This document shows positions 1 through 64,000 of a stretch of 64,000 bases of DNA, piece by piece. The notes under the pieces were generated by a model. The model worked only from the letters and a program-made list of their open reading frames with translations, did not search any database and was not told the origin of the DNA. Source of the DNA: Cellulophaga sp. L1A9 (GTDB lineage: Bacteria; Bacteroidota; Bacteroidia; Flavobacteriales; Flavobacteriaceae); the NCBI RefSeq assembly GCF_009797025.1, contig NZ_CP047027.1, positions 1,178,001 to 1,242,000 of the forward strand, in the 5' to 3' direction. The position numbers and the translations under genes are program-made. Numbering within the stretch: position 1 is the stretch's first letter; each line of letters begins with the position of its first letter.

Positions 1-9
1 AATAAAAAA

Positions 10-429
10 TCAAATTAAATAAACCTCGTCTAATACGTGTATATCTTTGACGATAATTGTTGGCGGATAGTTGTCAAAAGAACGTTCCAGTTCAAAACCA
101 TTGCCAAATAAGTTAAAATAAGAATATGCATAAGCGACTACAAAGAACTGCTGCGCTAGATCAAAATCATTATCATGGAATACCAAATCATCTTGCCCTT
201 CTGTAATGATTATTTCATCATCGCAGCAAGAATTTGAATCTTCAACATGTTCGCCATTGCCATCAGACTGCGAAACCATATTCATACCACAATCTTGCGA
301 AGAAGTAAACAATGCAATATCCATAAGATGCCCTAAACAATAGTGCTTTTCTACCTTCCACGAAATCGTGGAAGCCAATAGCAAAATTGCCATGGTTACA
401 GATAAAATATTGAAAAGTCCTTTTTTCAT
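10..429 (-). CDS. HYC_CC_PP family small exported protein
   Basis: A 139-residue protein of unknown function. Residues 4-24 form a hydrophobic signal or anchor segment. After it come a His-Tyr-Cys motif at 29-31, a Cys-Gly-Met at 47-49, a Cys-Cys pair at 68-69 in an acidic stretch, and a Pro-Pro near residue 122. This order of motifs matches the Bacteroidota family named HYC_CC_PP after them. The spaced cysteines and acidic residues would suit metal binding outside the cytoplasm, but that is inference. A perfect TAnnTTTG box reading leftwards (435-442) lies only 5 bp before the start codon, so the message may have almost no leader. The gene sits at the window edge, so any downstream partner is not seen. 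Confidence 0.75.
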   Translation of the reverse strand: MKKGLFNILSVTMAILLLASTISWKVEKHYCLGHLMDIALFTSSQDCGMNMVSQSDGNGEHVEDSNSCCDDEIIITEGQDDLVFHDNDFDLAQQFFVVAYAYSYFNLFGNGFELERSFDNYPPTIIVKDIHVLDEVYLI

Positions 430-434
430 TCCTG

Positions 435-442
435 CAAAATTA
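435..442 (-). promoter_or_regulatory. Candidate -7 box for the HYC_CC_PP gene
   Basis: On the minus strand this reads TAATTTTG, a perfect match to the Bacteroidota -7 consensus TAnnTTTG. I see no clear -33 TTG at the usual spacing. Transcription would start within a few bases of the ATG at 429. Confidence 0.4.
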
Positions 443-560
443 CAAAATATTCATACGCTACCTTAGAATAGTTATGAAGATTAACGAATATTTATTGCAT
501 TTGTTCTGTAATTTTTAAATAAAATATTCGACTTTTGGAGCAAATATCAACAGATAAAAA

Positions 561-1013
561 ATGTTTGACACTTTAAAGGAACAAATCCTAGCTATAACTA
601 GCAATTCTGTAACTAATACTGATTTGCAATTACAACAAATTTGCGACTTACTTAAAGAGCGTGTACCTCACTATGACTGGGTAGGCTTCTATTTTAAAAA
701 TGGAGATAAGAACGAATTAAAATTAGGCCCCTATGCAGGTGCACCCACAGACCATATTATTATTCCTTTTGGAAAGGGTATCTGTGGACAAGTTGCTGTA
801 AGCAATGAAAACTTTATTGTCCCTGATGTAAAAGCTCAAGATAATTACATTGCATGTAGCATTACCGTAAAGGCTGAAATTGTAATTCCGCTATTCGTAA
901 ACGGCGAAAACGTTGGTCAAATAGATATTGATTCTAACACGCCAGATCCTTTTACAAAGGCTGATGAGCACTTTTTAGAGTTCATAAATGCAGAAGTAGC
1001 TAAAATTCTTTAA
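561..1013 (+). CDS. GAF-domain protein, free methionine-(R)-sulfoxide reductase-like
   Basis: A 150-residue single GAF domain, the full usual length for the fRMsr/YebR family, which reduces free methionine-R-sulfoxide in the cytoplasm. The family core is visible: HYDWVGFY near residue 38, GKGICGQ at 71-77 and YIACS at 96-100, then the acidic DIDS strand. Cys75 and Cys99 have the same 24-residue spacing as Cys94 and Cys118 of the E. coli enzyme. The third family cysteine (E. coli Cys84) is absent, and the Asp after the IAC motif is Ser. The family call is firm, the reductase activity less so. Transcribed alone, with purH 93 bp downstream behind its own promoter. Confidence 0.8.
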   Translation: MFDTLKEQILAITSNSVTNTDLQLQQICDLLKERVPHYDWVGFYFKNGDKNELKLGPYAGAPTDHIIIPFGKGICGQVAVSNENFIVPDVKAQDNYIACSITVKAEIVIPLFVNGENVGQIDIDSNTPDPFTKADEHFLEFINAEVAKIL

Positions 1014-1065
1014 AATTTTATATTTTTTATTGATAAAATCGATGCTTTTTTAACTTCAAAAAAAT

Positions 1066-1073
1066 TACTTTTG
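1066..1073 (+). promoter_or_regulatory. Promoter -7 box of purH
   Basis: TACTTTTG matches TAnnTTTG exactly and lies 33 bp before the purH ATG. No good -33 TTG is seen at normal spacing. A 7-bp inverted repeat (GTGCTTA 1075-1081, TAAGCAC 1094-1100) follows directly and would form a hairpin at the very 5' end of the transcript. Confidence 0.55.
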
Positions 1074-1106
1074 CGTGCTTAAGATATTAATCATAAGCAC
1101 ATAAAA

Positions 1107-2639
1107 ATGAGCACCACCAAAAAAGCTACATCAGCATTAATTTCAGTATTTCATAAAGATGGCTTAGCGCCAATCGTTAAAAAATTTCAAGAACTAGGTA
1201 TTACCATATATTCTACTGGTGGTACAGAAAAATTTGTTCGTGATTTAGGCATAGATGTAGTCCCTGTTGAAGATGTAACAAGTTATCCTTCTATTTTAGG
1301 TGGCCGTGTAAAAACCTTACACCCAAAAGTATTCGGAGGTATTTTGAATCGTCAAGACAATGAAAATGACCAAAAACAATTGGCTGAATTTGAAATTCCG
1401 CAAATAGATATTGTTATTGTTGATTTATACCCTTTTGAAAAAACAGTAGCTAGTGGTGCATCAGAGCAAGATATTATAGAAAAAATTGATATTGGTGGTA
1501 TTTCTTTAATTCGTGCAGCTGCTAAAAACTTTAAGGATGTACTTTGTGTTTCTTCTATGGAAGATTATACTGAAGTTTTAGAATTGATTTCTGCAAATAA
1601 TGGCACTACAACACTTGAAGATCGTAAGCGTTTTGCTGCTAAATCTTTTAATGTTTCTTCTCATTATGATACTGCAATTTTCAATTATTTTAATAAAGAT
1701 AAGCAAGAAACAGTTTTAAAAATTAGCGAAACGAATGGTCAAGTTTTACGTTACGGCGAAAACCCACACCAAAAAGGTTTTTTCTTTGGTGATTTCGATG
1801 CGATGTTTGACAAGCTTCATGGAAAAGAATTATCATACAACAATCTTTTAGATGTTGATGCTGCCGTGAATTTAATGGGAGAGTTTAAAAATGACGAACC
1901 TACATTTGCTATCTTAAAACACAACAACGCTTGTGGTTTAGCATCAAGAAGCAGCCTACACCAAGCTTATGTAGATGCTTTAGCAGGAGATCCTGTTTCT
2001 GCATTTGGAGGTGTTTTAATTAGCAACAAAGAAATTGACAAGGCTACAGCCGAAGAAATTCATAAATTATTCTGCGAAGTGGTTATTGCTCCTAGCTATG
2101 CTGCCGATGCTTTAGAAATTTTAAAAGGAAAGAAAAACAGAATTATTCTTATTCAAAACGAAGTAGAATTGCCACAAACTTCTGTTCGCACCTGCCTTAA
2201 TGGTGTTTTAGTTCAAGACAAAGATTTTATTACCGATGCTAAGGCTGATTTAAAAACAGCTACGAAAACAGCGCCTACGACCCAAGAGGTTGAAGATTTA
2301 ATATTTGCTTCAAAATTATGTAAGCATACAAAATCAAACACCATTGTTCTGGCTAAAAACAAACAATTATACGCTAGTGGTACAGGACAGACATCTAGAG
2401 TTGATGCCTTAAACCAAGCGATACACAAAGCAAACACATTTAATTTCGATTTAAAAGGTGCTGTCATGGCGAGTGATGCATTTTTCCCTTTCCCTGACTG
2501 TGTAGAAATTGCAGGCAATAGCGGAATTTCAAGTGTCATTCAACCTGGAGGATCAATTAAAGACGAATTAAGTGTAGAATACTGTAATTCTAATGGAATT
2601 TCTATGGTAATGACAGGTACACGTCATTTTAAACATTAA
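1107..2639 (+). CDS. purH: Bifunctional AICAR formyltransferase / IMP cyclohydrolase
   Basis: 510 residues, full length for PurH, which carries out the last two steps of purine synthesis in the cytoplasm: formylation of AICAR, then closure to IMP. The N-terminal MGS-like IMP cyclohydrolase domain (about 1-190) shows the STGGTEKF phosphate loop and GGRVKTLHPK. The transformylase domain shows RYGENPHQ, the catalytic Lys-His in LKHNNACG, DPVSAFGG and SDAFFPFPD. The ATG follows the -7 box by 33 bp. The gene is monocistronic by spacing; mreB begins 55 bp downstream with its own weak promoter. Confidence 0.97.
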   Translation: MSTTKKATSALISVFHKDGLAPIVKKFQELGITIYSTGGTEKFVRDLGIDVVPVEDVTSYPSILGGRVKTLHPKVFGGILNRQDNENDQKQLAEFEIPQIDIVIVDLYPFEKTVASGASEQDIIEKIDIGGISLIRAAAKNFKDVLCVSSMEDYTEVLELISANNGTTTLEDRKRFAAKSFNVSSHYDTAIFNYFNKDKQETVLKISETNGQVLRYGENPHQKGFFFGDFDAMFDKLHGKELSYNNLLDVDAAVNLMGEFKNDEPTFAILKHNNACGLASRSSLHQAYVDALAGDPVSAFGGVLISNKEIDKATAEEIHKLFCEVVIAPSYAADALEILKGKKNRIILIQNEVELPQTSVRTCLNGVLVQDKDFITDAKADLKTATKTAPTTQEVEDLIFASKLCKHTKSNTIVLAKNKQLYASGTGQTSRVDALNQAIHKANTFNFDLKGAVMASDAFFPFPDCVEIAGNSGISSVIQPGGSIKDELSVEYCNSNGISMVMTGTRHFKH

Positions 2640-2645
2640 TTTTGT

Positions 2646-2653
2646 TACTTTCG
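2646..2653 (+). promoter_or_regulatory. Possible -7 box of the mre operon
   Basis: TACTTTCG differs from the TAnnTTTG consensus at one base and lies 41 bp before the mreB ATG, just after the purH stop codon. Confidence 0.35.
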
Positions 2654-2694
2654 TCGATAAAACTTACTTTTAGTACACAACCAAATAAATAGAA

Positions 2695-3723
2695 ATGGGA
2701 TTTTTTGATTTCTTGACAGAGGAAATAGCTATTGACTTAGGTACGGCTAACACTCTTATAATACATAACGACAAAGTTGTTGTTGATAGCCCTTCTATCG
2801 TAGCCAGAGATAGAATTAGTGGGAAAATAATTGCTGTAGGCAAAGAAGCCAACATGATGCAAGGAAAAACCCATGAAAACATTAAGACAATACGCCCTCT
2901 TAAAGATGGTGTAATTGCCGATTTTGATGCTTCTGAAAAGATGATAAATATGTTCATTAAGAACATACCAGCATTAAAGAAAAAATGGTTTCCTCCTGCG
3001 TTGCGTATGGTCATTTGTATTCCTTCTGGAATTACTGAAGTAGAAATGCGTGCTGTAAAAGAATCTGCAGAACGTGTTAATGGTAAAGAAGTTTATTTAA
3101 TTCATGAACCAATGGCAGCTGCTATTGGTATTGGTTTAGATATTATGCAACCAAAAGGAAACATGATTGTAGATATAGGTGGTGGTACTACAGAGATTGC
3201 TGTAATTGCCTTAGGTGGTATCGTTTGTGATAAATCTGTGAAAATTGCAGGTGATGTCTTTACCAATGATATTATTTATTACATGCGTACACAACACAAC
3301 CTTTATGTTGGAGAGAGTACTGCAGAAAACATTAAAATAACTATTGGTTCTGCTACTGAAGACTTACAAACACCTCCAGATGAAATGTCTGTTCAGGGTA
3401 GAGATTTATTGACAGGAAAACCAAAACAAGTACAAATCTCTTATAGAGAAATTGCAAAAGCCTTAGACAAATCTATCTTACGTGTAGAAGATGCAGTAAT
3501 GGAAACTTTATCACAAACTCCTCCAGAACTTGCTGCAGATATCTATAATACTGGTATTTATTTAGCCGGTGGTGGTTCTATGCTAAGAGGTTTAGACCGT
3601 AGGTTATCTCAAAAAACAGATTTACCCGTATATATAGCAGAAGATCCATTAAGAGCAGTTGTACGCGGAACAGGAATCGCATTAAAGAATCTTGAACGCT
3701 ACAAAAGTATCTTGATCAAATAG
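2695..3723 (+). CDS. mreB: Rod shape-determining protein MreB
   Basis: 342 residues, full length for the bacterial actin that forms filaments under the inner membrane and guides lateral wall synthesis. The actin-fold nucleotide motifs are all present: DLGTANT near residue 14, the IHEPMAAAIG connect motif near 135, DIGGGTTE near 160 and LAGGGSMLRG near 286. The N-terminal MGFFDFLTEE helix is the usual membrane-binding tail. First gene of the cluster mreB-mreC-mreD-mrdA-rodA, all on the plus strand. An 88-bp gap with a hairpin separates it from mreC, which may allow more MreB than MreC to be made. Confidence 0.98.
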   Translation: MGFFDFLTEEIAIDLGTANTLIIHNDKVVVDSPSIVARDRISGKIIAVGKEANMMQGKTHENIKTIRPLKDGVIADFDASEKMINMFIKNIPALKKKWFPPALRMVICIPSGITEVEMRAVKESAERVNGKEVYLIHEPMAAAIGIGLDIMQPKGNMIVDIGGGTTEIAVIALGGIVCDKSVKIAGDVFTNDIIYYMRTQHNLYVGESTAENIKITIGSATEDLQTPPDEMSVQGRDLLTGKPKQVQISYREIAKALDKSILRVEDAVMETLSQTPPELAADIYNTGIYLAGGGSMLRGLDRRLSQKTDLPVYIAEDPLRAVVRGTGIALKNLERYKSILIK

Positions 3724-3741
3724 CGAATAGCATAATCCTAG

Positions 3742-3774
3742 AGCACTTTTCTAATATCATATTACAAAAGTGCT
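3742..3774 (+). terminator. Hairpin between mreB and mreC, possible partial terminator
   Basis: AGCACTTTT at 3742-3750 is the exact inverse of AAAAGTGCT at 3766-3774, a 9-bp stem with a 15-base loop. Only a short T run follows, so partial termination or 3'-end protection of mreB mRNA is more likely than a full stop. Confidence 0.4.
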
Positions 3775-3811
3775 TTAATGGTTTTGCCGCACTCAAAAAT
3801 AATTAAAGTGA

Positions 3812-4639
3812 ATGCAACAGATTATTAATTTTATATTTCGGAATAAAAATCTGCTCCTTTATTTATTCCTATTATTTATATCACTTGCTTTTACCATTCA
3901 ATCGCATTCCTACCATCAATCAAAATTTTTTAATTCAGCAAATTGGTTGACAGGCGGCGTATACAAAACCTCGAATGGAATTTCTTCTTATTTCAATTTA
4001 GAAAAAGAAAATCAGAAATTAGTCGATGAAAATATGCGTTTAAGACGTATCATCATCAACAATGAATACAATGCCGAAATACCTGTTGACAGTCTTAAGC
4101 TAGACAGCACTTTAATAGATTACACCATTATTTCTGCAAAAATTATTAAAAACAGCTATTCCAACCTAGACAACTATATTACACTAAATAAGGGCTCTAA
4201 AAACGGTATCCAACAAGATATGGGTGTTATCACCCCAAACGGAATTCTCGGTATCATTGAAAATACAAGCGGTAAATTCTCTAGAGTTCAAAGCATTTTA
4301 AATAGAAAGTCTAATTTAAATGCCAAGCTAAAGAACACCGATAATTTTGGATCCTTAATTTGGGACACTAAAGATTTTAATACGGTACAACTAATAGACA
4401 TTCCTAGACGTATACCTATTAAAGTTGGCGATACGATATTGACTGGAGCTGCCTCGAGTATTTTTCCTGAAAACATACCTATCGGAACCATTAAAAGTTT
4501 TGGCTTAGATGTTTCAAAAAGTTCGTATACCATTAACATTTCACTTTTTAATGATATGTCTAACCTCAAAAATGTATATATCATTAACAACACCAATCGT
4601 GTTACCCTAGAGGAATTAGAATCAACAAATGTCAAGTAA
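3812..4639 (+). CDS. mreC: Rod shape-determining protein MreC
   Basis: 275 residues. A short cytoplasmic tail is followed by one membrane helix at about 12-30, a coiled-coil segment around 60-80 (rich in Glu, Asn, Leu and Arg), and the periplasmic beta-rich MreC domain with KGSKNGIQQDMGVITPNG around 127-145. MreC links MreB filaments to PBP2 and RodA in the elongasome. The end overlaps mreD by 11 bp, indicating translational coupling. Position in the operon and length fit the family. Confidence 0.95.
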   Translation: MQQIINFIFRNKNLLLYLFLLFISLAFTIQSHSYHQSKFFNSANWLTGGVYKTSNGISSYFNLEKENQKLVDENMRLRRIIINNEYNAEIPVDSLKLDSTLIDYTIISAKIIKNSYSNLDNYITLNKGSKNGIQQDMGVITPNGILGIIENTSGKFSRVQSILNRKSNLNAKLKNTDNFGSLIWDTKDFNTVQLIDIPRRIPIKVGDTILTGAASSIFPENIPIGTIKSFGLDVSKSSYTINISLFNDMSNLKNVYIINNTNRVTLEELESTNVK

Positions 4640-5141
4640 ATATTACTTTATAAATATCGTACGCTTTATTGCGCTTGTTTTAGCTCAAGTTCTAATCTGC
4701 AATAACATCAACTTCTGGGGATATATAAACCCCATGATTTACATCTTGTTTCTATATTGGTACCCTATAAAACAAAATAGAGCAGTATTTCTTGTTATCT
4801 CATTTTTTCTAGGATTTACTATAGATATTTTCTCTGACACTTTAGCGATACATACAGCCGCGACATTAACAATTGCATACCTAAGACCTACAATAATGCG
4901 TTTTTGTTTTGGAGTGAATTTTGAATTCCAAAGCTTTAGATTATCATCTGCACCCCGAATTCAGCAAATAACCTACCTCGCTTTGTTAATTGTGATACAT
5001 CATACGGTTTTCTTTACCCTAGAAGTTTTTAATTTTGATAATTTTCTTCTAATTTTAAAGAAAATACTTGTAGTGAGTATTGCTTCTTTATTTTTGTGTA
5101 TTTTAATAAGCTCTCTTTTCAGTGTTAAAAAAGAAAATTAA
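4629..5141 (+). CDS. mreD: Rod shape-determining protein MreD
   Basis: 170 residues of almost continuous hydrophobic sequence with about five membrane helices, as in MreD, an inner-membrane member of the elongasome. Sequence conservation in this family is low. The call rests on size, topology and position between mreC, which it overlaps, and the PBP2 gene. The segment GFTIDIFSDTLAIHTAA around 62-78 fits the family's conserved loop. Confidence 0.9.
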   Translation: MSSKYYFINIVRFIALVLAQVLICNNINFWGYINPMIYILFLYWYPIKQNRAVFLVISFFLGFTIDIFSDTLAIHTAATLTIAYLRPTIMRFCFGVNFEFQSFRLSSAPRIQQITYLALLIVIHHTVFFTLEVFNFDNFLLILKKILVVSIASLFLCILISSLFSVKKEN

Positions 5142-5155
5142 ACAAATATTCTATC

Positions 5156-5163
5156 TAATTTTG
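5156..5163 (+). promoter_or_regulatory. Internal promoter -7 box before mrdA
   Basis: TAATTTTG is a perfect TAnnTTTG match in the 74-bp gap between mreD and mrdA, 52 bp before the mrdA ATG. It could give mrdA-rodA transcription independent of mreBCD. No strong -33 element is seen. Confidence 0.45.
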
Positions 5164-5215
5164 GGGCAATTTTTTAAATTACTTTAAACCATAATTTGTT
5201 GATTTTCATCAAAAA

Positions 5216-7084
5216 ATGAAAAAAATATTACTATCATCAATCATTATTATCATCGGCTTAACCTTTATTGGGAGATTGTCGTATCTGCAGGTATTTAGAC
5301 ATTCTTCTATGCAGGTTACAGAAGATACTGCCATAAAAGCAATCTATGATTATCCAGAGCGTGGATATATCTACGACCGTAATGGTGATTTATTGGTTGC
5401 CAATCAGCCTGCATATGATGTTATGATTATTCCGCGCGAAGTTAAAAAGTTAGACACTTTAGAATTTTGCAAACTACTAGGAATAGAAAAAGCTACTTTT
5501 TTAAAACAATTTAAAAAAGCAAAAAATTATTCTCCAAGACTACCATCGGTATTAGTGCCTCAATTATCTAAAAAAGATTACGCACGATTACAAGAGAAGA
5601 TGCGTAAATACAAAGGTTTCTATATTCAGAAAAGATCATTACGCTATTATGACACGCATAGTGGTGCCAATGTTTTTGGTTTTATTTCTGAAGTTAACGA
5701 TTATGAATTAAACGAAAACCCCTACTACAAACTTGGAGAACTTAAAGGCCGAACAGGAATAGAAAAACAATACGAAGCAATTCTACGAGGCCGAAAAGGC
5801 GTTAAATACATTCAAAAAGATAGATTTAACAGAGATATTGGCCCCTATAAAAATGGTATTTTAGATACTTTACCTGAACAAGGAAAAGAAATTAAAATTA
5901 CTATTGACAAACAACTTCAAGAATACGGAGAATTGTTAATGAATGGAAAACGTGGAGGAGTTGTAGCTATTGAACCCGCTACGGGAGAAATTTTAGCCAT
6001 GATTTCTGGTCCTACCTATGACCCTAATTTATTGGTTGGACGTGAACGTTCTAAAAATTACACGAAACTTTATAATGATTCTATTGCACAACCAACCTAT
6101 GATCGCTCCGTTCTTGCGCAAACTTCACCAGGATCTCCTTTTAAAACAATAAATGCATTAATAGCATTACAAGAAAACGTAATTACCCCTGAAACCAAAA
6201 TACAATGCTATAACGGTTTTTATGTGGGTAACAAAAAAAGAGGTTGTCACTGCGGTGGGGGTTTAAGAGATTTAGACGTAGGAATTTATAAGTCTTGTAA
6301 TGCCTATTTCGCAGGTACGTTTAGAAAAATATTTGAAAAATTCCCTACAACAGATGAAGGTATGGATGTTTGGGACAAACATGTAAAAAGCTTCGGATTA
6401 GGAGGTTTTCTAGGATCTGATATTCCTACAGGCCGAAGTGGATCTATCCCAACTAAAGAGACCTATGACCGCATGTACGGCGATAATAGATGGTCTTCTT
6501 CATATTTTATATCAAATGCTATTGGCCAAGGAGAAATCCTTGTTACACCGCTACAATTAGCGAATATGACTGCCGCAATTGCCAATCGCGGATATTATAT
6601 CATTCCTCATGTTCTTAAAGAAGTGGAAGGGGAAAAAATTACAAATCAAAAATACCTAGAAAAACCTAACACTACCATAGACAAAAAACATTTTGAGCCT
6701 GTTGTACAAGGTATGGCGAATGTATACAAACATGGAACTGGGAGAGGCGTTCAAATACCAGATATAGATATTGCAGGAAAAACGGGAACCGTAGAAAATT
6801 ACACAAGAATAGATGGCGTAAGAACACAGCTTACAGATCATTCCGTGTTTGTTGCTTTTGCTCCTGTTGATAATCCTAAAATTGCTGTTGCTGTTTATAT
6901 TGAAAATGGGTATTACGGAGGTCGATATGCTGGCCATATTGCATCACTTTTAATAGAAAAATATATTAAAGGAAAAATTACCAGAACAGATTTAGAAAAA
7001 AGAATGTTAGACAAAACCTTAGAAAAGGAATATGCTAAAGAAATTAGTGGTGAACCATTTATAATTAACGAGCGTGTTTGGTAA
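5216..7084 (+). CDS. mrdA: Penicillin-binding protein 2 (elongation transpeptidase)
   Basis: 622 residues, typical of class B PBP2. One N-terminal membrane helix (about 4-22) is followed by the pedestal/dimerisation domain with PERGYIYDRNG near 47 and KGRTGIEKQYE near 176, then the transpeptidase domain. The catalytic motifs are in order: SxxK as Ser307-Pro-Phe-Lys310, SxN as Ser360-Cys-Asn362, and KTG at 522-524. It cross-links peptidoglycan during rod elongation with RodA as its glycosyltransferase partner. The end overlaps the rodA start by 11 bp. Confidence 0.97.
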   Translation: MKKILLSSIIIIIGLTFIGRLSYLQVFRHSSMQVTEDTAIKAIYDYPERGYIYDRNGDLLVANQPAYDVMIIPREVKKLDTLEFCKLLGIEKATFLKQFKKAKNYSPRLPSVLVPQLSKKDYARLQEKMRKYKGFYIQKRSLRYYDTHSGANVFGFISEVNDYELNENPYYKLGELKGRTGIEKQYEAILRGRKGVKYIQKDRFNRDIGPYKNGILDTLPEQGKEIKITIDKQLQEYGELLMNGKRGGVVAIEPATGEILAMISGPTYDPNLLVGRERSKNYTKLYNDSIAQPTYDRSVLAQTSPGSPFKTINALIALQENVITPETKIQCYNGFYVGNKKRGCHCGGGLRDLDVGIYKSCNAYFAGTFRKIFEKFPTTDEGMDVWDKHVKSFGLGGFLGSDIPTGRSGSIPTKETYDRMYGDNRWSSSYFISNAIGQGEILVTPLQLANMTAAIANRGYYIIPHVLKEVEGEKITNQKYLEKPNTTIDKKHFEPVVQGMANVYKHGTGRGVQIPDIDIAGKTGTVENYTRIDGVRTQLTDHSVFVAFAPVDNPKIAVAVYIENGYYGGRYAGHIASLLIEKYIKGKITRTDLEKRMLDKTLEKEYAKEISGEPFIINERVW

Positions 7085-8357
7085 AGGGCTTTTAAGAAGA
7101 GTAGACTGGCTTTCCATTTTAATATTTGTACTTCTAATAGCAATTGGTTGGATAAATATATATTCTAGCACCTATTCTGAAGGACAAGATAACATATTTG
7201 ACTTCTCAACTATATACGGGAAACAACTAATTTTCATAGCCTTAGACTTAGTTTTAATCGTAATAATTTTAGCGTTAGAGAGTAATTTTTTCGAACGTTT
7301 TTCAAGTGTAATCTATGTCATTTCTTTAGCACTTTTACTTGGGCTCTTTGTTTTTGGAACAACCATTGCTGGTGCTACATCATGGTATAATCTTGGGTTT
7401 TTTAACCTACAACCATCAGAGCTAGCTAAAGTTGCCACTGCACTTGCCGTTGCTAAATACCTAAGTGATATTCAAACAGATATTCGCAGAAGAAAAGATC
7501 AACTCTATTCTTTTTTAATACTTTTAATACCTGCTATACTAGTCATCCCACAGCCAGATCCTGGGAGTGCCTTGGTCTTTTTTTCACTCGTATTTGTACT
7601 TTTCAGAGAAGGTGTTCCTCTATTTTATCTAGGTATTGGTTTATACACCATTTTAATATTTGTGTGCACGCTTATGTTTGGTACCATATGGATCGCCATT
7701 ATCATAGGTTTACTATTAGCTATATTCTTATTACTAAAAAAGCAATCGTATAAAATACCTGTAATCCCTGTAGTCGGTGTTTTTATTATTACCTTATTAT
7801 TTTCATTATCCGTGAATTTTGTTTTTGAAAACGTTTTTGAACAACGCCACAGAGATCGTTTTAGTCTTTGGCTGAGTTTAGAAAAAGACCCCTCAAAACT
7901 AGAAGAAATACGCAAAACAATTGGATATAACACCTATCAATCTGAAAAAGCAATTGAATCAGGAGGCTTTTTCGGAAAAGGTTTTCTTGAAGGTACACGT
8001 ACCAAAGGAGATTTTGTGCCAGAACAACACACGGATTATATTTTCAGTACGGTAGGTGAAGAATGGGGTTTCTTAGGGACAACCATTGTTATTATTTTGT
8101 TTTCAATTTTATTACTAAGGCTAGTATACCTTTCTGAAAGACAAAAAAATGCATTTAACCGCATGTATGGGTATGGCGTAATCTCAATACTTTTAGTCCA
8201 CTATTTTATAAATATAGGAATGGTCATAGGCGTGCTGCCAACGATTGGTATCCCTTTACCTTTCTTTAGCTATGGAGGGTCTGGTTTACTTGGGTTTACC
8301 GCTTTATTATTTATCTTTTTAAAAATGGATTCTAACCGTCTGAAAGAAGGATTCTAA
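7074..8357 (+). CDS. rodA: Peptidoglycan glycosyltransferase RodA
   Basis: 427 residues, about ten membrane helices, SEDS family. RodA polymerises lipid II at the lateral wall together with PBP2. Family signatures are PQPDPGSALVF near 160-170, the periplasmic loop EQHTDYIFSTVGEEWG around 320-336, and the C-terminal GIPLPFFSYGGSG. The start is a GTG at 7074 inside the end of mrdA; no ATG lies close by in frame, and the coupling overlap supports this choice. The stop overlaps the end of the convergent nuclease gene by 4 bp, so there is no room for a terminator between them. Confidence 0.96.
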   Translation: MFGKGLLRRVDWLSILIFVLLIAIGWINIYSSTYSEGQDNIFDFSTIYGKQLIFIALDLVLIVIILALESNFFERFSSVIYVISLALLLGLFVFGTTIAGATSWYNLGFFNLQPSELAKVATALAVAKYLSDIQTDIRRRKDQLYSFLILLIPAILVIPQPDPGSALVFFSLVFVLFREGVPLFYLGIGLYTILIFVCTLMFGTIWIAIIIGLLLAIFLLLKKQSYKIPVIPVVGVFIITLLFSLSVNFVFENVFEQRHRDRFSLWLSLEKDPSKLEEIRKTIGYNTYQSEKAIESGGFFGKGFLEGTRTKGDFVPEQHTDYIFSTVGEEWGFLGTTIVIILFSILLLRLVYLSERQKNAFNRMYGYGVISILLVHYFINIGMVIGVLPTIGIPLPFFSYGGSGLLGFTALLFIFLKMDSNRLKEGF

Positions 8358-9160
8358 AATTTCCAGTCTTTTAGAACTACAGTACTTTCAAATTTATCTT
8401 CGGTGGTATCAGGTAATTTTTCAAAAAAATCTATTCCTGTCTTTTGTTCTATTTCATCAATAGTAACAACATGACTTTTTAACGCGCTGCTACTTTCTTT
8501 ATTTTTAAATAAGAATGCGATTGCTTTAATTTCTTGTCCGTCTTTCCTAGCTACTATTTTATAAAAATAATCAGGAACTGATACATCTTCATCTCCAATA
8601 GCATCCAAACCATTATTCAAAACACCCGCCGTAATTACATATACCCCATCGTACTTTTTAGTCCAATAGCGCACCGTATTTTCTAACTCGTTCCATATTC
8701 CCGCATTAAATTCACGGTTCTGCGGACTAATATTACTCGTATAAAATGTCTCATTATATGCATACTCAGAAAATCTACGATCGCCCGCAGGGCAAAGATG
8801 TCCGCGATCATACCCAGAACGTTTATAATTTTTATAATCAGCAGACTTCGTACTTACTTTTGGGTCTTCTATAAAATAAGGACGCGTTCTATCATCATAA
8901 GTGAGTTGATTTCTGTCTAATTGATAAGCAACCCATTCCGCTTGCTCATGCTTTTCACTATAGGACAGTGTAAAATAATTATGTTGAACAATCTCTCCTG
9001 TTGTAGAACTAGGAAGAAAATCAAAAGGAATTTCAACTATGGGCTCTTCTCCTTCTGGAGCTGTATACGTATCTGGTGTATAGAAGTTTTCAAACAACCA
9101 AAAACCAACAAGGCATACTACCATTAATAGAGAATATATTGTTTTATTTTTCATAATCAT
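8354..9160 (-). CDS. DNA/RNA non-specific endonuclease, exported or anchored
   Basis: 268 residues. A hydrophobic N-terminal segment (about 7-24) suggests export or a membrane anchor. The catalytic DRGH motif is at 118-121 with the following LCPAGDRR, and the metal-binding region NISPQNREFN...WNELE is at 143-160, as in the NUC1/Serratia nuclease family. It would cut DNA and RNA without sequence preference outside the cytoplasm, for nutrient use or defence. ATGs at residues 1 and 3 are both possible starts. Transcribed divergently from selO. Confidence 0.92.
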   Translation of the reverse strand: MIMKNKTIYSLLMVVCLVGFWLFENFYTPDTYTAPEGEEPIVEIPFDFLPSSTTGEIVQHNYFTLSYSEKHEQAEWVAYQLDRNQLTYDDRTRPYFIEDPKVSTKSADYKNYKRSGYDRGHLCPAGDRRFSEYAYNETFYTSNISPQNREFNAGIWNELENTVRYWTKKYDGVYVITAGVLNNGLDAIGDEDVSVPDYFYKIVARKDGQEIKAIAFLFKNKESSSALKSHVVTIDEIEQKTGIDFFEKLPDTTEDKFESTVVLKDWKF

Positions 9161-9182
9161 CAGTCAGACGGGCAAGTTACTT

Positions 9183-9190
9183 TAATTTTG
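9183..9190 (+). promoter_or_regulatory. Promoter -7 box of selO
   Basis: TAATTTTG is a perfect TAnnTTTG match, 47 bp before the selO ATG in the divergent gap with the nuclease gene. Confidence 0.4.
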
Positions 9191-9237
9191 TATATTCTTA
9201 TACGACTAAGACATCAACTTATTAAGTATACTCATTT

Positions 9238-10803
9238 ATGAAATTTGAACTTCAAGATACATTTACTAAGGCATTACCTCAAGATCCTATTTTAGAAAAT
9301 TCTAGGCGCCAAGTTAGTGGCGCATGTTTTTCTTTAGTAGCTCCTAAGAAAACAGCTCAACCAGAATTGATACATACCTCTAAAGAAATGGCTTCCGAGT
9401 TAGGTATACCTGATGAAGAACTAAAGAGCACTTCTTTTCTAGAAGTATTCACAGGGAATAAGGTTGGCGAAAATTCTCGTCCGTATGCCATGTGTTACGG
9501 GGGTCATCAATTTGGGAACTGGGCCGGACAGTTAGGAGATGGCCGCGCTATCAACCTAGGAGAGAAAGTTCAGAATAATAAACGCTGGACACTACAATTA
9601 AAAGGTGCTGGAGAAACTCCGTATTCCCGTACGGCAGATGGTTTGGCCGTATTAAGGTCTTCTATTCGAGAATACCTATGCAGTGAAGCTATGTTTCATT
9701 TAGGTGTCCCGACTACGCGTGCACTTTCTATTGCTTTAACTGGAGATCAAGTTTTACGTGATGTGCTTTATAATGGCAATCCTGATTACGAAAAAGGAGC
9801 TATTGTCACTAGAGTAGCCCCTAGTTTTTTACGCTTTGGAAATTATGAGATATTTAGCTCCAGACAAGATTACAAAACACTTACAACTCTTGTTGACTAC
9901 ACTATAAAAGAATTATTTCCTGAGATAGAAAACACGAACAAAGAAGGCTATATCCAGTTATTCAAAACCGTAGCCCAACGTACGTTAGCAATGATCATTC
10001 ATTGGCAACGTGTAGGTTTTGTTCATGGCGTAATGAATACAGATAACATGTCTATCTTAGGCTTAACCATTGATTACGGACCTTATGGTTGGCTAGAAGG
10101 ATATGATGATAATTGGACTCCCAATACAACAGACCGACAACATAAACGCTACAGATATGGAAATCAGCCAAATATTGGCTTATGGAATTTATACCAGTTA
10201 GCAAATGCCTTGTATCCATTAATTGAAGAGGCCGAACCGTTTGAAGAAATCTTAGAGCAGTACAAAAAGGACTATGCCTTAAAGTATCTAGAAATGATGA
10301 AGGCGAAAATAGGTCTTTATAGCAATGATGAAAATGACGCTGAATTACTAGGTACTTTGGAAGAAAACTTACAACTCATTGAAACAGACATGACGCTATT
10401 TTTTAGAAACTTAAACTTAATCTCTAAAAACGATAGTACAGAAAAAGCATTATCTAAAATTGAAATTGCATTTTACACTATAGCGGAATTCAAAGAAGAC
10501 ACATTAGAAAAATGGAAAGCATGGTTTAATCTATACCTAAAGCGGTTACAGCAAGAACATCTAAACGATGCGGAACGCGTAGTTAAGATGAATACTACCA
10601 ATCCAAAATATGTATTACGAAACTATATGGCACAGATGGCCATTGATAAAGCTGATGAAAAAGATTACAGCTTAGTTGATGAACTCTACATGCTATTAAA
10701 AAAGCCTTATGACGAACAACCCGAATTTGAAAAATGGTTTGTAAAAAGACCGGAATGGGCTCGTAATAAAGTAGGCTGCTCTATGTTATCCTGCAGTTCT
10801 TAA
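9238..10803 (+). CDS. selO: Protein adenylyltransferase SelO (YdiU/UPF0061)
   Basis: 521 residues, full length. SelO is a pseudokinase-fold enzyme that transfers AMP from ATP to hydroxyl side chains of proteins and is linked to redox stress. Visible motifs are CYGGHQFGNWAGQLGDGRA, LQLKGAGETPYSR with ATP-binding Lys122, RSSIREYLCSEAMFHLG, the loop NTDN at 267-270 and metal-binding Asp279 in DYGPYG. The C-terminus CSMLSCSS keeps Cys519 at the place where animal SelO has selenocysteine. Monocistronic, ended by the hairpin at 10807-10837. Confidence 0.95.
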   Translation: MKFELQDTFTKALPQDPILENSRRQVSGACFSLVAPKKTAQPELIHTSKEMASELGIPDEELKSTSFLEVFTGNKVGENSRPYAMCYGGHQFGNWAGQLGDGRAINLGEKVQNNKRWTLQLKGAGETPYSRTADGLAVLRSSIREYLCSEAMFHLGVPTTRALSIALTGDQVLRDVLYNGNPDYEKGAIVTRVAPSFLRFGNYEIFSSRQDYKTLTTLVDYTIKELFPEIENTNKEGYIQLFKTVAQRTLAMIIHWQRVGFVHGVMNTDNMSILGLTIDYGPYGWLEGYDDNWTPNTTDRQHKRYRYGNQPNIGLWNLYQLANALYPLIEEAEPFEEILEQYKKDYALKYLEMMKAKIGLYSNDENDAELLGTLEENLQLIETDMTLFFRNLNLISKNDSTEKALSKIEIAFYTIAEFKEDTLEKWKAWFNLYLKRLQQEHLNDAERVVKMNTTNPKYVLRNYMAQMAIDKADEKDYSLVDELYMLLKKPYDEQPEFEKWFVKRPEWARNKVGCSMLSCSS

Positions 10804-10806
10804 AAT

Positions 10807-10837
10807 AAAAAGGCCGTTCAAAATGAACGGCCTTTTT
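10807..10837. terminator. Bidirectional terminator between selO and the Prc-type gene
   Basis: A perfect 14-bp stem (AAAAAGGCCGTTCA and its inverse) with a 3-base loop and A/T runs on both sides. It serves the convergent genes selO (+) and prc (-). Confidence 0.92.
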
Positions 10838-10856
10838 ATTATTTCTTATAGTATAA

Positions 10857-12974
10857 TTATCCTTTAACACTTGCCAATTTACCTGCTTTTAAAGAATTAC
10901 CTTTTAGATCTTCCAAAACATTTACTGCTTCTTCTACATAAACATCTTTTACGAGATCTTCATGCCAACGCTTACGCTTTTGTCTTAAGACAGAATCTTT
11001 AGTAAATAAACTTTCTTCATACTTCAAAGATTCAAAAGTTAATTTAGAATCGTAATCAGATAGTGTTTTAAAGTATTTAGACTTTTCTATACTCTTAGCC
11101 TCATCTTCTTTATAATCTATATAATTTAAAGAGACAACATTCTCATTTTGCTGTTCTTTTAACCATTTTGCATTCTCCTCAATCAATTTTATTTGAGGAT
11201 TTTTTGCCATACGTTTGTTACTGTTTGCTATTGTAGATTCATAATCTATATGACCATCCCAAGGCGTATAATCTGCAGGTGATATTTTATCCCAACCAAG
11301 TGGATTTTGCTGATCACGTTCTCCTAAATCTATATAACTGTATTTGTCTGGAACCACAACATCAGATTTTACACCTTCTAGTTGAGTAGAACCACCATTT
11401 ATTCTATAAAATTTTTGAGTCGTTAATTTAATAGCTCCTAAATCACCATGCTCATTACTACGAACAATACGATCTAAAGGAATTACATTCTGCACTGTTC
11501 CTTTACCAAAGGTCTGTTTACTCCCAATAACAACTGCTCTTTTATAATCCTGCATGGCAGCCGCTAAAATCTCAGAAGCAGAAGCAGATAATTCATTTAC
11601 TAAAATTACCAAAGGTCCATCCCATTGAATACGATCATCAATATCATCGTGAACTTCTTTCTGATCATCATTAGAACGCACTTGAACTATTGGTCCGTTT
11701 TTGATAAACAAACCAGCCATTTCAACAACAGTTTTTAATGATCCTCCACCGTTATCTCTTAAGTCTAAAATCAATCCTTCTGCACCTTCTTCTTTTAAAC
11801 GCTCTACTTCTTTAGCTACATCAGATGCTGCATTTCTTTCTCCTTCATAATCATCAAAACTCACATAAAATTGCGGTAAATTAATAATTCCGAATTTTTC
11901 ATTTCCTTTTATAATGTTAGCAGACTTAGCAAACGTTTCTTCAATTTCCACAACGTCTCTAGTTATTGAAATAACTTCCGTTGTACCATCTACTTTACGC
12001 ATTGTTAAATCTACGACAGTTCCTTTAGCACCTTTTATTAACTTTATGGCATCATCTAATCGCATTTCAACAATATTAACAGGAGTACCGCCATGTTGAC
12101 CTACTTTAATGATTTCATCGCCAACTTCAATCTGACGATCTCTCCAAACTGGACCACCAGAAATAATTTCTACGATTTTAACACCATCTTGTTTTTTCTG
12201 TAATCGTGCACCAATACCCTCAAATTTACCAGACATTCTAGTATCAAACTTTTCTTTTTCTTCTGGTGCAAAGTAATAGGTGTGCGGATCAAATTCTTCT
12301 ACAATAGTATTGATGTATTGTACAAACCAATCTTTACGTTCTAAATCTGAAACAAAATCGAAAAACTCATCCAATGTTTCTTCCGTATCGACACGCGCTT
12401 CTTTTTCTGCCTCTTTTAAATTTATTTTTTTCTTGTTGTCTTTTTCAGCGATCTTAATTTTTGAGTCATAATTACCCAAAGTTGCATATTTAAGTTGCTT
12501 TCTCCAGCGTTCTTTTAGATCTGCTCTTGAAGCAACAAAAGTTTGCTTTTCGTAATCCATATCAATATTCTCTTTTGCAGAATAATCAAAAGGATCTTCA
12601 AGGACTTCTTTATAGATTCCTTTTGCATCTTTCATACGAATCATTAAACGTTCGTAAACTGCATTGAAAAAAGTAATATCCGTATTTTTTATCTGATCAT
12701 CAATCTGAAATTTATACTGCTCAAAGTCTTTTACATCGCTTTCTAAAAAATATCTTTTAGTAGGATCTAATCCATTGATAAAATCTTCAAAAACTTCAAC
12801 TGAGAAATCATCGTCTATATTTTTAGGGTCATAATGCCCTTTTTCCAAAACATAGGTAATAAGGTCTAATAAAAGTTTATCCTTATCGTCATTTTCGAAT
12901 GATTTATTTGTAAAACTGCACGATGCTACCGCAAATAGCATCATTAAAAGTGCGTAGGCTAATTTATTCTTCAT
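10857..12974 (-). CDS. prc: Carboxy-terminal processing (tail-specific) protease, Prc family
   Basis: 705 residues, full length for the large Prc/Tsp type. The N-terminus ends in a lipobox-like VASC, so it is probably a lipoprotein facing the periplasm. Order: N-terminal helical domain, PDZ domain around 245-330 (GIGARLQ...IEVGDEIIKVG), then the S41 protease core. The catalytic dyad is Ser465 in SASAS and Lys491 in TFGKGTVQ, with the family's spacing. The long C-terminal DUF3340-like region is present. It degrades or trims periplasmic proteins from their C-termini and often acts on wall hydrolases. Transcribed divergently from surE. Confidence 0.95.
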   Translation of the reverse strand: MKNKLAYALLMMLFAVASCSFTNKSFENDDKDKLLLDLITYVLEKGHYDPKNIDDDFSVEVFEDFINGLDPTKRYFLESDVKDFEQYKFQIDDQIKNTDITFFNAVYERLMIRMKDAKGIYKEVLEDPFDYSAKENIDMDYEKQTFVASRADLKERWRKQLKYATLGNYDSKIKIAEKDNKKKINLKEAEKEARVDTEETLDEFFDFVSDLERKDWFVQYINTIVEEFDPHTYYFAPEEKEKFDTRMSGKFEGIGARLQKKQDGVKIVEIISGGPVWRDRQIEVGDEIIKVGQHGGTPVNIVEMRLDDAIKLIKGAKGTVVDLTMRKVDGTTEVISITRDVVEIEETFAKSANIIKGNEKFGIINLPQFYVSFDDYEGERNAASDVAKEVERLKEEGAEGLILDLRDNGGGSLKTVVEMAGLFIKNGPIVQVRSNDDQKEVHDDIDDRIQWDGPLVILVNELSASASEILAAAMQDYKRAVVIGSKQTFGKGTVQNVIPLDRIVRSNEHGDLGAIKLTTQKFYRINGGSTQLEGVKSDVVVPDKYSYIDLGERDQQNPLGWDKISPADYTPWDGHIDYESTIANSNKRMAKNPQIKLIEENAKWLKEQQNENVVSLNYIDYKEDEAKSIEKSKYFKTLSDYDSKLTFESLKYEESLFTKDSVLRQKRKRWHEDLVKDVYVEEAVNVLEDLKGNSLKAGKLASVKG

Positions 12975-13059
12975 CTACTTATTTTTTTGTCAATCTAAGC
13001 ATTATTATCACTGTCTTGCTCTAATACCTATTGAATTCTCTAAGATACTGAAAAAACCG

Positions 13060-13078
13060 TGCCAGTATAATATTGGCA
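13060..13078. promoter_or_regulatory. Near-perfect palindrome between prc and surE
   Basis: TGCCAGTAT and ATATTGGCA flank a single central A, with one mismatched pair. It lies in the divergent gap, 85 bp from the prc start and about 35 bp before the putative surE -7 box. Operator or hairpin; no regulator can be named. Confidence 0.3.
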
Positions 13079-13088
13079 ATCTAAATTT

Positions 13089-13119
13089 TTTGTTAAACAG
13101 TTTGTCGGTCATATCTTAA
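13089..13119 (+). promoter_or_regulatory. Weak promoter candidate for surE
   Basis: TTTG at 13089-13092 and TATCTTAA at 13112-13119 are 19 bp apart. The -7 box has two mismatches to TAnnTTTG. If real, transcription starts after the ATG at 13119, which supports the ATG at 13155 as the surE start. Confidence 0.3.
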
Positions 13120-13154
13120 TGAAAAACGTATTTTTACGCTATAAATTATGTGTA

Positions 13155-13934
13155 ATGAAAAAACCTTTGATTTTAATTACAAATGATGACGGAATTACCG
13201 CACCTGGATTGAGAGCCTTAGTAGGTTTTATGAAAGAAATAGGTGATATTGTGGTTGTAGCTCCTGATAGCCCACAATCGGGCATGGGACACGCTATCAC
13301 TATTGATGATCTGCTATATTCTAAAAAAATGATTCTTGATTTAGATGACGACGAGAGCACGGAAGAATACAGTTGTAGTGGTACTCCTGCCGATTGTGTT
13401 AAATTAGCATTGCAGGAACTTTTAGATAGAAAACCTGATTTATGTGTCAGCGGAATTAACCACGGTTCTAATTCTTCTATCAATGTAATCTATTCTGGCA
13501 CCATGAGCGCTGCCATTGAGGCAGGAATTGAAGGCATACCTGCCATTGGTTTTTCATTATGTGATTACAAATGGGAGGCAGATTTTACACAAGCAAAAAC
13601 ACACATTCAACAAATAGTTCGTCAAGCTATAGAAAACGGAATTCCACCTAAAGTGGTATTGAACGTAAATATCCCTAAACTAGAAACAAAAGAGTTAAAA
13701 GGAATTAAAATCTGCAGGCAAGCCAGAGCTAATTGGAAAGAAAAATTTGACAAAAGAACCAGTCCTTCTGGAAAAGAGTATTACTGGCTGACCGGTGAAT
13801 TTGAATTGCTTGACAAAGGTGAGGATACAGATGAATGGGCATTAGCCAATGGTTTTGTTTCTGTAGTACCTACGCAATTTGACTTAACCGCCCATCATGC
13901 CATCCAAACCATAAACAACTGGAAATTAAACTAA
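13155..13934 (+). CDS. surE: 5'/3'-nucleotidase SurE
   Basis: 259 residues from the chosen start. SurE is a cytoplasmic metal-dependent phosphatase acting on nucleoside monophosphates. The N-terminal LITNDDG holds the metal-binding Asp-Asp; APDSPQSGMGHAIT, CSGTPADCVKLA, VSGINHGSN and YSGTMSAAIEG-type residues follow in the family order. An upstream in-frame ATG at 13119 would add 12 residues (FLRYKLCV and neighbours) not typical of the family and overlaps the putative promoter, so 13155 was chosen. The stop codon shares one base with the next start. Confidence 0.95.
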   Translation: MKKPLILITNDDGITAPGLRALVGFMKEIGDIVVVAPDSPQSGMGHAITIDDLLYSKKMILDLDDDESTEEYSCSGTPADCVKLALQELLDRKPDLCVSGINHGSNSSINVIYSGTMSAAIEAGIEGIPAIGFSLCDYKWEADFTQAKTHIQQIVRQAIENGIPPKVVLNVNIPKLETKELKGIKICRQARANWKEKFDKRTSPSGKEYYWLTGEFELLDKGEDTDEWALANGFVSVVPTQFDLTAHHAIQTINNWKLN

Positions 13935-14215
13935 TGAATAAAAAAGAAATACTTATTGGTTTTGTTGTAGGAATTATAGCAAACACTATCGGAACACTAT
14001 TGTATATCATTATATTTTCAAAATTAAGCATTAAAGAAACCTATATAGCTGCCGTAACTGAGGGTCATGTAGGAAGTTTATTAGCTCTTGGCGCAGTTTT
14101 AAATTTAGTAGCCTTTTTTGGTTTTTTAAAAATAAAACGTGACTTAAGAGCAAAAGGTGTTTTAATAGCGACGCTAATAACTGCTTTATTAATTATGTAT
14201 TACAAGATTTTTTAA
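13934..14215 (+). CDS. Small membrane protein of unknown function
   Basis: 93 residues with three predicted membrane helices (about 6-30, 40-65 and 72-92) and basic loops. I do not recognise the family. It starts on the last base of surE (TAATG), so it is translationally coupled to it, and lpxB follows after 72 bp. The position suggests a conserved small inner-membrane protein; no enzymatic motif is visible. Confidence 0.75.
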   Translation: MNKKEILIGFVVGIIANTIGTLLYIIIFSKLSIKETYIAAVTEGHVGSLLALGAVLNLVAFFGFLKIKRDLRAKGVLIATLITALLIMYYKIF

Positions 14216-14287
14216 GTGTACTCCACTCCTTGATTTCTTTAACTTTACAGAAACAAAATCTGGCTATTATTTTTAATTACTAAACAG

Positions 14288-15406
14288 ATGAAATACTACA
14301 TCATTGCAGGAGAGGCTTCAGGCGATTTACATGGCTCTAATTTAATCAAAGCTCTGAAAGAACAAGATTCAGAGGCTACTATTAGATGTTGGGGAGGAGA
14401 CTTAATGCAAAAAGCTGGTGGCACTTTAGCAAAACATTACAAGGAGCTTGCCTTTATGGGATTTATTGAAGTTATTACCAACATCAATACCATCTTTAAA
14501 AACATTAGTTTCTGCAAAGAAGATATTGCATCGTTTCATCCGGATGTCATTATATTTATAGATTATTCTGGTTTTAATTTACGGATTGCAAAATGGGCAA
14601 AAAAAGCAGGTTTTAAAACCAGCTATTATATTGCTCCTCAAATTTGGGCTTCGCGAGAAGGGCGAATTGAGAAAATTAAAAGTACTATTGACGAAATGTA
14701 TGTGACCTTGCCTTTCGAAAAAGAGTTCTATGAAAAAAAGCACAATTTTCCTGTAAATTTTGTGGGGCATCCGTTAATTGATGCCATTGCAAATTCGCCA
14801 AAAATTGATGCTATTGCCTTTAAGAACAAATATAATCTGGACCAACAAAAACCTATTATTGCCTTATTACCAGGAAGTAGAAAACAAGAAGTATCTAAAA
14901 TGCTAGAGATTATGCTTTCTGTTACCGAAAAATTTACGGAATATCAATTTGTAATCGCTGGTGCTCCAAGTTTAGATCAAGAATTCTATCAGCCTTTTTT
15001 AAAAAAATCAAACATCAGTTTAATTCCGAATCAAACCTATGGTATTTTACAAATAGCACATGCGGCATTAGTTACTAGCGGCACTGCGACGCTAGAAACT
15101 GCATTATTTAAAGTACCACAAGTAGTTTGCTATAAAGGGAACTGGATCTCTTATCAAATTGCAAAACGAATAATAACTCTAAAATACATATCACTGGTTA
15201 ATTTAATCATGAATAAGGAGGTTGTGAAAGAATTAATTCAAGATGATTTAACTACAAAAAATTTAAGTCTAGCGCTTAAGAAGATTTTAAATCCTGAAAC
15301 CAGGAAAATAGTCTTAAAAAACTACGAAGAACTAGAGAGAAAGCTTGGCGGACAAGGGGCAAGTGATACCACCGCATCGTTGATTATCAGTAGTTTAAGA
15401 AAATAG
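14288..15406 (+). CDS. lpxB: Lipid-A-disaccharide synthase
   Basis: 372 residues, full length. LpxB joins UDP-2,3-diacylglucosamine and lipid X to form the tetraacyl disaccharide of lipid A at the inner face of the cytoplasmic membrane. Motifs: AGEASGDLHGSNL at the N-terminus, ELAFMGFIEV, IFIDYSGFNLRIAKWAK, YYIAPQIWASREGR, FVGHPLID, LPGSRKQEV and the C-terminal TSGTATLETAL nucleotide-sugar site. Downstream of surE and the small membrane gene on the same strand. Confidence 0.97.
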   Translation: MKYYIIAGEASGDLHGSNLIKALKEQDSEATIRCWGGDLMQKAGGTLAKHYKELAFMGFIEVITNINTIFKNISFCKEDIASFHPDVIIFIDYSGFNLRIAKWAKKAGFKTSYYIAPQIWASREGRIEKIKSTIDEMYVTLPFEKEFYEKKHNFPVNFVGHPLIDAIANSPKIDAIAFKNKYNLDQQKPIIALLPGSRKQEVSKMLEIMLSVTEKFTEYQFVIAGAPSLDQEFYQPFLKKSNISLIPNQTYGILQIAHAALVTSGTATLETALFKVPQVVCYKGNWISYQIAKRIITLKYISLVNLIMNKEVVKELIQDDLTTKNLSLALKKILNPETRKIVLKNYEELERKLGGQGASDTTASLIISSLRK

Positions 15407-15465
15407 AAATTGTTTTTTTACTAAAAGAACGTTAAGACATGAGAGTATCATTCATATTTATTCTT

Positions 15466-15473
15466 TAAATTTG
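15466..15473 (+). promoter_or_regulatory. -7 box before the NlpC/P60 lipoprotein gene
   Basis: TAAATTTG matches TAnnTTTG exactly, 26 bp before the ATG at 15500. No clear -33 element. Confidence 0.4.
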
Positions 15474-15499
15474 AATTTAAAGTCCCATATTCTTTAACC

Positions 15500-16066
15500 A
15501 TGAATCGCACATTTCTTTATCTTTTTTTAATTGCAATAGCTACTAGCTGTGGCGCAAAAAAAAGAACAACTAATACAGACAACAAAGAACGAAAAATTAG
15601 CGTAGCTGCCAATAAAAACGATGCTAAACCTAAGGGTGCAAATTCGTTACCTGCCGTATATTCAGAAAAACCTAGAACCAATAATATTGCTGAATCCGTG
15701 ATAAGTTCTGCTCTTGAATATACAGGCACACGTTATAAATACGGAGGAACAACAAAAAAAGGTATGGATTGCTCCGGTTTATTGTATGTTGCTTTTGGCG
15801 ACCAGGATATTTCAATCCCTAGAACCTCCTACGTTATTGCCGAAGAAGGAAAGGACATTAGAATAAAAGATGTTGATAAGGGTGATTTACTGTTTTTTAA
15901 GACTAGTAAAAGATCAAAAAAAATAAACCATGTGGGTCTAGTGGTTTCTGTGGATAATGATGGAATAAAATTTATACACGCTACAACTTCTAGAGGTGTT
16001 ATTGTATCCTCACTAAAAGAAGGCTATTGGAACTATGCCTTTGTAAAAGCTACACGAATATTATAA
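15500..16066 (+). CDS. NlpC/P60 (C40) peptidoglycan endopeptidase, lipoprotein
   Basis: 188 residues. A signal peptide ends in the lipobox ATSC with Cys17, so this is a lipoprotein. A basic, low-complexity linker (20-62) leads to an NlpC/P60 domain with catalytic Cys91 in MDCSGLLY, His144 in NHVGLVV and a third polar residue His160 in FIHATT. Such enzymes cut the stem peptide of peptidoglycan, usually between D-Glu and meso-diaminopimelate. Followed after 13 bp by the ComEC-like gene on the same strand. Confidence 0.93.
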   Translation: MNRTFLYLFLIAIATSCGAKKRTTNTDNKERKISVAANKNDAKPKGANSLPAVYSEKPRTNNIAESVISSALEYTGTRYKYGGTTKKGMDCSGLLYVAFGDQDISIPRTSYVIAEEGKDIRIKDVDKGDLLFFKTSKRSKKINHVGLVVSVDNDGIKFIHATTSRGVIVSSLKEGYWNYAFVKATRIL

Positions 16067-16079
16067 AAACAAAATAGCT

Positions 16080-18098
16080 ATGCAGTTACTAAAATTTGTG
16101 CCAATAAAATTGACACTTTTTTTAGTTGCAGGGATACTATTTGGTGCTTTTTTTGAAAGTTCTATTGCTATCCCCTTTACCCTAACATGCATTACCCTTT
16201 TCGCGTTAGCAGTTCTATTTTTAAAAACAAAACATACAAATACTCCTCTATTTGGGCTTACTGCGCTATCCTTAACATTTTTCATCGGGTACCTATCTAT
16301 CACATTAGCCTACCCAACAAATAAGCCGAGTCATTACCTTAAGAGCGATAACATTATACAAAAAGAACTTCGTCTTAAGATTACGGACGTTCTAAAATCA
16401 AATACCTTCTCAGATCGGTATTACGCTGATATTATAGAAATTGATAAGAGAACAACATCTGGAAAAATAGTAGTAACCATTTCTAAAGACAGCACAACTT
16501 CCCTCCTAAAGATTGATGATGAACTGATCACCTATAATTCATTAAAAAATATTAAACCTCCTTTAAACCCGCATCAGTTTAATTATAAAAAATACCTAGA
16601 AGGATTAGGTGTCTTGGATCAGGTGTACTTAAAAAACACAGACTACATTAGTTTAGAAAAACCAAACAGAACAGTATACGGACTTGCTGCTAACTGGAGA
16701 AATACCATACTCACTAAACTTAAAAAAGAAGGTTTTACACCAGAAAACCTGAGTGTTATTCAGGCTTTATTATTAGGACAGCGAAACGATATTTCTGAAG
16801 AAACCTACGATAATTACAAAGATGCAGGAGCCATTCACATACTAGCACTTTCAGGGCTACACATTGGAGTATTACTCCTTATTCTTCAGTTCTTATTACA
16901 TCCTATTGAACGTTTGATGCATGGGAAAAAAATTAAATTAATTATTATTGGAATTCTCCTATGGGGATTTGCTTTTTTGGCAGGCTTATCTGCTTCAATT
17001 GTAAGAGCTGTTACCATGTTTTCATTCCTAGCTTATGCTATGTATTTAAACCGGCCTACAAACAGCTTTAATATACTTGCGCTATCCCTTTTCTTTATTC
17101 TACTAATACAACCAAATTATCTTTTTCAAGTAGGATTTCAAATGAGTTACGCTGCAGTATTTGCTATTCTATGGATCTATCCAATGTTACAACGATTCTG
17201 GTTTCCTAAAAATAAAATCGTAAAATACTTTTGGCAGTTATTAAGTGTAAGTATTGCTGCCCAATTGGGAGTTTTACCCATTAGCTTATTTTACTTTCAC
17301 CAATTCCCTGGACTCTTTTTTGTAGCCAATCTTTTAATACTTCCTTTTTTAGGCATTATTCTAGGTATTGGCATACTTGTCATTATCTTATCCCTAGCAG
17401 ATATACTTCCCTCTTTTATTACAGATAGCTATAACCACATCATTAGCGCTATGAATAGCATTGTAAAATGGATTGCTAATCAAGAAGTCTTTATCTTTAA
17501 AAACATATCATTCGATACACTTCAATTACTTTTGCTTTGCACCTTAATTTTTTTAATGATTACCGCCTTAAGCAAGCCAAAATTTAAAAACTTTATTAGT
17601 TTTCTACTTGTTATTATCATCTTTCAATCCTATACTTTTATTTCACGATATACCTCTTCTAAGACCCATGAAGTTATTGTATGGCATCAGTCAAGATCTA
17701 CTGGAATCATAGAAAAATCTGGAACAACTTTACACCTTTTGAGTAATGATGCCCCAAATTTTGAATACCCTCTTAAGAGTTATCAAATTGCAGAACGAAT
17801 AACAGTGTTTCACACCGATTCCTTGCGCAACAGTTATAACTTAGGTTTAAAAAAAATTACGTTGATTGATAGTTTGAGCATTTATCCAACATCAAAAAAT
17901 AACACCATTCTTTTAACGCAATCGCCAAAGATAAATTTAGATCGCTTAATAGATTCTTTGCAACCCATAGCCCTTATAGCTGACGGAAGTAATTATAAGA
18001 GTGCTATTGCCCTTTGGAAAGCAACTTGTGCAAAAAGAAAACTCCCTTTTCACTACACAGGCGAAAAGGGAGCTTATTATTTTAATTTGGAAAACTAG
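16080..18098 (+). CDS. ComEC/Rec2-family DNA uptake channel
   Basis: 672 residues. Membrane helices at the N-terminus flank an OB-fold DUF4131-type domain (about 95-200). The Competence domain follows with the signature HILALSGLHIGVLL around 256-270 and SASIVRAVTMFS near 304, and some eight more helices to about 525. ComEC carries single-stranded DNA across the inner membrane during natural transformation. The last 140 residues lie where many ComEC proteins have a metallo-beta-lactamase domain, but no HxHxDH motif is seen. The stop overlaps the convergent POT transporter end by 4 bp. Confidence 0.9.
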   Translation: MQLLKFVPIKLTLFLVAGILFGAFFESSIAIPFTLTCITLFALAVLFLKTKHTNTPLFGLTALSLTFFIGYLSITLAYPTNKPSHYLKSDNIIQKELRLKITDVLKSNTFSDRYYADIIEIDKRTTSGKIVVTISKDSTTSLLKIDDELITYNSLKNIKPPLNPHQFNYKKYLEGLGVLDQVYLKNTDYISLEKPNRTVYGLAANWRNTILTKLKKEGFTPENLSVIQALLLGQRNDISEETYDNYKDAGAIHILALSGLHIGVLLLILQFLLHPIERLMHGKKIKLIIIGILLWGFAFLAGLSASIVRAVTMFSFLAYAMYLNRPTNSFNILALSLFFILLIQPNYLFQVGFQMSYAAVFAILWIYPMLQRFWFPKNKIVKYFWQLLSVSIAAQLGVLPISLFYFHQFPGLFFVANLLILPFLGIILGIGILVIILSLADILPSFITDSYNHIISAMNSIVKWIANQEVFIFKNISFDTLQLLLLCTLIFLMITALSKPKFKNFISFLLVIIIFQSYTFISRYTSSKTHEVIVWHQSRSTGIIEKSGTTLHLLSNDAPNFEYPLKSYQIAERITVFHTDSLRNSYNLGLKKITLIDSLSIYPTSKNNTILLTQSPKINLDRLIDSLQPIALIADGSNYKSAIALWKATCAKRKLPFHYTGEKGAYYFNLEN

Positions 18099-19627
18099 TG
18101 TACTTTACCCATTAATTTTTTAATTAGTGGTGATGCAATTAACACAATCACAGATGCTCCTAAGGCATATTTCGCAACCAAGCCAAACCCGTCTGTATAT
18201 ACTCCTAAGGTTTCAAAACCCCCAACATTTTTATCTGTACTTTCAATAGCCAACTGTTTCCCTATAAAACCAACAATTTGAAAGGCAAATGCTGATGCTA
18301 AAAACCAAATTCCCATCATGAAAGCAACAATTCTTTTCGGTGACAAATCGGTGATTTTAGATAAGCCTACTGGAGACATAAACAACTCCCCTACTGAAAT
18401 TAAAAAATACATAACTAATAAATACGAAAACGGCACCATCCCATTTTCATCGGCACTACCACTACTCATGGAAAGAATTAAAAAACTAATCCCTGCGAAA
18501 GCAAGACCTAAACCAAATTTATAAGGCGTTCTTGGATCTAATTTTTTCCTCTTTAGATACGTAAACAACATTGAAATTGGAATAGACAAAATGATGATAT
18601 ACATTGAATTTAATGCGTTTGTCTGAGAAGCATCAATAAAAGTTAGATTAACATTCCGTGCTGCGAACAACGTAATAATACTTCCTGAAAGTTCATGAAA
18701 ACCCCAAAATATAGTAATAAAGAATGTAAATAAGATTGCTACAATAAGTTTTTTACGTTCATCTGCCGTTGCTTCAATCAATATTTTTAATAGAAATGCC
18801 CCTATCGCAATAGCAATCACATAAAAAATTATGTTTACAATATTGTCATTTTCAAGAAAACTTCCTTTCTCTCCTAAAGCTTTATAAGAAGAAAGCAAAA
18901 AAGCGATTACTGGAACTGATGCCACGGCCAGTATAGGAATCATTAAACCTTGCTTAACCCCTAAAATTGGTTTATCTAAAATAGTTTCTGTAGGAGGTAA
19001 ACCTTTATCACCAAAAATATTTTTTTTAATTCCGCTCCAGAAAGTTATTAATCCTATTAACATCCCGATACCGGCAAGACCAAAACCATAATGCCATCCA
19101 TACTCTCTTCCTAGCCACCCACAAAGTAATGGCGCAGCAAAACCACCGATATTAATACCCATATAAAAGATAACAAAACCAGAATCTTTACGGATATCAT
19201 CCTCTTTATAAAGAGACCCTACAAAAGTTGAAATATTTGGTTTAAAAAAGCCATTCCCAACAACAATTAACGCCAAGGCTATAAAAAATGCATAGTTGCT
19301 TTCTACTGCCAAGACAAAGTGACCGATAGCCATTAAAATTCCACCTAAAAAGATAGAATTTCGCATCCCTAATATCTTATCTGAAATACGACCACCAATT
19401 ACCGTTGATGCATAGACTAATGAACCATATGAAGCATACACTGCTGCTGCTGCAAAATCTCTAGTGGTTAGTGCTGCAAAAATAACATCAACCATATAAA
19501 GGGTAAGCAACGCCCGCATCCCGTAGAAACTAAAGCGTTCCCAAAGCTCCGCAAAGAATAAATAAAATAATCCTTTAGGATGCCCAAATAACTGCGGGTC
19601 TTCGATTGGTTTAATCGTATTTTCCAT
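18095..19627 (-). CDS. Peptide MFS transporter (POT/PTR family)
   Basis: 510 residues, 12-14 membrane helices. It imports di- and tripeptides with protons. The proton-coupling ExxER motif is in ELWERFSFYGMRALL near 27-41, and the PTR2 signature GNGFFKPNISTFVGSLY near 122-138. Starts 32 bp downstream of a DPP4-like peptidase on the same strand, which releases dipeptides; the pair probably forms one operon for peptide use. Confidence 0.95.
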   Translation of the reverse strand: MENTIKPIEDPQLFGHPKGLFYLFFAELWERFSFYGMRALLTLYMVDVIFAALTTRDFAAAAVYASYGSLVYASTVIGGRISDKILGMRNSIFLGGILMAIGHFVLAVESNYAFFIALALIVVGNGFFKPNISTFVGSLYKEDDIRKDSGFVIFYMGINIGGFAAPLLCGWLGREYGWHYGFGLAGIGMLIGLITFWSGIKKNIFGDKGLPPTETILDKPILGVKQGLMIPILAVASVPVIAFLLSSYKALGEKGSFLENDNIVNIIFYVIAIAIGAFLLKILIEATADERKKLIVAILFTFFITIFWGFHELSGSIITLFAARNVNLTFIDASQTNALNSMYIIILSIPISMLFTYLKRKKLDPRTPYKFGLGLAFAGISFLILSMSSGSADENGMVPFSYLLVMYFLISVGELFMSPVGLSKITDLSPKRIVAFMMGIWFLASAFAFQIVGFIGKQLAIESTDKNVGGFETLGVYTDGFGLVAKYALGASVIVLIASPLIKKLMGKVH

Positions 19628-19659
19628 ATACTATATTTAGATTTTTTTGAGTAATTAGA

Positions 19660-21825
19660 TTATAAGTTGTCTTTAATAAAATTGGTCATTTTCGTATACA
19701 AATGAAGCCTAGTATTTCCTCCGTAAATGCCGTGATTTTTATCTGGATAAATAGCCCAATCAAATTGTTTATTTGCTTGCACCAAAGCTTCTACCATACG
19801 CATAGAATTTTGCACATGTACATTGTCATCACCTGTACCGTGAACCAGCAAATATTTCCCTTCTAAAAGTTCTGGATAATTAAATGGAGAATTATCATCA
19901 TAACCACTTGGATTTTCTTGTGGTGTTTGCATGTAGCGCTCTGTATATATCGTATCATAAAATGCCCAAGACGTTACTGGTGCCACCGCAATTGCCATTT
20001 CAAAGGTATCATTCCCTTTTAAAATACAATTAGTAGACATAAAACCACCATAGCTCCATCCCCAAATTCCGGTTCTATCTGCATCGATATAAGGCAGTTC
20101 ACTTAACTTTTTAGCAGCAGCTATTTGATCTTCTACTTCGTATTTCCCTAATTCTTTCTGTGTAACTTTCTTAAAGTCTCTCCCTTTAAATCCTGTTCCA
20201 CGACCGTCTACACAAACAACAATATATCCTTCCGATGCTAGAAGCTGGTACCAGTAATCATTTGAAGCCATCCAAGAATTGGATACGGATTGAGATCCTG
20301 GTCCACTGTATTGAAACATAAATAATGGATATTTCTTAGCAGCATCAAAATCTGCAGGTTTTATCATCCACATATTCAGTTCATTCCCATTAATAGAAAG
20401 TGAAGAAAATTCTTTCTGACTAATTTCATAACCTTCTAATTTTGAAAGCAATGCTTTATTATCCAAAATTTCTTTTACACGTTTACCGGTTAAAGCTTCG
20501 TGTAAACTGTATTCTGAAGGGGTATTCACATCTGAAAAGTTATTAATGAAATAGGTAAAATCAGCACTGAAGTCTGCATTATTCTTACCATTTTTAGTTG
20601 TAAGCTTCCGTTTATCTTTCCCTCGGCTATCTACACTGTAAACACCTCTATTAATGGAGCCATCTTCTGTAGATTGGTAATAGACTCTATCTTCATCTTG
20701 ATCATAACCATAATAATTAGTTACTTCCCATGATCCTTTGGTAATCTGATTCATTAATTTACCATTTTCATTATATAAGTAAATATGATTGAAACCATCT
20801 TTCTCACTCGTCCAGATAAAACTATCATCTGCTAAAAAAGTTAAATTATCAGTAACATCGACATAAGCCGCATCTTTCTCCTCTAAAAGAACGGACACTT
20901 TATTGTTCTTAGCATTTACAGCGTAAAGCGTTAAATTATCCTGATGTCTGTTTAAGGTTTGAACACTAAGCATATTTGCATTGTTCATCCATTTAATTCG
21001 TGGAATATAATAAGACGATGGTAACGCTATTTTAGAAATTGCAGACGAGTTAACATCTAACATATGTAAGCTTACAATAGCATTATTTTCTCCTGCCTTT
21101 GGATATTTAAAAACCTGTTGTGTTTGGTATAATTCCGTTCCATAAACATCCATTGAAAATTCTGGAACATTGGTTTCATCAAATCTTAAAAAAGCAATTT
21201 TAGTTCCATCTGCGTTCCAATCAAAAGCTCTTACAAATGCAAACTCTTCTTCATATACCCAATCTGTAACCCCATTGATGATTTTATTCTTTACACCGTC
21301 TTTAGTAATCTTAGTCGTCGTATTTTTTAAAATATCATAGGTATAAATATTATTTTCAAAAACATAAGCTACTTTACTATTATCTGGTGATAATGTAGGC
21401 TCTTGAATTTTATTTTCAGAAATTTTAATGGTTTTACCCGATTTTACATCATAGATATAATAAATTCCTAATGAAGATCTTCTAAATATTGATTCTACTT
21501 CAGTTGCCAACAACACTTTACTTTCATCTGCTGTAAACTCATACGAGGTAAAATAAGGAATGTTCTTTAATTTTGCTGAATTTACTACAGTACCAACTTT
21601 AGCCAAACTAGCATAATCATAGATATCAATACTTGTTGTTCTGGCGGTCCTATCAAAATTTAATACGGTGTACTGAGTTCCGTTATTTAAAGATCTAATT
21701 TCATCTAATCCTTCTGTTCTAAATGCGCCACCCCAAATTTCTTCAAGAGTAATTGCTTTTTTTTGTGCAAACGTAAGGCTAGTCGCACTTAAAATAAAAA
21801 AGAAAATAAGCGTTAATTTTTTCAT
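19660..21825 (-). CDS. S9 family dipeptidyl peptidase IV
   Basis: 721 residues with an N-terminal signal peptide ending near TFAQ (residues 18-21). The N-terminal beta-propeller (DPPIV_N) spans about 80-430 and carries the YEEEFAF segment whose acidic residues bind the substrate amino terminus. The C-terminal alpha/beta hydrolase has Ser591 in GWSYGG, acidic Asp666/667 in GTGDDN and His698 in DKNHG, a complete triad. It removes X-Pro or X-Ala dipeptides in the periplasm, which fits the peptide transporter directly downstream. Upstream lies a 14-bp palindrome at 21842-21855 (TAGTATTGATACTA). Confidence 0.95.
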   Translation of the reverse strand: MKKLTLIFFFILSATSLTFAQKKAITLEEIWGGAFRTEGLDEIRSLNNGTQYTVLNFDRTARTTSIDIYDYASLAKVGTVVNSAKLKNIPYFTSYEFTADESKVLLATEVESIFRRSSLGIYYIYDVKSGKTIKISENKIQEPTLSPDNSKVAYVFENNIYTYDILKNTTTKITKDGVKNKIINGVTDWVYEEEFAFVRAFDWNADGTKIAFLRFDETNVPEFSMDVYGTELYQTQQVFKYPKAGENNAIVSLHMLDVNSSAISKIALPSSYYIPRIKWMNNANMLSVQTLNRHQDNLTLYAVNAKNNKVSVLLEEKDAAYVDVTDNLTFLADDSFIWTSEKDGFNHIYLYNENGKLMNQITKGSWEVTNYYGYDQDEDRVYYQSTEDGSINRGVYSVDSRGKDKRKLTTKNGKNNADFSADFTYFINNFSDVNTPSEYSLHEALTGKRVKEILDNKALLSKLEGYEISQKEFSSLSINGNELNMWMIKPADFDAAKKYPLFMFQYSGPGSQSVSNSWMASNDYWYQLLASEGYIVVCVDGRGTGFKGRDFKKVTQKELGKYEVEDQIAAAKKLSELPYIDADRTGIWGWSYGGFMSTNCILKGNDTFEMAIAVAPVTSWAFYDTIYTERYMQTPQENPSGYDDNSPFNYPELLEGKYLLVHGTGDDNVHVQNSMRMVEALVQANKQFDWAIYPDKNHGIYGGNTRLHLYTKMTNFIKDNL

Positions 21826-21841
21826 TTATGTTCCTGTTTGT

Positions 21842-21855
21842 TAGTATTGATACTA
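21842..21855. repeat. Short palindrome upstream of the DPP4 gene
   Basis: TAGTATTGATACTA, 17 bp before the DPP4 start codon. A second small inverted repeat (TGTTTTA/TAAAACA, 21880-21897) lies further up. Possible operators; no regulator is known for them. Confidence 0.25.
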
Positions 21856-22059
21856 TGAAATCCGGAGGTCAATTAGCCCTGTTTTAATACTAAAACACTT
21901 ACATTATCCTACTAGATTTCTTCGATTCTCAAAATATGTTTAAAAAGACCAAGTTTAGTAATAATTTCACGTAAAAATAAACTTTTAACAAAAAATATCA
22001 CAAATTGAGGGATGCCTTCAAAGATACTATTCTACTTTATCTTTTTTAGCGGTAATTAG

Positions 22060-22067
22060 TATCTTTG
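22060..22067 (+). promoter_or_regulatory. Promoter -7 box of the HMG-CoA reductase gene
   Basis: TATCTTTG matches TAnnTTTG exactly and lies 21 bp before the ATG at 22089. It overlaps the upstream in-frame TTG at 22065, so that TTG cannot be the start codon of a message from this promoter. Confidence 0.55.
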
Positions 22068-22088
22068 GTGTTCGAAACCAAACAAAAT

Positions 22089-23411
22089 ATGAACACTCCT
22101 ATTGAAGGATTTTCCAAGCTCACAAAAGAAGAAAAGATCGCATGGTTAGCAAAAAGCTACACCACAAATTCAGACGAAACAATTTCTATTTTAAAAAGGT
22201 ATTGGAACTCAGACGAAACTCTTCAAAAACTTCATGACGAATTCATTGAAAACACCATTACCAATTACTATTTACCTTTTGGTATTGCACCTAATTTTTT
22301 AATTAACGACAAGTTATACGCCATTCCTATGGCTATTGAAGAAAGTTCCGTTGTAGCTGCCGCAAGTAAAGCGGCTAAATTTTGGTTAAAGCGCGGAGGT
22401 TTTAAAGCAACTGTTATCAATACCGAAAAAGTAGGCCAGGTTCATTTCATGTATACTGGGGACTTTGAGAAATTAGAATCTTTCTTCCATTCCATAGCTC
22501 CTATGCTAAGAGAAGACGCTAAAGATATCACCAAAAATATGGAAAAACGTGGCGGTGGTATTTCCGCTATAACATTACGTAATAAAACAGACGATTTAAA
22601 AAATTACTATCAGCTCCATTGCACTTTTGAAACTTTAGACGCTATGGGGGCAAATTTTATCAACTCCTGCTTAGAGCAATTTGCCCAAACGCTCAAAAGA
22701 GAATTTCTAGAAGCACCAACATTCAAAGAACATGGTGAACAACTAGAAATTGTCATGAGTATTTTAAGCAACTATGTTCCCAATTGCTTAGTGCGAGCGG
22801 AGGTAAGTTGCCCCATAGAACAACTAAACGAAGACAAGAATATATCTGCTCAAGATTTTGCAGAAAAAATTGTAAGAGCAATACAAATTGCTAAAGTTGA
22901 ACCTTATCGTGCAGTAACGCATAACAAAGGAATTATGAATGGCGTTGATGCTGTTGTTTTAGCTACAGGGAACGACTTTAGAGCTATTGAAGCGGGAGTT
23001 CATGCCTATGCCGCTAAAGATGGAAAATACAGCAGTCTAACTAACGCTAGCATTGATGATGGTATTTTTAAATTTTGGATTGATATACCACTTGTTTTAG
23101 GCACCGTAGGCGGACTAACAGGTTTACACCCCTTAGTTAAATTGGCTCTAGAAATTCTTCAAAATCCTTCTGCTAAAGACCTGATGCAAATTGTTGCAGT
23201 AGCTGGTTTAGCTCAAAATTTTGCCGCCGTACGCTCTTTAGTAACCACTGGCATTCAACAAGGTCATATGAAAATGCACTTGATGAATATTTTAAATCAA
23301 TTGGGTGCTTCTGATTCTGAAAAAAAGACTTTAGTTGATCATTTCAAACACAATACAGTTACCCATAGTGCGGTAATTTCAGCATATAGCAGTTTACAAG
23401 AAAAAGGATGA
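22089..23411 (+). CDS. Hydroxymethylglutaryl-CoA reductase, class II type
   Basis: 440 residues from the chosen ATG. It interconverts HMG-CoA and mevalonate. Class II features are visible: the catalytic Glu region AIPMAIEESSVVAAASKAA, DAMGANFINSCLE, the Lys/Asp segment THNKGIMNGVDAV...GNDFRAIEAG, and the C-terminal His in QQGHMKMHL. Although class II enzymes are often called degradative, in this phylum they are expected to feed isoprenoid synthesis. The start at 22089 is preferred because the in-frame TTG at 22065 lies inside the promoter. The stop overlaps the downstream GHMP kinase by 4 bp. Confidence 0.94.
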   Translation: MNTPIEGFSKLTKEEKIAWLAKSYTTNSDETISILKRYWNSDETLQKLHDEFIENTITNYYLPFGIAPNFLINDKLYAIPMAIEESSVVAAASKAAKFWLKRGGFKATVINTEKVGQVHFMYTGDFEKLESFFHSIAPMLREDAKDITKNMEKRGGGISAITLRNKTDDLKNYYQLHCTFETLDAMGANFINSCLEQFAQTLKREFLEAPTFKEHGEQLEIVMSILSNYVPNCLVRAEVSCPIEQLNEDKNISAQDFAEKIVRAIQIAKVEPYRAVTHNKGIMNGVDAVVLATGNDFRAIEAGVHAYAAKDGKYSSLTNASIDDGIFKFWIDIPLVLGTVGGLTGLHPLVKLALEILQNPSAKDLMQIVAVAGLAQNFAAVRSLVTTGIQQGHMKMHLMNILNQLGASDSEKKTLVDHFKHNTVTHSAVISAYSSLQEKG

Positions 23412-24316
23412 TTAAGAACTTTTATAGCAACGGTAAATTATTAATCACAGGAGAGTATGGTGTTTTAGATGGGGGCCTAAGTTTAGCGCTACCTACTAAA
23501 TTAGGACAATCGCTAAGCGTAGTACCCAATTCTACAAATACATTGCATTGGCAAAGTATTGATCATTTAAAAAATATGTGGTTTGAGGTTACTTTTGAAA
23601 TAAAAACACTCACGATCATCACAACTAATGAGCAACAAACTGCAGAAGTTTTGCAAAAAATGCTCCTAGAAGCCAAAAAGTTAAATCCGCTGTTTCTATC
23701 TGACCCAACAGGATATAAAGCGCAAACCCTATTAGACTTCCCTAGAGATTGGGGTTTAGGCTCTTCTTCTACCCTACTAAATAATATAGCACAATGGGCA
23801 ACGATAAATCCATACACCCTTTTATGGAATTCATTTACTGGAAGTGGTTATGATATTGCATGCGCAAAGCACAACACACCAATTTTATACCAATTAGTCC
23901 ATAAAAAACCCACAGTAACGGAAGTTGTTTTTTGCCCAGAATTTAGTGATGCGCTGTATTTTATTCACCTGAATAAAAAACAAAATAGTAGAGAAGGAAT
24001 CTTAAACTACCGAAAAGCAAATTTTAATACACAGGAATTTATTTCCGAAATAAATATACTTACAAACACTCTAATTCATTGCAAAGACTTAGAACGCTTC
24101 AAAAGGGTAATTTCCAAACACGAAACACTTATTGGAAAAACCTTGAATCTAAAACCTGTAAAATCACTTTTATTTCCTGATTACGAGGGCGCAATTAAGA
24201 GTTTGGGCGCTTGGGGCGGCGATTTTATTTTAGCTGCTGGAGACCGCTCCACACCATCTTATTTTAAAGAGAAAGGTTATAAAACTGTAGTTGCTTATAA
24301 AGACATGATATTATAA
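23408..24316 (+). CDS. GYDIA-type GHMP kinase, probable mevalonate-pathway kinase
   Basis: 302 residues, GHMP fold. The N-terminus has GKLLITGEYGVLDGG, the ATP-binding glycine loop is GLGSSSTLLNN near 117-127, and the family name motif GYDIA occurs at about 154-158. GHMP kinases phosphorylate small alcohols such as mevalonate. Tight coupling to HMG-CoA reductase (4-bp overlap) suggests mevalonate kinase or a related step, but the substrate is inferred from context only. Ended by the hairpin at 24329-24359. Confidence 0.88.
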   Translation: MIKNFYSNGKLLITGEYGVLDGGLSLALPTKLGQSLSVVPNSTNTLHWQSIDHLKNMWFEVTFEIKTLTIITTNEQQTAEVLQKMLLEAKKLNPLFLSDPTGYKAQTLLDFPRDWGLGSSSTLLNNIAQWATINPYTLLWNSFTGSGYDIACAKHNTPILYQLVHKKPTVTEVVFCPEFSDALYFIHLNKKQNSREGILNYRKANFNTQEFISEINILTNTLIHCKDLERFKRVISKHETLIGKTLNLKPVKSLLFPDYEGAIKSLGAWGGDFILAAGDRSTPSYFKEKGYKTVVAYKDMIL

Positions 24317-24328
24317 ATAATAACGCAT

Positions 24329-24359
24329 AAAAAAAGGCTTCCATTGGAAGCCTTTTTTT
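24329..24359. terminator. Bidirectional terminator
   Basis: A7-GGCTTCC, a 3-base loop ATT, GGAAGCC-T7: a strong hairpin with A and T runs, between the convergent GHMP kinase and PpiD-like genes. Confidence 0.92.
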
Positions 24360-24381
24360 ATGATCAATTAATATTATTATA

Positions 24382-26502
24382 TTAATAAAACATTGATCTG
24401 TTATCTTCAATTTCAGACGCTGCTTTTAAAGCTTGATATACTGAAGTATTAACTCTTGTAGCATTAGAAGCTTTTAAAGTGTTCGCAAATGTACTATAGT
24501 TATCTAATTTTGTAGCAGGTGTCTTTTTAGTAACTGTTACCATAAACACACCACTTTCACCTTCAATCAAACCAGAAGTTTTACCTTCTGCTAAAACATA
24601 CGCAGTACCTGCAACAGCTGGCTCTCTACCTGCACCCGCAATCGTAGGAGATTTAACTGATATTGCTGAGGCCGTAGCTGCAGAAACATTATTATCTTTT
24701 GCAAAGGCATCAAAAGACTTGCCTTTGTTCTTATCCATAATCATAGCTGCTTTTTTCTGTTTACGTAGCGTTGGCAATACTACTGCAGAAGCATCTTCTG
24801 ATGTCATTAATCCTTTTGCATATTTAGCAGTTAATCTAACTACTGCATAACCATCACTCAAATCAAAACGCTTTACATCTCCTATTTCAGAATCTGCATT
24901 AAATGCCCATTGAACAATAGAGCGTTGTGCGCCTAAACCTGGTAAGTTTTCATCCATAGGATTCAATTTATTTACAGGTCTAACCACATAGTTATCTTTC
25001 TTTGCCACCTCTTCAAATTTAGACTTATCATCTACAGTAGACATTTCAAATTTAGTAGCATCTTGGAAAAGTAAATCTATTGTCTCATCAGAAGGCTCTA
25101 TTTCACGCACTAGATTTGCAACTTGATAAAGGTCTTGTTTTTCTTCTATCTTAACAATATGAAAACCAAAATCTGTTTCTACTAAACCAATTGAACCTGT
25201 ACCATTATTGAAGACAAAATCATTGAATGGCTTAACCATAGCACCTTTTTGAAAGAAACCTAAATCTCCACCTCTTGGGCCAGAAGGGCCATCTGAATTT
25301 TCTTTAGCTAAATCCGCAAATACAGCACCCGATTTTTTTGCTTCCGCTAAAATTTCTTTCGCTTTCGTTTCTGCTTCTTCTTTTGTTCTAGTAACATCAG
25401 CTCCTGCACTACTAGCTCCTTCAAAAGCAATAAGTACATGACTAGCTTTCACATTTCCACCAGCGCGCTTACCTGTTAACTTAGAAACTTTAAAAGTATT
25501 TCCATCGCGGTAAGGACCATAGATTTGCCCAATATTCATTTTCACTAAAGTATCTGCTACAAGAGCAGGTAAGCTAGATTTTGGCTTATAAATAGTATCA
25601 AATTTAGTATCTGAATTTAAATCTAAAAAAGCAATATTATCAGCAGTATTTCTAAAACCTTTTATTGTTTCCGTAGTATCCTTTGCTGCATTGAACATTT
25701 CATTATCATTCAATAGTGCGGTAATCTCATCTTTAACTTTATTTTCATCAGCTAACGAAGCTTTTTCCTCAAAGTATACAAATTGTATGTCTCTACTATT
25801 ATCTTGCTTAAAATCTTCTTCATGTGCTTTTACATAAGCTTCAATTTCACTTTTACTTACCGCAATAGTACTATCTGCAATAGAAGCATAAGGAACTCTT
25901 ACATAGCTAATATCAAACTTATCATTTGCCAATTTGTAATCTAGCTCTCCTTCTTTTAAGGTTGTACCAACACCAGCTCTTACTAAGTTAAAATAGATTT
26001 GCTCTTTAGCAGCACGAATAATACTTTTCTCTTCCTGCAACCATTGCTGGTATCCTGCAGGGTTGTTCAATTTTAAATCTGCTATAAAATTGATGAACTT
26101 ACTTTCATCAAAAACACCATTTTCATTTAAAAACTGTGGTAATTGAGAATATGTTGGGTTTGTTCTTAAGAAGTTTACTATTTGATCTTGCTCTACAACA
26201 ATACCTAATTTTTCAAATTGTTGGTCTAAAACAGCGTTTCTTACATTTTGCTCGTAAACGTTATTTACAACTTGCATTGAAGAAGCATTTGCTCCATAAC
26301 TTTTAGAAGCAATTTCTACTTGCTCTCTAAAACCATCAATTGAAACCTCTTCGCCATTAACTTCAGCTACTGAAGAACCTACCTTTGCACCTGAAAAAGC
26401 GTTTGTACTGAATATTCCAGAAACAACAAATGCAAATAATGCCAAACCAATGATTAAAATCAAGATGGTAGTTTTTCTTCTAATTTTATCTAAAATTGCC
26501 AT
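24382..26502 (-). CDS. PpiD-like peptidylprolyl isomerase / periplasmic foldase
   Basis: 706 residues. One N-terminal membrane helix (about 11-32) anchors the protein in the inner membrane with the rest in the periplasm. A SurA-like N-terminal chaperone domain (about 36-230) is followed by a parvulin rotamase domain around 345-455 with KASHVLIAF, SDGPSGPRGGDLGFF and FGFHIVKI, then a long C-terminal domain. It assists folding of outer-membrane and exported proteins. A CGAAAATA (minus-strand TATTTTCG) at 26531-26538 could be its -7 box. Confidence 0.93.
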   Translation of the reverse strand: MAILDKIRRKTTILILIIGLALFAFVVSGIFSTNAFSGAKVGSSVAEVNGEEVSIDGFREQVEIASKSYGANASSMQVVNNVYEQNVRNAVLDQQFEKLGIVVEQDQIVNFLRTNPTYSQLPQFLNENGVFDESKFINFIADLKLNNPAGYQQWLQEEKSIIRAAKEQIYFNLVRAGVGTTLKEGELDYKLANDKFDISYVRVPYASIADSTIAVSKSEIEAYVKAHEEDFKQDNSRDIQFVYFEEKASLADENKVKDEITALLNDNEMFNAAKDTTETIKGFRNTADNIAFLDLNSDTKFDTIYKPKSSLPALVADTLVKMNIGQIYGPYRDGNTFKVSKLTGKRAGGNVKASHVLIAFEGASSAGADVTRTKEEAETKAKEILAEAKKSGAVFADLAKENSDGPSGPRGGDLGFFQKGAMVKPFNDFVFNNGTGSIGLVETDFGFHIVKIEEKQDLYQVANLVREIEPSDETIDLLFQDATKFEMSTVDDKSKFEEVAKKDNYVVRPVNKLNPMDENLPGLGAQRSIVQWAFNADSEIGDVKRFDLSDGYAVVRLTAKYAKGLMTSEDASAVVLPTLRKQKKAAMIMDKNKGKSFDAFAKDNNVSAATASAISVKSPTIAGAGREPAVAGTAYVLAEGKTSGLIEGESGVFMVTVTKKTPATKLDNYSTFANTLKASNATRVNTSVYQALKAASEIEDNRSMFY

Positions 26503-26662
26503 ATATACTATACTAATTTATATCAGGCGACGAAAATACCATTTTTCTTTGAAATACTAAAGACAAAAAAATATTAAAATAATTAGCCTTAACCTTAGTG
26601 TTATCAAGTGATTAGAATAACATGCTTTTTAAGTGATAATAATTAAATTTAAAAGACAAAAG

Positions 26663-27952
26663 TTAGTCTTTCATTACAATTTCTAAAGAAACCAAATCGA
26701 TCTTAGTACTCGACACTTCAAGCACTGTAAACAAGAAATTATTAATTTTAATTTGCGAATCTTTATCGGGAATTTCACCAGTTTCATTTACTATTAGACC
26801 ACCGAGTGTCCCATACTCATCACTCTCAGGGAGTTCTAACCTGTAATTCTCATTTATATAATCAACATCTAAACGCGCTGAGAATTTATAAAAAGTATCC
26901 GATACTTGTTCTTCAAAAAGATCTGTAGAATCATGTTCATCTTCTATTTCACCAAAAAGCTCCTCTACAATATCTTCAACAGTCATGATACCAGAGGTAC
27001 CCCCATACTCATCTAATACCACAGCAATACTCTTACGTTTTTTAGTAAGACCACTTAGTATATCACTAATTAACATGGTCTCAGGAACAAATTCAACAGG
27101 CATTAAAATACTTTTTATCGTCTTTGGCTTGCTAAAAAGCTCATAAGAATGTACATAACCAATAATATTGTCTACGGTATCCTTATAAATTAAGATTTTA
27201 GAATACCCTGTATCTGAAAATCGTTTTGTTAAATTTTTAGGTGATTCATGAATCTCAACCGCTTCAATCTCTGTTCTTGGAACCATAACATCTCTAGCCT
27301 TTACCGCAGAAAACTCTAAAGCCTTTTGAAAAATTTGAATTTCAGAATCTACTTCATCTTCTTTTTCAACAGCCTCCATTTGTTCCGTGATATAGTCTCC
27401 TAATTCAATTTTACTAAATGCTAATTGCACTTCATCGCCATCTGTTTTAAAAAACACCTTTAATATGATATCGGAAATTTTGATTACAAACTCCGAGATT
27501 AATGAAAATAGAAGGTAAAATAAGTAGGCGGGTAAAGCCAATACTTTAAGAAGGCTATTTGAATATATTTGAAAAAGTACTTTAGGCAAAAATTCAGCAG
27601 TAAGCAATATTACCAAGGTAGATATCACGGTTTGCGTCAATAAACTAAAATCATGAAATAGCGTTTTTAAAATAACATTTTCAAAATCGCCAAAACTCTG
27701 AAACCACAACATTAATAAATCGCCCATATAAAAACCGTAAACAACAAGTGCTATGTTGTTACCAATTAACATGGTTGCAATAAATTTAGAAGGTTTCTTG
27801 GTTAATCTCGTAAGTACTTTGGCCAAAAAACCATCTTGTTTTTTTTCTATTTCAATATGAATTTTATTCGCTGAAATAAAAGCAATCTCCATACCTGAGA
27901 AAAAGGCAGAAAGAATTAAACAAAAAATTATTATAACAATTGAAGTTCCCAA
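26663..27952 (-). CDS. Hemolysin/CorC-like membrane protein (CNNM-CBS-CorC_HlyC)
   Basis: 429 residues. An N-terminal CNNM/DUF21 domain of about four helices (1-190) with FFSGMEIAFISANK near 18-31 is followed by a CBS pair (about 205-330; RDVMVPRTEIEAV, VLDEYGGTSGIMTVEDIVEE) and a C-terminal CorC_HlyC domain (about 345-425). The family is linked to magnesium or cobalt transport. The gliding protein GldE has the same architecture, but nothing else here shows that identity. Last gene of the coaX operon, 2 bp after the small membrane gene. Confidence 0.9.
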   Translation of the reverse strand: MGTSIVIIIFCLILSAFFSGMEIAFISANKIHIEIEKKQDGFLAKVLTRLTKKPSKFIATMLIGNNIALVVYGFYMGDLLMLWFQSFGDFENVILKTLFHDFSLLTQTVISTLVILLTAEFLPKVLFQIYSNSLLKVLALPAYLFYLLFSLISEFVIKISDIILKVFFKTDGDEVQLAFSKIELGDYITEQMEAVEKEDEVDSEIQIFQKALEFSAVKARDVMVPRTEIEAVEIHESPKNLTKRFSDTGYSKILIYKDTVDNIIGYVHSYELFSKPKTIKSILMPVEFVPETMLISDILSGLTKKRKSIAVVLDEYGGTSGIMTVEDIVEELFGEIEDEHDSTDLFEEQVSDTFYKFSARLDVDYINENYRLELPESDEYGTLGGLIVNETGEIPDKDSQIKINNFLFTVLEVSSTKIDLVSLEIVMKD

Positions 27953-27954
27953 AA

Positions 27955-28158
27955 TTAATGATTTTGGTTTTGTTTATGTTTTTCAAATTTTTTACGATAG
28001 CTTCTTCTAAAGAAAAACATCCCTATTGAAATAATAGCAAAAAAGATAAAAAGGTAAGCGAAATTACGGTCTACATTCCAATCTGTATAAATACGATATA
28101 CAGAAAAAAGTGCCACTACTAAATACAAGTACTCCGTAAACTTAAAAATCTTAACCAT
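27955..28158 (-). CDS. Small two-helix membrane protein
   Basis: 67 residues: helices at about 9-25 and 33-49, then a basic, His- and Gln-rich tail. Family not recognised. It overlaps lptC by 8 bp upstream and is 2 bp from the CorC-like gene downstream, so it is certainly cotranslated with them. No function can be assigned. Confidence 0.75.
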   Translation of the reverse strand: MVKIFKFTEYLYLVVALFSVYRIYTDWNVDRNFAYLFIFFAIISIGMFFFRRSYRKKFEKHKQNQNH

Positions 28159-28765
28159 CTATTTCTTTATCTTTAATTATTTTGTACCCGTCTCCTGTTT
28201 TATGAGCATTCAGAATCGTAAAATCTCTACTGAAATCCATTCCCATTCCATGAATCAGTGTGCCATCTTTTTCATCAGAATACTTAAACTTTTCTTGCGT
28301 AAAAATCCACTCATTATGTTGGTCGTAGTACAACTGTGTCGTCTCTAAGCGTTTGCCATCTTGCATTTCTATCACCACGTTACCTTGTAAATCTATAACG
28401 CCAGTTCCAGAATAAATTATAGCATAATCTGACAAAATTACACTTTTATTACCGTCTTTATCAAAAAACTCAACACGTATTCCTTTTGGAAAAGTACGAT
28501 GAGGAAAAGAAAGATTTTCAAAATCCTCACTAATTTCACCTGTTAGCACAGCCACCTTTTTACTTTTAGAAACCTCTTCGCTAGATAAGACTTCTTTGGC
28601 TTCGGTATATACTAACTTGTAATTTTCTGCAACTCCCTGAGGATACAAGTTTTTCTTTGCTTCTTCACCAACCCTTTCATAGTCATCAGAACAAGCAAAA
28701 AAAAGCATTGCTATGGTGTAAACCACAGCAATGCTTTTAAAATTAAATACTTTAATATTTATCAT
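28151..28765 (-). CDS. lptC: LPS export protein LptC, lipoprotein-like
   Basis: 204 residues. The N-terminal hydrophobic segment ends with a lipobox-like FFAC, Cys25. The rest is beta-rich in the LptA/LptC jellyroll style with repeated strand patterns such as SDYAIIYSGTGVIDLQGNVVI, ending with TQEKFKYSDEKDGTLIHGMGMDFS. LptC passes lipopolysaccharide from the LptB2FG extractor to the LptA bridge. The gene is between a TPR protein and the CorC-like gene in the coaX operon. Confidence 0.9.
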   Translation of the reverse strand: MINIKVFNFKSIAVVYTIAMLFFACSDDYERVGEEAKKNLYPQGVAENYKLVYTEAKEVLSSEEVSKSKKVAVLTGEISEDFENLSFPHRTFPKGIRVEFFDKDGNKSVILSDYAIIYSGTGVIDLQGNVVIEMQDGKRLETTQLYYDQHNEWIFTQEKFKYSDEKDGTLIHGMGMDFSRDFTILNAHKTGDGYKIIKDKEIDG

Positions 28766-28766
28766 C

Positions 28767-30134
28767 TTATAGATTAGGCACTTTTACGCTACCACCTACC
28801 CAACAGTTAAAGGTAACAGTTTTACCTGCCATTCCTGAACTAAATATCATTTCTTTTGATGGCGCTTTAGACATGTAACTGGTTACTGCCTGATTAGATC
28901 TACCACTTAAAGAAGGATCTACTCTACCCGCTTGTCTCGCTACTTCTGCAGCTTTCCAATACATTGCTCTTTTATCAAAAGCCGTGGCACCACAATCATT
29001 AGCACTGTTAGCATATAATGTTGCTATCAATAAATATGCTTTACCATTAGAAGAATTAGCATCAATTGCTTTTTGAGCATAACTTCTAGCATTAGATCTG
29101 CTGCTTCTAGAATAACTAGTTGCAATTTTATATAATAAATCTGATTTCTTATACTTATCAGTTTCTAAATCTACAGCTTTATTAAAGTAAGAAACTGCAG
29201 AGCTCGTTTTATTAGCTTTCATTTCTAAATACCCTAAATACACATATAAATCTGCAGTTGGCTCCATTGCTAATTGCGCATCTAACAACTTCTTGAACAT
29301 TGGATCGTCAGTACATTCTTTGTTGAACATTCTGTTTACCGCTCTTTTTACCCAAGTAATATCACTTTTCTTCTCTTCATAATTTTTCTCATAAAGAGGT
29401 ATTAAGTTAGAACAGTCTGCTAAAGCTCCTAATTTAGAATCAATACTTCCTTCTATCTTACCATAAGTCTCAGAGTTCTGAGTACTAGCTGCTAAAATTC
29501 TCTTTTCTTTAGAAGTAATTGTACCCGCATCTTCTTTAGGTAATAATTGCTCAATACGATCTGTTAATTTTTTATTCTCAACACCTATCTGCTCCATTAC
29601 ATTATCATAGGTATCAAAAACTTCTTGCAAATCTTTTGCTCCCGCATTGTGCAATTCTACCAATTCCGTAAAATAGATATACAATGCTTTAGGGTTGCTA
29701 AAGTTTGCTTTATCTTCAGTAAAACCTTTATGCAACACATCATAGATTTCTTGTTCAGAACCTATTTTGTTGTCATACATAGCGATACCTTTATCTGCTG
29801 CAACACCTGCTAATGTAAAATTAGCTGGAAATTGTACCAAACTAGCATCATAAAGTCCCATTAAATCTTTAAAGAAACCTTCTTTCTCTGCTCCAGTTGC
29901 TTTTTCAATTTTGTATTTCAAAATCCTCTCACCATAAGCAAAATTTGCTTTGTGTAAACCTGGGCAGTTATCATAAACCATTTTCCATGGTGTATATGCT
30001 GCTTCGTAATTCTTAACTTTTACGTGCTCTGAGTATATAGACAGGTTTGTTGTACATTCCGGATTGTTCTGAGCCGACATTGTTCCTACAAAGCCTAAAA
30101 CCGCAAGGGCTACGATGTAAAACTTCTTTTTCAT
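28767..30134 (-). CDS. Exported TPR-repeat protein
   Basis: 455 residues with a signal peptide ending near TMSAQ (18-22). TPR-like helical pairs occur through the middle and C-terminal half, for example ADLYVYLGYLEMKANKTSSA and KAYLLIATLYANSA around 290-375. Two cysteine pairs near the N- and C-termini may form disulphides. Precise role unknown; it probably serves as a periplasmic scaffold. It sits between an outer-membrane barrel gene (17 bp gap) and lptC (1 bp), which suggests an envelope-assembly role. Confidence 0.82.
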   Translation of the reverse strand: MKKKFYIVALAVLGFVGTMSAQNNPECTTNLSIYSEHVKVKNYEAAYTPWKMVYDNCPGLHKANFAYGERILKYKIEKATGAEKEGFFKDLMGLYDASLVQFPANFTLAGVAADKGIAMYDNKIGSEQEIYDVLHKGFTEDKANFSNPKALYIYFTELVELHNAGAKDLQEVFDTYDNVMEQIGVENKKLTDRIEQLLPKEDAGTITSKEKRILAASTQNSETYGKIEGSIDSKLGALADCSNLIPLYEKNYEEKKSDITWVKRAVNRMFNKECTDDPMFKKLLDAQLAMEPTADLYVYLGYLEMKANKTSSAVSYFNKAVDLETDKYKKSDLLYKIATSYSRSSRSNARSYAQKAIDANSSNGKAYLLIATLYANSANDCGATAFDKRAMYWKAAEVARQAGRVDPSLSGRSNQAVTSYMSKAPSKEMIFSSGMAGKTVTFNCWVGGSVKVPNL

Positions 30135-30151
30135 ATTCTAGTATTTAATGG

Positions 30152-31414
30152 TTAATTAATTTTTCTTTTTCTGAACCATCTATCGTTTAAAGATAGTCCA
30201 ATGTTTACTTTAAAATAATTTTCTTTGATCAAACCAGCATCGATAGATCCTCTTTTTCCGATTTCGAATCCGATATTAAGATTAGAGATATCTCTGCCCA
30301 GCGGTAATCCAGTTCCAAAAGTTATGCCAAAATCATTAATATCTTCATTATTTATTTCCATTCCTGTCTGAGAGACACGTATACCAGCCCTGTAAACTAC
30401 TCTCTTTAAGTAGTTTGTAAACGAATTATACTCTGGAATAAAATATCCTCCTAATGCAAAACCACTTGCATCGTTGTATACTAAATTATCTAGTTCAAAG
30501 AAGTTATTTTCATATTTACTAAATTCCTGAAATGTATATTCAGCACCTAAAAACCATTTCAATTTCTCCCCAATACCTAATCCTAAGGTTGTCTTAGTTG
30601 GTATTCTCACAGCTTCAAATTTTCTTCCTTCCGCCTCTAAGTTCAAATCAACTACTTCTATCTCCTGACCCGTTACTCTAGAGAAAGAACCTATAGATTG
30701 AGAATTTTCAGCATTTAAATTCACCTGCGTATCCACACCAATAGAGGTGTACAAGGTATATTTTTCTGATATTTTAGGTGTATAATTAATAGAGTAATTA
30801 AAATCAAACCCACCTAACTGGGTTTCTCTTTTATCTAATGTACCGTATTGAGCATCAGATGATGTCTGAACACGCGTTGAATTGATTGTTCCAAAATTAT
30901 AATTTACCGTAGCACCGATAGAGATATCTTCCATCAATTTATATCCTAATGAGAAATAAACCCGATTTAAACCACCATCACCAGCATAATTATTTAAAAC
31001 AGTTACATCATCAACCGTTGTTGAAGCTTCCAAATCATACCCAACAGAAGTATATGGCATTAAACCAAAACCCATCCCGAAACCTTTTGCTAAAGGCACA
31101 CCAATGGATAAATAATCTAGATTTGTTACTGAAGTACTTTGACTAGCGTCGGAAGTTTTTAACCCTACGTTCTTGTATGAGATACCACCAGAATAGGTTG
31201 TAAGCATTAATCCGCTATAGGCCGCTGGGTTTTTTAAATTAATATGGATACTATCACCTGCCATACTAATGCCCCCCATCATTTGATTGTCTACCGTTCC
31301 GGAATTTCGCGTCTCTCCTAAACCAAAATACGAATACGGAGAAACCGTTCCGTTCTGAGCACTTAAACCTATTGAGGTTAAGAGCACTATTGCAACAAAA
31401 ATTTTCTTAATCAT
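30152..31414 (-). CDS. Outer-membrane beta-barrel protein
   Basis: 420 residues, signal peptide to about residue 19 (LSAQ). Many alternating hydrophobic strands and aromatic residues, beginning SPYSYFGLGETRNSG and including repeated YTxxGVD/GLGIGEK turns, are typical of a FadL-like barrel of the phylum. The substrate is unknown. It abuts coaX with no gap and precedes the TPR and lptC genes in one operon. Confidence 0.8.
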   Translation of the reverse strand: MIKKIFVAIVLLTSIGLSAQNGTVSPYSYFGLGETRNSGTVDNQMMGGISMAGDSIHINLKNPAAYSGLMLTTYSGGISYKNVGLKTSDASQSTSVTNLDYLSIGVPLAKGFGMGFGLMPYTSVGYDLEASTTVDDVTVLNNYAGDGGLNRVYFSLGYKLMEDISIGATVNYNFGTINSTRVQTSSDAQYGTLDKRETQLGGFDFNYSINYTPKISEKYTLYTSIGVDTQVNLNAENSQSIGSFSRVTGQEIEVVDLNLEAEGRKFEAVRIPTKTTLGLGIGEKLKWFLGAEYTFQEFSKYENNFFELDNLVYNDASGFALGGYFIPEYNSFTNYLKRVVYRAGIRVSQTGMEINNEDINDFGITFGTGLPLGRDISNLNIGFEIGKRGSIDAGLIKENYFKVNIGLSLNDRWFRKRKIN

Positions 31415-32143
31415 TTACTTTTTATTGTATTCCAATAAACAATTTAACCCTTCGAGGAGAAATTTTGGATTGGCAAATATGGTATTTTTTGTTCGTTTTG
31501 ACAAGAATAGGGCATCACCTCCTGTTAAAATAACTGTTAAATTATTAAATCGTTGATTATATTGTTCAATTATTCCGTTTAATTCAATTGTTACCCCATT
31601 TACGACACCACTATGTATGCAATTAATTGTTGAGTTTCCAATAAAGTCCGTGAGTTCTTCTTTTTCCAATAAAGGTAATTTTGCCGTTTGTTCATGCAAT
31701 GCTTTATAACGCATATGTATTCCCGGTGAAATTGCACCTCCAATATACTCCCCATAATCATTTACCATGTCATACGTAATACAAGTCCCCGCATCAATGA
31801 CCAACGTATTGCCTTTTGGATTATGATAAAATGCAGCTGTTGCCAAAGCGATACGATCTACACCCAAGGTTTCAGGTGTTGCGTATGAATTCTTAATCGG
31901 TGTTTTTGTCTTACTTGTCAACTGATGTAATTTACAAAACAAAGAAACCACAGCCATATCTGTCCTCTCAAGTGCGCCAACAGAAGAAATAATAGCATCT
32001 GTAATGTTCGGAAATTTATCAAAAATCAGTTTTACACGTGCTACAAATTCTGAAATCTCGAATTGTTCGTGATGAATTTCTGTTTTTTCACGAAAAACAG
32101 AAATTTTAATTAAGCTGTTACCTGCGTCTATTATTAGGTTCAT
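31415..32143 (-). CDS. coaX: Type III pantothenate kinase
   Basis: 242 residues, full length. It phosphorylates pantothenate in the first step of coenzyme A synthesis. ASKHA-fold motifs: IIDAGNSLIKI with Asp6 at the N-terminus, TLGVDRIALATAAF, VIDAGTCITYD and GGAISPGIHMRYKALHEQTAKLP. First gene of the minus-strand operon that continues with the barrel, TPR, lptC and CorC-like genes. Its start faces the tRNA-Phe promoter. Confidence 0.95.
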   Translation of the reverse strand: MNLIIDAGNSLIKISVFREKTEIHHEQFEISEFVARVKLIFDKFPNITDAIISSVGALERTDMAVVSLFCKLHQLTSKTKTPIKNSYATPETLGVDRIALATAAFYHNPKGNTLVIDAGTCITYDMVNDYGEYIGGAISPGIHMRYKALHEQTAKLPLLEKEELTDFIGNSTINCIHSGVVNGVTIELNGIIEQYNQRFNNLTVILTGGDALFLSKRTKNTIFANPKFLLEGLNCLLEYNKK

Positions 32144-32196
32144 GCCTCAAAGTTCTGAAATTATAAAAAAACATTTGACATTTTTTTCATTTTTTA

Positions 32197-32227
32197 TTTG
32201 GATATCGCAAAATAGAATATATATTTG
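32197..32227 (+). promoter_or_regulatory. Promoter of tRNA-Phe
   Basis: TTTG at 32197-32200, 19 bp spacing, then TATATTTG at 32220-32227. Both boxes match the Bacteroidota consensus, and the tRNA begins 18 bp after the -7 box. Confidence 0.8.
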
Positions 32228-32245
32228 CAGCCGCTTAACGGCATT

Positions 32246-32318
32246 GGTGCCTTAGCTCAGTTGGTAGAGCAATGGACTGAAAATCCATGTGTCCCTGGTT
32301 CGATTCCTGGAGGCACCA
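32246..32318 (+). tRNA. tRNA-Phe (anticodon GAA)
   Basis: 73 bases. Acceptor stem GGTGCCT (32246-32252) pairs with AGGCACC (32311-32317). The anticodon stem ATGGA/TCCAT encloses the loop CTGAAAA with GAA at 32279-32281. The T arm has GGTTCGATTCC. The 3' CCA is not fully encoded. A degenerate copy of its 3' half lies at 32651-32690. Confidence 0.96.
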
Positions 32319-32372
32319 CAACAAAAACCCAAACAGAAATGTTTGGGTTTTTTTGTTTAAAAAACTAAAACT
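32292..32372 (+). repeat. Direct repeat copy A: tRNA-Phe 3' end, terminator and flank
   Basis: The left and intact copy, starting with TCCCTGGTTC of the T arm and running through CCACAACAAAAA, ACAGAAATGTTTGG and GTTTAAAAAACT. Copy B is at 32651-32742. Confidence 0.75.
32324..32354 (+). terminator. Terminator of tRNA-Phe
   Basis: A 12-bp stem AAAACCCAAACA / TGTTTGGGTTTT with a GAAA loop, ending in a T run, directly after the tRNA. Confidence 0.85.
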
Positions 32373-32634
32373 GAAGCACTTTCTATATTTTCTTCATCGT
32401 ACATCAATAAATATTACATTGGTGAGACTCCAAATCTCAAAAACAGATTAGAACAACATCAAAATCATTACTTTCCTAAAGGGTTTACAAAAATAGCAGA
32501 ATACTGCACTGTTGTCTTATGAAAATAATGTAACTCAAAAGATGCTGCTGTTTACTTAGAAAAAGTAATCAAAAGAATGAAAAGCAAACTATTTATCTTA
32601 AAGATTCAAGCAACGTCAATACCTAGTTGATATC
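32371..32634 (+). pseudogene. Decayed GIY-YIG nuclease gene
   Basis: Conceptual translation gives FYIFFIVHQ in one frame, then NKYYIGETPNLKNRLEQHQ, HYFPKGFTKIAEYCTVVL and, after two in-frame stops, KDAAVYLEKVIKRMKSK. These are the N-terminal strand, the YIG-and-Arg core, the FTK segment and the terminal helix of the small single-domain GIY-YIG proteins common in flavobacteria. A frameshift near 32400 and stops near 32519-32527 show it is dead. It lies between the tRNA-Phe terminator and a degenerate copy of the same tRNA end. Confidence 0.75.
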
Positions 32635-32650
32635 CTGAGCAAAAAATTGA

Positions 32651-32742
32651 TCCCTGGTTCTTCCGAAACTTCGATACGGGAGTCGCCACAACAAAAATCT
32701 CAACAGAAATGTTTGGTTTTTTTTTGTTTAAAAAACTGAAAC
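32651..32742 (+). repeat. Direct repeat copy B: degenerate tRNA 3' end and terminator
   Basis: Shares TCCCTGGTTC, GCCACAACAAAAA, AACAGAAATGTTTGG, and TTTGTTTAAAAAACT with copy A, with a divergent insert of about 11 bases in the T-arm region and a broken terminator stem. It marks the right end of the inserted segment. Confidence 0.75.
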
Positions 32743-32765
32743 TAAAACCCTACATTTAATAAAAC

Positions 32766-34247
32766 ATGAAGAACTCTAATAAAATTATTTTAGCTTTTAT
32801 TTCTCTTTGCCTTATCACTGGTTTTATTTATTTGAACTATGATATCCCTAAAAGAAAACAAAAAGCAAGAACAGGGCAAGAACTTTCAAAGGTGTATTGT
32901 GCAAGTTGCCATTTGTATCCAGAACCAAATGTGCTTCCCCAATCTATTTGGCAAAATACATTACTACCTGAAATGAAAAACAGAATGGGGCTAGGCAACC
33001 TTAAGTCTCTTGTCTCAAAAATAGGGTATGATGAATATATAGATTTGTCTCAAAAAGGAGTTTACGCACTCAGTCCAATGCTCTCCAATGAAGAATGGAT
33101 GTTAATAGAAAAATTTTACATAGATAATTCTCCCACTGTATCTTCTCCTCAAATTACTAAACCTCACAACTTTTTACAACCATCTTCTGTTCAAATACTA
33201 AAAAATTTAGAACAAAAACAAGGACTAACAACTTATTTTGGAATTGAAAATAACTATCTACTAACCGCTAATGTTTTAGGCGAGCTTAAGGCTACTGACC
33301 TTCAAACTAAAAAAAAACATAGTGTACAATTGCCAAGTCCCATAGTAGAAATCAAAAACAATATAGTGCTCTGTATTGGAGGAAATATGAACCCTACTGA
33401 AGAAAAATTAGGAAGTCTTCATCAATTTAATGCTGATTTCAAACTTCAAAAATTACTAATTGATAAATTACATAGACCTGTAGATTTTGAGTACATCGAC
33501 TTAAATAATGACAAAATCAAAGATTATTTAATTGCTGAATTTGGCAATCACACAGGTCAGATAACATTTATAGACGGAAAATCAAAAGAAAGAAAAATTA
33601 TTGGAACAAACCCTGGAGCTAGAAACTTTGTACTAAGAGACGTCAACAATGATGGCCAGATGGATTTTTATGTTTTAACAACTCAAGCAAGAGAACGCAT
33701 AAGCTTATTTATAAATGAGGGTAATGCCAATTTTAAAGAACGTATTATACTGGAGTTTCCGCCGCATCACGGATCTAGTTATTTTCAATTAGAGGACTTT
33801 AACAATGATGGCAAGGAAGAAATTATTATGGCTAATGGCGATAATGCTGATTACAGCATAGTAAAGAAAAGCTTTCATGGCATACGTGTTTTTGAACACC
33901 AAAAGAAGACTTGGAAAGAAGTCTTCTTCTTTCCATCTTATGGAGCGACGAATCTTTTAAAGGTAGATTTGAACGATGATGGTTTAATGGATATGGTTTC
34001 CTCTTCATTTTTTGTTGAACCTGAATTTAAAAAAACGGAACAAGTAATTTACTTTATAAACGAAGGTGGTTTTAAATTTAAAATCTCCCACCCTAAACTT
34101 CCTGAAATGATTCCAATGACAATGAGATTAGGAGATGCTAATAAAGATAATAACATAGAAGTCTATATCGGTAATTTCGAATTTCAACCTAATTCAAATC
34201 CGAATTTTAATTTCATTGAATCCGTAATTATTACTCCTGAATTTTAA
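32766..34247 (+). CDS. FG-GAP repeat protein with a cytochrome c haem motif
   Basis: 493 residues. A membrane anchor or signal segment (7-24) is followed by a CxxCH haem-binding motif at Cys45-Cys48-His49 in VYCASCHLYPEP. Five FG-GAP/VCBS-type acidic loops follow in a propeller: DLNNDKIKD, DVNNDGQMD, DFNNDGKEE, DLNDDGLMD and DANKDNNIE, each suited to calcium. Role unknown; such proteins are exported and often sit beside SusC/SusD loci. The ATG at 32766 has a weak TACATTTA box 15 bp upstream. It lies next to the AraC gene, convergent to it. Confidence 0.85.
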   Translation: MKNSNKIILAFISLCLITGFIYLNYDIPKRKQKARTGQELSKVYCASCHLYPEPNVLPQSIWQNTLLPEMKNRMGLGNLKSLVSKIGYDEYIDLSQKGVYALSPMLSNEEWMLIEKFYIDNSPTVSSPQITKPHNFLQPSSVQILKNLEQKQGLTTYFGIENNYLLTANVLGELKATDLQTKKKHSVQLPSPIVEIKNNIVLCIGGNMNPTEEKLGSLHQFNADFKLQKLLIDKLHRPVDFEYIDLNNDKIKDYLIAEFGNHTGQITFIDGKSKERKIIGTNPGARNFVLRDVNNDGQMDFYVLTTQARERISLFINEGNANFKERIILEFPPHHGSSYFQLEDFNNDGKEEIIMANGDNADYSIVKKSFHGIRVFEHQKKTWKEVFFFPSYGATNLLKVDLNDDGLMDMVSSSFFVEPEFKKTEQVIYFINEGGFKFKISHPKLPEMIPMTMRLGDANKDNNIEVYIGNFEFQPNSNPNFNFIESVIITPEF

Positions 34248-34319
34248 TACTCAATCATCATAACATGGTGATTACAAAGAACTAATAGCTACCCAAAAAA
34301 TAACACATAATAGACAAAC

Positions 34320-35174
34320 TTAAAGCGCGTTCCTTTTTCTAAAATCACTAGGCGTTGTATTCTCCTTAGCTCTAAAAGTTTTTGAAAACGACTGAACATT
34401 TTCAAAACCACACTGAAACGCTATTTCAGAAAAGCTTAAATCACTTTCCTTTACCATACCTTTTGCTTTACTAAGCCTATGCATTAAATGATATTGTTTT
34501 AAGGTCATATCCGTTTTCTCTTTAAACAATTTTCTCAACAAAGAATAACTAACATTAAAATTCTGAGCAACATCCTCAAAATTTATTTTGGCTCTTATGT
34601 GTCTTTGAATATATCTTTCAACATCAAAGATCATTTTCCCTTTTCTAGAAATTTGATTTTTATTCGTTAAAAAATTAGAATACAATACTCTTAAAATATC
34701 AATAAAAATAAATTGCAACCCCACATCTTGACTAGAAGTATTATTTTTCAATATATTCATTAAGGATTCAAATTGTAAATCAATTTCATAATTAAACCCA
34801 ATTTGATATACTTGTTGATTCATATTGAATAATTCATTTTCAATTAAATATTCAATATAATTCCCCCTAAAACTTACCGAATATTCTTCCCATGTAACAT
34901 TCTTATCTGGCACACATCTATACCAAGTATTAGGATAAATAACCAATAATGTTTCCTTAAAAATGTCTTGCCTAGTGATATGATCAGACTCAAAAAAACC
35001 AGTTCCATTTTTAATATAGATAATTTTATGATACTTAGATTTTACTCCAGAGATCCAATTTTTATTTAATTTCTTCTTTTCAGGAACATATCTAAAATAT
35101 TCTAAGTTTTGAATAGTAACTGCATTTTCGTTTACAGTTCCCTTTGAAGTAAAATTCCATTGAAAATTTTCCAT
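34320..35174 (-). CDS. AraC-family transcriptional regulator
   Basis: 284 residues from the chosen start. The N-terminal half (about 1-160) is an AraC-type cupin-like sensing domain. The C-terminal 95 residues carry two helix-turn-helix motifs: INFEDVAQNFNVSYSLLRKLFKE and FSEIAFQCGFENVQSFSKTFR, ending TPSDFRKR. An upstream in-frame ATG at 35225 would add 17 residues of unlikely sequence; the ATG at 35174 starts MENFQW. It is divergent from susC, and a 20-bp tandem repeat in the shared region is its likely target. Confidence 0.92.
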   Translation of the reverse strand: MENFQWNFTSKGTVNENAVTIQNLEYFRYVPEKKKLNKNWISGVKSKYHKIIYIKNGTGFFESDHITRQDIFKETLLVIYPNTWYRCVPDKNVTWEEYSVSFRGNYIEYLIENELFNMNQQVYQIGFNYEIDLQFESLMNILKNNTSSQDVGLQFIFIDILRVLYSNFLTNKNQISRKGKMIFDVERYIQRHIRAKINFEDVAQNFNVSYSLLRKLFKEKTDMTLKQYHLMHRLSKAKGMVKESDLSFSEIAFQCGFENVQSFSKTFRAKENTTPSDFRKRNAL

Positions 35175-35306
35175 AATTAAGATTTTCGAATTATCTATTT
35201 TTTTAACAATTAAGAAGTAAAACAAAAAAAATCACCCTCTAAACTTCTAAAATTATTAATCAAATTGTTAAATAAATACACTACAACGTTATAGTTTATT
35301 GCGAAC

Positions 35307-35347
35307 TATCAAAAATGACAAATTAAATATCAAAAATGACAAATTAA
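35307..35347 (+). promoter_or_regulatory. Tandem 20-bp repeat, candidate AraC-type operator
   Basis: TATCAAAAATGACAAATTAA occurs exactly at 35307-35326 and 35328-35347. The period is 21 bp, two helical turns, as in the paired direct-repeat sites of AraC-family activators. The second copy ends 16 bp before the putative -7 box of susC and so covers the -33 position, as expected for an activator. Confidence 0.65.
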
Positions 35348-35363
35348 TAAAGTTTTAACATAA

Positions 35364-35371
35364 TACTTTTA
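35364..35371 (+). promoter_or_regulatory. Putative -7 box of susC operon
   Basis: TACTTTTA has one mismatch to TAnnTTTG. No -33 TTTG is seen, consistent with an activator-dependent promoter. It would give a leader of about 160 bases. Confidence 0.4.
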
Positions 35372-35387
35372 TTCCAAATATGCATTT

Positions 35388-35441
35388 ACAGGTCTTTTTA
35401 TCATTAATATTCGTAATCAAAAACCTGTTTTAATGATAAAA
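35388..35441. repeat. Interleaved inverted repeats in the susC leader
   Basis: TTTTATCATTAA (35396-35407) is the exact inverse of TTAATGATAAAA (35430-35441). ACAGGT (35388-35393) is the inverse of ACCTGT (35423-35428). The two pairings cross, so in RNA they would be mutually exclusive or form a pseudoknot. Confidence 0.5.
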
Positions 35442-35540
35442 TCAAATATTTAACAATGAAAACTGTAATAAACATTCAATAGTAAAAATGATTTCGCTCA
35501 TCCTAATAACTCAAAATTAATTCAACTAAAATCAAAATTT

Positions 35541-38500
35541 ATGAATCTAAAATCACTTAAAAGTGCATTATTCCTTGGAGCTTTGCTTTGCTTCGGGTTT
35601 AGTAATGCGCAACAGGTTACCGGTACGGTGTCAGATGAAACTGGCCCGTTACCGGGTGCAACAATTGTTGTCAAAGGAACAACAATTGGAACACAAACAG
35701 ACTTTGACGGAAACTTTACTATTGAAGCTCAAGCAGATGCTACTTTAGTTTTTAGTTATGTAGGGTACAAAAAAACAGAAATGGCTGTAAATGGAAGGTC
35801 TACAATAATTGTAGTTTTACAGGAAGATGCCGCTGCACTTGAAGAGGTTGTAGTGCTAGGGTATTCTACACAAACTAGAGGTGAATTAACAGGATCTGTT
35901 GCTTCTGTTGATTTAGTTGAAGCTACTAAAGCGCCAATTGTAAATGCTGCTTCAGCACTACAGGGTCGTGTAAGTGGTGTAACAGTAGTTCAAAATGCTA
36001 CACCAGGTAGCCCTCCAAAAATTAACATTCGCGGTTTTGGAACAAGCAACAACACCAACCCTCTATTTATTATAGATGGCCTGCAAACAGATGACCCATT
36101 TGTTTTAAATAGCATTAATCCTGGCGACATTGACCAAATGAACGTATTAAAGGATGGTGCAGCTGCTATATATGGCGCAAGAGCATCTAATGGTGTAGTT
36201 ATTATAACAACTAAAGGCGGTGGTTATAATATGGATAAGCCAATTGTGTCTTTTGATACGTATACAGGTGTATCTACTATTGCGAATACTCCAGATTTTT
36301 TAAATGCACAGCAATTAGGTGATGTATTATTTCAAAGTTCGCAAAATGATGGTACTAAATTTGACCATCCACAATACGGGAATGGATCATCTGCTGTTGT
36401 ACCTTCCTCATTAAATGGTTATACTAGAGTAGTTTCATATGATCCTATCACTAGAGGTCCTGCATCTGCAACGGTTAACCCAAATGGGACAGACTGGATT
36501 GATGCTATCACGAGAACAGCTATTATTCAAAGTGTGGCTTTCTCTGTAGCAAACGGAGAAGAAAATAGCAAATATGCACTTTCTGCAAACTTCTTAAATA
36601 ACCCAGGAAACCTTTTAGAAACAGAGTATAAAATTGGACAAATTCGTTTAAACTCTGAATTTAAAGTTGGTGACAAAGTTCGTATTGGAGAACACTTTAG
36701 TACCGCCTACTCTAATTCTAGAGGTGGTGTTGGCGCCCAATATGAGGAAGCTGTGAGAAGTAGCCCATTAATACCCTTATATGATGATAATGGTAACTTT
36801 GCTGGAACTGGTGCACAAGGCACTGGTAACGCTAGAAGTCCATTAGCTAACTTAAAGAGACAAAGTGATAATTTTAATAAGACTACTAGAATTTTAGGTG
36901 ATGTATACTTATCTGCTAAAATTTTCAACAACCTTACCTTCAAAACAACTTTTGGTGGAACATTAAACTCATTTAATACACGTAGTTTTTTAGCACTAGA
37001 TCCTGAATTTAGCGAACCGTTAGGTACAAATACACTTAGTGAGCGTAACCAAGATGGTTATTCTTGGACTTTCACGAATACGTTGAACTACAAAAAAACG
37101 TTCAACAATAGTAAAATTGATGCCTTAGCAGGTATTGAATCTGTAAAAGATGGTATAAAAGGAAAAGTAGTTAGCCGTAGTGGTTATTTATTTGAAACGC
37201 CAGATTTTTACTTATTAAATAACGGTAGTGGTGTTCCAATAGTAAATGATGCTTTCGACTCTGCAACGTCTCTTTACTCATTATTTGGTTCAGCTACGTA
37301 CTCTTATGGTGACAAATATTTTTTAACGGGTACTTTACGTAATGATACCTCTTCTCGTTTTGCAGGAGATAACAAAAGCGCTACATTCCCTTCTTTAAGT
37401 GCAGGTTGGGTAGTTACCAAAGAAGATTTTATGTCTTCTGGTTCTGCCATAAGCTGGTTTAAATTAAAAGGATCTTGGGGTCAATTAGGTAACCAATCAC
37501 TACCCGCTAACAACCCTACTCTTAACATTTCTAGCCTTAGCGAAAGTCTTGGAAATTACGCTCTTGATGGGAATTCAATATCTACTGGTGCAATATTATC
37601 TTCTGTAGGTAACCCAAATTTAAAATGGGAAACCAGTGAAGCTATAAATGCAGGTGTTGAATTGGGTTTCTTAAATGATAAATTAAATTTAGATTTTGAA
37701 TGGTTTAACATCAAAACTAAAGATTTAATTACACAAGACAACAGCTTAATTAGCACAACTGCTATTGATGCAGGTGCACCTTATGTAAACTTAGGTAATG
37801 TTAAAAATACAGGTTTTGATATAAATCTTCGTTACAAAGACGAAAGTACATCTGGTATTAAATATGGTTTTGACATCAACTTTTCTCACTACAAAAATGA
37901 GGTTACCTCTTTAATTAGTGAATTTCAGGTAGGTGATGAGAGCTTCCGTGGTGGAGCAGTTTCTAGAACCCAAGTTGGCCAACCAATTTCTGCTTTTTAC
38001 GGTAGAGAGGTTATTGGTTTTTCTGATACAGGTAGGTTCGAGTATAAAGACGTAAATGGTGATAGCGTAATTGATGACAGCGATAGAACGTTTATTGGTT
38101 CTCCTCACCCAGATTTCACTTACGGGTTAAACTTTAACTTAGGCTACAAGGCTTTTGACTTGTCTTTGTTCTTACAAGGATCTCAAGGAAACGATATTTA
38201 CAACTACACTAAAATATTTACAGATTTCCCGACTTTTGTTGATGGAAACCGCAGTGTAAGGGTATTAGATTCTTGGACACCAACAAACACTGATGCGACA
38301 TTGCCTGCTTTAAGCAATTCAATTCAGAATAGTGAAACACAACCAAATTCATACTTTGTAGAAGATGGTTCTTACTTACGTCTTAAAAACATTCAATTAG
38401 GTTATGCTTTCTCTGATAAATTAGCTGATAAAATTGGATTAGACTCATTCAGAGTTTACATACAAGGTACGAACATCCTTACTATTACAGGTTACGAAGG

Positions 38501-38615
38501 TTTTGATCCAGAAATCATTTCTTCAGTAACTGGTAATAACTTAACATTAGGTGTTGACAGTCAAGTCGTTCCACAATCTAGAATATTTACACTTGGATTT
38601 AATTTAAAATTGTAA
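35541..38615 (+). CDS. SusC/RagA-type TonB-linked outer-membrane transporter
   Basis: 1024 residues. Signal peptide to about residue 23 (FSNAQ), a CarboxypepD_reg-like domain (about 25-105; VTGTVSDETGPLPGATIVVKG), a TonB-box-like stretch, a plug domain (about 115-235; ASALQGRVSGV, NIRGFGTSN, GAAAIYGARASNGVV) and a 22-strand barrel. It imports a substrate captured by the SusD partner 4 bp downstream, driven by TonB. The substrate cannot be read from the sequence; no glycan-degrading enzyme is nearby. Probably activated by the divergent AraC-type protein. Confidence 0.96.
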   Translation: MNLKSLKSALFLGALLCFGFSNAQQVTGTVSDETGPLPGATIVVKGTTIGTQTDFDGNFTIEAQADATLVFSYVGYKKTEMAVNGRSTIIVVLQEDAAALEEVVVLGYSTQTRGELTGSVASVDLVEATKAPIVNAASALQGRVSGVTVVQNATPGSPPKINIRGFGTSNNTNPLFIIDGLQTDDPFVLNSINPGDIDQMNVLKDGAAAIYGARASNGVVIITTKGGGYNMDKPIVSFDTYTGVSTIANTPDFLNAQQLGDVLFQSSQNDGTKFDHPQYGNGSSAVVPSSLNGYTRVVSYDPITRGPASATVNPNGTDWIDAITRTAIIQSVAFSVANGEENSKYALSANFLNNPGNLLETEYKIGQIRLNSEFKVGDKVRIGEHFSTAYSNSRGGVGAQYEEAVRSSPLIPLYDDNGNFAGTGAQGTGNARSPLANLKRQSDNFNKTTRILGDVYLSAKIFNNLTFKTTFGGTLNSFNTRSFLALDPEFSEPLGTNTLSERNQDGYSWTFTNTLNYKKTFNNSKIDALAGIESVKDGIKGKVVSRSGYLFETPDFYLLNNGSGVPIVNDAFDSATSLYSLFGSATYSYGDKYFLTGTLRNDTSSRFAGDNKSATFPSLSAGWVVTKEDFMSSGSAISWFKLKGSWGQLGNQSLPANNPTLNISSLSESLGNYALDGNSISTGAILSSVGNPNLKWETSEAINAGVELGFLNDKLNLDFEWFNIKTKDLITQDNSLISTTAIDAGAPYVNLGNVKNTGFDINLRYKDESTSGIKYGFDINFSHYKNEVTSLISEFQVGDESFRGGAVSRTQVGQPISAFYGREVIGFSDTGRFEYKDVNGDSVIDDSDRTFIGSPHPDFTYGLNFNLGYKAFDLSLFLQGSQGNDIYNYTKIFTDFPTFVDGNRSVRVLDSWTPTNTDATLPALSNSIQNSETQPNSYFVEDGSYLRLKNIQLGYAFSDKLADKIGLDSFRVYIQGTNILTITGYEGFDPEIISSVTGNNLTLGVDSQVVPQSRIFTLGFNLKL

Positions 38616-38619
38616 AAAA

Positions 38620-40308
38620 ATGAAAAAGAATTTAATTTATTTACTCACATTATTTGTTGCTATAAGTGCTTGTAGCGACGATTTTACAGAGCAGCCAGCT
38701 GTTGGCGCATTAAGTGATGCCGCGGTACAAAATGAGGCTGGAGTAGAATTATTACTTGTAGGTGCTTATTCTACATTAGATGGAATACGTCTTAATAGAG
38801 CTGGTAATGAATTTGCTGCTAGTGGCGACAACTGGTGGTTTGATGTTATGGCGGATGATGCCCACAAGGGTAGTACCGATGGGGATCAAGCTGACCTTTT
38901 TGAAATGGAAACCTATAATTGGACAACCGGTAACCCATACGTACTTGGAAAATGGTCTTCTACTTTTGCAGGTGTTAACCGTGCAAATGCAGTTATTGCA
39001 TTAATTGCAACAATTGAAACTGCTGATTTAACTGGGAAACTTGCTGAAGCACGTTTTTTACGTGGTCATTTTAATTTTGAATTGCAAAGAATCTACGGAA
39101 ACGTTCCTTATATTTCTGAAGAAAACTATGCAAACACAGAATTCAATCAGCCAAATCCAGGTCCTATTTGGGATCAAATAGAAGCTGATTTTCAGTTTGC
39201 AATTGATAACCTTCCTGCTACACAAGCGGAATCAGGTAGACCAAGCTCTTGGGCAGCTAAAGCTTACTTAGGTAAGGTTCACTTACAACAATCTGAATGG
39301 GCACCTGCTTTCGATTTATTCGAAGAAGTAATTAATGATGGTCCTTATTCATTAAATCCTGAGTTTGTAGCAAACTGGGAAAGTACTGGAGAAAACAGTT
39401 CTGAAGCTATTTTTGCCATTCAATTTACTGCGGATGACGCAGTGTCATATAATGGAAATATTGGGGGCGTATTAAATTTTCCTAACCCGGGACCATTCGG
39501 ATCATGCTGTGGTTTTTACCAACCATCTCAAGATTTAGTGAATGCTTTTCAAACAGATGGTTCAGGTCTACCTTTATTGGATACTTTTAATGAAACTGAT
39601 GTAGAAAATGACTATGGTATTGAAGATGCAGTTGCATTTACACCACACACTGGTCCTTTAGATCCAAGATTAGATTATACAGTAGGTAGAAGAGGTATTG
39701 ATTATAACGGTTATGGCACTTTCCCTGGTCATTCATGGATTCGTGCAACTTTCTCAGATATTTCAGGTCCATACCTACCAGCTAAAAACGTTTACCAATC
39801 AGGAGACACCGATAACCAAGGTACTGGCGCATGGGGTCAACAGCACGCAGGTATTAACTACCATATTATTCGTTTTGCTGATGTATTGTTAATGGGCGCT
39901 GAAGCAGCTGCTGAAACAAATGATTTAGCTTCTGCACTTACATGGGTAAATTTAGTTCGTAACAGAGCTAAAAACATGACTTATATTCAAAATGCTGAAG
40001 GAGATGATGATGCTGCCAATTACCAAATTGAACCTTACACCTCTTTTACAAGTCAAGACTTCGCTATAAAAGCAGTACGTCATGAACGTCGTTTAGAGCT
40101 TAGTATGGAAGGGCATCGTTTATTCGATTTAAGAAGATGGGGTAACGGTGTTAGTGTTATCAATGAGTATATCGTAAATGAAAGCCGTACCATATCTAAC
40201 TTTGGTACTAAAGCAAATCCATTTGAAGAGAAACATCAACTTTTACCTATTCCTTTAACTGCGATAGATTTAAGTGGAGGAATTTTATCTCAAAATCCTG
40301 GATATTAA
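38620..40308 (+). CDS. RagB/SusD-family substrate-binding lipoprotein
   Basis: 562 residues. Lipobox SAC with Cys18, then the SusD-like fold: TPR helices (AEARFLRGHFNFELQRIYG near 145-163; SSWAAKAYLGKVHL near 207) and the C-terminal SusD/RagB domain with ERRLELSMEGHRLFDLRRWG and LLPIPLTAIDLS near the end. It forms the lid over the SusC channel and binds the nutrient. Starts 4 bp after susC; a fasciclin lipoprotein follows after 38 bp in the same operon. Confidence 0.96.
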   Translation: MKKNLIYLLTLFVAISACSDDFTEQPAVGALSDAAVQNEAGVELLLVGAYSTLDGIRLNRAGNEFAASGDNWWFDVMADDAHKGSTDGDQADLFEMETYNWTTGNPYVLGKWSSTFAGVNRANAVIALIATIETADLTGKLAEARFLRGHFNFELQRIYGNVPYISEENYANTEFNQPNPGPIWDQIEADFQFAIDNLPATQAESGRPSSWAAKAYLGKVHLQQSEWAPAFDLFEEVINDGPYSLNPEFVANWESTGENSSEAIFAIQFTADDAVSYNGNIGGVLNFPNPGPFGSCCGFYQPSQDLVNAFQTDGSGLPLLDTFNETDVENDYGIEDAVAFTPHTGPLDPRLDYTVGRRGIDYNGYGTFPGHSWIRATFSDISGPYLPAKNVYQSGDTDNQGTGAWGQQHAGINYHIIRFADVLLMGAEAAAETNDLASALTWVNLVRNRAKNMTYIQNAEGDDDAANYQIEPYTSFTSQDFAIKAVRHERRLELSMEGHRLFDLRRWGNGVSVINEYIVNESRTISNFGTKANPFEEKHQLLPIPLTAIDLSGGILSQNPGY

Positions 40309-40346
40309 TCATCATTTAAAAAATTTAATTTTAACAAAACATAGAT

Positions 40347-41954
40347 ATGACTAAATTTAAAACTATTAGTATTGTCTTCGCATTTTTTGCCTTATTGGGG
40401 TTAAGCTCATGTGAAGATGATGATATAAACTCACCTGGTGAAGCCATTGTGGGTCCAGGTACTGTTTTTACCAGAATTAGTGCCATTGGGAATTTAACAT
40501 CTTTAGAAGCCGCTCTTATTGCTGCAACAGGTGATCTTCCAGCAACTCTAGAAGGTGCTGGCCCTTTTACCGTCTTTGCTCCTAACGACGCAGCTTTTAC
40601 TGAATTAGCAGAATCCCTCGGCTTTGAAGCTACAGATGATATATCTGCAACTGATGCTTTATTTGCAAATGCTGATGCAAGTTTGCTTGCGCAGATATTA
40701 ACCTATCATGTAGTCCCTGGTAACATAGAAGCGAGTTCTTTTTCAGATGGCGCTACGCTAACAACCGTTTTAGGAGATGACCTTTCAGTTATAGTTACAG
40801 CAGATGGTGATGTACAACTGTTAGACGCAACAAAGTTGTCACAGACAAATCCAGTATCTACAGTCACTCAGGCGAACTTCTTTGCAGATAATGGTATCGT
40901 TCATATAATAGATAAAGTACTTTTACCACAAGCAGCAATAGATGCGTTAAATTTTGATACGCGACCGACTATCTTAGAATGGGCAACGGGTACTGAAGAC
41001 CTAAGCATTCTGGCGAGTGCTTTAGAAAAAGCAGGTTTGGTAGATGCAATTGCAGGATTGGATACCGCAAGAGTGTTAGCACCAAACGACCAAGCATTCC
41101 AGGATCTTCTTGATGCATTAGGAGACGATTATAGTAGCCTTGATGATTTTGACAATGAAGTTGAAATTGCATTGCTAAGTAACATTCTTTTATACCATGT
41201 ATTACCACCAGCAAATGCTTCTACAGACTTAGTTGTAGGACCAGCAGCAACGCTTTTAACAGATAACACTGTTGACGTAATTGCTGATGGTACCGGATTT
41301 GCATTTGGTGATGCCACTGCAACTACGGCAAGTACAATCACCGCAGATAGAGATGCAAGAAATGGTGTTGTAGACATTATTGATAAAGTTCTTTTACCGC
41401 AAGCTGCATTAGACTTCATAACACTTCTTGGTTCTGATGACTTAGCTACTATAGTAAGTGGGGCTGCGCAATTAAGCGTACTAGAAGAAGCATTAATTGC
41501 AACCGATTTGGTTGGAGCTTTTACGGATGCTATGAATGTGCAAGATACTACCGCAACTAATTTCACCTATTTTAGACCTGCGACTGTTTTTGCTCCTACA
41601 GATGCTGCTTTTGCTGATCTTTTTGATGCATTAGGAGCTGACTATACTAGCATAGCTGACTTTGATACTGATGAAGAAATAGAACTTCTGAGTGACATAC
41701 TTCTATACCACGTATTAGCAAGTAAAGTAGTAAGCGATGATTTAGAGGCAGGAACAGTAACCACTGTTTCTGAAAGAGATATAGAAATCATTAGTGTTAT
41801 TGGTAGTATAAATTTTGTTATTGGCGATGAAACCAATGATATCAATGCGAATATTATGACTGCAGACATCTTAGCTAGAAACGGTGTAGCCCATATTATA
41901 GACAAGGTTCTACTACCTAAGAGTGCTATTGACTTTATTACTGCAATAGAATAA
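40347..41954 (+). CDS. Fasciclin-domain lipoprotein with three repeats
   Basis: 535 residues. Lipobox LSSC with Cys22, then three fasciclin (FAS1) domains at about 45-195, 205-352 and 362-532. Each has the two family boxes: FTVFAPNDAAF / LAPNDQAF / VFAPTDAAF, and an H2-type YHVxxxxV segment, each ending VxIIDKVLLP. FAS1 lipoproteins mediate adhesion or ligand binding at the cell surface and often accompany SusC/SusD genes as extra surface binding proteins. Ended by the hairpin at 42001-42037. Confidence 0.93.
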   Translation: MTKFKTISIVFAFFALLGLSSCEDDDINSPGEAIVGPGTVFTRISAIGNLTSLEAALIAATGDLPATLEGAGPFTVFAPNDAAFTELAESLGFEATDDISATDALFANADASLLAQILTYHVVPGNIEASSFSDGATLTTVLGDDLSVIVTADGDVQLLDATKLSQTNPVSTVTQANFFADNGIVHIIDKVLLPQAAIDALNFDTRPTILEWATGTEDLSILASALEKAGLVDAIAGLDTARVLAPNDQAFQDLLDALGDDYSSLDDFDNEVEIALLSNILLYHVLPPANASTDLVVGPAATLLTDNTVDVIADGTGFAFGDATATTASTITADRDARNGVVDIIDKVLLPQAALDFITLLGSDDLATIVSGAAQLSVLEEALIATDLVGAFTDAMNVQDTTATNFTYFRPATVFAPTDAAFADLFDALGADYTSIADFDTDEEIELLSDILLYHVLASKVVSDDLEAGTVTTVSERDIEIISVIGSINFVIGDETNDINANIMTADILARNGVAHIIDKVLLPKSAIDFITAIE

Positions 41955-42257
41955 TCAAATATGGTTTTGCGCTAAAACTTTTCTAGCGCGAAAAATACTA
42001 AACCACCCCGCATTAATTTTGTTGGGTGGTTTTTTTTGAAATAAATTAGAGCCATCAAGCTTTACTAAAACTAAAAAAAAGATGAGTATTGGACTGATTT
42101 TTACAATAATCCAAAAATAAATTTGAGGTAGATTGAAAAGAAATGTATCTTGAATTGATACCGTTACTCTAGCACAAATTATTAATAACCAAAAACTTAT
42201 AAAGTAATACTTTGTCTTATAGCGAGTGTCACGAATAATTCTTAATTTGACCAACAA
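41955..42257 (-). CDS. Doubtful small membrane protein
   Basis: A possible 100-residue ORF with a basic N-terminus and two hydrophobic stretches (about 18-38 and 47-67) that look like real membrane helices. The last 30 or so residues are encoded by the operon terminator on the other strand, which is unusual for a real gene. Either a decayed small membrane gene or chance. Family not recognised. Confidence 0.3.
   Translation of the reverse strand: MLVKLRIIRDTRYKTKYYFISFWLLIICARVTVSIQDTFLFNLPQIYFWIIVKISPILIFFLVLVKLDGSNLFQKKPPNKINAGWFSIFRARKVLAQNHI
42001..42037 (+). terminator. Terminator of the susC-susD-fasciclin operon
   Basis: AACCACCC (42001-42008) pairs with GGGTGGTT (42024-42031), followed by a run of T. 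Confidence 0.85.
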
Positions 42258-42307
42258 ATTACCCTACAATATTCTAATTGATCAAATACCACAACACACC
42301 TAATACC

Positions 42308-45300
42308 ATGAAAAATCTAATCTTTATTTCAATTATTATATTTTCAATAATCAGTTCTTGCGGAAAGAAAGACGATAAGCTATTTTCTAAAATTAATTCT
42401 AATCACTCTGGCATTACGTTTAATAACAAAATAGTGGAAACAGATAGTTTTAACATTATTAATAATGAGTATATATTTAACGGCGGAGGTGTTGCCGTTG
42501 GTGATTTTAATAATGACAGCTTACCTGATATTTATTTTACAGGAAACCAACAAGCCAATAAACTGTATCTCAATAAAGGAGATTTAAAATTTATAGATAT
42601 TTCAAATGAATCTGGAACCGAAGCTAAAGAAAATTGGAACACAGGCGTTGCCCTTGTTGACATTAATAATGATGGTTTCTTAGACATCTACGTTTGCTCT
42701 GCAATGTTATCAAAAGATAAAAAAGCAAATAAGCTTTTTATAAACCAAGGACTAAACGAAAATGGCATTCCAACCTTCGTAGAAAAAGCTAATGAATACG
42801 GCATATCGGGTAATGAAAATAGTATGAATGCTACTTTTTTCGACTACGATAAAGATGGTCTACTAGATTTATATGTACTTAATAATGTCGACATCCATAT
42901 CCTCCCTTCCAATTATAGGAAAAAAATTATTGACGGCTCTTCTTTGAGCAATGATAAATTATACCACAACAATGGTAATGGAACTTTTACAGATGTAACT
43001 CTCGAGGCCGGTATCACTATTGAAGGGTATGGTCTAGGCTTAGCAATAGCCGATTTAAATTACGATGGCTGGCCAGATATTTATGTGAGTAATGATTATT
43101 TAACCAATGACATTCTCTACTTCAATAATCAAGACGGAACCTTCTCAAACCAAATAAAAGACCTTATCAAGCATCAAAGTAAATTCTCAATGGGATCAGA
43201 TATCTCTGACTTCAACAATGATGGATATTTAGATATTATTACGCTTGACATGTTGGGAGAAACAAATCAAAGATTAAAAACTACCATTGATAAAAATAAA
43301 TATACGAGCTACATCCTTAACGAAAAATTTGATTACGAATATCAATACAGCCGCAACATGCTGCAAAAAGGAAATGGCCCCAATTTACCATACAGCGAAA
43401 TTGGTCTTATGGCTGGTGTTTCTAAAACAGACTGGAGTTGGTCTCCCCTATTTGCCGATATGGATAACGACGGCTTTAAAGATTTACTAATAACCAATGG
43501 TTTCCCTAGAGATATTACAGATTTAGATTTTCGCGACTTTAAATTTAATGTAAGCCGCTATTTAAGCAACAGTCAAATATTAGATTCTATCCCAGAAATA
43601 AAGACTCCAAATTACGCCTATAAATACGATGGAGAAGGCAGGTTTATAGATGTTGGAGAAGAATGGGGCCTTAATATTCCTTCTTTCTCTAACGGTGCTG
43701 CTTATGCCGATTTAGATAATGATGGAGATTTAGATTACGTAGTGAATAATATTAATGACGAAGCTTTCCTTTTTGAAAATAATAGTACTAAAAAAAACAA
43801 TTACATTCAAGTTGATTTAGTTGGTCCTAAAACAAATAAATTAGGTATTGGCAGCAAGGTCGTTATTAGATTTGAAAATGAATTATTTCAATATCAAGAA
43901 CATTATTTAAGTAGAGGATATATGTCTTCTGTAGACCGTAAATTGCATTTTGGTTTAGGAGAAGAAAAAACGATAAAAAGCATAGAAATTCTTTGGTCTG
44001 ATGGCAAATTTGAAAAACGATCAAATATAGCTGCCAACCAAAAAATACAATTCAAGTATAGCAATGCGCACCTACCTTTGAAGGAAGAACTAAGCGTTCC
44101 TTTTATTCAAAAAAACGCAAAGCCGCTATTGACAGACATTACAAAAAAGGCTGGTATCAATTACAAACATGAAGAACTAGATATTATAGATTTTAATGCA
44201 CAACGCATTTTACCTCATAAACTTACACAAAACGGGCCTTGCCTTGCTTCGGGAGATCTAAATGGTGATGGGTTTGAAGATTTTATCATAGGAAGTTCTT
44301 CTGGTTTTTCTCCACAAGTATTTTTTCAACAAGCGGAAGGCAATTTTATTCAGAAAAATTTATTTGATGATGACAAAAACAAAAATTTCGAGGAAGAAAG
44401 TATCGCGTTTTTTGATTTAGATAATGATGGTGACCTTGATATTTATTTAGTATCTGGCAGCAATGAATTTATGCTAGACGATAGCTTTTATGAAGATAGG
44501 TTACTTATAAACGATGGTAAAGGAGCCTTTACTGTAGCGCTTGATAAAATGCCCAAAATAAGTGCTAGTGGCTCCATAGTTTCGGCAACAGATTTTGACA
44601 ATGACGGTTATGTTGATTTGTTTGTAGGTGGTAGAACTCCTTTTGCTCAATACCCAATTGCAGATAAAAGTTTTTTACTTAAAAACAATAACGGAAAATT
44701 AGAAGATATTACGGATAGTTATGCACCAGAACTAAGAAATATTGGCATGGTTACAAGTGCTACCTGGGAAGATATTGATCTAAATGGTACTAAAGATTTA
44801 GTTTTAGTTGGAGAGTTTATGCCTATCACTATTTTTAAAAATGACACTAAATCATTAAAAAAAATAACGAATACAGGGCTAGACGGTCTTACTGGATGGT
44901 GGGAAAGCATATCAGGGGCAGATTTTGACAAAGACGGTGATATTGATTTTATTGTTGGAAACATGGGTGCTAATAATTTATACCAACCCTCGAAAGAAAG
45001 GCCTATTACATTGATTTCGAAAGATTTTGATAAAAACGGAACAATAGACCCTATTATGTTTGCTTACTTCAAGAATAGTTATGACGATGCAAGTTTTAAA
45101 TCCTTCCCCGTTAATTTTTGGGGAGATCTTTATAGCCAGAGTACGCTATTTAGATCAAAATTTAACTCTTATAAGGAGTATGCTCTTGCTACCGAAAAAA
45201 CTATTTTATCTAAAAAAGAATTAGAAGGGGCTACTACACTAACGGGCAATTACGACCGAAGTATTTATCTTGAAAATCTAGGCAACGGCAAATTCAAATA

Positions 45301-45631
45301 CACACAATTACCCTGGGAAGCACAAGTTGCTCCAATAAATAGCATCTTAAATCTAGACTATAATAATGACGGAAATTTAGATCTTTTATTAGTTGGGAAT
45401 GATTTTGGGAATGAAGTTTTTATAGGCCGCTATGATGCATTAAATGGATGTTTACTGGAAGGTGATGGAAAAGGAAATTTCAAACCTATTAGCACTAGTG
45501 AAAGTGGATTTTTAGTTTCAGGTGATGCAAAACATATGATTAAAGTAAAACATGCCAAAGAAGAAAATCCTTATATCATAGTCTCTCAAAATAGAGATAG
45601 TCTAAAAGTTTTTCAAAAAAGTAAAAAATAA
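42308..45631 (+). CDS. FG-GAP/VCBS repeat and ASPIC/UnbV lipoprotein
   Basis: 1107 residues from the chosen ATG. The N-terminus is a lipoprotein signal ending in ISSC, about 18 residues in. Many acidic FG-GAP loops follow in two propellers (DFNNDSLPD, DINNDGFLD, DYDKDGLLD, DLNYDGWPD, DFNNDGYLD, DLDNDGDLD, DLNGDGFED, DFDNDGYVD and others). An ASPIC/UnbV domain lies between them at about 500-580 (GSKVVIRFENELFQYQ, LHFGLGEEKTIKSIEI, WSDGK). Such proteins are exported, calcium-bound and of unknown role; they often accompany SusC/SusD. An in-frame ATG at 42278 would spoil the signal peptide, so 42308 is preferred. Confidence 0.9.
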   Translation: MKNLIFISIIIFSIISSCGKKDDKLFSKINSNHSGITFNNKIVETDSFNIINNEYIFNGGGVAVGDFNNDSLPDIYFTGNQQANKLYLNKGDLKFIDISNESGTEAKENWNTGVALVDINNDGFLDIYVCSAMLSKDKKANKLFINQGLNENGIPTFVEKANEYGISGNENSMNATFFDYDKDGLLDLYVLNNVDIHILPSNYRKKIIDGSSLSNDKLYHNNGNGTFTDVTLEAGITIEGYGLGLAIADLNYDGWPDIYVSNDYLTNDILYFNNQDGTFSNQIKDLIKHQSKFSMGSDISDFNNDGYLDIITLDMLGETNQRLKTTIDKNKYTSYILNEKFDYEYQYSRNMLQKGNGPNLPYSEIGLMAGVSKTDWSWSPLFADMDNDGFKDLLITNGFPRDITDLDFRDFKFNVSRYLSNSQILDSIPEIKTPNYAYKYDGEGRFIDVGEEWGLNIPSFSNGAAYADLDNDGDLDYVVNNINDEAFLFENNSTKKNNYIQVDLVGPKTNKLGIGSKVVIRFENELFQYQEHYLSRGYMSSVDRKLHFGLGEEKTIKSIEILWSDGKFEKRSNIAANQKIQFKYSNAHLPLKEELSVPFIQKNAKPLLTDITKKAGINYKHEELDIIDFNAQRILPHKLTQNGPCLASGDLNGDGFEDFIIGSSSGFSPQVFFQQAEGNFIQKNLFDDDKNKNFEEESIAFFDLDNDGDLDIYLVSGSNEFMLDDSFYEDRLLINDGKGAFTVALDKMPKISASGSIVSATDFDNDGYVDLFVGGRTPFAQYPIADKSFLLKNNNGKLEDITDSYAPELRNIGMVTSATWEDIDLNGTKDLVLVGEFMPITIFKNDTKSLKKITNTGLDGLTGWWESISGADFDKDGDIDFIVGNMGANNLYQPSKERPITLISKDFDKNGTIDPIMFAYFKNSYDDASFKSFPVNFWGDLYSQSTLFRSKFNSYKEYALATEKTILSKKELEGATTLTGNYDRSIYLENLGNGKFKYTQLPWEAQVAPINSILNLDYNNDGNLDLLLVGNDFGNEVFIGRYDALNGCLLEGDGKGNFKPISTSESGFLVSGDAKHMIKVKHAKEENPYIIVSQNRDSLKVFQKSKK

Positions 45632-45710
45632 TTTTAAGATGAAGTGATTTAATTCTTCCTATTCTTTTAGATTAAAATTAGCTACACTGTAGAGAAACAT
45701 AAAAATCTGT

Positions 45711-45742
45711 TTTGAAATCAACTTCTCTAATTGGTATCTTTG
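45711..45742 (+). promoter_or_regulatory. Promoter of the rhodanese operon
   Basis: TTTG at 45711-45714, 20 bp, then TATCTTTG at 45735-45742, a full Bacteroidota match. The first gene starts 18 bp after the -7 box, so the leader is very short. Confidence 0.75.
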
Positions 45743-45759
45743 TTAGAAAATAATGTATA

Positions 45760-46251
45760 GTGCAAAAGCAACTCTTCTTTCTAATAACGCTTCTAAGTTT
45801 TACTAATTTTTTAGTAGGACAAAGAACTATTGAAAAAACGCTAGAAAAACTAAATAAAGAAACGATCCCTTACATCACGGTAACAGAGCTACAAAAACAA
45901 GACAGCCTTATAATTCTAGATACAAGAGAATTAAAAGAATATAATGTTAGTCACTTAAAAAATGCCATTTGGGTAGGGTATAATCATTTTGATATTAACC
46001 AAATAAGCATACAAGATAAGAGGCAAAAAATAGTAGTGTATTGCTCCATAGGGGTGCGTTCAGAAAATATTGGAGAAAAATTAGCCGCTAAGGGCTATTC
46101 AAACGTTCAAAATTTATATGGAGGAATTTTTAAATGGGTAGAAGAAGATTTACCAGTATATGATGCTAAAGAAAACAAAACTGACAAAGTCCATGTTTTT
46201 AGTAAGTACTGGGGTAAATTATTGACCAAAGGCAATAAAATAATAAACTAA
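45760..46251 (+). CDS. Periplasmic rhodanese-like protein
   Basis: 163 residues starting at a GTG; the nearby ATG at 45753 is out of frame. A signal peptide (about 1-20) directs it out of the cytoplasm. The rhodanese domain has LDTRELKEYNVSHLKNAI and the active-site loop with Cys95 in YCSIGVRS, followed by GYSNVQNLYGGIFKW. Rhodaneses move sulphur or, with similar loops, bind arsenate or other oxyanions. First gene of an operon with arsenosugar-associated glycosyltransferases; the next gene begins 10 bp later. Confidence 0.88.
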   Translation: MQKQLFFLITLLSFTNFLVGQRTIEKTLEKLNKETIPYITVTELQKQDSLIILDTRELKEYNVSHLKNAIWVGYNHFDINQISIQDKRQKIVVYCSIGVRSENIGEKLAAKGYSNVQNLYGGIFKWVEEDLPVYDAKENKTDKVHVFSKYWGKLLTKGNKIIN

Positions 46252-46261
46252 AAAAACGCTT

Positions 46262-46870
46262 GTGTCTAAAGAAAACCTTCTTTTAATTTTTACTAGAAAC
46301 CCTGAACTTGGTAAGTGCAAAACTAGATTAGCCGCTAGTGTGGGTAATGAGAAAGCATTAGAAATCTATAAATTTCTACTCCACCATACTGCAGAAATTA
46401 CGCAAAATTTAAAGGCCAAAAAATACGTATATTATTCAGAGGATATTTGGGAAAAAGATATTTGGAATAATGAAACTTACGACAAGAAACTACAGGAAGG
46501 AATTGACCTTGGATTAAGAATGGAAAATGCTTTTAAAGCAGGATTCAAAAAAGGATATAAAAAAATTATCGTTATCGGCAGTGATATGTATGATTTAACT
46601 CAAGCCGATCTAGAAAATGCATTCAATCGTTTAGATTCTTCTGATTTCGTTGTGGGTCCAGCAGAAGATGGTGGTTATTACTTATTAGGAATGAAAACTT
46701 TAGAACATTCTGTTTTTACGGATAAAGCTTGGGGCACCCCCACCGTACTTAGAGATACCCTAAAAAATCTGGAACCTAAAAAAATAAACTTATTAGAGAC
46801 AAGGAACGATGTTGATGTTCTTGAAGACATAAAAGAACATCCAGCATTTCAAACGTTACTAAAAAAATAA
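46262..46870 (+). CDS. TIGR04282-type (DUF2064) glycosyltransferase, arsenosugar-associated
   Basis: 202 residues, GTG start at 46262. N-terminal LLIFTRNPELGKCKTRLAA and the central IVIGSDMYDL and VVGPAEDGGYYLLGMK motifs identify the DUF2064/TIGR04282 family, a GT-A fold related to nucleotidyltransferases. Family members are found next to arsenosugar biosynthesis genes, and a sugar-transfer role is expected. The reaction here is not proven. Followed by the phosphorylase gene after 5 bp. Confidence 0.88.
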   Translation: MSKENLLLIFTRNPELGKCKTRLAASVGNEKALEIYKFLLHHTAEITQNLKAKKYVYYSEDIWEKDIWNNETYDKKLQEGIDLGLRMENAFKAGFKKGYKKIIVIGSDMYDLTQADLENAFNRLDSSDFVVGPAEDGGYYLLGMKTLEHSVFTDKAWGTPTVLRDTLKNLEPKKINLLETRNDVDVLEDIKEHPAFQTLLKK

Positions 46871-46875
46871 TAGCA

Positions 46876-47691
46876 ATGAATAAAAGAGAATTAGATGAAT
46901 CTGTTAACTACCTAATTGGCAAGGGTTTTGATACTCCAGAAATAGGTATCGTACTAGGAACAGGACTAGGCAGACTAGCTAATGAATTAGAAAATCCTAT
47001 TGAAGCACACTACAACCATATTCCTTATTTTCCATTAGCCACAGTAGAATTTCATTCTGGGAAACTAATATTCGGAACTTTTGAAGGAAAAAAAGTGGTC
47101 GTTATGCAAGGACGTTTTCATATGTATGAAGGCTATGATTTGGTTGATGTCACGTATCCTATACGAGTGATGCATCAATTAGGCATTAAAAAACTTTTTA
47201 TATCTAATGCCTCTGGTGCCATTAATACCGATTTAAAAAAGGGCAATATGATGCTTATTGAAGACCACATAAACCTTCAAGGAGGCTCTCCACTTGCTTT
47301 TAAAAATGTAGCCGAGTTTGGCAGCAGGTTTACAGATATGAGCGCTCCTTACGATGTTGAGATGCGTAAAAAGCTGCTTTTGATTGCAGAAAAAGAAAAT
47401 ATAATTTTAAAAGAAGGCGTTTATGCTTCTGTTGTAGGTCCACAATTAGAAACTAAAGCTGAATATAGAATGTTAAAAATATTAGGTGCAGATGCTGTAG
47501 GCATGAGTACCGTTCCAGAAGTTATCGTAGCAAACCACTTAAGTCTACCTGTGATAGCAGTTTCTGTTATAACCGATGAGTGCAACCCTGAAAACTTAGA
47601 ACCTGTCGATATAAATGATATTATAGCCATTGCTGAAAAAACAGAACCTAGTATGGTACAGCTATTTAGAGAACTAATCAAACAACTTTAA
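46876..47691 (+). CDS. Purine-nucleoside phosphorylase
   Basis: 271 residues, the length of the trimeric PNP type. It cleaves purine nucleosides with phosphate to free base and ribose 1-phosphate. Motifs: GIVLGTGLGRLA with the phosphate-binding region, VVVMQGRFHMYEGY, FISNASGAIN, YASVVGPQLETKAEYRM and AVGMSTVPEVIVA. Its place between two arsenosugar-type glycosyltransferases suggests it may act on an adenosine-linked intermediate there, which is inference, besides ordinary purine salvage. Confidence 0.94.
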   Translation: MNKRELDESVNYLIGKGFDTPEIGIVLGTGLGRLANELENPIEAHYNHIPYFPLATVEFHSGKLIFGTFEGKKVVVMQGRFHMYEGYDLVDVTYPIRVMHQLGIKKLFISNASGAINTDLKKGNMMLIEDHINLQGGSPLAFKNVAEFGSRFTDMSAPYDVEMRKKLLLIAEKENIILKEGVYASVVGPQLETKAEYRMLKILGADAVGMSTVPEVIVANHLSLPVIAVSVITDECNPENLEPVDINDIIAIAEKTEPSMVQLFRELIKQL

Positions 47692-47783
47692 AGGAAAAAG
47701 TACGTTTAAACGATTATACAAACATATAAAACAAATCTTGTAAGGTTATCTTTTAAATTTCAACTAATCTAAAAAAGTGAGTT

Positions 47784-48515
47784 ATGAAAGTTTTTTCCTT
47801 AATACTGTTTACCCTGTTTTCTTTTAACTTTACGAGTGCCAATAACACGGTACCAAATGTAAATACCACACCCAGCCATGCTGAATGGAATGCGCTCCTT
47901 GGAAAATACGTGGACCAAAAAGGAAATGTAAACTATAAAGGTTTTAAAGAAGATGCTTTAGCTTTAAGCACTTATTTAGATGGCTTAGCTAAGAATGCTC
48001 CCACAGACCAATGGTCTAAAGATGAAAAACTAGCCTATTATATCAACTTATACAACGCCGCTACGGTAAAATTAATTCTAGATAATTATCCCGTAAAAAG
48101 CATCAAAGATATTAAAGGCCCTTGGGACCAAGAATGGGTTAAAATTGGAAATAAAACGTATTCACTTGGAAATATTGAACATAAAATTTTACGTAAAATG
48201 AATGAACCAAGAATTCATTTTGCGATTAATTGTGCTTCTTATTCCTGTCCTAAATTAGTAAATACAGCTTACCTACCTGCAACAATGGAAGCTCAATTAC
48301 AAAAAGCAACTTTCAGTTTTATAAACGATACCACCCGTAATACTATATCAGAAAACGAATTACAACTTTCTAATATTTTTAAATGGTACAAAAGTGATTT
48401 TACGAAAAAAGTATCATTACAAGAATATATAAAACCGTATAGCAAAATAGCCATAAACACAGACGCTAAAGTAAAATATCTTGATTACAACTGGAGCTTA
48501 AATGAAATCAAGTAA
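47784..48515 (+). CDS. DUF547 protein (first of two)
   Basis: 243 residues with a signal peptide (about 1-19). The DUF547 core is visible: LAYYINLYNAATVKLIL, GNKTYSLGNIEHKIL, and the HFAINCASYSCPKL motif with two conserved cysteines around 156-160. It ends YNWSLNEIK. The domain is of unknown enzymatic role and occurs with arsenosugar genes. The end overlaps the next glycosyltransferase gene by 14 bp. A paralogue is at 54451-55167. Confidence 0.88.
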   Translation: MKVFSLILFTLFSFNFTSANNTVPNVNTTPSHAEWNALLGKYVDQKGNVNYKGFKEDALALSTYLDGLAKNAPTDQWSKDEKLAYYINLYNAATVKLILDNYPVKSIKDIKGPWDQEWVKIGNKTYSLGNIEHKILRKMNEPRIHFAINCASYSCPKLVNTAYLPATMEAQLQKATFSFINDTTRNTISENELQLSNIFKWYKSDFTKKVSLQEYIKPYSKIAINTDAKVKYLDYNWSLNEIK

Positions 48516-49206
48516 TCCTAAAATAAGCATTATTATCCCTGTTCTGAATGAAGAGCAGTGCATTGGTAAAATTCTCAATTACTTAACTATACATAGTAGT
48601 CCTGAGCATATTGAAGAGATTCTTATTATTGATGGCGGAAGCACTGATAAAACTACTCAAATTGCTTTAGAGAATGGTGCTAGAGTAGTACACTCATCAA
48701 AAGGTAGAGCGAAACAACTAAATACTGGAGCTAAGTTTGCAAAAGGAGCTATCTTATATTTTTTACATGTAGATACTTTCCCACCAAAGAATTTTGAAAC
48801 ACTCATTATCAAAGAAGTTCAAAAAGAAAATAAGGTAGGTTGCTTTCAACTAAAGTTTGACACGAACAGCACCTTTCTTAATTTCTTTGGTTGGCTAACC
48901 CGTCTAAATTTAAGTATTTGCAGAGGCGGCGATCAATCTCTGTACATTACAAAAAAACTGTTTTTACAAACTGATGGTTTCAACGAGGATTACATTATTT
49001 ATGAGGATAATGAATTCATACGACGCGTATATAAATTATCAAACTTTACTGTACTCCCATTTCAGGTAAAAACATCTACAAGAAGATATGATGAAAAAGG
49101 TAAAATAATCCTACAATATCATTTTGGAGTAATTCACCTTAAAAATTATTTAGGCGCAGGTCCTGAAAAATTATATGATTATTATAGGCGTAAAATAGCT
49201 GTTTAG
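48502..49206 (+). CDS. TIGR04283-type glycosyltransferase, arsenosugar-associated
   Basis: 234 residues, GT2 fold. ISIIIPVLNEEQCIGKIL at the N-terminus, IIDGGSTDKT, RAKQLNTGAKFAKGAI, the DxD-like LHVDTFPP, and CRGGDQSLYITKKLF with the acidic EDNEF are the TIGR04283 pattern. It probably adds a sugar to an arsenic- or nucleoside-linked acceptor. Last gene of the rhodanese operon; the stop overlaps the convergent amidase end by 4 bp. Confidence 0.9.
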   Translation: MKSSNPKISIIIPVLNEEQCIGKILNYLTIHSSPEHIEEILIIDGGSTDKTTQIALENGARVVHSSKGRAKQLNTGAKFAKGAILYFLHVDTFPPKNFETLIIKEVQKENKVGCFQLKFDTNSTFLNFFGWLTRLNLSICRGGDQSLYITKKLFLQTDGFNEDYIIYEDNEFIRRVYKLSNFTVLPFQVKTSTRRYDEKGKIILQYHFGVIHLKNYLGAGPEKLYDYYRRKIAV

Positions 49207-50237
49207 TTTTCATAATCTAGAATAACCCCTTCACTAATCCACTTTGCAAGTGCTTGGCGGTTATCTGGATCTATAATTCTACGTTGATCTTTTTCATTGG
49301 TAATATTTCCAATCTCAATAAAAGTCATTGCAGGATGTGTTTTTCTTACTAAATAAAGCGCTGTTCTATCCTCAAAAGTACCAGAGTAGACTCTATTAGG
49401 CTGATATTGTTTATATTTTGCCTCAAAAGTTTTATGAATACTCTCTGCTAGCTTTTTACCATTTTTACTATCTTCATGATGGTAAAAGAAAACATCTATA
49501 TTCTGACCTTTACTCCTACTATCTACGTGCGTTACAATTAAACGTTGGTATTTACCTTTATGTTCTTTATACAATTTATTTACTATTTCCACTCTTTGTT
49601 TTAATCGTGCTACTTGATTTAATGGTATTTCCTCATTAGGATAAGCAACCTCATCATGATCAATTTCTAAAATACGCTCATCACGTATTCCATCATCAGG
49701 ATCACGGATAATTATATATACGATAGCACCGTGAGATAATAATTCTCTAGCCAACCTTAACGTAACATCGTACGCGTATTCATCTTCTGAAATAGATTTT
49801 CCAACGTAAGTAGTCATCGCTCCGGGGTCTGGCCCTCCATGACCTGACACTAAATAATACACGTTATTTTTTAATTTTGTGCTTTGCGGAATTACCTCTG
49901 CATACTTTTTACCAAATATTTCATAAGAAACACCCGCAACAGATTTAGTTTCTGTTTCAACCTTTAAATTCTGTTCTACACTCGGAATTTGATAGGATCT
50001 ACCTTCATACAAATGAATACTGTCCCGTAAATTATGCGCATTTATAGAAACAAACTCTTCGTAGGTTTCATAGGGGTTTACGCCTTGTTTCCTTAACAAA
50101 GAATAAATACCATCGCCTTTTTCTGCAATCACTAAATTAGCAGAATTTTGCGCACAAAGTGGCAGTATAGCAAGAAATACTAAGAAGAATAAAACGTTTT
50201 TAACGCCTAACTTGAAGAGTCTAATTTTAAAATTCAA
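49203..50237 (-). CDS. N-acetylmuramoyl-L-alanine amidase (Amidase_3)
   Basis: 344 residues. Signal peptide to about residue 30, an N-terminal LysM-like module (about 36-88; EKGDGIYSLLRKQG ... YQIP) and an Amidase_3 domain from about 125. The zinc ligands and catalytic Glu are all present: His133 in SGHGGPDPGA, Glu153, His237 in THVDSR and Glu308 in FIEIGN. It cuts the bond between MurNAc and L-Ala in periplasmic peptidoglycan. The upstream neighbour (50266-51204) is a paralogue that has lost most of these residues. Confidence 0.92.
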   Translation of the reverse strand: MNFKIRLFKLGVKNVLFFLVFLAILPLCAQNSANLVIAEKGDGIYSLLRKQGVNPYETYEEFVSINAHNLRDSIHLYEGRSYQIPSVEQNLKVETETKSVAGVSYEIFGKKYAEVIPQSTKLKNNVYYLVSGHGGPDPGAMTTYVGKSISEDEYAYDVTLRLARELLSHGAIVYIIIRDPDDGIRDERILEIDHDEVAYPNEEIPLNQVARLKQRVEIVNKLYKEHKGKYQRLIVTHVDSRSKGQNIDVFFYHHEDSKNGKKLAESIHKTFEAKYKQYQPNRVYSGTFEDRTALYLVRKTHPAMTFIEIGNITNEKDQRRIIDPDNRQALAKWISEGVILDYEN

Positions 50238-50265
50238 TTTTATAGATTTTAAGTCTTTGGAAAAA

Positions 50266-51204
50266 TTACTTTTTATCTTCCATAACTATTGTTGAATAAT
50301 CAATTTGTATACCAGTAGTGATTACATTGACAAATTTACTTTTATTTGATTCAGTTGCCGAATTGGATTGTGCTTTTTTACTTTGATTTTCTACGGTAAC
50401 AAACGTTAGTGCAGGCAACACATTATTAATTAAATAGACATTTGTTTTATCTGCTAAAAATTCAGATTCATTTCGGTTTGTTTTCAACCTAAACTTTCTC
50501 GCTTTAAAAGTTCTCGTAATACTATTTGCAAAATGTTCTCCTTCTTTACTTTTCTGGTCATGACCTATAAAAATTGAAGAAGAAGTACTCAGATTTCCGT
50601 TCCCTAAATCTACGACCAATAAACGTTGATATTCTTCCTGATGTTTTAAATATCGGTTATTAATCGCTGCCACATAATCGCCTAATCCTGTAGCAGTGTC
50701 TTCATTATTTTCAAATAAAAAAACCCGCGCACCGTGCTCTAATAGTTTAGCGGCCATTGCCGTTGCTAATTCATAATTACTTTTAGAATTTACTTTTTCT
50801 AGCTTTAAATTCTCAGCATCAAAATGATCAACAAGTAAATAATAGACTGTATTTTTGAGTAATGTATCCCTTTTCTTTAAGGCGATTTTAGTGGTATCGA
50901 AAATTGGATAATCTTCTTGATTACCTAAGTTTATCTGTCTTCCCATATTCCTAAAAGAAGTGTCACTATTCGGAATCTTATAGGTTTTACCTCGTTCTAG
51001 GTAACTTCCATCCACGATTAAACCTCTATTTAGTTTTAAAAATTCTTGATAATAAAGATTTAAATCTAAGCCTTCTCTCCATAAAATGGAAACAATTCCG
51101 TCACCTTTTTGAGCAATAAATGTTTGATGAATTCCCTGAGAAAAACCAAACTGAATTATAGCAAACAGTGTCAAAAAAGGGGGGATTGTTTTTTTGCAAT
51201 TCAT
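50266..51204 (-). CDS. Catalytically degenerate amidase paralogue
   Basis: 312 residues, same layout as the downstream amidase: signal peptide (about 1-23), LysM-like module (30-80; QKGDGIVSILWREG), then an Amidase_3-like fold. Aligned by eye, only the first zinc His is kept (His127). Zinc Glu153 becomes Lys141, zinc His237 becomes Asp199, and catalytic Glu308 becomes Thr270. The HGGxDPG signature is lost. It is unlikely to hydrolyse peptidoglycan, and may instead regulate or target the active partner. Same operon, 28-bp gap. Confidence 0.82.
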   Translation of the reverse strand: MNCKKTIPPFLTLFAIIQFGFSQGIHQTFIAQKGDGIVSILWREGLDLNLYYQEFLKLNRGLIVDGSYLERGKTYKIPNSDTSFRNMGRQINLGNQEDYPIFDTTKIALKKRDTLLKNTVYYLLVDHFDAENLKLEKVNSKSNYELATAMAAKLLEHGARVFLFENNEDTATGLGDYVAAINNRYLKHQEEYQRLLVVDLGNGNLSTSSSIFIGHDQKSKEGEHFANSITRTFKARKFRLKTNRNESEFLADKTNVYLINNVLPALTFVTVENQSKKAQSNSATESNKSKFVNVITTGIQIDYSTIVMEDKK

Positions 51205-51231
51205 TGATATTGTTATTTATAGTAAATATTA

Positions 51232-52497
51232 TTAAAAATATTGTCCAATTCCAAATACTAATCCCTTTGTTGCGTCTTTTGTTACGCCATATCCGTAATC
51301 TATCCTGAAAATAGCATTAAAAACCTTTTTATGCATAAATCGCAAACCTACACCAGGATAAATTCTGATATTTTCATTTTGATTAAAATCACTAAGCTTA
51401 CCTCCTGGATTTCTCCAAGAACCACCGTCTATAAAAATATTACTCTGCAATACAAACCATTCTTTGTCTATTAAAGTATGCCTATATTCTGTGTTAAAAA
51501 CAATAGCACCAGTACCACGATCTATTGTATTTCCCACTCCTCTAATATTTAAATTATTATCTAAGGTAAAAGGAGCAAAAGGACTATCTGAGTTTGTCGC
51601 CAAACCCAAACGCACTCTATTGGCCAAATTTCCTTTTTGCCCAATGCGCTTATAGAATAAAAAATCATTGAAACCAATAACAAAATCTGGAAGATTACTA
51701 TTTGTACTTTGTACATACTGCAGATTTAAAGCACTTTTAAAACCATTTATATATTGGTAATGATAATTAAGAGCATCAAAATTATACAACAGTTTCCATA
51801 AATGCTTATCTACGTTTAAGGCTGTTGGCACTTCATTACTTGTAAACCCATTGATATATTGGTAGTCTTCAGAAAAAAACGAAAACCCAATCTCAACCGT
51901 ATTTTTTAAGTTTATCTGGTAGAGCCCTAAAACCTCTATTCCTTTATTATTATACTTATAATCTGCTGTAGCTTCACTAAAAAAAACTGGTTCTTGGGTT
52001 GTAAAATCATTATAGCTAAGCGCCAAACCAAATTTATTAGAAAATAAATATGGTGCTCTTACATTTATTCCATAAGAGTTAAAGATATCGTATTGGTAAA
52101 ATCCACCTAAGGTAATATTCCGACCTAATAAATTAAACTCTTGCAAGCCTAACCGAAATGCAAAATCATCATTTGAAGAACTAAAAAGGTTTGCAAACGG
52201 AATTAATGTAAAGTTTTCTTCAATGGTAAAAATAACCTGAACGGTATGAGTACTCAGTTCCTTTATTTTAAAAGTAGCATTTGCTACAGGCGGTAATCTT
52301 TTTAATGTTAGAATATCATTTTCTAAAGCAAGGGTATCTAAGACATCACCCTTTCTTGATGTAATTATTTTTGATATAAAAGAAGAATTGGTTCTTTTTA
52401 AACCAGTGAAAATAATTTCATTAATAGTTAATTCCTGCCCTAATGCGTTACTGTATATTATTAAAAGAAAGCAAATAAGTACAGCACGTAATTTCAT
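51232..52497 (-). CDS. POTRA/beta-barrel outer-membrane protein (BamA/TamA-like)
   Basis: 421 residues from the chosen ATG (MKLRAVLI); the in-frame ATG at 52515 lengthens the N-terminus by six residues. Signal peptide to about 20, a single POTRA domain at about 22-85 (TINEIIFTGLKRTNSSFISK, GDVLDTLALENDILTLKRLP), then a barrel of alternating strands with the NIFIDGGSWRNPGG and YPGVGLRFMHKKVFNA turns near the C-terminus. Probably assembles or exports something through the outer membrane; the partner genes suggest an envelope role. Confidence 0.87.
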   Translation of the reverse strand: MKLRAVLICFLLIIYSNALGQELTINEIIFTGLKRTNSSFISKIITSRKGDVLDTLALENDILTLKRLPPVANATFKIKELSTHTVQVIFTIEENFTLIPFANLFSSSNDDFAFRLGLQEFNLLGRNITLGGFYQYDIFNSYGINVRAPYLFSNKFGLALSYNDFTTQEPVFFSEATADYKYNNKGIEVLGLYQINLKNTVEIGFSFFSEDYQYINGFTSNEVPTALNVDKHLWKLLYNFDALNYHYQYINGFKSALNLQYVQSTNSNLPDFVIGFNDFLFYKRIGQKGNLANRVRLGLATNSDSPFAPFTLDNNLNIRGVGNTIDRGTGAIVFNTEYRHTLIDKEWFVLQSNIFIDGGSWRNPGGKLSDFNQNENIRIYPGVGLRFMHKKVFNAIFRIDYGYGVTKDATKGLVFGIGQYF

Positions 52498-52511
52498 GAT
52501 AATATTGCTAA

Positions 52512-53516
52512 TCAATTATTCAATTTATAGAGCTGTCTCAACGTTTCTTCTGCAGGTTTGTTTTGAGGCGTAAATCTATTATCTGTACCACCACCAGATT
52601 GTTTGTGATCTATAAACCATTTCCAAACATATCCTCCAGCAAACCAGTCTTCGGACCAAAACTCCTTAATAATAGCTTCGGTAGCATTCACTTGCGCTTC
52701 TAAGTTTACATTTTCATCGTTCCTATCTACCAACCATGGCTTTTTTGCGGTATAATCCATACTTCTATACCCATATTCCGTAAAAAGAATAGGCCTATTT
52801 GTAGTTTTAGCTATTTCAGCTAAACCCATTTTCCATTTTTGCCATCCAACTTTGAGAATCGCTACAGAAGGAGATTTCTCTTCAGAAAGAGGAAAATATG
52901 CATCTACACCTATATAATCTAAGGCCTTCCAAAAAGGTACTTTTTTATATTCATCCCAATTAGATGCATAAGTTAGCTTGCCTTTATACACGTCTTTTAT
53001 TTGGAGGATAAGCTTCATCCAATAATCCGGTCTATTCACAACAAATTGCTCTAATTCTGTACCAATACAGAGTATTTCTACATGAGCTTCCTGCGCTAAT
53101 TTCGCATAGGTCAATATAAAATCACTGTAAGAATTCTCTAAGGTTTGCCATTCCTCTTCGCTATTCATTTTCAAACTCCCCGTAAACTCGCCGCGCCATA
53201 TCCAGATTTGAGGCTTTAACATCACTGCTATATTATTTTTATGGAGCATTTCAATATACTGCTTTGCCCCGCTTTTAGTTTCGCCAAACCATTGCCTCTC
53301 GGTGTTAAACGTTACTTCCGGCGAACTCAAATCACGAATAAAACCAAAAGGCATTACTGCCGCATGATTCGCATTTAAATCAACAACCTCTTGAATATGT
53401 TCTTGCGCCACCTCTATCCTTGACGACACAAAACTCAACCCGTTAATTTTAACTTTATCTTGACTAGAGCATGAAATTTGAATACAAAAAAGAAATAAAA
53501 TACCTATTTTCTTCAT
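52512..53516 (-). CDS. GH113-like glycoside hydrolase lipoprotein
   Basis: 334 residues. Lipobox ISC with Cys16. The rest is a TIM barrel with KPQIWIWRGEF near 101, the acid/base candidate Glu154 in IGTELEQF, IGVDAYFPLSEE near 202-213 and the nucleophile candidate Glu247 in LFTEYGYRS. These match GH113, whose known members hydrolyse beta-mannan, though other specificity is possible. The enzyme is probably tethered to a membrane. Its operon also holds a POTRA barrel and amidases, so the target may be the cell's own envelope glycan. Confidence 0.83.
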   Translation of the reverse strand: MKKIGILFLFCIQISCSSQDKVKINGLSFVSSRIEVAQEHIQEVVDLNANHAAVMPFGFIRDLSSPEVTFNTERQWFGETKSGAKQYIEMLHKNNIAVMLKPQIWIWRGEFTGSLKMNSEEEWQTLENSYSDFILTYAKLAQEAHVEILCIGTELEQFVVNRPDYWMKLILQIKDVYKGKLTYASNWDEYKKVPFWKALDYIGVDAYFPLSEEKSPSVAILKVGWQKWKMGLAEIAKTTNRPILFTEYGYRSMDYTAKKPWLVDRNDENVNLEAQVNATEAIIKEFWSEDWFAGGYVWKWFIDHKQSGGGTDNRFTPQNKPAEETLRQLYKLNN

Positions 53517-53565
53517 TAAATAAATTTAATTTATAATTCAAAAATAGGCTTTTATTAAACAGGCT

Positions 53566-54435
53566 TTAAAAAATACCTCGTAATCCTAAGTTAAAGGTTT
53601 CTCCTAGCCCAGTATTAGAACCTCTAACAAAATTGGTATACAGGAGCTCTAAATTTAACGCATTCGTTAATTGGTATTTTGCTCCTCCACCTACTGCTGT
53701 AAAATCTTGTGAAAAATCATTACCCAAATCTAATCTTTGCGAATGTTGCGCCAAAGCCAATACTGTAAATTTAGATGTTGGAAAATAACTTAAAAACAAT
53801 CCTGGAGTTAAGCTTAAACTATTATTGGCAAAGCTTTCTTCTTTATCACCAAAATGAAGCTCTGAATTTAATTCTGAAAACAATTGCCATTTATCTCCTG
53901 GAAAAGTATAATCGTAGAAAAAACGGTTTTGCCATGTATACCCTTTTTGATCTAAGAATACACCATTCTCCGTTTCATTATCAACTAAAGGAATAAAAAA
54001 TGAACTCTGAATACTAAAGTTACTTACTGCTGCAAAAGGCACAAACTTTACCGATGGTGCAATTGACGTAAGTCCCGAACGGGCAGAAGCATCTTCTCCA
54101 TCGAATTTAAAAACATCTAAAGCATTTCTATCATTAATGACATTAGATCTAAATTCTAAAATGACCCCTAAATTCCATCTTTTATTTTCACCAACACCTG
54201 TGTAGGCCTCTAAACTAGAGGTGAAGAATGTTTGCCGTGGTTCTTTACCATCAGAAAAAGTACTTTCGGTTTGGGTATACAAGTTGTTAAACCACTTTAC
54301 ATCATACTGCCCTTTTCCTATTAATTTGGACGGCGTATATTGTTGAATGTTACTTTTCTGCTCCTCATCTTGTGCAAATCCAAATGAAGTTGCTAAGATT
54401 AATACTGCTAATACTGCGTAGTTTTGGTTTTTCAT
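53566..54435 (-). CDS. Outer-membrane barrel protein of unknown function
   Basis: 289 residues. Signal peptide to about residue 21 (GFAQ), then alternating strands with aromatic ends (FYDYTFPGDKWQLFSELNSE, LTPGLFLSYFPTSKF) and a final strand ending FNLGLRGIF, the C-terminal Phe expected for an outer-membrane barrel. No family recognised. It lies between the GH113-like and DUF547 genes on the minus strand. Confidence 0.75.
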   Translation of the reverse strand: MKNQNYAVLAVLILATSFGFAQDEEQKSNIQQYTPSKLIGKGQYDVKWFNNLYTQTESTFSDGKEPRQTFFTSSLEAYTGVGENKRWNLGVILEFRSNVINDRNALDVFKFDGEDASARSGLTSIAPSVKFVPFAAVSNFSIQSSFFIPLVDNETENGVFLDQKGYTWQNRFFYDYTFPGDKWQLFSELNSELHFGDKEESFANNSLSLTPGLFLSYFPTSKFTVLALAQHSQRLDLGNDFSQDFTAVGGGAKYQLTNALNLELLYTNFVRGSNTGLGETFNLGLRGIF

Positions 54436-54450
54436 ATTTTTAATACTTAG

Positions 54451-55167
54451 TTATTTAGTTTCATTTAAGCGCCAGTCATAGGTGTAATAGCCAACCTTAG
54501 CGTCTTCCGGAAGCTTATCGGATTTATAGCTATTTATAAAAGCTGTCACTGATGCATCTTTTTGCAAAAAATCTTTTTTATACCACTCAAATAATTGAGA
54601 GATGTTTACTTTATTATTTTCTACCCTAATAAAGCTTGGATTATTGATTGCCTTTTTTGTTTGTTGTGTAAGTTGACTCTCTAATGTAGAAGGCTGATAA
54701 GCTTTATTAATTATAGGTGGGCAACCCAAACCTGCACATACCAATACAAAGTGAAAACGCGCTTCTTTAGGGAACTCTGCTCTTAACTTCTTATTCTCTA
54801 TATCATTAAGGGTGATGCTTGTTCCACTTATTTTATAGGTGATTTTATCAAAAAAACCAGCAACGTCTAAAGGAGATTTAATAGGGTAATGAGCTACAAC
54901 CCCATCAATTACGGATATATTGTAAGCATTTATCCAGAACGCTTGATATTCTAGGGTATTTTCTTTAGACACAACAAGCGTTGAAATCATGTTTTTTAAG
55001 GCTAATAAATCTTCCTTATTATTCTTTATAGCCTCATACTTAACTTTACCATTGGCCACATAAGTTTTAAAAAAAACATCCGTTTTGTAGAAAAATTCTG
55101 TAGTAGCCTGTGAGAACCCAAAATTAATTCCTATTAAAAAAAATACTATAAATACACTCTTTTTCAT
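54451..55167 (-). CDS. DUF547 protein (second of two)
   Basis: 238 residues with a signal peptide (about 1-19). It shows the DUF547 pattern: YQAFWINAYNISVIDGVV, GTSITLNDIENKKL, HFVLVCAGLGCPPI with two cysteines, ending YDWRLNETK. Similar to the protein at 47784-48515, including the C-terminus, but clearly diverged. First gene of the minus-strand envelope operon (54435 is 15 bp away). Role unknown; the Cys motif suggests chemistry or metal binding in the periplasm. Confidence 0.86.
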   Translation of the reverse strand: MKKSVFIVFFLIGINFGFSQATTEFFYKTDVFFKTYVANGKVKYEAIKNNKEDLLALKNMISTLVVSKENTLEYQAFWINAYNISVIDGVVAHYPIKSPLDVAGFFDKITYKISGTSITLNDIENKKLRAEFPKEARFHFVLVCAGLGCPPIINKAYQPSTLESQLTQQTKKAINNPSFIRVENNKVNISQLFEWYKKDFLQKDASVTAFINSYKSDKLPEDAKVGYYTYDWRLNETK

Positions 55168-55382
55168 ATCTTAAACAATTTATTAGTAATTATAACTAAG
55201 TCGAGATATTTTTCAAATGCTAACAATAACAACACTTCTCAATTTAGATAGTTCAAATAGAATCAAAGACTATCACAATTCTATAACAGAAATATTTTAT
55301 TAAATTTTTTAAATAAAATATTTAAAACTTGTTAAGTTCTTACAATTAGTTACGACTCAACCCCAACAACCAATCAAAACAT

Positions 55383-56729
55383 ATGGAAAACATTGTCATT
55401 ATTGGAAATGGAATAGCAGGTGTTACCACCGCTAGGCACATTCGAAAATTATCTGATAAAAAGATTACGATCATTTCTGCAGAAAGCGAATACTTCTTCT
55501 CCAGAACGGCATTAATGTATGTGTACATGGGACACATGAAATTTGAACATACACAGCCCTATGAAAATTGGTTTTGGAAAAAAAATAGAATTGATCTAAT
55601 CAACGCTTATGTTGAAAAAGTAGACCACGAAGATAAAACCTTAGTTTTACGAGATGGATCTTTCCTTTCTTACGACAAGTTAATAATTGCCACTGGATCC
55701 AAACCTAATAAGTTTGGTTGGCCAGGACAAGATTTAAAAGGTGTACAGGGGCTATACTCTAAACAAGACTTAGAACAACTTGAAAAAAATGCTCCAAACA
55801 AAGACGTCTGCAAAAGAGCTGTAATTGTTGGTGGGGGATTAATAGGTATTGAAATGGCAGAAATGCTCCGCAGTAGAAAAATTCCTGTTACTTTTTTAGT
55901 AAGAGAAAATAGTTTTTGGAATGGCGTACTGCCAAAAGGAGAGTCACAACTAATCAATGAGCATATTTTAGCGCACCATATAGACTTGCGCTTAGAAACC
56001 AATCTGGAAGAAATTATTTCTGATGAAAATGGCCATGCCAAAGCAATAAAAACGGATAAAGGTGATATTATTGAATGCACTGTAGTTGGACTTACAGCTG
56101 GGGTGACACCAAATATTGACTTTCTAAAAGACTCTGGTATTGAATTAGGAAGAGGTGTAAAAGTAAATAGACTTTTAGAAACCAACATAAAAGATATCTA
56201 TGCGATTGGCGATTGCGCTGAACAACACGAAGGTATTGGCAGCAGAAGACCCATTGAAGCTGTTTGGTATACAGGTAGAATGATGGGAGAAACACTTGCC
56301 CAAACCCTATGTGGCAATCCAACCGAATACAAACCTGGACATTGGTTTAATTCTGCTAAGTTTTTAGATATAGAATATCAAACTTATGGTTGGGTATTTA
56401 GTGAAAGAAGTAAACAAGACCATGAAGAACATTTTCATTGGCGACATGCAAAGGAAAATATCTGCCTCACCATTGCCATTCACAAAGACACCAAACAATT
56501 TTTAGGAATAAACACCTTCGGCATAAGAATGCGACACGAAATATTTGATCGCTGGCTCACCGAAAATAAAAATATAGAATATGTTGTTGAGCATTTAAAA
56601 GATGCCAATTTTGACCCTGAATTCTTCAAAGCTTACGAGCAGGAAATTGTAAGCAAATTCAATATGACCTACAACACCAACATTAGCCTAAAGAAAAAGA
56701 GTTGGAAAAGAATTTTTAGTAAAGCTTAA
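55383..56729 (+). CDS. NAD(P)/FAD-dependent oxidoreductase
   Basis: 448 residues. N-terminal FAD-binding GxGxxG in IIGNGIAGVTTARHI, ATG motif (IIATGSKPN), the second dinucleotide fold AVIVGGGLIGIEMAEML near 147-163, and IYAIGDCAE near 271-279, as in the NADH-dehydrogenase/nitrite-reductase large-subunit group. It oxidises NAD(P)H and passes electrons to an unknown acceptor. Twenty-four bp before a membrane polyferredoxin gene, its probable redox partner. First gene of a six-gene plus-strand operon. Confidence 0.9.
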   Translation: MENIVIIGNGIAGVTTARHIRKLSDKKITIISAESEYFFSRTALMYVYMGHMKFEHTQPYENWFWKKNRIDLINAYVEKVDHEDKTLVLRDGSFLSYDKLIIATGSKPNKFGWPGQDLKGVQGLYSKQDLEQLEKNAPNKDVCKRAVIVGGGLIGIEMAEMLRSRKIPVTFLVRENSFWNGVLPKGESQLINEHILAHHIDLRLETNLEEIISDENGHAKAIKTDKGDIIECTVVGLTAGVTPNIDFLKDSGIELGRGVKVNRLLETNIKDIYAIGDCAEQHEGIGSRRPIEAVWYTGRMMGETLAQTLCGNPTEYKPGHWFNSAKFLDIEYQTYGWVFSERSKQDHEEHFHWRHAKENICLTIAIHKDTKQFLGINTFGIRMRHEIFDRWLTENKNIEYVVEHLKDANFDPEFFKAYEQEIVSKFNMTYNTNISLKKKSWKRIFSKA

Positions 56730-56753
56730 TCATAATAAGGTAAAAAAAATAAC

Positions 56754-58334
56754 ATGAAAATAATACAAAAAATTGGCCTTATTATCTTTTTGGTAGGCTT
56801 AGCTGTCTTCACCGCCGTTCCATTATTAGGAACATTTAAATTAGACCAAAATACATTTGACAACCTTGTTGCTGAAAAGAATATAAAAAGTGATGTGTTC
56901 GTAGCAGAAATTAACCAAAACGTTGTAGGCAAAGAGTTTTCTGGGATGCAAGGCTTATCACCATTAGTAGCTAAAGCCTTAGACAATGCTAATGAAACCC
57001 ATATAAAAAATAAAGAGTACGATAAAAAAATATATACAAGCTCTAGCGATATGGCTACGCTTATTGGTAAAAAATCAGGGACTGGTTTTATTGCTAATAA
57101 TAAAGGTATCATGTGGTTCTTAACTTTTGGTTTAGCCATTATTGGCGCCTTAATGTACATTTTACCAAATGCTATTTTATTAGGTAAAAAAGGAATAAAA
57201 AATGATGGAGTTTACCACGAAAGTGCCACCAATAGAGGCTGGATAGCATGGATGGTATTCATTTTCCTAGTCTCTTTCTACCTTGTCTTGTATTTCGCAT
57301 CGGAATATGCCGTCAACTGGACTTTTTTAGTAGACCCTATAAGCGAAAGCTTAAGTGGAAATCCTGCTGGACACTGGTTTGTATATGGTTTTATGTATTG
57401 CGTAGTCATGAGTGTTATGGCTGTTAGAATGTATATTAAATACCGTCATAACATGTACCAGATTGTACGGACTACATCAGTGCTATTCTTTCAAATTGTA
57501 TTTGCATTTCTAATCCCTGAAATTATGGTACGTCTTCAAATGCCGTATTATGATTTTAAAAATGCCTTCCCTTTAGACTATGATTTCTTTTTTCAATGGA
57601 ATTTGAAAGAACTCTTAAATAGCGGAGGTATTGGTCTCTTCATATTAGTATGGGGTATACTACTAACCGTTGTTTTTGTTCCTATTATGGTGTACTTCTT
57701 TGGAAAAAGATGGTATTGCTCATGGGTTTGTGGTTGTGGTGGTCTTGCCGAAACTTTAGGAGATCCTTACAGACAACACTCTAGCAAATCTTTATTCTCA
57801 TGGAAAGTAGAACGTTGGTTAATACATGGCGTATTATTATTCGCGTTAGTAATGACAGCCCTAACTTTATATAGCTTTTTTGCAGAAACAGGAACCGTAT
57901 TGGGTATTAAAACGTCCAGCATTCAAAATTTATACAGCTTATTAATTGGTTCTATTTTCGCCGGAGTTATTGGAACAGGATTTTATCCAATTTTTGGAAA
58001 TAGAGTTTGGTGTAGGTTTGGCTGTCCATTAGCTGCTTATTTAGGCTTTGTTCAACGTTTTAAATCACGCTTTAGAATTACCACTAACGGAGGGCAATGT
58101 ATCTCTTGCGGAAACTGTTCTACCTATTGTGAGCAAGGAATTGATGTTAGAGCCTATGCACAAAAAGGAGAAAACATTGTACGCTCTAGCTGTGTAGGAT
58201 GTGGCGTTTGTTCTGCCGTTTGTCCTAGAGGTGTTCTTAAATTAGAAAACGGACCAGAAGAAGGAAGAATAAATTCTACCGAAGTACTTTTAGGAAATGA
58301 TGTTGATTTAATGAATTTAGTCAACAAAAAATAA
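56754..58334 (+). CDS. Membrane 4Fe-4S polyferredoxin
   Basis: 526 residues. Several membrane helices flank conserved cysteine pairs C322/C326/C328 (RWYCSWVCGCGG) and C420/C424 (VWCRFGCP), as in NapH-like membrane ferredoxins. The C-terminus has two ferredoxin cluster motifs, Cys449-452-455-459 (CISCGNCSTYC) and Cys480-483-486-490 (CVGCGVCSAVC). It likely moves electrons between the cytoplasm and a membrane acceptor, with the FAD enzyme just upstream as donor. 6 bp before the next gene. Confidence 0.9.
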   Translation: MKIIQKIGLIIFLVGLAVFTAVPLLGTFKLDQNTFDNLVAEKNIKSDVFVAEINQNVVGKEFSGMQGLSPLVAKALDNANETHIKNKEYDKKIYTSSSDMATLIGKKSGTGFIANNKGIMWFLTFGLAIIGALMYILPNAILLGKKGIKNDGVYHESATNRGWIAWMVFIFLVSFYLVLYFASEYAVNWTFLVDPISESLSGNPAGHWFVYGFMYCVVMSVMAVRMYIKYRHNMYQIVRTTSVLFFQIVFAFLIPEIMVRLQMPYYDFKNAFPLDYDFFFQWNLKELLNSGGIGLFILVWGILLTVVFVPIMVYFFGKRWYCSWVCGCGGLAETLGDPYRQHSSKSLFSWKVERWLIHGVLLFALVMTALTLYSFFAETGTVLGIKTSSIQNLYSLLIGSIFAGVIGTGFYPIFGNRVWCRFGCPLAAYLGFVQRFKSRFRITTNGGQCISCGNCSTYCEQGIDVRAYAQKGENIVRSSCVGCGVCSAVCPRGVLKLENGPEEGRINSTEVLLGNDVDLMNLVNKK

Positions 58335-58340
58335 TCGAGC

Positions 58341-58823
58341 ATGTATTTAAAAGCTTTTTTCTATGTTTGCGTCTTTGTTCTAATAAATACAGGAGCTTTT
58401 GCGAAAACATATTCTAAAAATTATTATAAAACTGGAAAATTAAAATCTGAAGGTTGGGTCGATAATGGAAAAAAAAGTGGCTATTGGAAGTTTTACTACG
58501 CCAATGGCCGCATTTCAGAACAAGGCCATTATAGCCAAAATAATAAAACGAATTATTGGATTTATTTCAATGACAAAGGAGCTTTAAAGCAGGAAGGAAG
58601 CTATAGAAACGGTCAAAAGTCTAAGTGGTGGATATTTTATGATGGGAACGGCTATGTTAATCATAAATGCCAGCTTAGTGCAGGAGTTAAAGATGGGTAC
58701 TGTTTAAAGTACACCAACAGAAAATTATCGTCAGCAGAAAAATATAAAAATGGAGAAAAAATTAAAGAATGGTTCAGTTTTTCTAGCTTCAGAAGCGAGA
58801 ATAAACTTTCTGACTTAAGATAA
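58341..58823 (+). CDS. Exported MORN-like repeat protein
   Basis: 160 residues, signal peptide to about 20 (AFAK). Repeated aromatic and Gly motifs such as YYKTGKLKSEGWVDNGKKSGYW, YFNDKGALKQEGSYRNGQKSKWW and the next copies repeat every 20-25 residues, the MORN-type pattern of the YwqK-like family. Such repeats bind lipid or sugar surfaces. Function unknown. Overlaps the downstream glycosyltransferase start by 1 bp. Confidence 0.82.
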   Translation: MYLKAFFYVCVFVLINTGAFAKTYSKNYYKTGKLKSEGWVDNGKKSGYWKFYYANGRISEQGHYSQNNKTNYWIYFNDKGALKQEGSYRNGQKSKWWIFYDGNGYVNHKCQLSAGVKDGYCLKYTNRKLSSAEKYKNGEKIKEWFSFSSFRSENKLSDLR

Positions 58824-59512
58824 TGACAGAAATTATAGTAATAATTCCCGCGTACAATGAGGCTGATTCAATCGCCCATGTCATAAAAGAAATTCCGAAT
58901 AATGTTTCAGAAATTATTGTTGTTAATAATAATTCTACAGATAAAACTGCCGAAAATGCCCAAGTTGCAGGTGCTACTGTACTAACAGAAACCAGAAAAG
59001 GATATGGATATGCCTGTTTAGCCGGATTGGATTATATTACTAAAACATCTAAAACACCCAATATTATCGTATTTATCGATGGTGACTATTCTGATTATCC
59101 TGAAGAACTCACTAAAATAGTTGCTCCTATTATCAATGACGATGTAGATATGGTTATTGGAGCTCGTGTTGAAGCATTAAGAGAAGATGGCTCTATGACG
59201 CCACAACAAATATTTGGTAATTGGTTAGCTACCTCTTTAATGAAACTATTTTTCAATGCAAAATTTACAGATTTAGGGCCTTTTAGAGCCATAAAATATG
59301 ATAAATTACTGGCCCTGAACATGGAAGACGAAACCTATGGCTGGACAGTAGAAATGCAATTGAAGGCTTTAAAGAAGAAATTTACATATATCGAAGTACC
59401 AGTACGTTATAAAAAAAGAATTGGCATATCAAAAGTATCAGGTACCGTAAAAGGTAGTATATTTGCAGGCATAAAAATCCTAAGTTGGATTTTTAAATAT
59501 AGTATAAAATAA
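58823..59512 (+). CDS. GT2 glycosyltransferase, polyprenyl-phosphate sugar synthase-like
   Basis: 229 residues, one GT-A domain. IVIIPAYNEADSIAHVI, IIVVNNNSTDKTAE, the DxD-like FIDGDYSDYPEE, and YGWTVEMQLKALKKK followed by the C-terminal RYKKRIGISKVSGTV match the dolichyl/polyprenyl-phosphate sugar synthase type. It would charge a lipid carrier with mannose or a similar sugar at the inner membrane, giving a donor for the membrane glycosyltransferase downstream. Coupled by overlap to the MORN-like gene, 1-bp gap to the next. Confidence 0.88.
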   Translation: MTEIIVIIPAYNEADSIAHVIKEIPNNVSEIIVVNNNSTDKTAENAQVAGATVLTETRKGYGYACLAGLDYITKTSKTPNIIVFIDGDYSDYPEELTKIVAPIINDDVDMVIGARVEALREDGSMTPQQIFGNWLATSLMKLFFNAKFTDLGPFRAIKYDKLLALNMEDETYGWTVEMQLKALKKKFTYIEVPVRYKKRIGISKVSGTVKGSIFAGIKILSWIFKYSIK

Positions 59513-59513
59513 A

Positions 59514-60998
59514 ATGGCATTAACAATTTCCTACATTATCATTGCAATCTATAGTATTGCTCTTGTTTTAATTTTCTTTTATAGTTTAGCTCAGTTGAAT
59601 CTGTTATTCAACTATTTAAGTTATAAAAAACGGAATGAAACCGCTCCCAAATTCAACCTTTTAGACCCCAAAGAAATTCCTTTTGTTACTATCCAACTTC
59701 CTGTTTACAATGAAGAGTATGTAATGGATCGTCTATTAGAAAATATTGCAAAATTAGAATACCCATCTAGTAAATTAGAGATTCAAGTCCTAGATGACTC
59801 CACAGATGAGTCTGTAGAAAAAACTGCCGCACATATTAAAAAATTACAAGAAACAGGTTTAGACATTCAACACATTAGACGTGAGAATAGATCTGGTTTT
59901 AAAGCTGGCGCACTTAAAGAAGGATTAACCATTGCAAAAGGTGAATTCATTGCAATCTTTGATGCAGATTTCTTACCATCTGCAGATTGGTTAAAAAAAA
60001 CCATTATCTATTTCAAGGATAGAGAAATTGGCGTCGTTCAAACGCGTTGGGGTCACATCAACAGAGACTACTCTACCTTAACAAGAATTCAAGCATTTGC
60101 ATTGGATGCTCACTTTACATTAGAACAAGTAGGTAGAAATGCAAAAGGACACTTTATTAACTTTAATGGTACTGCTGGTATTTGGCGTAAAGAATGTATT
60201 CTTGATGCTGGTAACTGGGAAGGCGATACCTTAACTGAAGATTTAGATTTAAGTTATAGAGCACAATTAAAGAACTGGAAGTTTAAATATTTAGAAGATG
60301 TAGAAACTCCAGCAGAATTACCTGTTGTTATTAGTGCTGCACGTTCTCAACAATTTAGATGGAACAAAGGTGGTGCAGAAAACTTTAGAAAAACAGTTAC
60401 AAGTGTTGTTTCTTCTAAAAACATTCCTTTTAAGACTAAATTTCACGGGGTAATGCATTTGCTTAACAGCTCTATGTTTCTATGTGTATTCATAGTAGCG
60501 CTATTAAGTATTCCTATGCTTTACATCAAAAATAGTTATGGCCATTTAGGTTGGATTTTTGAAGCAACAAGCTTCTTTATCGTAAGTACTATTATTTTAT
60601 TTGTCTGTTATTGGTTTACCTATAAAAGTATACAAGGTAGTAGTTTTGATAATTTCATAGACTATATAAAATTATTTTTCACTTTCTTCTCTATAGCTTT
60701 AGGCTTCTCTTTACACAATTCTATTGCTGTATTAGAAGGTCATATGGGTAAAAGAAGTGAATTTGTAAGAACTCCAAAATTTAATCTAGACAACATTAAA
60801 AACAGTTGGAAAGGAAATAAATATTTAGCTACAAAATTATCTCCTAATATGATAATTGAAGCAGCATTAATGGTATACTTCTTATTTGGAATGTATAGCG
60901 CAATACCTCTTAATGATTTTGGATTGTTCCCTTTTCACTTTATGTTATTTTTAGGATTCGGTTTCGTATTCTTTAAATCACTTACGGCAAGAGCATAA
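59514..60998 (+). CDS. GT2 membrane glycosyltransferase, cellulose-synthase-like
   Basis: 494 residues. An N-terminal membrane helix (about 4-28), then a processive-type GT2 core: VTIQLPVYNEEYV, VLDDSTDES, the DAD motif in IFDADFLPS, the TEDLDLSYRA acid site, and the QFRWNKG form of the QxxRW motif. Four or so C-terminal membrane helices follow. Enzymes with this layout polymerise beta-linked sugars such as glucan or mannan through the membrane. Its product is inferred from layout only. 2 bp before the next gene. Confidence 0.9.
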   Translation: MALTISYIIIAIYSIALVLIFFYSLAQLNLLFNYLSYKKRNETAPKFNLLDPKEIPFVTIQLPVYNEEYVMDRLLENIAKLEYPSSKLEIQVLDDSTDESVEKTAAHIKKLQETGLDIQHIRRENRSGFKAGALKEGLTIAKGEFIAIFDADFLPSADWLKKTIIYFKDREIGVVQTRWGHINRDYSTLTRIQAFALDAHFTLEQVGRNAKGHFINFNGTAGIWRKECILDAGNWEGDTLTEDLDLSYRAQLKNWKFKYLEDVETPAELPVVISAARSQQFRWNKGGAENFRKTVTSVVSSKNIPFKTKFHGVMHLLNSSMFLCVFIVALLSIPMLYIKNSYGHLGWIFEATSFFIVSTIILFVCYWFTYKSIQGSSFDNFIDYIKLFFTFFSIALGFSLHNSIAVLEGHMGKRSEFVRTPKFNLDNIKNSWKGNKYLATKLSPNMIIEAALMVYFLFGMYSAIPLNDFGLFPFHFMLFLGFGFVFFKSLTARA

Positions 60999-61000
60999 GA

Positions 61001-62335
61001 ATGCAATCGTACTGGAAACTGCATAGAGTTTCATTACTTATGATGTTATTAAGTAGCATCTTGTATTATGTACTAGCGTATCATTTTGAAAGAACAGAAT
61101 TCATAAAACTAGTAATCCTCTTCGCAGGGCTACTAGTTTTATGTTTTAAAATAGTACAGTTTAAAAAATTAAATCTAAAATTTATTCTTATTACCGGAAT
61201 ACTTTTTAGACTCATCTTCATAGCTACAATCCCAAACCTTTCACAAGACTTCTATCGTTTTATTTGGGACGGAGAATTGGTAAGTAATTTTATCAATCCA
61301 TACTTAAGAATACCCAATGATCTAATACAAGACCCAAATTTGGTTATAGACAATGCCAAAGAACTTCTTACTGGCATGGGTGAATTAAGTCCTAAATTCC
61401 ATAGTAATTACCCACCTTTAAATCAACTAATTTTTGGAATTGCGGCTATTCTAGGTTTCAAAAGTATTTTAGGGTCTGTTGTCATCATGCGTATTTTTAT
61501 AATTCTAGCAGACATTGGCATTGTATATTTCGGAAGAAAACTATTGCGCAAACTTAATAAATCACCGCATTTAATTTTTTGGTACTTCTTAAATCCATTG
61601 GTTATCATAGAATTAACAGGAAATCTCCATTTTGAAGGAGTTATGCTCTTCTTTTTTGTGTGGTCATTATATCTTTTGTCACAAAACAATTGGAAGCTCG
61701 CAGGAATACTCTATGCCTGTTCTATCAGTATTAAATTAGTGCCCTTGTTATTTTTACCACTATTTTTAAAACATTTTAAGCTTAAAAAAAGTATTGCCTT
61801 TTATAGTATTGTTGGAGCTACATCCTTAGCATTACTCCTACCCTTTTATTCTTCAGAATTCTTAGGAAATTATTTCAAGACCGTGGGCTTATGGTTTTCT
61901 AATTTTGAGTTTAATGCGAGTATCTACAATGCTGTTAAAACAATAGCGGTAAATTATTTTGATGCAAAACCTTGGGAACTCATTAAATCTTATGGAAAAC
62001 TAACCCCTATTATTACCATATTAACAGTACTGGCTTTTACCTTTTTTAGAAAGAATCAAAACCTAGAAACGCTAATCACTTCAATGCTGTGGGTATTAAC
62101 AATTTATTACTTTATATCCCCAACCGTACACCCTTGGTATATAATCTTTTTGGTTGTCCTTAGTTGTTTTACCAACTATCGGTATGCCATAATTTGGTCT
62201 GCAACCGTAATTTTAAGTTACTGGGCATATTCTGACCCTAACTACATAGAACACTTAGGAATTCTTACTGTTGAATATCTTATCGTATTTAGCTATATGA
62301 TTTACGAATTAAGTAAACAACGTAACAAATTGTAA
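61001..62335 (+). CDS. Polytopic membrane glycosyltransferase (GT87/MptB-like)
   Basis: 444 residues with about ten membrane helices and a short loop after the first helices containing QDFYRFIWDGELV, the acidic site typical of polyprenyl-phosphate-sugar users, then SNYPPLNQLIFG, LVPLLFLPLFLKHF and the C-terminal SPTVHPWYIIF. This resembles mannosyltransferases of the GT-C fold that use a lipid-linked donor. The GT2 gene two steps upstream could supply that donor. Last gene of the operon. Not recognised more precisely. Confidence 0.82.
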   Translation: MQSYWKLHRVSLLMMLLSSILYYVLAYHFERTEFIKLVILFAGLLVLCFKIVQFKKLNLKFILITGILFRLIFIATIPNLSQDFYRFIWDGELVSNFINPYLRIPNDLIQDPNLVIDNAKELLTGMGELSPKFHSNYPPLNQLIFGIAAILGFKSILGSVVIMRIFIILADIGIVYFGRKLLRKLNKSPHLIFWYFLNPLVIIELTGNLHFEGVMLFFFVWSLYLLSQNNWKLAGILYACSISIKLVPLLFLPLFLKHFKLKKSIAFYSIVGATSLALLLPFYSSEFLGNYFKTVGLWFSNFEFNASIYNAVKTIAVNYFDAKPWELIKSYGKLTPIITILTVLAFTFFRKNQNLETLITSMLWVLTIYYFISPTVHPWYIIFLVVLSCFTNYRYAIIWSATVILSYWAYSDPNYIEHLGILTVEYLIVFSYMIYELSKQRNKL

Positions 62336-62363
62336 GGTTTTTGTAAAAAATTGAACACTACGG

Positions 62364-62392
62364 TTGAAAAGTCAATTTAATTTGTACTTTTG
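62364..62392 (+). promoter_or_regulatory. Promoter of the arginine operon
   Basis: TTG at 62364-62366, 18 bp, then TACTTTTG at 62385-62392, an exact TAnnTTTG. The leader-peptide ATG is at 62400, only 7 bp after the box, so the transcript begins at or just before the ATG. Confidence 0.8.
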
Positions 62393-62399
62393 AACTATA

Positions 62400-62483
62400 A
62401 TGAACAACAACAATTACATATTTACTACAGACAGGTCATCTTCACCTGTCCGTTCATTTACGCCTACACGTCGTCGCCCGTAA
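62400..62483 (+). CDS. Arginine leader peptide (attenuator)
   Basis: A 27-residue ORF, too short for most gene finders. It encodes five Arg residues, including Arg12 (AGG), Arg18 and a run Arg24-Arg25-Arg26 (CGT CGT CGC) directly before Pro and the TAA. It begins right at the transcript start from the promoter at 62364-62392 and is the only ORF before an acyltransferase and argG. This layout fits transcription or translation attenuation by arginine-charged tRNA: the ribosome would stall on the Arg codons when arginine is scarce. No homologue is known to me by name. Confidence 0.7.
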   Translation: MNNNNYIFTTDRSSSPVRSFTPTRRRP

Positions 62484-62564
62484 GGGTGCACTATAACTAT
62501 GGAAATAGGTGAGTCCATTTCCGCTAAGTCTCAAAACAACATTTCATTAATATTTTTACCCTTA
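62430..62564 (+). promoter_or_regulatory. Alternative RNA pairings in the arg leader
   Basis: GACAGGT (62430-62436) pairs with ACCTGTC (62444-62450). TCACCT (62442-62447) can instead pair with AGGTGA (62507-62512). GGAAAT (62501-62506) pairs with ATTTCC (62517-62522). TAAGGGT over the leader stop (62481-62487) pairs with ACCCTTA (62558-62564) just before the acyltransferase start. Several are mutually exclusive, as in an attenuator. No classic T-run terminator is seen. Confidence 0.45.
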
Positions 62565-62578
62565 AATCCTAATTGGCA

Positions 62579-63202
62579 ATGGAATTACTAATTGCTAACG
62601 AATCACATTTTAAGTATGCAGACATCATCTGTGATACTATCGCAGATTCTGCTAAAACTCGTGGAACTGGTATTGCTAAACGCACACCAGAATATATTCG
62701 TAAGAAACTTGAAAACGGAAATGCCGTAATAGCTTTAGATGGAACCACATTCGCTGGCTTCTGTTATATTGAAGTTTGGGGGCATGGAAAATATGTCGCT
62801 AATTCTGGGCTTATTGTACATCCTGATTACAGAGATAGAGGTTTAGCGAAGCAAATAAAACAAAGAATTTTTAAACTTTCTGGTGAGAAATTTCCTGATG
62901 CTAAAATATTTGGTATTACTACCGGATTAGCGGTAATGAAAATCAATTACGAGTTAGGATATAAACCGACTACATTCTCTGAACTTACAGATGATCCAGA
63001 GTTTTGGAAAGGATGCCAAACCTGTAAAAACTTTGATATTCTTACACGTACAGAACGTAAAATGTGCTTATGCACAGCGATGCTCTATGATCCTAAAGTA
63101 CAGTCCAAAAAGAAAGCTGTAGAAGAGAATGAAAAATTAAATACAAAAGCTTTTAAGCGATTAAAAAGTATAAAAGAATCCCTTTTCCTAAAAAAGAAAT
63201 AA
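62579..63202 (+). CDS. GNAT acyltransferase, probable first arginine-pathway enzyme
   Basis: 207 residues from the ATG at 62579; an in-frame TTG at 62573 is less likely. GNAT fold with the acetyl-CoA loop HPDYRDRGLAKQIK near 85-98. The C-terminal part carries a Cys-rich segment WKGCQTCKNF ... KMCLCTAMLYDP around 143-170 that is outside the standard GNAT core and might bind a metal. The place at the head of the operon, behind an Arg leader and 1 bp from argG, suggests it makes the N-acylated glutamate that starts arginine synthesis, by context. Not the classical ArgA. Confidence 0.85.
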   Translation: MELLIANESHFKYADIICDTIADSAKTRGTGIAKRTPEYIRKKLENGNAVIALDGTTFAGFCYIEVWGHGKYVANSGLIVHPDYRDRGLAKQIKQRIFKLSGEKFPDAKIFGITTGLAVMKINYELGYKPTTFSELTDDPEFWKGCQTCKNFDILTRTERKMCLCTAMLYDPKVQSKKKAVEENEKLNTKAFKRLKSIKESLFLKKK

Positions 63203-63203
63203 A

Positions 63204-64000
63204 ATGAAAAAATTGGTTTTAGCCTATAGCGGCGGATTAGACACATCATACTGTGCAAAACATTTATCAAAAGATGAAGGATTTGAAGTTCATGCCGTTA
63301 GTGTAAATACTGGTGGATTCTCAAAAGAAGAAATAAGTCAGATCGAAAAAAAAGCGCTAGAATTAGGGGCTACTTCATACAAATCTATTGATGCGGTACA
63401 AACATTTTATGATAAAGTAGTAAAGTACTTAATCTTTGGCAACGTATTAAAGAATAATACTTATCCCCTTTCTGTTAGTGCAGAACGTATTGTACAAGCT
63501 ATTGAAATTGTAAACTACGCTAAAAAGGTAGGAGCCAATTATATTGCTCACGGAAGTACTGGCGCAGGAAATGATCAAGTACGTTTTGATATGATTTTTC
63601 AGATTATCGCACCAGAAATAGAAATTATCACCCCTATTAGAGATAATAAATTATCTAGAGAAACCGAAATTGCATACCTAAAAGAAAACGGAATTGATTA
63701 CCCTTGGGAGAAAGCAAAATACTCTATCAATAGAGGACTTTGGGGAACATCTGTTGGTGGCGAGGAAACATTAACTTCTAACAAAGCATTACCAGACAGT
63801 GCTTATCCTAGTCAATTACAAGAAAAAGAACCTGCAGATGTTAAACTAAGCTTTGAAAAAGGAGAATTAGTGGCTGTTAATGGTGTTAAAGATAAACCTG
63901 TTGCAAATATAGAAAAGCTAGAAGCTATGGCATCTAAATATGCTATTGGTAGAGATATTCATGTGGGCGATACTATTATTGGCACAAAAGGTAGGGTTGG
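63204..64000 (+). CDS. argG: Argininosuccinate synthase, 3' end beyond window
   Basis: 265 codons are seen with no stop; the gene continues past the window. The N-terminal PP-loop AYSGGLDTSYCAK and the later HGSTGAGNDQVRF and INRGLWGTSVGG segments identify ArgG, which joins citrulline and aspartate with ATP. It follows the acyltransferase by 1 bp, in a typical flavobacterial arginine operon under the leader peptide at 62400-62483. It lacks only the C-terminal third or so. Confidence 0.96.
   Translation, partial: MKKLVLAYSGGLDTSYCAKHLSKDEGFEVHAVSVNTGGFSKEEISQIEKKALELGATSYKSIDAVQTFYDKVVKYLIFGNVLKNNTYPLSVSAERIVQAIEIVNYAKKVGANYIAHGSTGAGNDQVRFDMIFQIIAPEIEIITPIRDNKLSRETEIAYLKENGIDYPWEKAKYSINRGLWGTSVGGEETLTSNKALPDSAYPSQLQEKEPADVKLSFEKGELVAVNGVKDKPVANIEKLEAMASKYAIGRDIHVGDTIIGTKGRV

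Follow-up and report, generated by a model that had tools for sequence, protein, structure and literature searches.

An arginine-codon leader ORF and a conserved two-hairpin RNA module upstream of an arginine operon in Flavobacteriaceae

Arginine synthesis is usually taught as being under the control of ArgR. ArgR (PF01316) was found in none of 100 Flavobacteriaceae genomes, that of Cellulophaga sp. L1A9 included, whereas 9 of 14 controls, one of them a Bacteroides, have it. An arginine operon of L1A9 begins near the end of the window analysed here (the whole stretch of DNA, 64,000 nucleotides) and is preceded by a short ORF ending in a run of Arg codons, which raises the question of how expression of these genes could be matched to arginine supply. 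The features that bear on this question are:

62364..62392, plus strand: promoter, with TTG at 62364-62366, an 18-nt spacer and TACTTTTG at 62385-62392
62400..62483, plus strand: leader ORF of 27 codons, predicted to be near-leaderless, encoding MNNNNYIFTTDRSSSPVRSFTPTRRRP and a stop; read from the sequence and conserved in relatives
62430..62450, plus strand: hairpin A, GACAGGT / ACCTGTC, within the ORF; stems of other sequence lie at a similar place in relatives
62469-62477, plus strand: Arg run CGT CGT CGC, followed by Pro CCG at 62478-62480 and stop codon TAA at 62481-62483
62475..62488, plus strand: hairpin B, CGCCC-GTAA-GGGTG, whose loop holds the stop codon; part of model R1
62501..62522, plus strand: hairpin C, with stem GGAAAT/ATTTCC, a bulged A at 62507, GG/CC pairs and the pentaloop TGAGT
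62579..63202, plus strand: GNAT acyltransferase, the first gene of the operon (PF00583, E 6.4e-6)
63204..64000, plus strand: argG, extending past the window; its best NCBIfam matches are argininosuccinate synthase (E 3.6e-63), although the part inside the window is too short to reach the cut-off

An initial annotation of this DNA described a 27-residue ORF that ends in Arg-Arg-Arg-Pro-stop, holds five Arg codons and precedes an acyltransferase-argG operon. The sequence confirms this description: the Arg codons are AGG, CGT, CGT, CGT and CGC, the last three being consecutive and followed by CCG and TAA, and genes for arginine (and proline) synthesis follow. Likewise, the ATG does lie 7 nt downstream of a box of the TAnnTTTG consensus, TACTTTTG, and this box-to-ATG distance points to a near-leaderless start. 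Among the 11 ATG ORFs of the window with 8-45 codons and a start 4-10 nt after TAnnTTTG, the leader ORF is the only one containing RRR, and any such promoter-placed RRR ORF appeared in just 3 of 200 order-1 simulated windows.

The genes downstream are arranged in the order GNAT-argG-argC-proC-argD-proA-proB-argF'-argB-argE/dapE-argH, where the argD-like, argF'-like and argE/dapE-like genes score below their family cut-offs. The GNAT acyltransferase was matched in 198 of 299 family genomes, leaving 101 of the 299 without a match; it has no NCBIfam match at E 0.001 and could either catalyse the initial acylation in arginine synthesis or act as a regulator. The protein carries a CxxC...CxC stretch.

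To follow the leader through the family, we collected the DNA upstream of the same acyltransferase gene at 89 arg loci, own included, all from Flavobacteriaceae. They comprise the best 30 acyltransferase matches and 59 plus-strand matches among those listed, and are thus a non-random draw; other listed matches, chiefly on the minus strand, lie outside the set, and L191 was removed as a duplicate of L065. Comparable ORFs are present in other Flavobacteriaceae: a short ORF ending in Pro preceded by RR is present at 30 of the 30 closest loci (own included), and the ORF at the module described below ends in Arg-Pro-stop at 83 of 89. The conserved motif CGYCGY can be reached in frame from an ATG, GTG or TTG at 88 of 89 loci, and is absent from the remaining one (L119); five of the 89 lack the Pro-stop and keep the hairpins. 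A strict script, requiring TAnnTTT[GA], an ATG 4-10 nt further on, Arg within the last four residues and an end at the module, was passed by 43 of the 89 loci. Two of these 43 also have an upstream ORF of the kind described below, leaving 41 one-ORF leaders; 17 of the 89 loci fit neither the one-ORF nor the two-ORF script. In the 41 one-ORF leaders, the distance from box to ATG is 6-9 nt (4-10 nt being the selection rule), and TTG occurs at a spacer of 17-21 in 15 of 41, compared with 1 of 41 at control spacers of 27-31.

A second set of 80 loci, which overlaps the 89 in part, was drawn from Maribacter, Zobellia, Cellulophaga, Arenibacter, Muricauda and others; we take these five genera to belong to the Flavobacteriaceae. 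The loop of hairpin C is present at all 80, and a promoter box, an ATG or GTG and an RR near the end of the ORF at 68. By eye, the ORF is also present at the remaining 12 of 80, ten of which have a variant box (TACATTAG or TACTTTAG), one of these ten reading RGRRP; in the other two the Arg run is broken (RPRP). The middle of the leader peptide varies among relatives, and by eye little recurs along it beyond its tail and a loosely kept His/Tyr/Asn-Ile close to the N-terminus. This pair (nucleotides ACATA; 62415-62420 in the window) was seen by eye near residue 6-7 in many leaders, where it is explained neither by codon sensing nor by the hairpins.

The most conserved part of the locus, absent from the initial annotation, is an RNA module that spans the stop codon and the sequence just beyond it. 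Model R1 finds hairpins B and C before the acyltransferase gene at 89 of 89 loci, B normally with the stop codon of the ORF in its loop. The four inner pairs of B form in nearly all loci and the outermost in 65 of 89, with hardly any covariation. Roughly 12 variable nucleotides separate B from C, and in the 41 one-ORF leaders the distance from the stop codon to the stem of C is 16-20 nt, most often 17 (23 leaders), counting a 6-pair stem with one bulged base. Hairpin C shows compensatory changes in all six outer pairs, 97.8% of their cells being paired; its tip, GG-UGNGU-CC, is nearly invariant, and its bulge mostly ends in A. For hairpin A, which lies within the ORF, the signal is weak: compared with codon shuffles, z was below 0 in 35 of 41 leaders and below -1 in 17 of 41, with a mean of -1.05.

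A MAFFT alignment (A1) misaligned hairpin C across differing bulge lengths and gave a covariation term of -0.05. R1 was therefore built on A2, 41 single-A-bulge sequences chosen from the 89, after which all 89 were realigned (A4). In the R1 alignment of 89, 96.8% of cells are paired and both-side changes occur in 84 cells, compared with 22.4 in shuffles, and none of 500 shuffles reached the observed values for the whole B-C structure; the R1 structure was written after viewing the sequences and A4 was fitted to it, so that these figures lean towards the structure. In A2, aligned without reference to structure, C has both-side changes in 6 of 8 pairs and is 97.6% paired, although here too the structure had been drawn up with these sequences in view. 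A second small ORF beginning MEIGESISA (62499-62591) lies over hairpin C; we rejected it as a peptide because its start codon varies (ATG, TTG or none in frame, by eye) and the compensatory changes preserve pairing.

How far does the module extend? A scan of 395 genomes of the phylum with R1 gave a match in 21, of which 16 belong to the family, with one match each, and five are weak matches outside it (E 0.001-0.01), those in G568 and G329 being well separated from the acyltransferase gene. At least 20 family genomes had no R1 match, 19 of those listed belonging to genus g128. Among 49 further loci (47 from the family, mostly more diverged, and two from outside), the module was found in 31, all from the family and at E<1e-4, and two more had a weak match. 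Together, 120 of 136 scanned family arg loci carry the module (89 of 89 and 31 of 47), again in a non-random draw. Four weak extra R1 matches obtained with a lax cut-off were excluded, and the cut-off is not a clean one, since the strongest outside match (L142, 24.4 bits) scores about the same as the weakest counted family match (L167, 24.5 bits). The module was not found upstream of the first gene in five g128 relatives, nor in G568 (related at the level of order) or G329 (class). By eye, four g128 loci (L160, L172, L174 and L175) have another near-leaderless leader, MNKISLHITSLSRTNSPITSPEVRTLSL-stop or similar (MNKISLHITSLSRTN...SPEVR...). L179, from G329 and related only by class, has a GTG frame ending in RYLAPRRF-stop and a following hairpin upstream of the acyltransferase, possibly an independent Arg leader outside the family.

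No Rfam family was matched above its gathering score; the single hit, Fibro-purF, reached 11.6 bits (E 9.4) where 60 are required, and was rejected as a chance match. Nor does hairpin C seem to recur in the genome, where by eye none of four other AGGTGHGTCC sites has a matching stem.

The initial annotation called the locus an arginine attenuator leader peptide. A classical ribosome-mediated attenuator has a leader ORF with codons for the product of the pathway, an intrinsic terminator, mutually exclusive antiterminator and terminator structures, and transcripts that end early depending on the amino acid. A short leader ORF rich in product codons is what the arg leaders have. In contrast, searching all 89 with a loose rule, we found no conserved intrinsic terminator between the leader ORF and the first gene: the rule picked out 10 leaders, the hairpin concerned being B itself in four and lying elsewhere in six. 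The window's own arg leader has no terminator by this rule; B is followed by CACTATAACT, and a scan for terminator-like sites returned one site, namely hairpin A of the ORF, followed by a weak tail. Positive controls for the search came from the his and ilvD operons of L1A9, whose leaders have strong intrinsic terminators. The first (L124, about 2300-2140, minus strand) encodes MKNTTTHHHHFYTCFQAR-stop, 7 nt after TACTTTTA, and is followed by a terminator before hisG; it looks like a textbook attenuator with a near-leaderless start. The second (L125, about 1050-1180) encodes MLELKNNIYVIIILLKE-stop, 4 nt after TACATTTA, and then has a strong terminator. The arg leader shares with both the product-codon leader ORF and the near-leaderless start, and differs from them in having a conserved two-hairpin module in place of a conserved terminator.

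Pairing probabilities averaged over 87 leaders anchored on C revealed separate hairpins and no recurrent competing partner, whether or not a ribosome was placed on the Arg run; the scan covers a fixed distance from hairpin C, so that pairings at variable distance would escape it. Across 43 leaders there was also no sign of a long-range helix joining the beginning of the ORF to the sequence ahead of the first gene (mean z 0.02; z>2 in two). The arg leaders might nonetheless be classical attenuators with an intrinsic terminator that our rules missed, perhaps a weak hairpin B. The his and ilvD leaders show that this genome has such attenuators, and B followed by a U-rich stretch satisfies the loose rule in L005, L018, L095 and L108, but 85 of 89 leaders, including that of the window, lack this combination and no alternative pairing recurs; we regard this explanation as very improbable. 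Thus one half of the initial interpretation is likely to hold, that of an arginine-sensing leader peptide with conserved Arg codons, whereas the other, a classical attenuator, is not. With neither a conserved terminator nor a recurrent competing pairing found by these scans, factor-dependent termination or mRNA decay becomes the most likely remaining output.

If the module is the best conserved part, is the ORF needed at all? B-C could be a self-sufficient element, either an arginine riboswitch or a protein-binding pair of hairpins, with the RRRP end merely reflecting the motif CGYCGCCCG. The conservation of B-C fits such an element, as does the tip of C, which stays nearly constant while the stem co-varies, as in binding sites. 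Moreover, hairpin B takes in the final Arg codon and the greater part of the Pro codon, and before their last four codons the one-ORF leaders show no in-frame excess of Arg (7.9%, versus 7.7% and 7.9% in the shifted frames), two observations that weaken a purely codon-based reading. The Arg codons of the 43 leaders are chiefly CGC (96) and CGT (84), followed by AGA (10), AGG (5) and CGG (4), while those of the window genes are AGA (48%), CGT (24%) and CGC (9%).

A second type of leader helps to separate selection on codons from selection on structure. At 31 of 89 loci, a second near-leaderless ORF with at least three Arg (the script rule) lies upstream, separated from the B-C module by over 100 nt. 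These 31 upstream ORFs contain 23.2% Arg in frame, compared with 2.7% and 5.8% in the other frames (three or more Arg being the selection rule), and 138 of their 154 Arg codons are CGY, which makes up about one third of Arg codons in the window genes. The Arg codons inside the module motif are retained in both types. At position -4, the third Arg codon, which lies just before the module, Arg is kept in 38 of 41 one-ORF leaders and in 4 of 30 two-ORF leaders (L119, without the motif, is uncounted; Fisher p 4e-12, common descent ignored), so it is mostly lost where an upstream Arg ORF is present; since each type of leader probably corresponds to a clade, these counts are not independent. The -4 pattern and the in-frame Arg richness of the upstream ORFs favour the codon reading. 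They also argue, together with the frame that runs from a start codon into the motif at 88 of 89 loci, against a module that works by itself, an explanation we now consider unlikely.

The promoter of the upstream ORFs is read from the box, itself a selection rule, because TTG is not enriched before it (7 of 31 at spacers of 17-21, versus 5 of 31 at control spacers). In two-ORF leaders, z>2 in 10 of 31 (mean 1.8) hints at a helix in which the beginning of the upstream ORF pairs with the sequence ahead of the second one; such a helix might couple translation of the second ORF to that of the first. L070, L097, L098 and L110 are examples of this helix, and in some genomes its letters have changed and still pair. 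L154 and L166 (G003 and G238) have an Arg-rich upstream frame, RRCRLESRRPLR-stop, seemingly read from an ATT a few nucleotides past a promoter-like box, a possible near-leaderless AUU start.

Rather than the speed of decoding, the nascent peptide could be what matters, if it arrested the ribosome at Pro-stop in response to free arginine and the arrest controlled the module, in the manner of TnaC or SpeFL. In arrest peptides of this type, conserved residues along the peptide contact the tunnel. The Pro-stop end of 83 of 89 peptides and the His/Tyr/Asn-Ile pair of many N-termini (by eye, uncounted) are in keeping with arrest; against it, the middle of the peptide varies, the upstream ORFs end in RRR-stop, RRRF-stop or other ways, and the five loci without Pro-stop keep their hairpins. 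We give this explanation little credence.

It was at first attractive to suppose that arginine and proline are sensed together. The Arg run ends in Pro, the operon contains proC, proA and proB, and among 20 other operons (17 at module loci and three outgroups) proC is present in 17, proA in 7 and proB in 10. Pro makes up 12.4% of residues in 41 leaders, compared with 3.2% in the window genes. The frame control weakened this idea: leaving out the last four codons, Pro is at 9.9% in frame versus 5.5% and 5.3% in the other frames, where base composition predicts 8.1%, and the upstream ORFs have 7.2% with 6.9% expected. Proline might be sensed as well, but this part is weak because Pro in the ORFs hardly exceeds the expectation from base composition.

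Taken together, we lean towards an arginine sensor that works by ribosome pausing and acts through the new B-C module, with a probably factor-dependent output. Relatives share the Arg-ending ORF and the hairpin pair, hence arginine supply is probably gauged by the speed of the ribosome on the ORF. A ribosome would start on the near-leaderless AUG once the 5' end has left RNA polymerase. When arginyl-tRNA for CGY codons is plentiful, it would read the Arg run, reach the stop codon and leave, allowing B to fold beside C; when arginine is short, it would wait on the Arg run, cover the 5' arm of B and block its folding. Hairpin C, with its stem about 17 nt past the stop codon, would be free in both states and could be the docking site of a putative factor. 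The B-C module would be the output switch, the operon being turned down when B is folded, most likely by Rho-type factor-dependent termination or by mRNA decay rather than by an intrinsic terminator. The basis of this model is the sequence and its conservation, the covariation of C, the codon pattern, the lack of a conserved terminator by the rules used and the lack of ArgR in the sample; translation, the direction of the response, the mutual exclusion of ribosome and B, the factor and the kind of output are parts that we infer. The near-leaderless design that the his and ilvD leaders of L1A9 share counts for the model, and the five g128 relatives that have the first gene and no module match count against it.

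The closest known system in its working is orf34-speF of Salmonella. According to passages of PMC6386406, it too has a short ORF with consecutive Arg codons, the mRNA folds differently when ribosomes pause there, the effect depends on where the stop codon lies, and Rho and RNase G are named as the means, with no intrinsic terminator. It differs in controlling ornithine decarboxylase rather than arginine synthesis, and no B-C-type module is seen in those passages. The mgtCBR leader of Salmonella (PMC3641672, in part) resembles the two-ORF relatives in having two short ORFs in one leader, ahead of other genes.

The initial annotation's suggestion that such a leader would be new in the phylum goes too far, given that L1A9 itself has near-leaderless his and ilvD leaders with terminators and that the literature offers precedents. 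In passages of a 2021 study of Flavobacterium psychrophilum, from the same family (PMC9723704), leader-peptide attenuation is proposed for amino-acid operons, structured elements are placed before pheA, hisG, ftsY, acsA, alaS and rimP, and leaderless mRNAs are put at 5.5%; the main-text passages, to which the search was confined, contain no arg element. Likewise, parts of PMC7366714 (2020) note leader-peptide-like short ORFs in Bacteroides thetaiotaomicron, and a portion of PMC2864571 lists a Bacteroid-trp motif. The main text of an attenuator survey (PMC2965389) does not contain Bacteroid, Flavobacteri or arginine. Within titles and the beginnings of abstracts of the open full-text literature, subscription papers and supplements aside, we found no mention of an arginine leader peptide preceding arginine-synthesis genes in the Bacteroidota. 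What is new is the conserved module without a terminator and the two-ORF variant.

Looking forward, the one-ORF and two-ORF versions amount to a natural experiment in which the contributions of codon sensing and RNA structure can in part be told apart. Hairpin C, backed by covariation and bearing a near-invariant tip, could be used as bait for a putative RNA-binding regulator in Bacteroidota. ArgR was not found in 100 sampled genomes of the family, while 120 of the 136 scanned arg loci carry the module. We tentatively suggest, as a broader idea that we hold to be possible rather than probable, that throughout the family an RNA may replace ArgR: one or two near-leaderless Arg ORFs would sense the charging of tRNA-Arg, and hairpin C of a terminator-free module would bind a dedicated putative factor that ends transcription or triggers decay.
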